Origin: a virus
Virus record (IMG/VR): IMGVR_UViG_3300030419_005040
Span: 1 to 22,349 of that record
Length of the DNA stretch: 22,349 nt
Reading direction: 5' to 3' (one strand)
The position numbers and the translations under genes were made by a program. Each line of letters begins with the position of its first letter. Position 1 is the first letter of the stretch. Below the pieces are notes generated by a model that was not told the DNA's origin, did no database searches, and saw nothing but the letters and a program-made list of their open reading frames with translations. Below, piece after piece: positions 1 through 22,349 of this stretch.

Positions 1-686
1 CCCATTGCTTTGCCCGGTTCATTCTCATCAAGTGTTACTAACCCTATCGTGCTACATAAATGATTAAACAAATCACCTGGATTATAATTATTTGTCATTC
101 TATATAAACAATCATTTTGCATGTAAAAATAATCAAGAACATTGTTTATTTGATTTTTATTTTTACAGGTTTCAATTAATTTTAATAATTTATTTTTATT
201 TTTAAAATCATTGTATAAAGCACTAAATCTAGAATTGTTATAACTTTTATATTTTGCTTTTACTTGCATGTTATTTATATAATAGATGCTGTCACTTTCT
301 CTAAAAGACTTTTCTAATTGTCTTAAAATAGCGCCACCCCCATCTATAACAACTGCCATTGCTTCATTAAAAGAGGAAACATGAAATGCAGCGCACGCAT
401 GATATATGTGATGCATATATTCATTAAATACAAAATTTTTAATTTTGTATTTTTTGCAAATATTTTCTATAACTTTTTCATGGTCATCCTCCAACCTACC
501 ACAACAAGCAAACACAAAAGTATCATCAAAATTTTTTACATGTTTTAATGAAAGATAATCAAAGTCATTAGCAGAAGGACCCCAAAACTTTTTTTTATTA
601 AAACGACTTTCTTCAAAAAATTCAATACTGTTTTTTTTCTTAATACAAATTGAAGAGTCGTGTGATATATTTACACCGACTGTCAA
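1..686 (-). CDS. Carbamoyltransferase, NodU/CmcH/TobZ family (N-terminal part, cut by window edge)
   Basis: Reading leftward from a probable TTG at 686, an open frame of about 228 codons runs off the left edge without a stop. The N-terminus reads GVNISHDSSIC (residues 4-14), followed by EESRF (25-29), the metal-site motif HHIYHA (92-97) and VVIDGGG (112-118), ending in GKAMG. These are the signatures, in the right order, of the N-terminal domain of O-carbamoyltransferases, which move carbamoyl from carbamoyl phosphate to sugar or antibiotic hydroxyls. The nucleotide-binding C-terminal part is outside the window. It is the last visible gene of the leftward tail/modification block and starts 3 nt after the preceding stop. 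No ATG exists near the conserved start, so TTG is the best start, with a weak ribosome site. The likely acceptor is a glycan made by the neighbouring glycosyltransferases, which is inference. Confidence 0.82.
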   Translation of the reverse strand, partial: MTVGVNISHDSSICIKKKNSIEFFEESRFNKKKFWGPSANDFDYLSLKHVKNFDDTFVFACCGRLEDDHEKVIENICKKYKIKNFVFNEYMHHIYHACAAFHVSSFNEAMAVVIDGGGAILRQLEKSFRESDSIYYINNMQVKAKYKSYNNSRFSALYNDFKNKNKLLKLIETCKNKNQINNVLDYFYMQNDCLYRMTNNYNPGDLFNHLCSTIGLVTLDENEPGKAM

Positions 687-688
687 AA

Positions 689-943
689 CTATTCTTTTGG
701 TGTTTGACCTAACATATCTTTTAATGACGGAGCAAATACTTTAACATCTCTTCTAATTTTTTCAGCAGTTGTTGAAGTGTTTGGATCATCTATATCAGCT
801 TGCATAGCTTCTTCTGATTCATATTCCTGACCAGTGTCCATATTAGTTAACGTGGTTTCAGTTTTAACTTTATATCTAGGAATTGTTCTTCCGTCTTCTA
901 AAGTTATTGTTCCTATTTGTTCTGCGGGTTCAATTATCGGCAT
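689..943 (-). CDS. Small acidic hypothetical protein, 84 aa
   Basis: This 84-residue gene starts 14 nt inside the end of the preceding oxygenase gene and has a good ribosome site (TGGAGAG about 6 nt before the ATG). The protein is acidic and hydrophilic, with a beta-strand-like N-terminal half (around IGTITLEDGRTIPRYKV) followed by an Asp/Glu-rich stretch and a charged helix. I see no signal peptide, membrane segment, Cys cluster or catalytic motif, and I do not recognise a family. The tight packing, ribosome site and protein-like composition support a real gene. Its place between an oxygenase and a carbamoyltransferase suggests expression with the modification enzymes; its role is unknown. 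Confidence 0.7.
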   Translation of the reverse strand: MPIIEPAEQIGTITLEDGRTIPRYKVKTETTLTNMDTGQEYESEEAMQADIDDPNTSTTAEKIRRDVKVFAPSLKDMLGQTPKE

Positions 944-1520
944 TTTCTCTCCAATTTATGTTAAAACTTAAAATAACTCTATCTTCATTAGAACTATTTA
1001 TTTTAACTTCATGTTGTAACCATGATGGGAAAAAAATCAATGAATTTTCCTTTGGTTCGAAATCTACGCTATGTGCGATATGCACAGAGGCGTTTTTCTT
1101 CTTTGGGGGTGATAATACCTCAGCCTGTGGTTTAGGCTCTAGAAACACTAAATTACCGCTTTTTTGAGGCACTTTTAGATAGTACACTCCAGACAAGTAA
1201 TTGTAAGGATGTGTGTGGACATTATTTCTAGATCCTGGAGGATTAATCATGCCCCACAAACCTGTCATTTCTGGAACGTATTTATCTTGCACATCTAAAT
1301 GGTTAAAGCACTCTTTAGCTTTTAATAATATATCACCTACTGTGCTTTTAAATTCTTCATCTTTGTAAAGCTCATCGTCACTGTGCCAGCCTCCAACATT
1401 AGATCTTGGCATACCTTTTTCATCTCGTGCTTTTATTTCGTAAAGTCTATCTATTAAGTGACCGTGACCCTTAACCTCTGTCATCATGACAGGTGTAATA
1501 AATAGTGATTGTAAATTCAT
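930..1520 (-). CDS. Putative 2-oxoglutarate/Fe(II)-dependent oxygenase (TIGR02466-like), 196 aa
   Basis: The C-terminal half matches the double-stranded beta-helix oxygenase pattern of the TIGR02466 type. NNVHTHPYNYLSGVYYLKVP (99-118) supplies H102 and H104 as probable iron ligands. FFPSWLQHEV (163-172) supplies the distal ligand H170. R181 in NEDRVILSFNINW is the expected 2-oxoglutarate-binding arginine. Such enzymes hydroxylate protein, sugar or small-molecule substrates using O2 and 2-oxoglutarate; the substrate cannot be read from sequence. The gene starts 11 nt after the upstream stop, with a strong AAGGAG ribosome site in that gap. It is one of five predicted oxygenases in this block and most resembles the 230 aa one at 7996-8688, so the two may be old paralogues. 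Confidence 0.8.
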   Translation of the reverse strand: MNLQSLFITPVMMTEVKGHGHLIDRLYEIKARDEKGMPRSNVGGWHSDDELYKDEEFKSTVGDILLKAKECFNHLDVQDKYVPEMTGLWGMINPPGSRNNVHTHPYNYLSGVYYLKVPQKSGNLVFLEPKPQAEVLSPPKKKNASVHIAHSVDFEPKENSLIFFPSWLQHEVKINSSNEDRVILSFNINWRENADN

Positions 1521-1531
1521 TCTTTTTCTCC

Positions 1532-1894
1532 TTACAGTTGACCTTTTGTAACCTCCATAAAACTTACAATAATGTGAACTTGGTTAGCAGCATTAGCCTG
1601 TGCTTTTAATACGTCAGATTCTTGTAAAACTAAAGGCTGAGATAATAATTCTGTTGTTGTATTTGTTGCAACACTTTTAGCCTTAAATAATTCAAAAGTA
1701 GCAGAAGATCTAAGCACCTCTAAGTCCACAAGTGTAGTGTTTCCTGAGTCATTACAAATTAAAATAGATTTAATTACGTCAGTTGTAGGAGGCACAGGTG
1801 GTGTAGCACCAGGGTCAGCTGTTGGCACCGTTAATATGGTTGTTAAATCTGTTGATGTTATATCAACCATTGAGCTTTTAAATGTATTAGCCAA
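1532..1894 (-). CDS. Small virion-type structural protein, 120 aa, TTG start
   Basis: The protein opens with MANTFKSSMVDI and continues as Thr/Val/Ala-rich beta strands with a Pro-rich turn (TADPGATPPVPPTT). It has a core like IKSILICNDSGN...VDLEVLRSS and ends with DVLKAQANAANQVHIIVSFMEV. This is the look of small beta-sandwich proteins common beside tail genes in marine phages; I infer a virion role but cannot name it. The start is TTG at 1894-1892, preceded by AGGAGA with 9 nt spacing, inside the end of the 55 aa gene. The MANTF beginning is typical of this kind of protein and supports TTG over the internal ATG at 1870. Confidence 0.7.
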   Translation of the reverse strand: MANTFKSSMVDITSTDLTTILTVPTADPGATPPVPPTTDVIKSILICNDSGNTTLVDLEVLRSSATFELFKAKSVATNTTTELLSQPLVLQESDVLKAQANAANQVHIIVSFMEVTKGQL

Positions 1895-2054
1895 GGAAAA
1901 ATGTCTCCTGTTCTTGTTCTTCTTTTAAATCTTGTTGATAGTTAGTGTTTAATAAAAGTATTATTTGATCTAATAATTTTATCATTTGGTCAAATTGACT
2001 AGCATCATATTCTGGCGTAGCGTTTGGTAATCTAGTTATTGTTATTTTTGCCAT
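1887..2054 (-). CDS. Small hypothetical phage protein, 55 aa
   Basis: A complete ATG-to-TAA frame of 55 codons fills the space between the 150 aa oxygenase and the 120 aa structural protein. It begins MAKITITRLPNATPEYDAS and ends in an acidic segment (DLKEEQEQETFFLG). The middle (QFDQMIKLLDQIILLLNTNY) forms a clear amphipathic helix, so an oligomerising or scaffold-like helical protein is plausible. It overlaps the upstream gene by 23 nt and the downstream TTG start by 8 nt, the packing seen elsewhere in this block. The downstream gene's ribosome site lies inside its last codons, suggesting coupled translation. I have the impression that similar short proteins occur next to tail genes of marine phages, but no function is known to me. 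Confidence 0.75.
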   Translation of the reverse strand: MAKITITRLPNATPEYDASQFDQMIKLLDQIILLLNTNYQQDLKEEQEQETFFLG

Positions 2055-2484
2055 TTGTGTACCATATTAATATAACTTTTCTCACTCCTTTTATCACATT
2101 TAACACTCCATGTCTTAATTTTTGTCCATCAAAATAGTAAGTTCTGCCCACTAAAGGATCTATTGTAACTCCTTCTACTACCCCTTGTCCACCCTGAAAA
2201 TCGTCATTTATAAAGGTTACAGAGGTGCCAGTTGTTTCTTCTCTTGTAGCATCTTTGTGAAAGTGCATTGCACTATCTTTTGAATAAGTTGTAATATTAC
2301 AATATTCCACATTTGTAAATTTTGTATCGTCTATAAGACTAGCTATTTTTTGTACAATGTTATGTTCAGAAGATAGCTCACGAACAAGGCCTTCTCCCCA
2401 CTCTCTATGATGAGGATGAGTTAGTAATGTATTTAATTGTTGTATTTCTTTTTCTTCAAGACAATCGTCTTTAATATAAATCAT
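2032..2484 (-). CDS. Putative 2OG-Fe(II) oxygenase, prolyl-4-hydroxylase-like, 150 aa
   Basis: This is a compact single-domain oxygenase. Numbering from the ATG at 2484, the segment MHFHKDATREET holds the HxD pair H76/D78. GQKLRHGV supplies the distal H125, and R135 in GVRKVILIWY is in place for 2-oxoglutarate. GGQGVVEG before the distal half is typical of P4Hc-type domains (GGELxF-like). An upstream in-frame TTG at 2532 would overlap the tail gene by 52 nt, so I prefer the ATG that overlaps the tail gene stop as ATGA. The AGGAG next to that ATG is too close to act on it, which points to coupled re-initiation. Lying directly after the tail gene, it may act on a virion protein; this is inference. 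Confidence 0.78.
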   Translation of the reverse strand: MIYIKDDCLEEKEIQQLNTLLTHPHHREWGEGLVRELSSEHNIVQKIASLIDDTKFTNVEYCNITTYSKDSAMHFHKDATREETTGTSVTFINDDFQGGQGVVEGVTIDPLVGRTYYFDGQKLRHGVLNVIKGVRKVILIWYTNGKNNNN

Positions 2485-4337
2485 CTCCTGCCATCTGGTC
2501 TTATCTGTAGTTTTTGAGAACCAAGTCTCCAAGGTGTATCATCAACAGTGTTTGTTTGATATTTTATTTTTACCGCTCTACCTCTACCTCTAACATTAAT
2601 TTTTTCAGTAGTATTAGTAATGTTTCCTGAAGTCGTTACATTTGCAGATGACTGTGGGTATTGTTCTAAAGTTAAAGTAGCTGTCATCGTATTTGTTAAA
2701 TTGTCAAAGTCTGGTACTAATTTACTTACAGACATTAATTGATCACCGTCTGCTATCTCTACAGATCCAGTTTCTAAAAAGGCAGTTATTGCTGAGCCAT
2801 CTGCTTGATTGTTACCTACTTCGTGTTCATAAACAAAAGAAGCCCCTGCAGTTAAACCTAGAATAGATGTGGCGTTAGCAGTAGTAGATGTGCTGTATTC
2901 TGTGGCTATAGGTAATTCATAAACATATGCTCCAAGCCAAGTCGTTCTAGCTAAAGAATTAGTATACCAAGTTCCTTCTAAATAATTATAAGCAACAGAC
3001 CTATCTATTTGTGTGGCGTTTGCTGATGGGTAATACCAAATAATTTCATTATATGCAGTGTTTAGACCGACGGCTATATCATTTTTATTTGTATAACTAA
3101 TGTCATCAAATACAAAGTCTTGAACAGAACATGGCATTTTTTTAACAACCCCATCGTACAAATAAAATGCGTTATCAGACATCCAATATGCTTTACCATT
3201 TACCTCTATAGCTGCGTGTTGTGCTATTAAACCCGCATTTGCCCCAAGTTGACGAAGACCAAAAGTAAAAGGTGTGCCAACAAATTGTAAACCATGTAAG
3301 GATGTGTCAGTCCAAATTAAGATCTGACCTGTTGATTTTACTGCACCTATTATTCTTGACCCATCCGATATACGTAGAGACCCTGCCTCGTTAGTTGAAA
3401 CAGGTGTGTAATCAGTTGCATCTTCTCTATCCGAAAATCTAAGCAGTAAATCATCTTGAGTAGCAGTGTTTCCAATTGTTGTTTCTGTTCCAAATATTAA
3501 TAAGTGTCTTGTGTCTGTTGACACCAAACTAAATCTTGATGCTGTGGGTGCATTTGACAGAGCGGTGGCTCTTGCACCTAAACCCCCTGAAGTGTCCCAA
3601 ATAAATGTGCCACCATTTAAAACTGTTGCAATTAAGTCTTCACCAAAATTATCTAAAGACCAGTTTCTTGCAGCAACAACAACGTTGGAAGAAGATCTTG
3701 GTGTGTCCCATGTGCTAGCTCCCCATGTCTCGGTGCCCCAACCATATCCGTATGTTGAAGATGTTGGACCAGGATTTATTTGATATGTAGCTGTAACAGA
3801 TCCGCCTCCACCCGAGGTCGAGCCTGTTGCATTTGTGCCAGCGTTAATTGTAAAACTATTTGCATCTGGCACAGTAAGTATTTCAAATTCATTATTAAAA
3901 TCTATGCCATCAACTACATTTGAGGAAGACCCGTCGTCAAAAGTAACGAATGCGCCAACCTCTGCATTGTGTCCAGTGTCTGCAACAGTAACAGTTGATT
4001 GTCCACTTTGCGTGGTAAAAGGATTTGTAAGTGCTTGTGTTTCTCTTAATGGTGTAATATCATAGACTTTACCTTCAGAAAAAATATATAGTTTTCTATC
4101 TGTACCTAATGCTAAATACCTTGTTCCATCTAAGCCAATCCAAGAATGTGTATCTCTTACAGCACCGACTACGGTTACATTAGGATTTGGTAAAAATCTC
4201 CAACCTCCCCACCTTTCTGGTTTACCATAGTGAAAGCGCACAAAATCTGAATCTATGTATTTACGCTGATCTCCTGCTGAATAAGCAGAATCCTGTTTAT
4301 CTATACCTGGTTTAAATTTTAAGTCTACTAGTCGCAT
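2481..4337 (-). CDS. Podovirus tail protein, resembling P22 gp10-type stabilisation proteins, 618 aa
   Basis: The N-terminus carries the pattern DSDFVRFHYGKPERWGGW, typical of phage tail proteins related to the P22 gp10 packaged-DNA stabilisation family, which plug or extend the tail below the portal. The rest is beta-rich, with recurrent short blocks such as GTRYLALGTDRKLYIF and NGKAYWMSDNAFYLYDG, suggesting propeller-like repeats. An Ig-like or beta-sandwich insertion lies roughly at residues 100-190 (from TNPFTTQSGQSTVTVADTGH) and ends in a Gly/Ser linker (GSTSGGGG). The ATG at 4337 is preferred over an in-frame TTG at 4346, because it overlaps the preceding stop by only 10 nt. It is the only clearly virion-structural large gene in the leftward block and is flanked on both sides by oxygenases. 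Confidence 0.72.
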   Translation of the reverse strand: MRLVDLKFKPGIDKQDSAYSAGDQRKYIDSDFVRFHYGKPERWGGWRFLPNPNVTVVGAVRDTHSWIGLDGTRYLALGTDRKLYIFSEGKVYDITPLRETQALTNPFTTQSGQSTVTVADTGHNAEVGAFVTFDDGSSSNVVDGIDFNNEFEILTVPDANSFTINAGTNATGSTSGGGGSVTATYQINPGPTSSTYGYGWGTETWGASTWDTPRSSSNVVVAARNWSLDNFGEDLIATVLNGGTFIWDTSGGLGARATALSNAPTASRFSLVSTDTRHLLIFGTETTIGNTATQDDLLLRFSDREDATDYTPVSTNEAGSLRISDGSRIIGAVKSTGQILIWTDTSLHGLQFVGTPFTFGLRQLGANAGLIAQHAAIEVNGKAYWMSDNAFYLYDGVVKKMPCSVQDFVFDDISYTNKNDIAVGLNTAYNEIIWYYPSANATQIDRSVAYNYLEGTWYTNSLARTTWLGAYVYELPIATEYSTSTTANATSILGLTAGASFVYEHEVGNNQADGSAITAFLETGSVEIADGDQLMSVSKLVPDFDNLTNTMTATLTLEQYPQSSANVTTSGNITNTTEKINVRGRGRAVKIKYQTNTVDDTPWRLGSQKLQIRPDGRR

Positions 4338-4954
4338 TTGGTCCAATATTGTATACTAAATCTTTGTTGAGGAAAAGGGACATCCTTGCCATTTTTTGAT
4401 TTAATTATCTTTATTGAGTGACTTATGTAGCTTGGAAAAACAACCATATAATTGTTCATATTAGGTATTTCTATAATTTTGCCGTCGTCCATAAAAAGCA
4501 TATCTCCTCCCTCTAAATTGTCTCCTTCGTTTAAAACTAAATTAAAAGTGAAAAAAGGGAGATTATCCATATGCCAGCCATAATAACCCCCGTGATTATA
4601 GGCGCACACGTGAATATCATGCTTTTTTGTTTTCATTTCCAAAAATTTAAAGACACTGTTACGATCTGTTTCTGCTATAAAATTTTCTAATCCTCTGTGG
4701 TAAAACCAATCACCTAATTTAGTGATATTTGGTGTTTCAGCAGGAAACTCATTATGGTCTATCCAATAATCAAAAGAACCACAGTTCTCGCTGTAAAACT
4801 GTAGTTGACTTACCTTATCATCTTTATCACCCCAACTGGGCACAGAAAATTTAGTTCTACTGTTTAAAAGATCTATTTTAATATTTTGTAGTATTAAAGG
4901 TGGTAAAAAATTATGACAACCAATAATATTTTTTGAGATCCAATGATATTTCAT
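4328..4954 (-). CDS. Putative 2OG-Fe(II) oxygenase, prolyl/lysyl hydroxylase-like, 208 aa
   Basis: The catalytic half reads AYNHGGYYGWHMDN (118-131), giving H128/D130 as the HxD iron ligands. It is followed by a strand-rich segment LVLNEGDNLEGGDMLFM (139-155), where EGGD-F is typical of P4Hc domains. VVFPSYISHSIKII (171-184) contains the distal H179, and R198 in QQRFSIQYW is the expected 2-oxoglutarate ligand. The N-terminal 110 residues are a helical extension. The gene overlaps the glycosyltransferase upstream by ATGA and the tail gene downstream by 10 nt. Sandwiched between a glycosyltransferase and a tail protein, it is the best candidate here for a hydroxylase that prepares a protein or sugar for glycosylation, though that link is inference. 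Confidence 0.8.
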   Translation of the reverse strand: MKYHWISKNIIGCHNFLPPLILQNIKIDLLNSRTKFSVPSWGDKDDKVSQLQFYSENCGSFDYWIDHNEFPAETPNITKLGDWFYHRGLENFIAETDRNSVFKFLEMKTKKHDIHVCAYNHGGYYGWHMDNLPFFTFNLVLNEGDNLEGGDMLFMDDGKIIEIPNMNNYMVVFPSYISHSIKIIKSKNGKDVPFPQQRFSIQYWTKCD

Positions 4955-5718
4955 TTTACTTTAAATTGTGTTGAAACATTGCCTTTAAAAGAATAATTAC
5001 CATAATGGGTCAAGCCACTAGATATATCAGCGTAAATCTTTCCTCCTATATTCTGCCACAATCTGCAGAAAGCGTAATCTTCAGACAAATATCTATCATT
5101 GTCAATCATTGTATCAAAAAAAGCATAATTCCAATCTGAGGTTTTGTGATAATTAAATTCTTTATCGTGAGAGCTGCCAATGTGCTGGTCAGGAGTAAAT
5201 TTTAGTTTTGGATAATTATCTGCCATTTTTTGAAATACGGATCTTTTAATTAACATAAACCCAGTTGCTCCGTCCATGACTTGTACAAAACCATTTTTTG
5301 TTTCAATGTGATTAGGATCTTTAAAGTTCAGGTTATATTCTAAAGATGTTGCCATTAGCTCATTTTCTTCAATCTTAGGATTATCTTTTATTTTTTTTAT
5401 AACTTTAGTCCAGTTAATAGTTTTTCTAGGATATATACCACAAACCACATCTTCGTTTAGTTCCAGCATTCTAAAAACAGATTCAGGATTAAAAGCGATG
5501 TCTGCATCAATAAACAGCAAATGTGTATAGTCACCATCCATAAAGAGCTGTACTAAAGTATTGCGTGCTCTTGTAATCAATGATTCATTACCAATAGTTC
5601 CAAACTGTAATTCTATTTTTTTGATTGCTGCTAAAGCTGTTAACTGTAAACAACTTTTAAAGTAATCCGCTGTAATCATGCCCCCGTAACAAGGTGTGCC
5701 GATAAATATTTTAGTCAT
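4951..5718 (-). CDS. Glycosyltransferase, GT-A fold, family 2/Anp1-like, 255 aa
   Basis: The start MTKIFIGTPCYGG fits the nucleotide-binding first strand of a GT-A enzyme. Residues 66-74 (HLLFIDADI) contain the DxD-type metal and nucleotide-sugar motif D71/D73. ATGFMLIKRSVF (151-162) and YLSEDYAFCRLW (210-221, E213/D214 as likely acidic catalytic residues) are the usual later motifs. The C-terminus has LTHYGNYSFKG (236-246), with a conserved-looking His. Similar single-domain transferases occur in marine phages and may glycosylate virion proteins or host surface sugars; donor and acceptor are unknown. It overlaps the upstream gene by 8 nt and the following oxygenase by ATGA, so all three are probably translated together. 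There is no signal peptide or membrane segment, so it acts in the cytosol. Confidence 0.82.
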   Translation of the reverse strand: MTKIFIGTPCYGGMITADYFKSCLQLTALAAIKKIELQFGTIGNESLITRARNTLVQLFMDGDYTHLLFIDADIAFNPESVFRMLELNEDVVCGIYPRKTINWTKVIKKIKDNPKIEENELMATSLEYNLNFKDPNHIETKNGFVQVMDGATGFMLIKRSVFQKMADNYPKLKFTPDQHIGSSHDKEFNYHKTSDWNYAFFDTMIDNDRYLSEDYAFCRLWQNIGGKIYADISSGLTHYGNYSFKGNVSTQFKVK

Positions 5719-6283
5719 TAATTATTATCTCCTTTGAAAAATGATTAACTAAATTTGGTTTGTAAAAATTAAATTTTTCACACTCTTTTGTATGTTTCAC
5801 AATATTTATTAAAGTTTCAAAAGCTGCTTCACTTAATATATTTGAATAATTAGGAGAGTTACAGACGAATACGTAATCAAATTTTTTAAATTTAACTTCA
5901 TTTATATCATAGGTTATTGTAACTAAATCATTATGATTATTTCTATCTGAGTCATAGTTTGCTAGCCAATATGCGCTGTTAATAAAATTTTTTTTATTTA
6001 AATAGTATCCAAGCCAGTTTCCTGAATTGTAAGAATTAATTGGAACTTGTTGGTACCAAATATCATGATGATGATCTATTGTAACTAAATCAATTAATTG
6101 TTTTCTTTTACAAAGAGGGTCAAGTGTGTAAAATATATTTGCATGTACTTGAGAAAAAACAATATTCTTAACATCTAAGTCATTTATATAATTAAGAAAA
6201 AATTTAATTATGTCGTTAAAATGTCTTGGAGATTGCACATAATCAGTGTCTATAGACAAAACATTTAGAGTGTTATCAGTCAT
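5711..6283 (-). CDS. Hypothetical protein with DxD and HHHD metal-type motifs, 190 aa
   Basis: No family is recognised with certainty. The first strand reads NVLSIDTDYV (7-16, D12/D14). A second strand ends in VFSQVHANI (42-50, H47), and a third in VTIDHHHDIWY (67-77), followed by NSGNWLGYYL (86-95). Acidic and His residues at the ends of successive hydrophobic strands resemble the metal site of the arginase/deacetylase (ureohydrolase) fold, including UPF0489-type proteins; this is a hypothesis from spacing only. It lies between the two glycosyltransferases with 8 nt overlaps on both sides, so a role in sugar or substrate modification is plausible, for example deacetylation. The length is short for a full arginase-like domain (about 250-300 aa), which weakens the idea. 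Confidence 0.7.
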   Translation of the reverse strand: MTDNTLNVLSIDTDYVQSPRHFNDIIKFFLNYINDLDVKNIVFSQVHANIFYTLDPLCKRKQLIDLVTIDHHHDIWYQQVPINSYNSGNWLGYYLNKKNFINSAYWLANYDSDRNNHNDLVTITYDINEVKFKKFDYVFVCNSPNYSNILSEAAFETLINIVKHTKECEKFNFYKPNLVNHFSKEIIIND

Positions 6284-7124
6284 TTAATTTAATACTAGCT
6301 TCAACTATTTTATCTGGGGAAATTTCTACACAATATGGATACTCAGAAATCATGTTTGTTAAATCAGGATACCCAAAAATTTCTGGTTTGGTTGTTCCCC
6401 ACAACACTAAACCTTTTTTATTGAAAGTTCTATTAGCGCACATGTGATGTAAGGCGCTATCAATGGCTATAAAAAAATCACAATATTTAGACAATATCAT
6501 AAAATCTTCTCTGTTTTTAAATAAAGGAGAGCCACCTTGATCATTAAATTTTGTTTCACCAATGTATTCTGATCTTTCATTATCATGACCAAACACAATA
6601 AAAATGTGTGTAGGATATTGCTCTTGCAACAAGTATATTAAATCTTGACCATATTTATAATTTCTTCCAAAATTGTTTTTGTCATAATGATTTGTCATGA
6701 CTCCTTGTCCACCTGTAAATTGTAATAAAACAAATTTATTTATTTTTTGTATGTGAGGCAATAATTCAACTTCTCTTTCAGTATTTATTGCAAAATTTGG
6801 TCTGTAGTTTTCTAATTCTATTTCATACATCTCAGCCCATTTTTTTAAAACATGTTTTTGTCCTTTTAAAAAATCACTTTTGTAAGGATCATAATGAAAA
6901 ATTTTGTCATAGTTTCTAAAATAATTGTAGTAAGTGTCAAAAATAATTTCATTTATCATTGTTCTTGAATCTGCAACATATGGTGAGTAAGTAAATATTT
7001 CTGGATAAGCAGAATTAATAACTAATTTTTGTTTGTTTTTTTCGTACAACTTGTCGATTAAAGCAGTAAACATTATGTGTTTACCAACCCCTCCATCTAA
7101 AACGTGTAAATCAGGCATCTTCAT
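6276..7124 (-). CDS. Glycosyltransferase, GT9-like (heptosyltransferase-like, GT-B fold), 282 aa
   Basis: The architecture is that of a small GT-B transferase. HVLDGGVGKHIMFTALI (7-23) resembles the glycine-rich N-terminal motif of GT9 enzymes. FVLLQFTGGQG (131-141) begins the C-terminal Rossmann domain. FIAIDSALHHMCA (218-230, with D222 and H226/H227) corresponds to the family's D-S-x-x-H-x-A donor site, and LVLWGTTKPEIFGY (239-252) matches the following strand and loop. GT9 enzymes typically transfer heptose or other sugars to LPS or oligosaccharides. At 282 aa it is somewhat short for the family (about 320-350). The gene overlaps the upstream 90 aa gene by ATGA. It may act with the GT-A enzyme at 4951-5718 in building one glycan. 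Confidence 0.72.
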   Translation of the reverse strand: MKMPDLHVLDGGVGKHIMFTALIDKLYEKNKQKLVINSAYPEIFTYSPYVADSRTMINEIIFDTYYNYFRNYDKIFHYDPYKSDFLKGQKHVLKKWAEMYEIELENYRPNFAINTEREVELLPHIQKINKFVLLQFTGGQGVMTNHYDKNNFGRNYKYGQDLIYLLQEQYPTHIFIVFGHDNERSEYIGETKFNDQGGSPLFKNREDFMILSKYCDFFIAIDSALHHMCANRTFNKKGLVLWGTTKPEIFGYPDLTNMISEYPYCVEISPDKIVEASIKLND

Positions 7125-7393
7125 TGTGTTGCATATTCTACTTGTAAATATTCTATTTTTCTTACCCAGCCTCTTGGTATAGCTATTGCTCCACCACCAT
7201 GGTCATCATCTTTGTCTACGCACCAAGATCGCATAATAACAATCTTGTCTTCATTGTTTACAACCATGTAACCAACTTCTTGGCACACGGCCAACGGCGC
7301 ATTAATTATATCTTTTATAGGAAGCCAACCGGTTTCCATATCACGAGCGTCAAGCCAAGTAATTCTTACCATGGGAACTTTTTTAATATTCAT
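7121..7393 (-). CDS. Conserved-type small phage protein, 90 aa, SH3-like composition
   Basis: The sequence is beta-rich, with tidy hydrophobic strands (MVRITWLDARDMETGW, VGYMVVNNEDKIVIMRSW) and a Gly-rich turn DDHGGGAIAIPRGW. It looks like a small barrel; I do not know its function. I recall near-identical short proteins from other marine phage sequences, so it is likely conserved. Two starts are possible: ATG at 7393 (overlapping the previous gene by 11 nt) or the internal ATG seven codons later, which begins MVRITW and may be closer to the usual start. Neither has a clear ribosome site. It separates the oxygenases at the head of the operon from the glycosyltransferases. Confidence 0.72.
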   Translation of the reverse strand: MNIKKVPMVRITWLDARDMETGWLPIKDIINAPLAVCQEVGYMVVNNEDKIVIMRSWCVDKDDDHGGGAIAIPRGWVRKIEYLQVEYATQ

Positions 7394-8012
7394 TTGCAGT
7401 TCTGCGATAATCTACTGAATAATTTATAGCTACAGTAATTCTAGTATTGTCTGTCATATTTGGTGTTACAGAGTGTAACAAATGCCCATCAAAAAAAATT
7501 ACAGTGCCATTTGTTGCTTTTAAACTTACAATATTACTATAATTTACATTTTGATCTGTTTTTTTGTGTAACACTAAATTTCTATTACCGTGAAAACAAA
7601 AAGATGCATTACTTGTTTCGACGTCTACAAATAAAACTGCTGATATATGTGCACTGTGGTGATGAGGAAAAGAATTGTGTCCCTTACCATACCAATTAAT
7701 CCAACAGTCATCGACTAAAAGACCTGGAACATCGTAGCCCTCTTCATCTACAAAATCTCGTATTTTATGAGAAATAATTTTGCAAACATTGTTTAATGCA
7801 GGATATCGTTGATGAGAGTTCCAACCAGTTCTGTTTTGTCTTTTTTTATTATCATCAATTGTGGTGTTAGCTGAGGTATCAACTCCATGAATTTTTTTAT
7901 TGTCTTCAACCAAAACTATTTGTTTTATCTGTTTTTCAATATTTTGAAAATCAGGTATTACAAAACTGTAAAAATCTTCAGTGAAGACTGTAGTTTTAAA
8001 TATTTTTGTCAT
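7383..8012 (-). CDS. Putative 2OG-Fe(II) oxygenase, TIGR02466-like, 209 aa
   Basis: Counting from the ATG at 8012, NSFPHHHSAHISAVLFVDVE (113-132) carries a run of three His (H117-H119) where the family has its H-x-H iron ligands. TVIFFDGHLLHSVTPN (170-185) has the distal H180. R191 in NTRITVAINYS is the 2-oxoglutarate arginine. CWINWYGKGH before the His cluster fits the family's usual strand. One extra in-frame codon upstream is TTG; the ATG beginning MTKIF is preferred and overlaps the previous gene's stop region by 17 nt. Together with the next gene upstream it forms a tandem pair of oxygenases at the head of the operon. Substrate unknown. Confidence 0.8.
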   Translation of the reverse strand: MTKIFKTTVFTEDFYSFVIPDFQNIEKQIKQIVLVEDNKKIHGVDTSANTTIDDNKKRQNRTGWNSHQRYPALNNVCKIISHKIRDFVDEEGYDVPGLLVDDCWINWYGKGHNSFPHHHSAHISAVLFVDVETSNASFCFHGNRNLVLHKKTDQNVNYSNIVSLKATNGTVIFFDGHLLHSVTPNMTDNTRITVAINYSVDYRRTANEY

Positions 8013-8688
8013 CAACGGTAAGTGTTGCGTCCTTTGGTACTAATCTTAAATTAAATGATACAGATCTTCTTTCTTCGTTTGGTGTTCTAAATGGATAAAC
8101 CATATGAGTCAACCAAGATGGAAACATAAATATGTCGCCCACTTCTGGTGGGTGTTGTAATTTGTGACCACTAAAAGTTTTAGGATCACCGCACATAAAA
8201 AGAATATCTCCTACACTAGGATAGTGATCTTCAGCCGCTCTCTCTTTTTCAATGCTGTCCGGCATTTTAGTATAGAATACACCAGATAAATCACCATCGT
8301 GCATGTGTGCAGGATTAAAGTCTCCTGACCATTGGCTCACGGCCCACATAGATTCTATAACCATCTTGTCAATTTTTTCTGGTGCTAATGTTTCGCTAGC
8401 TGGTGGTATAGATAAATAAGATTTAACCATTTCACCAATTAAAAAAACTAATTGTTGACCGTCACCATCTATCCACTCGGGTGGCAAACGAACTTCTTGT
8501 TTAACATTACCTGCTAAATTAGGAGACCAATCCCATTGTTTAGCTAATTTTGGGTCTCCAAGTATCTCATCACACTTTTTATTTACTATATTCAGAATAA
8601 AATCAGGCACTTTACCCTTAACCACAGTAGGGCCAAACGGTCTAATTGCATCAAACTTTAATTTAATTTCTTTTTTAACTTCCTCCAT
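7996..8688 (-). CDS. Putative 2OG-Fe(II) oxygenase, TIGR02466 type, 230 aa; first gene of leftward block
   Basis: This is the clearest TIGR02466-type oxygenase of the window. FNPAHMHDGDLSGVFYTKMP (124-143) holds H128/H130. VGDILFMCGDP (159-169) follows the usual GDLxFxDP pattern. VGDIFMFPSWLTHMVYPF (183-200) contains the distal H195. EERRSVSFNLRLVP (205-218) supplies the 2-oxoglutarate arginine (R207 or R208). The ATG at 8688 has a good ribosome site (GAGGTG about 6 nt upstream) and is the first gene after the divergent intergenic region, so it is expected to be the most strongly initiated gene of the leftward operon. Such proteins are common in marine phages, usually without a known substrate. 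Confidence 0.85.
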   Translation of the reverse strand: MEEVKKEIKLKFDAIRPFGPTVVKGKVPDFILNIVNKKCDEILGDPKLAKQWDWSPNLAGNVKQEVRLPPEWIDGDGQQLVFLIGEMVKSYLSIPPASETLAPEKIDKMVIESMWAVSQWSGDFNPAHMHDGDLSGVFYTKMPDSIEKERAAEDHYPSVGDILFMCGDPKTFSGHKLQHPPEVGDIFMFPSWLTHMVYPFRTPNEERRSVSFNLRLVPKDATLTVDDKNI

Positions 8689-8711
8689 GGGAACACCTCA
8701 TTCTTTTTTTA

Positions 8712-8740
8712 TTGTCATATAGCAATAATTTGCCTATAAA
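8712..8740 (+). promoter_or_regulatory. Sigma70-type promoter for the rightward block
   Basis: TTGTCA (8712-8717) and TATAAA (8735-8740) are separated by exactly 17 bp. Each box differs from the consensus (TTGACA, TATAAT) at only one or two positions. The predicted transcript would start near 8747 and leave a leader of about 69 nt before the ATG at 8816. Use of the host RNA polymerase is implied; no phage-type promoter repeat was seen. Confidence 0.6.
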
Positions 8741-8765
8741 TATACAATTAAATAGGCTTAACTTA

Positions 8766-8812
8766 CAAGGCCAGCCTCCTTGCACTAAAACAATCATGAT
8801 TTGCAGAAGGAG
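8766..8812 (+). promoter_or_regulatory. Leader with alternative pairings that could mask the ribosome site
   Basis: CAAGG (8766-8770) can pair with CCTTG (8778-8782) across a 7-nt loop. The overlapping CTCCTT (8776-8781) can instead pair with the Shine-Dalgarno AAGGAG (8807-8812) of the gene at 8816. The two pairings exclude each other, so the leader could switch between a free and a masked ribosome site. Both stems are short (5 and 6 bp), so a real effect is uncertain. Confidence 0.3.
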
Positions 8813-8815
8813 AGC

Positions 8816-9655
8816 ATGCTAAAAAAAATATTTAAAGCTGCAAAAAAAGCAGCCCCAATTATCGGTGCAGGACTAGGATTTCTAGCTGGTGGACCTGTAT
8901 TAGGATCTGCTATTGGTGGTGGTCTTGGTAGTTTAGTTGCAGGTAAAAGCCCTCAAGAGGCACTTAAATTTGCAGCATTATCTGGATTAGCAGGAGGAGC
9001 ATTAGGCAGATTTGGTGGATTACAAGGTGGACAAGGACTAGGGGGTTTATTTACCAAAGCCACGTCAACACCAGTGCCATCTAACATTATTCAAGCAGCT
9101 CAGGGTGGTAATAAAGTTTTACTTCGAGATGCAATCATGAAAGGGGCGGTTCAAGAACCTGGCGTGCTAGGATCAATAGTTAATTTTGCAAAAGCTAATC
9201 CTATAAAAACAGCACTTGGCTTGTCAGCGTTAGCAGGAGCTGCAGGTGGTTTAGGTGAAGAAGAAAATAGAAGATCACAGTTTGAAGATGTATACGGAAC
9301 AATGGACCCACTTAAAGATTTAGATGACGCTGGCGTAGGTGGTGTAACAACAGTGCCATTTTCTCAATACGGACCTAATTTATTAAACAGAGCCATGGGT
9401 GGAGAAATAAATGGATTAAAAGAAGCCGGATTAAAAGATGGTGGTTTCCCACGTAAAAATGGTAAGATAGCAGGACCGGGAACAGAAACAAGTGATGACA
9501 TACCAGCAATGTTAAGTGATGGTGAATTTGTTATTAATGCAAAAACTGTAAGAGGACTTGGACGAGCTATGGGTGGTGAAGGAACAAAAGAGAGTAGAGA
9601 CAGAGGATCAAAATTCTTATATAGTTTACAAAGAAAATATGGAGATAGAGCATAA
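8816..9655 (+). CDS. Membrane-active glycine-zipper virion protein, 279 aa
   Basis: The start at 8816 is set by AAGGAG four bases upstream; an in-frame TTG at 8801 would include that site and is rejected. Residues 1-20 form a cationic amphipathic helix (LKKIFKAAKKAAPIIGAGLG) like those of membrane-active peptides. It is followed by a glycine-zipper region with two or three hydrophobic stretches (about 14-42, 53-66, 132-146). The C-terminal part has the segment TETSDDIPAMLSDGEFVINA (223-242), a motif I recall from many phage structural proteins, then a basic tail. I infer an ejected or tail-associated protein that helps DNA cross the host membrane; it is the first gene of the rightward block and is joined to the next by TAATG. 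Confidence 0.68.
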   Translation: MLKKIFKAAKKAAPIIGAGLGFLAGGPVLGSAIGGGLGSLVAGKSPQEALKFAALSGLAGGALGRFGGLQGGQGLGGLFTKATSTPVPSNIIQAAQGGNKVLLRDAIMKGAVQEPGVLGSIVNFAKANPIKTALGLSALAGAAGGLGEEENRRSQFEDVYGTMDPLKDLDDAGVGGVTTVPFSQYGPNLLNRAMGGEINGLKEAGLKDGGFPRKNGKIAGPGTETSDDIPAMLSDGEFVINAKTVRGLGRAMGGEGTKESRDRGSKFLYSLQRKYGDRA

Positions 9656-10683
9656 TGGTTGATGAAGTAATACAACGAACGCAACAAGCTCCTTTTATTG
9701 AAAGAAGAGCAGAGCAGTTACTCGCGTCTGTATTTGGTGATCCAAACGCAGTAAGAAGAGAGGGTGAAAGCGATGCTGATTTTAATCTACGTAAGTTTGG
9801 TCGAGCAGGTATTGCTCAAAATATTCCAGCATTTCAGTTTGCAGGTTTTACACCTGAACAAACAAGAGCTTTTGGATTAGCAAGTCAAAACGTCGGGGCT
9901 TTTCAACCTGCTTTACAACAAGCAGGAGGCACTCTAGGTCTTGCAGGTGCTGCTTTAACAGGAGCAGGGCAACAGGCTCTCGGTGCAACGCAAGCATTTG
10001 ATCCAACACAATCACAACGTTTCATGGACCCGTACCAACAAAACGTTACACAACAAGCTTTAGCAGAATTTGATCGTCAAGCTCAAATTGCACAGTCTAA
10101 TTTAGCAACGCAAGCACAAAGAGCAGGAGCTTTTGGTGGCTCACGTTTTGGTGTGCAAGAAGCAGAACTAGGTCGTAATTTACAGGACATAAAATCAAGA
10201 AGAATATTTGAAGACTTATCACGAAATTTTCAACAAGCACAACGTGCTGCAATGGGTGCACAAGAAGCACAACAAAGAAGGCAGTTGGCTGCAGCACAGC
10301 AATTAGGTGCCACAGGTCAAGGTCTTGCTAGTCTTGGACAAAGACAAGCTGGTCTTGGTGCTCTCACTCAACAACTAGGACAGGCAGATGTACAATCTCT
10401 TCTAGGTGTTGGTGGTATTCAACAGCAATTAGGACAAGCTCAACTAGAAGCTCAAAGAAGACAACAACTAGAAGCTCAACAAGAGCCGTTTAGAAGACTA
10501 ACATTTGCTAGTGACATTTTACGAGGCACTCCAAGTAGTGCAATTCAGTTCACTCAACAGCCTTCTGTCAATCCATTTGCACAAGCTCTTGGTCTTGGTA
10601 TTGCTGGTATTGGTGCTCTTGGTCAGTTTGGTCAAGGCTTTGGAGGTATATCAGACGCTTTTAGTGCATTTGGAGGTAATTAA
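9655..10683 (+). CDS. Gln/Ala-rich coiled-coil internal virion or ejection protein, 342 aa
   Basis: The protein is strikingly rich in Gln, Ala and Gly, with long helices. The most characteristic stretch is around 123-175 (FMDPYQQNVTQQALAEFDRQ through SRFGVQEAELGRN), followed by heptad-like Gln-rich repeats to about residue 280 and a Gly/Phe-rich hydrophobic C-terminus (310-342). There is no enzyme motif. Similar proteins sit among the internal/ejection proteins of marine podovirus-like phages, the role I infer. It begins at a TAATG junction with the previous gene and ends in another TAATG with the next one, so translation of the three genes is coupled. A 15-bp direct repeat lies near 10441-10479. 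Confidence 0.65.
   Translation: MVDEVIQRTQQAPFIERRAEQLLASVFGDPNAVRREGESDADFNLRKFGRAGIAQNIPAFQFAGFTPEQTRAFGLASQNVGAFQPALQQAGGTLGLAGAALTGAGQQALGATQAFDPTQSQRFMDPYQQNVTQQALAEFDRQAQIAQSNLATQAQRAGAFGGSRFGVQEAELGRNLQDIKSRRIFEDLSRNFQQAQRAAMGAQEAQQRRQLAAAQQLGATGQGLASLGQRQAGLGALTQQLGQADVQSLLGVGGIQQQLGQAQLEAQRRQQLEAQQEPFRRLTFASDILRGTPSSAIQFTQQPSVNPFAQALGLGIAGIGALGQFGQGFGGISDAFSAFGGN
10441..10479 (+). repeat. 15-bp direct repeat inside the Gln-rich gene
   Basis: The 15-mer CAACTAGAAGCTCAA occurs at 10441-10455 and again at 10465-10479. It encodes QLEAQ twice, separated by RRQ, in one frame. It is exact at DNA level and probably a recent local duplication in a coiled-coil segment. Confidence 0.8.
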
Positions 10684-11795
10684 TGGTTCTTCCAATAGTA
10701 GCAGGGATAGCAGGATTAGCCCTAAGAGCTGCACCTTACGCAATAAGAGGCGCTAGAGCCGTTGTTAATCCAAGAAATTTAAAAAACTATTTTACAGGGG
10801 CTAGATCTAGACCGATTCAAGGACCTGTAAACGTTAGAGGTTTTAGATTTGACCCATCCAAAAAAGGCATAGAGGCTCTTGGAATGGGGGGAGGAAGAAC
10901 GCCAGGAATATTTAGACCTACTTTTAGAAACATAGCAGGACAGTCTGCTGTTTTAGGTGGAGCTGGTTTAGCCTATGACGCCTTAACAGATAGTGCTGAA
11001 CAAAGCACTGAACCACCACCAGCAGGATCAGGTGGTCCAGTAGAACCACAACCGGGTGGACCTGCAGGAATGACGATAGGAGAAGCTGAAAAAGCGGGCA
11101 TTATAAAAGATGAAAAACAAAAAGCAACTGACACCGCAGCAGATGCAACAGGTAAAAATATTCAAGGTGGTGATTTAGATGATTTCATAAAAGAACGTAT
11201 AGACTTGTTTGAAAAATATATTGGTGATGACACAAGAAAGAAAACAAAGAGTGCAGGATACAATGCCATGATACAGTTTGGTTTAGAACTAGCTACAAAG
11301 AGAGGTAATTTAGTAGAAGCTATTGCAGAATCTGCAAAAGAACCTTTGAAAGAATTTGCTAAACTAGGTAATCAATTAGCAGATAGAGCTGCAGCCATTA
11401 AGAAAGCTGGTATTGAGTCAGGTGTTGAAGCATTTGAATCTGCAGAGGATAGAAAATTAGAAGAAAAGAAAATTGCAGGTGATATTGCAGAAGCACAAAT
11501 AAGATCTCAAGCACAAAAACTAACACCGGGTGAGTTTATAACTAATCAGATTCAACAAATTATAGCTGATCCCAATCTTGTAGCAAGTATTACAGCTTCA
11601 AACTATGACGAAAACAATAAAAAAATTAATCCTAATATTTCTGATGAATCACTAATACAAGCTTATGCAGCTAATCAGTACGAGTATTACAATGCTAAAG
11701 AAATACCGGACACTGCAGACGGAAAAGAATTATATGAATCCTTACCTTCAGGGACAATGGTTTACTTTAAGGGACAAATATTTCCAAAACCATAA
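10683..11795 (+). CDS. Probable internal virion/ejection protein, 370 aa
   Basis: The N-terminus (MVLPIVAGIAGLALRAAPYA) is a hydrophobic, slightly basic helix that could insert in a membrane. A second hydrophobic stretch lies near 85-100 (IAGQSAVLGGAGLAYDAL), and a Pro/Gly-rich linker follows (about 110-130). The remainder is charged and helical, with a long stretch from about 160 to 280 (DDFIKERIDLFEKYIGDD onward) likely to be coiled coil. No catalytic motif is seen and I recognise no named family. Its place between the Gln-rich protein and the 1381 aa protein, with TAATG before it and a 9-nt gap with an AAGGAGAG ribosome site after it, suggests a component of the ejection apparatus. Confidence 0.62.
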   Translation: MVLPIVAGIAGLALRAAPYAIRGARAVVNPRNLKNYFTGARSRPIQGPVNVRGFRFDPSKKGIEALGMGGGRTPGIFRPTFRNIAGQSAVLGGAGLAYDALTDSAEQSTEPPPAGSGGPVEPQPGGPAGMTIGEAEKAGIIKDEKQKATDTAADATGKNIQGGDLDDFIKERIDLFEKYIGDDTRKKTKSAGYNAMIQFGLELATKRGNLVEAIAESAKEPLKEFAKLGNQLADRAAAIKKAGIESGVEAFESAEDRKLEEKKIAGDIAEAQIRSQAQKLTPGEFITNQIQQIIADPNLVASITASNYDENNKKINPNISDESLIQAYAANQYEYYNAKEIPDTADGKELYESLPSGTMVYFKGQIFPKP

Positions 11796-11804
11796 GGAGA
11801 GATT

Positions 11805-14800
11805 ATGGCTGACAAAATAAGAGATCCTCTAGGAAATCTGGTAGAGGTTCAAAACGTAAAGCCGGGTGATCCTGTAAGAACTACAATAGTAAATAACGTA
11901 TTCAGAGATCCATCGGGAAATGTGATTCAAGTAGACAAGCCAATGGATACTGGCTTAAATTTTAATTCTGTAGCTCGTAATCCAAAAAAAGATCAAAGAG
12001 GTTTTTTTGAAAAGTATGTAACAGATCCTGTAACTGCAGGTCTTGCAGGTGTCGGAGAAGGTGGTTTTAAAATAGCAGAAGGAACGCTGTCTCTTGGAAC
12101 TATACTTCTTGATCTTGGTGTAGGGACTGACTTAACAAGAAAAGTAGAAAAATATTTTGATGATAATAAAATTTTAGATGCTTTAGAAGACAAGGCTGAC
12201 GAATCATGGACCGGCACAGTTACATCTGTTCTTACACAGTTTGGTGTGCCTGGGGGTGTTGCACTTAAAGCAGCCAATGGATTAATTAAAGCTAGAGGTA
12301 TTGGTGGTAAACTAGCAGGTAAAACAGATTTTATCTCTAGAAGACCGAACGTTACAAAAGCTGCACTTGCAGGTGGCGCAGAAGCTGCGGTGGCTACAAG
12401 TGATATGGGCACACTTGGTGATTTACTTGGTGTGGGACCAACTCAAACAGATGATGAAAGTGATGACATCAATGCAACTGGACGTGAAGTAGCTTTTAAA
12501 AGATTAAAAAATAAATTTAAGTTTGGTGTTGAAGGTGCACTTGGTTTTACATTGTTTGACAATGTTATATTTCCTGCAGGTAAAGTTTTGTTTAAGGGTA
12601 GTGTTCCAGCATTTACCGGTATGTTAAAACACGTAGGTTTAAATAAAAACAATGTTAGATTTTTAGAGTTTGACCCAGAAGCAAATGCTAACGTTTTAAA
12701 AGAAACAGCTTTGGAGGAGGGTTTTCAGTTTAATAAAAACAATATTTTGCGATGGGTAGATAAAAATGTTTTGTCTCCTTTCCGTGCAAGAGGCAACTTA
12801 CCAAAAGAAGTCTTTGAAGCTAACAGAGAAAAGATAAACACATTAAGATCTGTAGCTGAAAGAGTTAGAGTAGAAACCTTAGATTTAGAAAAAGCTGTAC
12901 AAGAAGCAATCGATCCTAATGTAGGTAAATTATATAATAAACTAGACGCAATGGGGCTGCGAAGAAGAGAAAAGATGATGGAAAATATTTATGATTTTCT
13001 AACAAGTGGTGCATACAAAGCAAAAGTAGATGTTAAAACTGGTGCAAAAATTCCAAAGACAGCAGAAGAAATAGCAAAAGCTTTACCTGATGACATACCA
13101 AAAGAGTTACTACCTTCAATAACAAAGATAAGAAATTCTATTGACGAAATGAGTAAGGCTCTTTCTGAAATGCCAAACTTTACTTTAAAGGGCGGTGCAG
13201 ATTTTCAAAACGTTGTAGCTGCTAACATAGGTGAATATATGACAAGATCATACAGATTGTTCGGCACTAAAGTAGAAAGAGAGCAATGGCTTAATACGTT
13301 AAGAAACACACCAGAAGGACAAGAGATAATAGACAGAGCAAAAATATATATAAGAAATAACAACAAAGACATGACTGAAGAAGCTGTTGAGCTAGAATTA
13401 AAAAATTTATTAGCAGAAGAAAAAGAAAGCATCGTTGGTGGTGCCATAGCAAGAGTATCCAAGTATGATAATGCAATCAAACAAGTAAGACAGGATATAC
13501 CTGAACCACTTAGAGATTTACTTGGTGAGATAAAAGACCCTATAAAACAGTATATGAGAACCGCAGCTAAAATAAATACATACATAGCTGACACAAATTT
13601 TTTCAACACGTTATTAAAAAAAGGAAAGAATAGGTTTTTCTTTGAGCCACCAAAACAAATAAGAGGTGAACAAGTTGGAACTGTCCCTATAGGAGAAGGA
13701 GGGCTAGAATTTGGATCTACCATTGTTTCTGATGGTCCTTTGAACGGTTTTAAAACAACTCCTGAGATTGCAAAGGCATTAGAAAACATAAGTAATTCAA
13801 GGAAAAATGCAGATGAATTATCTAACTTGTATTACAAAGTTTTTCTTGCGCCAAAAGCGTGGACACAAGAAGCAAAGACAACTTTATCTCCGATCACACA
13901 TGCTCGTAACATAATCAGTGCAGCATCTTTTACAGGTATGAATGGTAATTTTTTTACAAACCCACTTCGTTTTGCAGAAGATTTTAAACAAGCTTACAAA
14001 GTTGTTACAGCTAGATCTAAAAGTGCGATCGAATCTGATATGGGTAGAAAATATTTTAAGAATGCTGATGACTATGAAAACTACAAAGATGAATACATAA
14101 AATTACAAAATCTTGGTGTCGTTAATACTAGTGCAAGATTAGGAGAACTAACACAAAGTTTAGATGAAGTAACTGCAGGGCTACAAAATCTTACAGAAAC
14201 AGGAAAAGTTTTTACGATACTACGTGGATGGGGAGACAAAACAGGTTTTAACAAAGCACGTGGAATTGCAAGAACGCTGTATCAAGCGGAGGATGACTTA
14301 TACAAAATACAAAACTTTTATTCTGAGTCACGTAAATTTAGAGGTGTATATGAAAAAATGTACAGAGCAAATCAAGCAAAGTTTTTAGATGATTATGCTG
14401 ACGAAATTGCAAGAGTAAATCCTACTCTTACAAGAGACGAGGCTCTCGCTTCAATGCGAACTCAAGAAGGCTTTGATAGATTTATAGATTTAAAAGCTGC
14501 AGACACAGTCAAAAACAATATTCCTAACTATGATTATATTGGTTCGTTTGGTCAAACATTAAGAAGACTTCCTATAGGTAACTTTGTATCTTTCCCTCTA
14601 GAAATTGTTCGTACTAGTTTTAATACATTAAAACAAGGTCTTAGAGAAATTCAAGACCCAAACACACTGGGCATTGGAACAACTAGACTTGCAGGAGTGG
14701 CTACATTTGGTGTTGCTTTAGGTAAAGGATTAGAAGAAGGAGCACAATTAGTTGCTGGTGTATCTAACGAACAATTAAATGCATTGAGAGAATATCTCCC

Positions 14801-15950
14801 AGAGTGGTCTAAGGATTCTACTCTCATACCTATTAAACAAGGTAATCAGTTATACTACATAGATTTTTCTCACACTAACGCTTACGATATTTTAACGTTG
14901 CCTCTTCGAGCTGCTATGAATGGTTTTGACGAATCAAGAGACAAAGGTGCGGGTGTTCTTGCAAGTTTCGATGATGCAGCCATAAGAGCAGCAACTAAGT
15001 TTGCAGCACCTTTTGTCGAAGAATCAATAGCAACACAATTCTTTGCAGATGTATTTGTTCGTGGTGGTTCTACTGCAGAGGGCAGAAGACTATGGAATCC
15101 AGAAGATGAGATAGGAACAAAAATATCTAACACTCTTCAAGAATTATTTAGAACAGCTTCGCCAGGATCTATCAAACAGTTTCATCGTTTGTATCTATCA
15201 GGCATTGGACAGAAAGATCAATACAACAGAGGCTATAAGTTTTTAAATGAAACATCTGGTTTGCTTGGATTTAGAATTCAAAACCCTTTTGTTCAAGATG
15301 GTATAAACTTTAAAATATCTGATAATAAAAGAGCATTAGCTAATTCTAAAAAATTATTTACAAGTGTTGCTTATAGAGCAGATGCCACATCAGCAGAGAT
15401 TGTCGATGCATACAACAAAGCAAACGCAGCTAAACTAAGAAATGATCAGAAGCTATTTAAACAAATACAAGCAGCTAAAATATTAGGTTTATCTGACAGA
15501 GAAATTAGAAGAGTGATATCTGAAAGATTCTCTAAAAATGAGGCTGCTAATCTACTTAGAAATCGTTTTACACCAATAAAAGTATCTGATTTTGCTTTTC
15601 AAAGAATGAGAGAGAACTCACGAGCTAGAGATGGTAGTGATGTTAGTAGATCAGTTAGAAGAATAACCAACGGCATATACAGAAACCTATTTAGAACAAA
15701 CATATTTGATGATGTGAGCGGTTTATTTAAAGATTCATTCAATATTATAGAGTCACAACCTCTTGTAACAAGGCCTAAAACCTCGGATGCTGGCTCTATA
15801 ATAGGTAGTCAAAGCAATCTAACAGCTCCTGTTACTCCTATTGCACCAATAGAACTACCAGGCGGAGGAACTTTATCACCAACAGATCGATCTCAACTTG
15901 CTAAAAGCGGAGATATTGATATAACAGAAACATTAGCAAGGAGAACGTAA
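11805..15950 (+). CDS. Giant internal virion / DNA-ejection-type protein, 1381 aa
   Basis: This is the largest gene in the window. The product is mostly helical, with Lys/Glu-rich segments and several moderately hydrophobic stretches, for example residues 82-104 (GVGEGGFKIAEGTLSLGTIL) and 133-160. I see no lysozyme, transglycosylase or peptidase signature. Size, position after three small membrane/coiled-coil proteins, and composition match the large ejected protein of podoviruses (the role of T7 gp16, 1318 aa, which does carry a transglycosylase domain). The assignment rests on that analogy, not on recognised homology. The C-terminus is low-complexity (Thr/Ser/Pro, with the segment PIAPIELPGGGTLSPTDRS). 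The start has a strong AAGGAGAG site, and the stop overlaps the next start as TAATG. Confidence 0.65.
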   Translation: MADKIRDPLGNLVEVQNVKPGDPVRTTIVNNVFRDPSGNVIQVDKPMDTGLNFNSVARNPKKDQRGFFEKYVTDPVTAGLAGVGEGGFKIAEGTLSLGTILLDLGVGTDLTRKVEKYFDDNKILDALEDKADESWTGTVTSVLTQFGVPGGVALKAANGLIKARGIGGKLAGKTDFISRRPNVTKAALAGGAEAAVATSDMGTLGDLLGVGPTQTDDESDDINATGREVAFKRLKNKFKFGVEGALGFTLFDNVIFPAGKVLFKGSVPAFTGMLKHVGLNKNNVRFLEFDPEANANVLKETALEEGFQFNKNNILRWVDKNVLSPFRARGNLPKEVFEANREKINTLRSVAERVRVETLDLEKAVQEAIDPNVGKLYNKLDAMGLRRREKMMENIYDFLTSGAYKAKVDVKTGAKIPKTAEEIAKALPDDIPKELLPSITKIRNSIDEMSKALSEMPNFTLKGGADFQNVVAANIGEYMTRSYRLFGTKVEREQWLNTLRNTPEGQEIIDRAKIYIRNNNKDMTEEAVELELKNLLAEEKESIVGGAIARVSKYDNAIKQVRQDIPEPLRDLLGEIKDPIKQYMRTAAKINTYIADTNFFNTLLKKGKNRFFFEPPKQIRGEQVGTVPIGEGGLEFGSTIVSDGPLNGFKTTPEIAKALENISNSRKNADELSNLYYKVFLAPKAWTQEAKTTLSPITHARNIISAASFTGMNGNFFTNPLRFAEDFKQAYKVVTARSKSAIESDMGRKYFKNADDYENYKDEYIKLQNLGVVNTSARLGELTQSLDEVTAGLQNLTETGKVFTILRGWGDKTGFNKARGIARTLYQAEDDLYKIQNFYSESRKFRGVYEKMYRANQAKFLDDYADEIARVNPTLTRDEALASMRTQEGFDRFIDLKAADTVKNNIPNYDYIGSFGQTLRRLPIGNFVSFPLEIVRTSFNTLKQGLREIQDPNTLGIGTTRLAGVATFGVALGKGLEEGAQLVAGVSNEQLNALREYLPEWSKDSTLIPIKQGNQLYYIDFSHTNAYDILTLPLRAAMNGFDESRDKGAGVLASFDDAAIRAATKFAAPFVEESIATQFFADVFVRGGSTAEGRRLWNPEDEIGTKISNTLQELFRTASPGSIKQFHRLYLSGIGQKDQYNRGYKFLNETSGLLGFRIQNPFVQDGINFKISDNKRALANSKKLFTSVAYRADATSAEIVDAYNKANAAKLRNDQKLFKQIQAAKILGLSDREIRRVISERFSKNEAANLLRNRFTPIKVSDFAFQRMRENSRARDGSDVSRSVRRITNGIYRNLFRTNIFDDVSGLFKDSFNIIESQPLVTRPKTSDAGSIIGSQSNLTAPVTPIAPIELPGGGTLSPTDRSQLAKSGDIDITETLARRT

Positions 15951-17365
15951 TGAGTAAACGTGGAAGCAGAAGAGGAAGACCAGCAAAGGATAAAAAGAAA
16001 ACCTTTAGGGAATTCAGAGCTAGCAATAGGCCAACACGAACTAGCAGAGGAACAACGACCAAGTTTGATGACAGTGGTAGAGAGTCTGGCATTAGAGCTG
16101 CAAAAACTACGACCTTAGCTGATAAGAAGAAAAGTTTAGAACAAAGTATTGGTAGCCTTGATAGAAGAATAAACAAAGCAGTAAGTGCAGGTAATTTAGA
16201 TTTAGCGAAAGATCTTCGATCAAGACAAAATAGATTTGTAAAAAATTTAGGATTTTTTAATGCAACAAATACCGCTAATGGTGTTGCAAGAACAAGTAAT
16301 GGTAGTATAATTAGAACTAGTGATGGTAGCCCAGTGCTTACCAGTGCAGGTTTAGCTGCATTTAATAAAACAGTTGACAGAGATTTTTTAGATCCAACAA
16401 GAAAACTTGTAAACGAAAATCCAGAAGCGTACGCTAAAATGTATCCAATTGCTAATCAGTTACGACAAGGACTTCCTGGCTCAAGGTTTTTAAAAGGTTT
16501 AGGTGGTGTTGATGATAAGAAGCAGCGGTTTACAGATGATAAAATGCCGGGAGAGAGATATGCTTTAGATAAAGACTTTGGAGCAGGCACGGGACCAGAA
16601 ATAATGGATGATGAAATAATAGCAGATGATTTTGACAAGTCATTAGATGTTGCACCAGACGCTGTTCCGTTACCAGGTGTTACCATAAGACAAAAACCAC
16701 AACCGGATGCCTCAGACCTCAGTCTTTTGGAGTTACTATTTGATGCCAATCGTAATGAGCCGGGGATACAAGTATTTAATACAAATCCTACACCGGGAGA
16801 AGATCGAAGTTTAAACTTAGCACCAAACCTTTTTAAAAATATTGGCTCTGCTTTTGATGCAGATCCCAACACTCCGGGGATACAAATATTTAATACAAAT
16901 CCAAGTGGAAATAAAAATGTAAACATGCAAGTAAAAGAACCGAGTGGTCCAATGATGCAAGTGGATGAGAATCCTTTAATTTTGGGCACTCAAGTTAGTG
17001 GTGATAATTTTGCTAATCAAGTAGCAAACAACGCAGTTGTAATGAAAGAAAACATAGCTAACGCTCCAAACCTAAACACAAATCAAAAACAAGTGTTAAT
17101 AAATGAAGTGGACAAACAGATGACACAATTTCAACCGACTATTGATCAAACAAGTATATTAGATGTTGATCCTGGTCAGTCAATGTTTCCTGCCGCAACT
17201 ACCAACGCACTTACTTCAGCTAACCCAGCAAGCGAAGCTGCAGCTTTAGAAGTATTGAATTCACTAGATAATAATCAGAGCGGAGGTTTTAGCTTGGCTG
17301 ATTTATTTGATGCCAACCCAGATGAAGCAGGTTTTCAATTATTTAATTTCAATCGTAATCGATGA
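15950..17365 (+). CDS. Virion-associated hypothetical protein with three copies of an FDA-x-G-x-Q-x-FN motif, 471 aa
   Basis: The N-terminal 35 residues are very basic (KRGSRRGRPAKDKKKTFR), compatible with nucleic-acid binding. Residues 55-100 form a charged helix. The C-terminal half is Asn/Asp/Pro-rich and probably extended. It carries three copies of a short motif: FDANRNEPGIQVFNTNP (264-280), FDADPNTPGIQIFNTNP (302-318) and FDANPDEAGFQLFNFNR (453-469), the last at the very C-terminus. I recognise no family. Its position at the end of the ejection-protein series suggests a virion or scaffold role, and repeated short linear motifs on a disordered tail suggest multivalent binding to one partner. 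It is joined to the previous gene by TAATG and to the next by ATGA. Confidence 0.65.
   Translation: MSKRGSRRGRPAKDKKKTFREFRASNRPTRTSRGTTTKFDDSGRESGIRAAKTTTLADKKKSLEQSIGSLDRRINKAVSAGNLDLAKDLRSRQNRFVKNLGFFNATNTANGVARTSNGSIIRTSDGSPVLTSAGLAAFNKTVDRDFLDPTRKLVNENPEAYAKMYPIANQLRQGLPGSRFLKGLGGVDDKKQRFTDDKMPGERYALDKDFGAGTGPEIMDDEIIADDFDKSLDVAPDAVPLPGVTIRQKPQPDASDLSLLELLFDANRNEPGIQVFNTNPTPGEDRSLNLAPNLFKNIGSAFDADPNTPGIQIFNTNPSGNKNVNMQVKEPSGPMMQVDENPLILGTQVSGDNFANQVANNAVVMKENIANAPNLNTNQKQVLINEVDKQMTQFQPTIDQTSILDVDPGQSMFPAATTNALTSANPASEAAALEVLNSLDNNQSGGFSLADLFDANPDEAGFQLFNFNRNR
16760..16902 (+). repeat. 29-bp direct repeat (two copies, one mismatch)
   Basis: Copies at 16760-16788 and 16874-16902 begin CCGGGGATACA and end TTTAATACAAATCC, differing at one base (G at 16772, A at the matching position of copy 2). 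They are 114 bp apart, exactly 38 codons, and encode PGIQ(V/I)FNTNP in the same frame. A third, diverged protein copy lies at 17306-17356. High DNA identity points to a recent duplication or gene conversion of the first two. Confidence 0.85.
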
Positions 17366-17517
17366 AGAAGAAAACAAAGCAAGATAAAAAGATAAGTAAA
17401 GTCATGCGCGAGTTTAAGAAAGGTAAACTTCCAATTGGTAAATCCAAAAAGAAAGTTAAGTCTAGAAAACAAGCAATAGCTATTGCTTTGAGAGAGGCTG
17501 GGGTTAAAAGAAAATGA
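17362..17517 (+). CDS. Small basic DUF6496-like protein, 51 aa
   Basis: A 51-codon frame fills the space between the 471 aa gene and the membrane protein gene. The core ISKVMREFKKGKLPIGKSKK, followed by VKSRKQAIAIALREAG, matches the pattern I know as DUF6496 (KVMHEFKxGxL...KVKxRKQAIAIAL-EA), short basic proteins frequent in phages and bacteria with no established function. Roughly a third of the residues are Lys or Arg, so nucleic-acid binding is likely. It starts ATGA-overlapped with the upstream stop and ends ATGA-overlapped with the downstream start, so all three are translationally coupled. Confidence 0.85.
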   Translation: MKKKTKQDKKISKVMREFKKGKLPIGKSKKKVKSRKQAIAIALREAGVKRK

Positions 17518-17717
17518 ACCTGTCAATGCGTGATTGGATATGGATCATGGGTATTGTAGCTGGTATTGCTACAACGTACGGCATGATGTCATCACGAGTT
17601 ACGGCTCTTGAATCAAGCATAAAAGATTTAGACATGTTGCGTATAGACTCACGGCTCTCGGTCATTGAGATACAAGTCATAGAAATAAACGAAAAATTAG
17701 ATAAGCTACTAGATTAA
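17514..17717 (+). CDS. Small one-helix membrane protein with coiled coil, 67 aa (holin or spanin-like candidate)
   Basis: Residues 8-24 (WIWIMGIVAGIATTYGM) form one transmembrane helix. The rest (28-66, with ALESSIKDLDMLRID and VIEIQVIEINEKLDKLL) is a clear heptad coiled coil. Proteins of this shape are usually found in phage lysis modules or as small membrane anchors. Holin activity is possible, but a single helix with a long coiled coil would also fit a membrane scaffold, and no endolysin gene is visible here. It is the last gene of the rightward block. Its TAA stop (17715-17717) overlaps the stop of the converging gene on the other strand. Confidence 0.72.
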   Translation: MNLSMRDWIWIMGIVAGIATTYGMMSSRVTALESSIKDLDMLRIDSRLSVIEIQVIEINEKLDKLLD

Positions 17718-17920
17718 ATATTTTTTCTCACATCCTCAATACACTGCACTTTAAAAGTAAAGTATCGATTCATGTCAAACTTCATAAACTTTCTGCCCAT
17801 CTCTTGACATACTTCAATATCTTCAAACTTTTCTTGATAGACCATTTGATTACCAGTGTATACCCAAGCGCTACCATTGTAACCCCACAGGCTTACCACC
17901 AATAAAAAAATCTTAGTCAT
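17714..17920 (-). CDS. Small exported protein with signal peptide and two Cys, 68 aa
   Basis: Starting at the ATG at 17920, the product begins MTKIFLLVVSLWGYNGSAWV, a short basic end and hydrophobic core with a probable signal-peptidase site near GSA-W (17-19). The mature part is about 50 residues, with C38 and C60 that could form a disulphide in the periplasm. The family is not recognised. A longer in-frame GTG start (17950) would put ten polar residues before the signal sequence and is less likely. It is the last gene of the leftward replication block, overlapping the nuclease gene by 8 nt. Small secreted phage proteins with this layout can act in lysis or superinfection exclusion, but nothing in the sequence decides this. 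Confidence 0.68.
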   Translation of the reverse strand: MTKIFLLVVSLWGYNGSAWVYTGNQMVYQEKFEDIEVCQEMGRKFMKFDMNRYFTFKVQCIEDVRKNI

Positions 17921-18215
17921 CCTTATAGAAGTAGCATTTTCCTGTTTCACTTACCATGAGTAATTTGACGCCCATTTTTTCCTGTGAATCAGAAACCTGT
18001 CTTGTAATTTTATATCCAGCAAATTTTCCTGTTTTCCTAGTGCTTTCGCTTTTAACATCTATTTTAATAATCTCACCATCTTCTCCCAGCGCTATCAAGT
18101 CACAAGGTCCAAGGCCACTGATATTATCAAAAACGTAGTACTCTTGAGCTGTTAACCACTCTATTGCTCTAAGGTGATTTAGAAATCCTTTTTGATGTTT
18201 CTTATCCAATCTCAC
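17913..18215 (-). CDS. PD-(D/E)XK nuclease, Holliday junction resolvase/endonuclease-like, 100 aa
   Basis: The small alpha/beta protein contains the pattern of a PD-(D/E)XK nuclease. E19 lies in an N-terminal helix (HLRAIEWLTAQEYYVFD). D39 is in GLGPCDLIALGEDGE, and the D53-x-K55 pair is in IIKIDVKSES. This spacing is usual for archaeal Hjc-type resolvases and restriction-like nucleases; D53 replaces the more frequent Glu. The gene lies immediately downstream of DNA polymerase (14-nt overlap), where T7-like phages keep their branched-DNA endonuclease gene nearby, so a role in resolving replication or packaging intermediates is likely. A repair nuclease is the alternative. Confidence 0.7.
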   Translation of the reverse strand: MRLDKKHQKGFLNHLRAIEWLTAQEYYVFDNISGLGPCDLIALGEDGEIIKIDVKSESTRKTGKFAGYKITRQVSDSQEKMGVKLLMVSETGKCYFYKDD

Positions 18216-20082
18216 CCCAAGAAGGACCTACCTCACAATCTATTTGTGATGGAACTCTTAGGGGAACTGTGTTCTCCATGATTTCAATAATCCTTTTTTT
18301 CTGATCTTCATCATATATCGAGATATCTAATTCATCATGAACTTGTATCAAAGGTGTTATGCCTTCTTTAAAAATATCCACCATGGCTTTTTTTGTTTGA
18401 TCCGCAGCCGAACCTTGAATCAACCTATTTAAAGCCCTGTATGTAAAAGCACGACGTATTCTATTCATCCCTCCGTGTTTTCTTTCTGCTTCTTCTTTTT
18501 TTAATGCTTGATGAAGACCATACATGTTTGGTTCCCACATATCAAAACGACAAACACGGCCAAGTAAAGTTCTGATTTCTCCTACATCAGCAGCTTTTTT
18601 CATCGTGCCATCTGTTAATGCTTTTACAAATGGAACTGTAGCATGATATTTTTCAAAAACTTCTTTAGCATCATCAATGTCCAATCCTAACTGAGAACCA
18701 AGCTTACCTCTGCCCATACCATACATCATGCCAAGGTTAATTGTTTTTGCTTGTTTACGATCTATGCCAGCCATGTCAGCAACAACTTGATGAAAGTCTG
18801 TGTCTGGATTTTCATTATAATCTTTTACTAATTTATTTACCGAGCTGACCTCCCACGATGTTGTTTCACTAACAAGTGCACCATAATGTGCAAGAAGTCT
18901 GGGCTCTTGTTGTGAATAGTCAAAGCAGCCCCACTGCTCGCCCTCTTCAGGAATAAAAAGCTCTCGTATTTTAGGACCAATGTTTTGATTACGTGTAGGC
19001 ATTTGTTGCAGATTAGGATTCTGCATACTTAATCTACCAGAGATAGTGCCACCTGTTTCAGATCGCATTTGATTTACATCTGCATGAATACGACCATTGT
19101 GTGCGTGTTTTAAAATAGAATCTACAAATGTTGTTCTTGCTTTATTAAACTCTCTTGCCTTTACTATGTCTTGTGCAAACTTAGATGGTTGATTTAATAA
19201 AAAGTTTTTATCAAACGCAGGTAAACCTGTTGGTGTTTTGCTGTATTTTATTTTTAATTTATCAAAAGCTTTTGCAATAGATAATGGTGATAGAATCTCA
19301 AGATCAAACCCACATGTTTTATTTAAGCTGCGTCGTACTTTGTTTTCTTCTTTTTCAAAATCAATTTTAATTGTTGCAGCTTTATCTAAATCTATTTTTA
19401 CACCTTTCTTTTTCATAGCAAACAAAACATGAAATAGTTCTGACTCTAAATTAAAGATGTCTGTTAAGTCTCCTTGAATTATTTTTCTTTGTAATGCTTT
19501 CCATAACTTTAAAGTTACTGCAGCATCCTGTTCTGCGTATGGACCAACGTACATTGGAGGTAGTTTCCACATCTCACTCTTTGGATTTACACCATACTCA
19601 GCCGCAGCTTCGTACAATAAAGTTTCTGATTTTGTTTCTCCAACATAGTGTCTAGATAATTCTCGCAAAGAATAATTACGCCTGTTTTCATCTACCAAAG
19701 GAGCTGCAACCATTGTGTCAACAATACGACCATTAACTTTTAAACCCATGGCATCAAGCCACCCAACATCATAAATAGCGTTGTGAAATATTTTATCGCA
19801 AGGTAATTCTAAAATAGGTTTAAGTGCATTAGCAAAAACTTTTGCGTCTAAATTATGCCCTCCTTCGTGTGCAATAGGATAGTATCCTTCCCATCCCTCT
19901 ACAGCTATGGCAACACCTATGACTCTACCATTCTTTGTAGCCCAGCCAGGTCCTAAATTTTTATTCAAGCCATCATCTTTTGTTTCTAAATCTATTGAAA
20001 TTTCTTTTGCATCCGTAAGATCAGGAACTACCTCTGGTGGCACCCATTCACTTGGAGTTTGAAAAAAATTACCTTGGCTCAT
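18202..20082 (-). CDS. polA: DNA polymerase family A with 3'-5' exonuclease (Leu at the Phe762 position), 626 aa
   Basis: This is the replicative polymerase of the phage. The proofreading domain has all DEDDy motifs: SIDLETKD (D31/E33), NAIYDVGW (D105) and YAEQD (Y182/D186). The polymerase domain shows motif A WGCFDYSQQEPR (D388), motif B DRKQAKTINLGMMYG (R442, K446, L450, Y454) and motif C QVHDELD (D583/E584). The 626-residue length, without a 5' nuclease domain, is usual for phage enzymes. L450 occupies the position of E. coli Phe762, which is Phe, Tyr or Leu in viral enzymes. The start at 20082 overlaps the 47 aa gene by ATGA. Together with the helicase and nuclease genes it makes the replication module. 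Confidence 0.95.
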   Translation of the reverse strand: MSQGNFFQTPSEWVPPEVVPDLTDAKEISIDLETKDDGLNKNLGPGWATKNGRVIGVAIAVEGWEGYYPIAHEGGHNLDAKVFANALKPILELPCDKIFHNAIYDVGWLDAMGLKVNGRIVDTMVAAPLVDENRRNYSLRELSRHYVGETKSETLLYEAAAEYGVNPKSEMWKLPPMYVGPYAEQDAAVTLKLWKALQRKIIQGDLTDIFNLESELFHVLFAMKKKGVKIDLDKAATIKIDFEKEENKVRRSLNKTCGFDLEILSPLSIAKAFDKLKIKYSKTPTGLPAFDKNFLLNQPSKFAQDIVKAREFNKARTTFVDSILKHAHNGRIHADVNQMRSETGGTISGRLSMQNPNLQQMPTRNQNIGPKIRELFIPEEGEQWGCFDYSQQEPRLLAHYGALVSETTSWEVSSVNKLVKDYNENPDTDFHQVVADMAGIDRKQAKTINLGMMYGMGRGKLGSQLGLDIDDAKEVFEKYHATVPFVKALTDGTMKKAADVGEIRTLLGRVCRFDMWEPNMYGLHQALKKEEAERKHGGMNRIRRAFTYRALNRLIQGSAADQTKKAMVDIFKEGITPLIQVHDELDISIYDEDQKKRIIEIMENTVPLRVPSQIDCEVGPSWGEIG

Positions 20083-20222
20083 TTTTTTAATCTTTCTCTT
20101 TTGTTTCGTCTCTTTGTCATATTTTCATATGCTTTCTTCCAATCTTTTACCACACCGAGCTTGACTAAATGCTTTGCTGCTTTTAAATTTAAATTATCAA
20201 ACCAGTCTGGTTTTCTTTTCAT
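20079..20222 (-). CDS. Small basic protein between helicase and polymerase genes, 47 aa
   Basis: The complete 47-codon frame is linked to both neighbours by ATGA overlaps: its ATG overlaps the helicase stop and its TGA overlaps the polymerase ATG. The product begins MKRKPDWFDNLNLKAAKHLV and ends in a Lys/Arg-rich helix (NMTKRRNKRERLKK), so it is strongly basic and helical, compatible with DNA binding. I recognise no family. The exact ATGA junctions at both ends are strong evidence that it is translated. An accessory or processivity role for the polymerase or helicase is possible but not shown. Confidence 0.82.
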   Translation of the reverse strand: MKRKPDWFDNLNLKAAKHLVKLGVVKDWKKAYENMTKRRNKRERLKK

Positions 20223-21760
20223 AGTAATTCTGTAAACTCCCTATCTGTTTTGCTTGCAATAATATGTAATGATTTTTTTGCCCTAGTGGCACCAACATAA
20301 AACACTCTCCGTTCATCATCCCTTTTTTTAGAAATGCTGATATCAGCTTTTCTCGGTAAGTCTGTTAGTAACATAACATTGTTTGCTTCGCTACCCTTAG
20401 ATGCATGTATAGTAGAAACCCTTATATTGCTTGCAGAATTAAAGCTTGATCTACGTAAAGCCACATTCATATACAATCTCATAGATTCAGGAACATCATC
20501 TAAAGCTACATCCCAAGGTAAATTAATATCTACATTTAATCCATGATGCATGGTTAAAGACTCATAATCATACATAGCAGCAGGGTCCATTTGTTTAAGT
20601 TTTTCTTTGTATCCATGTTGTATTCTGCCACTACCACTTATGTAATAATAAATATCTTTAACTGTTTGAAGGTCTACTGCTTCTTCTTTTAATCTATCCC
20701 AACCTTGAACAGCTCGAATCAAACGATCAGAAACAGATGATCTATTTTTAAATGTATAAAACATGCCTTCTTGTTTTAATCGATTTAATACTTCTTCTAA
20801 CATGTAATTAGTTCTTGCTAAAATTAACCACTCACCTTTTGACAAGTCAGTGTGATTATTAAAACGCATGCGGTGGCGCATGACTACTCCTTCTTCTTCT
20901 TTTGGATTCCAATCTTTTTGTACTCGGTCATTTACTTTACTAATCAAGTCACTTGCCACATGGTGCACGGCCCTTGGTATTCTGTAAGATTGTTTTAGCA
21001 CATGTCTTTCGCCACCAATTTGTTGTAATCTTTTTGTATCTGCACCAGCCCAATCAAAGATTGCTTGGTCATCATCCCCTGCAATGTATGCTTTCTGTGA
21101 ATTACGAACAAGTATCTCAACCATTTGCCATTGTATAAAACTTAGATCCTGTGCTTCATCAACAATAACGACATCAAAAGCAGGACACCCTTGTTGTGCG
21201 ATAAATTCTATTATCATGTCTGTAAAATCGAGCTTTGCTTTTTTGTTTTTATATCTTGTTATACCCGAGTCTATTTGTTCTAATCTTTCTATACCAAACT
21301 CAAGATGCTCTGTGCAATTCATAAACTCATTTGATAAGCTCACTCCTTTTATTTTTGCTTGATCGATTAATCTTAGATATGGATCTTGCGGTGTTGATAT
21401 GCCAAGATAGTCAACGTTTTTATTTGGATTAATTAATTTTATTTGTAGTAAGTCAGATACTTCTTGATAGTCTTTGTCTCCCATTACATCATCAGTTGCT
21501 AATCCTAATGTTAGATAAGCCATACTGTGTAATGTTCTAAAGTATTTTAAATCTTTTCTATTTAAATTAAATTTTTCCATTGCTCTATCAATGGCTTCTT
21601 TCGCAGCTCTTTTCGTAAAAGCAAAGTATCCTATTCTATCTGGAGGTGTCCCTCTTTGTAGCTCATCTTCGACAATACCAAGTAGATGTGTAGTTTTACC
21701 GGTGCCAGGTGGACCAAATATTATATCAATCTTTTTGCTTTGGCTGTCTCGTAATATCAT
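20219..21760 (-). CDS. Superfamily 1 DNA helicase, UvrD/PcrA-like, 513 aa
   Basis: SF1A motifs appear in order: Walker A GPPGTGKT (16-23), motif Ia GYFAFTKRAAKEA (44-56), FRTLHSMA (74-81), the Walker B box VDEAQD (200-205), GDDDQAIFDWAGA (228-240), LKQSYRIP (255-262), motif V VSTIHASKGSEANN (448-461) and motif VI RRVFYVGATRAKKSL (484-498). It is therefore a 3'-5' translocating ATPase unwinding DNA at forks. At 513 residues it is much shorter than UvrD (about 720), so the 1B/2B insertions are reduced. No DnaB-type primase-helicase is visible in the window; this may be the replicative helicase of the phage, or an accessory one if another lies outside. The ATG at 21760 lies within the end of the 57 aa gene, with only a weak ribosome site. 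Confidence 0.93.
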   Translation of the reverse strand: MILRDSQSKKIDIIFGPPGTGKTTHLLGIVEDELQRGTPPDRIGYFAFTKRAAKEAIDRAMEKFNLNRKDLKYFRTLHSMAYLTLGLATDDVMGDKDYQEVSDLLQIKLINPNKNVDYLGISTPQDPYLRLIDQAKIKGVSLSNEFMNCTEHLEFGIERLEQIDSGITRYKNKKAKLDFTDMIIEFIAQQGCPAFDVVIVDEAQDLSFIQWQMVEILVRNSQKAYIAGDDDQAIFDWAGADTKRLQQIGGERHVLKQSYRIPRAVHHVASDLISKVNDRVQKDWNPKEEEGVVMRHRMRFNNHTDLSKGEWLILARTNYMLEEVLNRLKQEGMFYTFKNRSSVSDRLIRAVQGWDRLKEEAVDLQTVKDIYYYISGSGRIQHGYKEKLKQMDPAAMYDYESLTMHHGLNVDINLPWDVALDDVPESMRLYMNVALRRSSFNSASNIRVSTIHASKGSEANNVMLLTDLPRKADISISKKRDDERRVFYVGATRAKKSLHIIASKTDREFTELL

Positions 21761-21899
21761 CTTGTATCATCATTAAATTTAATTTTATCATCTTCAAATC
21801 ATTAACTAACATTCTCTTTGTTAACTTTGCTGATTTGTTTTCTGCTTTAGATACTAGTTGTGCAGCTATACCCAAAGTTTCTTTAATTAGTTTTTCCAT
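21726..21899 (-). CDS. Small helical protein, 57 aa
   Basis: A complete 57-codon frame (MEKLIKETLGIAAQLVSKAE...) links the methyltransferase locus to the helicase gene. Its ATG overlaps a TAA stop of the upstream frame (TAATG), and its last 35 nt overlap the start of the helicase gene. The product is basic, Leu/Lys/Met-rich and predicted helical, possibly coiled coil, with no recognised motif. The TAATG junction and correct strand support translation; the overlap with the helicase start is longer than other overlaps here, so it could also be a leader peptide that couples helicase translation. Confidence 0.65.
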   Translation of the reverse strand: MEKLIKETLGIAAQLVSKAENKSAKLTKRMLVNDLKMIKLNLMMIQDDITRQPKQKD

Positions 21900-22349
21900 T
21901 ATAATTTTTTACCTCTCTGTCTTAACCCTTCTTCTATCATAACTTCCTCCGATAAAATTTTTCCACCTTTACCATTTGGTCTACTGCCTGGATTACTCGC
22001 TCTTGGTGTTGGCCATAACTTCCAAGATGGTCTTACCGATGTAGTAGGGGATTTGTGGGACGAGACTGTTTCCGAGACATTTAAGTCTGTCCACCCTTTT
22101 GGGTATCCCATGAGCCACTCTACCCACGTCGGGTTCAAACTCCCACCAGCGTGACCAGCTAGTCTTCCTTTCTTCTTGGCTTTTTCGTAATTCGTATTCG
22201 CTCCCGTATCTTTGTGATCCCTTGCTGTTGGTGTTGGCATCATTGCCACTTTCTCCTCCAACTTCCCTCTCTGTGTTCCTCTGTTCCGTATGTTCTCTGT
22301 CTTTTCTGCCATAGCTGCTGATGCTCTCGGAGTTGGCCACAGTCTTGAC
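21899..22349 (-). CDS. WPTP-repeat, methyltransferase-associated C-terminal frame (frame B, partial)
   Basis: This frame is open to the right edge, ends at 21899 and is joined to the 57 aa gene by TAATG. It contains three copies of a WPTP-type motif (LWPTPRAS next to the edge, MMPTPTARD, and LWPTPRAS again near the end). Between them lies LNPTWVEWLMGYPKGWTDL, which resembles motif IX (LxGFPxxWT) of C5-cytosine methyltransferases and of the Dcm-like C-termini often annotated in phages. The TAATG junction favours real translation of this frame, at least in part. The same DNA is also open in another frame on the same strand (21993-22349), which carries motif X. Whether the product is one frameshifted protein, two proteins, or one plus a shadow cannot be settled without the upstream part. 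Confidence 0.5.
   Translation of the reverse strand, partial: SRLWPTPRASAAMAEKTENIRNRGTQRGKLEEKVAMMPTPTARDHKDTGANTNYEKAKKKGRLAGHAGGSLNPTWVEWLMGYPKGWTDLNVSETVSSHKSPTTSVRPSWKLWPTPRASNPGSRPNGKGGKILSEEVMIEEGLRQRGKKL
21993..22349 (-). CDS. C5-cytosine DNA methyltransferase C-terminus (frame A, partial)
   Basis: This frame is open to the right edge and ends at 21993. Its C-terminal part EPDVGRVAHGIPKRVDRLKC continues into LGNSLVPQIPYYIGKTILE, the motif X region (GN-x-V-P) of phage Dcm-type methyltransferases, which methylate cytosine in DNA and help phages evade restriction. Upstream the frame is hydrophilic and variable (VANSES, DANTNSKG), as in the linker regions of such enzymes; the catalytic PCQ and ENV motifs would lie beyond the window. 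It overlaps the WPTP-repeat frame on the same strand for its whole length. The motif X match favours this frame, while the downstream TAATG junction favours the other. Confidence 0.55.
   Translation of the reverse strand, partial: VKTVANSESISSYGRKDREHTEQRNTEREVGGESGNDANTNSKGSQRYGSEYELRKSQEERKTSWSRWWEFEPDVGRVAHGIPKRVDRLKCLGNSLVPQIPYYIGKTILEVMANTKSE
22097..22103 (-). other. Candidate -1 frameshift heptamer C CCA AAA
   Basis: In the frame of the WPTP-repeat ORF (frame B) the reverse strand reads TAC CCA AAA GGG, so CCCAAAA is phased exactly as X XXY YYZ. A -1 slip here moves reading into frame A (CCC AAA AGG GTG). It would join EWLMGYPK to RVDRLKCLGNSLVP, placing motif IX and motif X in one protein. 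C CCA AAA is not among the strongest slippery sites, and no downstream structure was modelled. Confidence 0.3.

Follow-up and report, generated by a model that had tools for sequence, protein, structure and literature searches.

The DNA analysed here, a 22,349-nucleotide stretch that we call the window, very probably holds most of a hypervariable island of 2OG-Fe(II) oxygenase genes, located among the late virion genes of a marine phage lineage that is uncultured and distantly related to the HTVC023P-type pelagiphages. Phages with many such oxygenases were already known; what is new here is the slot architecture, the oxygenase density and the turnover of content. In abundant marine phages, genes for Fe(II)/2OG oxygenases rank with the most frequent 'auxiliary' genes that lack an explanation, and rival accounts of them, from 2OG metabolism and DNA repair to host recognition, have so far stood side by side. 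The lineage described here links a dense, swappable oxygenase set under purifying selection to a virion operon.

The initial annotation had reported five 2OG-Fe(II) oxygenases in less than 8 kb of the window. All five open reading frames (W1-W5) were present on the minus strand (Table 1), and each scored above the curated Pfam cut-off of 27 bits that applies to both oxygenase families, PF13759 for W1, W4 and W5 and PF13640 for W2 and W3. The division into two subtypes was confirmed as well: W1, W4 and W5 carry H-x-H, W2 and W3 fit the H-x-D...H pattern (2-His-1-carboxylate), and the distal His and the Arg are intact beside either motif in all five. The H-x-H of the first group is a possible three-His iron site, typical of PF13759. 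Within that group, initially described as TIGR02466-like, W1 and W4 exceed the curated TIGR02466 cut-off of 62.5 bits and W5, at 50.9 bits, falls below it. Relatives of solved structure were found for four of the five. Profile comparison related W1 to 3bvc and 2rg4, which share its H-x-H, distal His and Arg in the alignment; both are bacterial, uncharacterised, single genes. W4 matched 3bvc (E 4e-6) and W5 matched 2rg4 (E 4e-5), while among PDB entries the W2 profile came closest to protein prolyl hydroxylases (E 2e-4). W3 had no significant match in the PDB and owes its membership to Pfam. Invariant residues are H92, D94, H141 and R151 in W2 and H128, D130, H179 and R198 in W3. The W2 frame extends to base 2532 with a TTG start; its relatives begin at M17 (base 2484). 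At the level of sequence profiles, W1-W5 belong to the 2OG-Fe(II) oxygenase superfamily (double-stranded beta-helix domain), and at that level none of the five lacks the predicted fold.

Table 1. Features of the window. Records, number of records in which the gene or cluster was found.
Feature	Position	Strand	Evidence	Records
NolO/NodU-like carbamoyltransferase, N-terminal part, cut by window edge	3..686	-	phrog_1601 53.8 bits	
Skeleton gene c8, 84 aa	689..943	-		34
W1, core 2OG-Fe(II) oxygenase, cluster c2, H-x-H	930..1520	-	PF13759 85.5 bits; TIGR02466 118.6 bits	40
Skeleton gene c6, phage protein	1532..1894	-	phrog_1276 29.2 bits	40
W2, accessory 2OG-Fe(II) oxygenase, cluster c23, H-x-D, P4H-like	2032..2484	-	PF13640 30.2 bits	9
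Virion structural protein, head-tail stabilisation-like, skeleton gene c4	2481..4346	-	phrog_3287 268.8 bits	41
W3, accessory 2OG-Fe(II) oxygenase, cluster c26, H-x-D	4328..4954	-	PF13640 32.1 bits	8
GT2-like glycosyltransferase, skeleton gene c5	4951..5718	-	phrog_1574 152.7 bits; phrog_34859 glycosyltransferase	40
Accessory gene c38, no assigned function	5711..6283	-	no family match in profile searches	
Accessory gene c18, possible GT9-like glycosyltransferase (weak)	6276..7124	-	PF01075 11.5 bits (cut-off 22)	14
Skeleton gene c7, 90 aa	7121..7393	-	phrog_25889 35.5 bits	36
W4, accessory 2OG-Fe(II) oxygenase, cluster c15, H-x-H	7383..8012	-	PF13759 55.9 bits; TIGR02466 64.6 bits	17
W5, core 2OG-Fe(II) oxygenase, cluster c1, H-x-H	7996..8688	-	PF13759 63.7 bits	38
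Divergent internal-virion/ejection genes, island boundary on one side	8801..11795	+	phrog_4287 DNA ejection protein 36 bits	

Adjacent same-strand genes overlap by ~4-17 nt, which is consistent with the single operon proposed initially, one that belongs to the late structural genes and also encodes sugar tailoring (GT-like genes and a carbamoyltransferase). Its presumed tail gene is the virion structural gene c4, the product of which is homologous to a 'stabilization protein'. The two glycosyltransferases proposed alongside it stood up less well. The GT2-like gene retains a DxD motif and scores 21.6 bits against PF00535, below the cut-off of 23.3, and no relative of solved structure was found for it; the second has the faint GT9 match of Table 1, and lies inside the island in every record. 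An arginase/deacetylase-like fold, suspected for c38 from a DHHHD motif, was rejected because the model (pLDDT 70) gave no significant fold match.

Five oxygenases is an undercount, since the island runs past the window edge. In a contig of the same population (G001), whose virion gene is 100% identical to that of the window, the island continues beyond the carbamoyltransferase (L088:12125-16173) with three further 2OG genes, giving eight oxygenases in 12 kb. Related IMG/VR contigs carry ~3-12 oxygenases per island, typically ~7 per 8-12 kb and often adjacent, and the lineage has 19 oxygenase clusters, a JmjC type included. A slot map drawn from 37 contigs revealed a constant skeleton of virion genes, the glycosyltransferase-like gene and three core oxygenases (W5, which is the first gene of the island, W1 and a third), with the remaining oxygenases exchanged among close relatives. 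The slots are occupied by differing, non-orthologous oxygenases; across the 37 contigs 172 of 215 accessory genes (80%) are of 2OG type. Some islands hold several members of one oxygenase cluster, and in some relatives a tryptophan halogenase lies within the island. Among 21 closed islands there were 19 distinct gene orders. Between phages, the median identity of the virion protein is 92%, yet only ~18% of accessory oxygenases are held in common, and this sharing is uncorrelated with virion protein identity (rho 0.07); island content thus changes faster than the backbone. The oxygenase complement showed no or a slightly negative correlation with tail-fibre similarity (rho -0.26, from pairs that are not independent).

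Catalytic residues have been kept almost throughout. The metal triad is intact in 278 of 279 oxygenase copies, and the C-terminal Arg/Lys at the 2OG-binding position is present in 276. The two core oxygenases tested, W5 and W1, are under purifying selection (dN/dS 0.078 and 0.087, against 0.046 for virion gene c4). A dedicated multi-step pathway, as initially suggested, is hard to reconcile with this picture: with only three core oxygenases per island, the others swapped among close relatives and catalytic residues kept, a fixed linear pathway is unlikely. Exchange of the accessory oxygenases suggests that the modifications are interchangeable and made in parallel, and such tailoring, directed at the virion or at the host surface, is the better fit. 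That related viruses swap different oxygenases into the same slots between tail genes points to chemical decoration of the virus particle or of the host surface.

HTVC023P-type pelagiphages likewise have oxygenases clustered near tail genes, with several non-orthologous types per group; eight such types have been reported among these oxygenase-rich phages (PMC9599517). They carry homologues of the island's oxygenases (HTVC023P gp65, gp66 and gp71; HTVC027P gp72-74) and of its virion gene, the window's virion gene being 41-43% identical to those of HTVC023P and HTVC027P and 46% to that of DSL-LC04. HTVC023P, HTVC027P and 023Pt_psg01 have complete genomes, and there the 2OG genes detected fall within ~5 kb, adjoining tail genes and the counterpart of the window's virion gene. 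The island described here differs in its numbers (~7, up to 11-12 per 8-12 kb) and in its fixed slots within a virion operon. T4-like cyanophages also carry the PF13759 and PF13640 families, at low mutual identity, and do not bear out the earlier view that one or two oxygenases per marine phage is common: S-SCSM1 has 24 (PMC9602691), S-CREM1 ten (PMC9964418), S-SZBM1 nine (PMC9146016), and P-SSM2 has oxygenase matches at ~20 places. The further expectation that related phages would not routinely carry as many, scattered among unrelated genes, is therefore partly contradicted. Such cyanophages do match the number, and eight S-CREM1 oxygenases form a tandem run with a JmjC gene, but their genomes are ~3-4x larger, the genes are often scattered, and a conserved slot skeleton has not been reported. 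In cyanophage S-RIM44 a similar oxygenase cluster, with Trp halogenases, follows the tail fibre and fibre-assembly genes. Some cyanophage homologues are located among replication genes, so the association with tails does not hold everywhere. The metaviromic islands known from marine phages are likewise variable regions in which Fe(II)-dependent oxygenase genes recur beside receptor-binding (tail fibre) genes, although they are defined by read recruitment and oxygenases do not dominate them (PMC3909814).

Tentatively, we favour the reading that the oxygenases, GT and carbamoyltransferase modify the tail/neck apparatus and that slot turnover alters the particle surface. The oxygenases would be produced alongside the virion proteins and would hydroxylate residues or glycans exposed on the tail/neck apparatus, their putative substrate, and the GT and carbamoyltransferase would add groups to some of the hydroxyls. 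The skeleton slots are filled by different, catalytically intact oxygenases and occasionally by an enzyme of sugar or indole tailoring (GT9-like gene, carbamoyltransferase, tryptophan halogenase). Turnover of this content would change particle surface chemistry and thereby how particles adsorb or are recognised, with selection coming from the host-phage arms race. This reading draws on the position of the island, which has the ejection genes on one side and a convergent tail-collar/fibre module on the other, on the tail-side location of 2OG genes in the relatives, S-RIM44 and metaviromic islands, on the prolyl hydroxylase affinity of W2, and on the intact triads, slot map, content turnover and selection on W5 and W1. 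It is weakened by the missing tail-fibre correlation, the cyanophage homologues among replication genes, the weak second GT and the want of a collagen-like substrate; no Gly-X-Y runs occur in the lineage, and HTVC023P and DSL-LC04 have only glycine-rich stretches. The literature gave no hint of 2OG proteins packaged in virions; the S-SCSM1 virion proteome names none and includes 13 detected proteins of unknown function (PMC9602691). The culturable relatives HTVC023P and HTVC027P open virion modification to a direct test by mass spectrometry. It is rather unlikely that the island is a cassette system whose fixed late-operon slots, with shuffled oxygenases, halogenase and glycosyl- and carbamoyl-transferases, decorate the particles of each strain differently. 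Half of the interchangeable oxygenases of such a cassette would have a possible three-histidine iron site.

Remodelling of the host surface late in infection is doubtful, yet of the alternatives to virion modification it survives best. Here 2OG hydroxylases, GTs, carbamoyltransferase and halogenase would act on LPS, other glycans or lipids, altering receptors and blocking superinfection or re-adsorption of progeny. Hydroxylases of this class that act on LPS are a known kind (LpxO, KdoO), the island also holds carbamoyltransferase and GT-like genes, pelagiphages have additional glycan genes, and rapid turnover suits surface arms races. However, the genes do not make up a glycan operon but alternate with virion structural genes, the island yielded neither flippase genes nor genes for nucleotide-sugar synthesis, and some islands (G011, G037) have only oxygenases plus the core GT. 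Less probable again is auxiliary metabolism, in which each oxygenase would independently consume 2OG/O2 or oxidise small metabolites (osmolytes, peptides). It has been put forward for cyanophages (PMC3037559, PMC9602691), and host iron-transport genes rise on HTVC027P infection (PMC12753301), but drawdown of 2OG would need just one or two enzymes, and the clustering in a late virion operon, the non-orthologous slot diversity and the co-location with GT and carbamoyltransferase would be left unexplained. Nucleic-acid modification or repair, AlkB-like or as TET-GT-carbamoyltransferase hypermodification of phage DNA, is very improbable. Besides the GT-like genes and carbamoyltransferase, the genome does have a gene for a cytosine-C5 methyltransferase (at 21899-22349 of the window, and in L087), and DNA repair has been suggested for cyanophage homologues (PMC9146016); the methyltransferase, however, lies ~13 kb from the island in the replication region, several different oxygenases for a single base are unlikely, and in the profile search of W1-W5 only W2 scored against AlkB-type PF13532 (21.4 bits, cut-off 31.2) and only W4 against Tet_JBP PF12851 (13.4 bits, cut-off 34.9). 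Least probable of all is selfish or neutral accumulation in a hotspot that gathers oxygenase paralogues without joint function, which would suit the high turnover and the occasional multiple members of one cluster per island, but not the near-universal triads, the core dN/dS of ~0.08 or a slot content dominated by one superfamily, which random capture would not be expected to yield.

A phage 'ferrochelatase', phrog_2954 (cluster c25), neighbours the oxygenases and has been reported as their partner in two papers (PMC9599517, PMC11561400). Pfam and NCBIfam gave no ferrochelatase match for it, and among the 50 matches listed for its modelled structure (pLDDT 89) there were only 2OG dioxygenases, the best being 4j25 (E 6e-7). 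The predicted fold of the protein is thus that of another 2OG oxygenase, a prediction that alters the reading of the two published ecological claims.

The island in the window is a single run of overlapping genes on the minus strand, from position 8688 to the window's left edge. The initial annotation had placed five 2OG-Fe(II) oxygenases of two subtypes here, and both their coordinates and the subtypes proved right, all five scoring above Pfam cut-offs (PF13759 for three, PF13640 for two). W1 and W4 also passed the TIGR02466 cut-off; W5 lay below it. The solved structures 3bvc and 2rg4 are sequence relatives of W1, W4 and W5, and the family profile of W2 matched prolyl hydroxylases. W3 gave no significant match against the PDB and is assigned from Pfam and PHROGs. 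A DNA cytosine-C5 methyltransferase is represented at the far end of the window by its C-terminal portion (21899-22349; also L087:1900-2745), with a short N run after it. The conserved motifs of this portion are readable in overlapping frames, as WLMGYPKGWTDL in one and GRVAHGIPKRVDRLKCLGN in the other.

Genes of the window's island and members of phrog_2954 in related sequence stretches
Feature	Coordinates	Strand	Evidence or remark
W5, 2OG-Fe(II) oxygenase	7996-8688	-	PF13759, 63.7 bits
W4, 2OG-Fe(II) oxygenase	7383-8012	-	PF13759, 55.9 bits
W3, 2OG-Fe(II) oxygenase	4328-4954	-	PF13640, 32.1 bits
W2, 2OG-Fe(II) oxygenase	2032-2484	-	PF13640, 30.2 bits
W1, 2OG-Fe(II) oxygenase	930-1520	-	PF13759, 85.5 bits
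Virion structural protein, between oxygenases			phrog_3287
GT2-like gene, between oxygenases
GT9-like gene, between oxygenases			weak
Three small genes, between oxygenases			present in most relatives
Gene of no assigned function, between oxygenases
Carbamoyltransferase			cut off at window edge
phrog_2954 member	L024:9579-10109		cluster c25
phrog_2954 member	L095:12229-12828		cluster c25
phrog_2954 member	L085:8295-8915		cluster c25; HTVC023P gp67

All five oxygenases are genuine, but as a total five was an undercount. The source record is a 27.5-kb fragment, and contig G001, a member of this population with a 100% identical virion protein and matching offsets, carries three further oxygenases past the window edge, its island holding eight in 12 kb. 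Pfam searches found several oxygenases in each of 37 related IMG/VR contigs, and profiles made from ORFs of these same contigs recovered 16 connected oxygenase clusters. Counting these clusters only, the 21 islands closed on both sides held a median of 7 oxygenases (range 3-11); these counts are approximate, with mechanical ORF calling, some near-duplicate and many fragmentary contigs, and some low values arising from runs broken by an opposite-strand ORF. On our reading, clusters c43 (motif HRD...H...R), c30 (PF08007 JmjC, 33.5 bits) and c25 are three more families of the same chemistry, with which islands reach up to 12 oxygenases. Some island slots are filled by short proteins with a JmjC_2 domain (PF08007), at L100:5551-6060 and in seven relatives, and JmjC genes also occur within the oxygenase clusters of cyanophages S-CREM1 and S-RIM44.

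The islands share a skeleton of fixed genes separated by slots, in the order c1 (W5)-slot-c7-slot-c5 (GT-like)-slot-c4 (virion)-slot-c6-c2 (W1)-c8-slot-c1'-c11-slot, and lie between divergent ejection genes on one side and, after the final slot, convergent tail collar/fibre genes on the other (PF07484 Collar, 81 bits; tail PHROGs). The slots contained 215 genes, 172 of them (80%) 2OG-type, the remainder being mostly the GT9-like gene, the carbamoyltransferase, c38 (no assigned function) and a gene placed in the tryptophan-halogenase family by the PF04820 match of contig G028 (341 bits). The 21 closed islands showed 19 distinct gene orders. Between phage pairs the virion protein was a median of 92% identical, yet only 18% of accessory oxygenases were matched in the other phage at 70% identity or above. 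These measures did not correlate (rho 0.07); oxygenase content thus turns over faster than the backbone.

A gene clustering with tryptophan halogenase sits within the island between c6 and c2 (L015:6979-8094, L066:9903-11018), and a full Trp halogenase (PF04820, 341 bits; L091:17412-18956) lies beside the tail module. The NolO-like carbamoyltransferase is broken into a pair of ORFs that overlap and differ in frame at L088:12125-13625, L100:11078-12578, L008:5237-6716, L105:11393-12876 and L010:2778-4270, and is one unbroken ORF (~487 aa) in L063 and L071. The DUF6065/phrog_7084 protein c11 (24 records, e.g. L091:9240-9926; also S-RIM44, L118:6949-7656) recurs alongside 2OG clusters in unrelated phages, and its C-terminal half resembles, by eye, a dUTPase-like motif pattern.

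The metal triad was complete in 278 of 279 oxygenase copies and the 2OG-binding Arg/Lys kept in 276, figures somewhat flattered by picking motif columns per cluster for maximal score; catalytic motifs persisted even in clusters of very low overall identity. Core dN/dS was 0.078 for W5 and 0.087 for W1, close to the 0.046 of the virion gene, values for divergent accessory clusters being affected by saturation. Judged by sequence, the enzymes look active, and this motif conservation and selection speak against neutral accumulation, which we disfavour. About half of the copies (143; clusters c1, c2, c15, c22 and c35) have H-x-H instead of H-x-D, possibly a natural three-histidine iron site, as sequence and alignment to 3bvc/2rg4 suggest.

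The oxygenases of this virion operon are dense, intact and exchangeable. A dedicated multi-step pathway, as initially proposed, is disfavoured in its linear form because most members are optional. Their position and gene overlap suggest that they would be expressed late; they may act on a macromolecular substrate and decorate the virion or tail, some hydroxyls being capped with GT-transferred or carbamoyl groups. Similarity between tail fibres was no guide to oxygenase content (rho -0.26). This speaks against tailoring of tail fibres in its simplest version; neck proteins, glycans and the host surface stay as candidates. Modification of the host surface is a rival to virion decoration, as is drawdown of metabolites or 2OG. 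DNA modification or repair fares less well, the window oxygenases reaching neither TET nor AlkB profile cut-offs.

Phages with several such oxygenases are already known. In HTVC023P, HTVC027P and 023Pt_psg01, whose genomes are complete, the profile-detected oxygenases fall within ~5 kb next to the virion gene homologue; HTVC027P has three (gp72-74), one of them mentioned in a transcriptome paper (PMC12753301). HTVC023P-type phages were described with eight non-orthologous 2OG families, often close together, not adjacent (PMC9599517), and S-SCSM1 with 24 2OG oxygenases (PMC9602691). Cyanophages are mixed in location: in S-RIM44 the cluster follows tail fibre genes and includes two Trp halogenases, S-CREM1 has eight oxygenases in tandem plus JmjC, whereas in P-SSM2, S-SCSM1 and ACG-2014d oxygenases also lie among replication or head genes. 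What appears to be new in this lineage is its slot architecture, together with the density and turnover of the oxygenases; we found no paper describing them in the open-access literature searched.

A 'ferrochelatase' (phrog_2954) has been described as a partner of these oxygenases (PMC9599517, PMC11561400). Neither Pfam nor NCBIfam gave a ferrochelatase match for c25 or HTVC023P gp67, and H91-x-D93, H142 and R144 are invariant in c25. All of the 50 PDB matches listed for its predicted structure (pLDDT 89) were 2OG dioxygenases, the top ones among them a bacterial prolyl hydroxylase and PiuC-like enzymes (E ~1e-6, probability 1.00). GenBank labels conflict, with 2OG in S-CREM1 and the original S-SCSM1 record and ferrochelatase in RefSeq. 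The family is thus predicted to have a 2OG-Fe(II) oxygenase fold, which would correct the published partner description; the co-occurrence is probably that of two neighbouring oxygenase families. Among other PHROGs, phrog_3531 looks like the phrog_2954 family fused to a second 2OG domain. The label phrog_274 'DNA endonuclease V' appears to cover 2OG oxygenases too, as perhaps do phrog_2297 'DNA endonuclease' and phrog_1644 'minor coat protein' (loci for these labels: L118:8247-10205 in S-RIM44, L124:6316-6798). The phrog_274 protein of S-RIM44 matched PF13640 at 30.9 bits and matched no EndoV profile.
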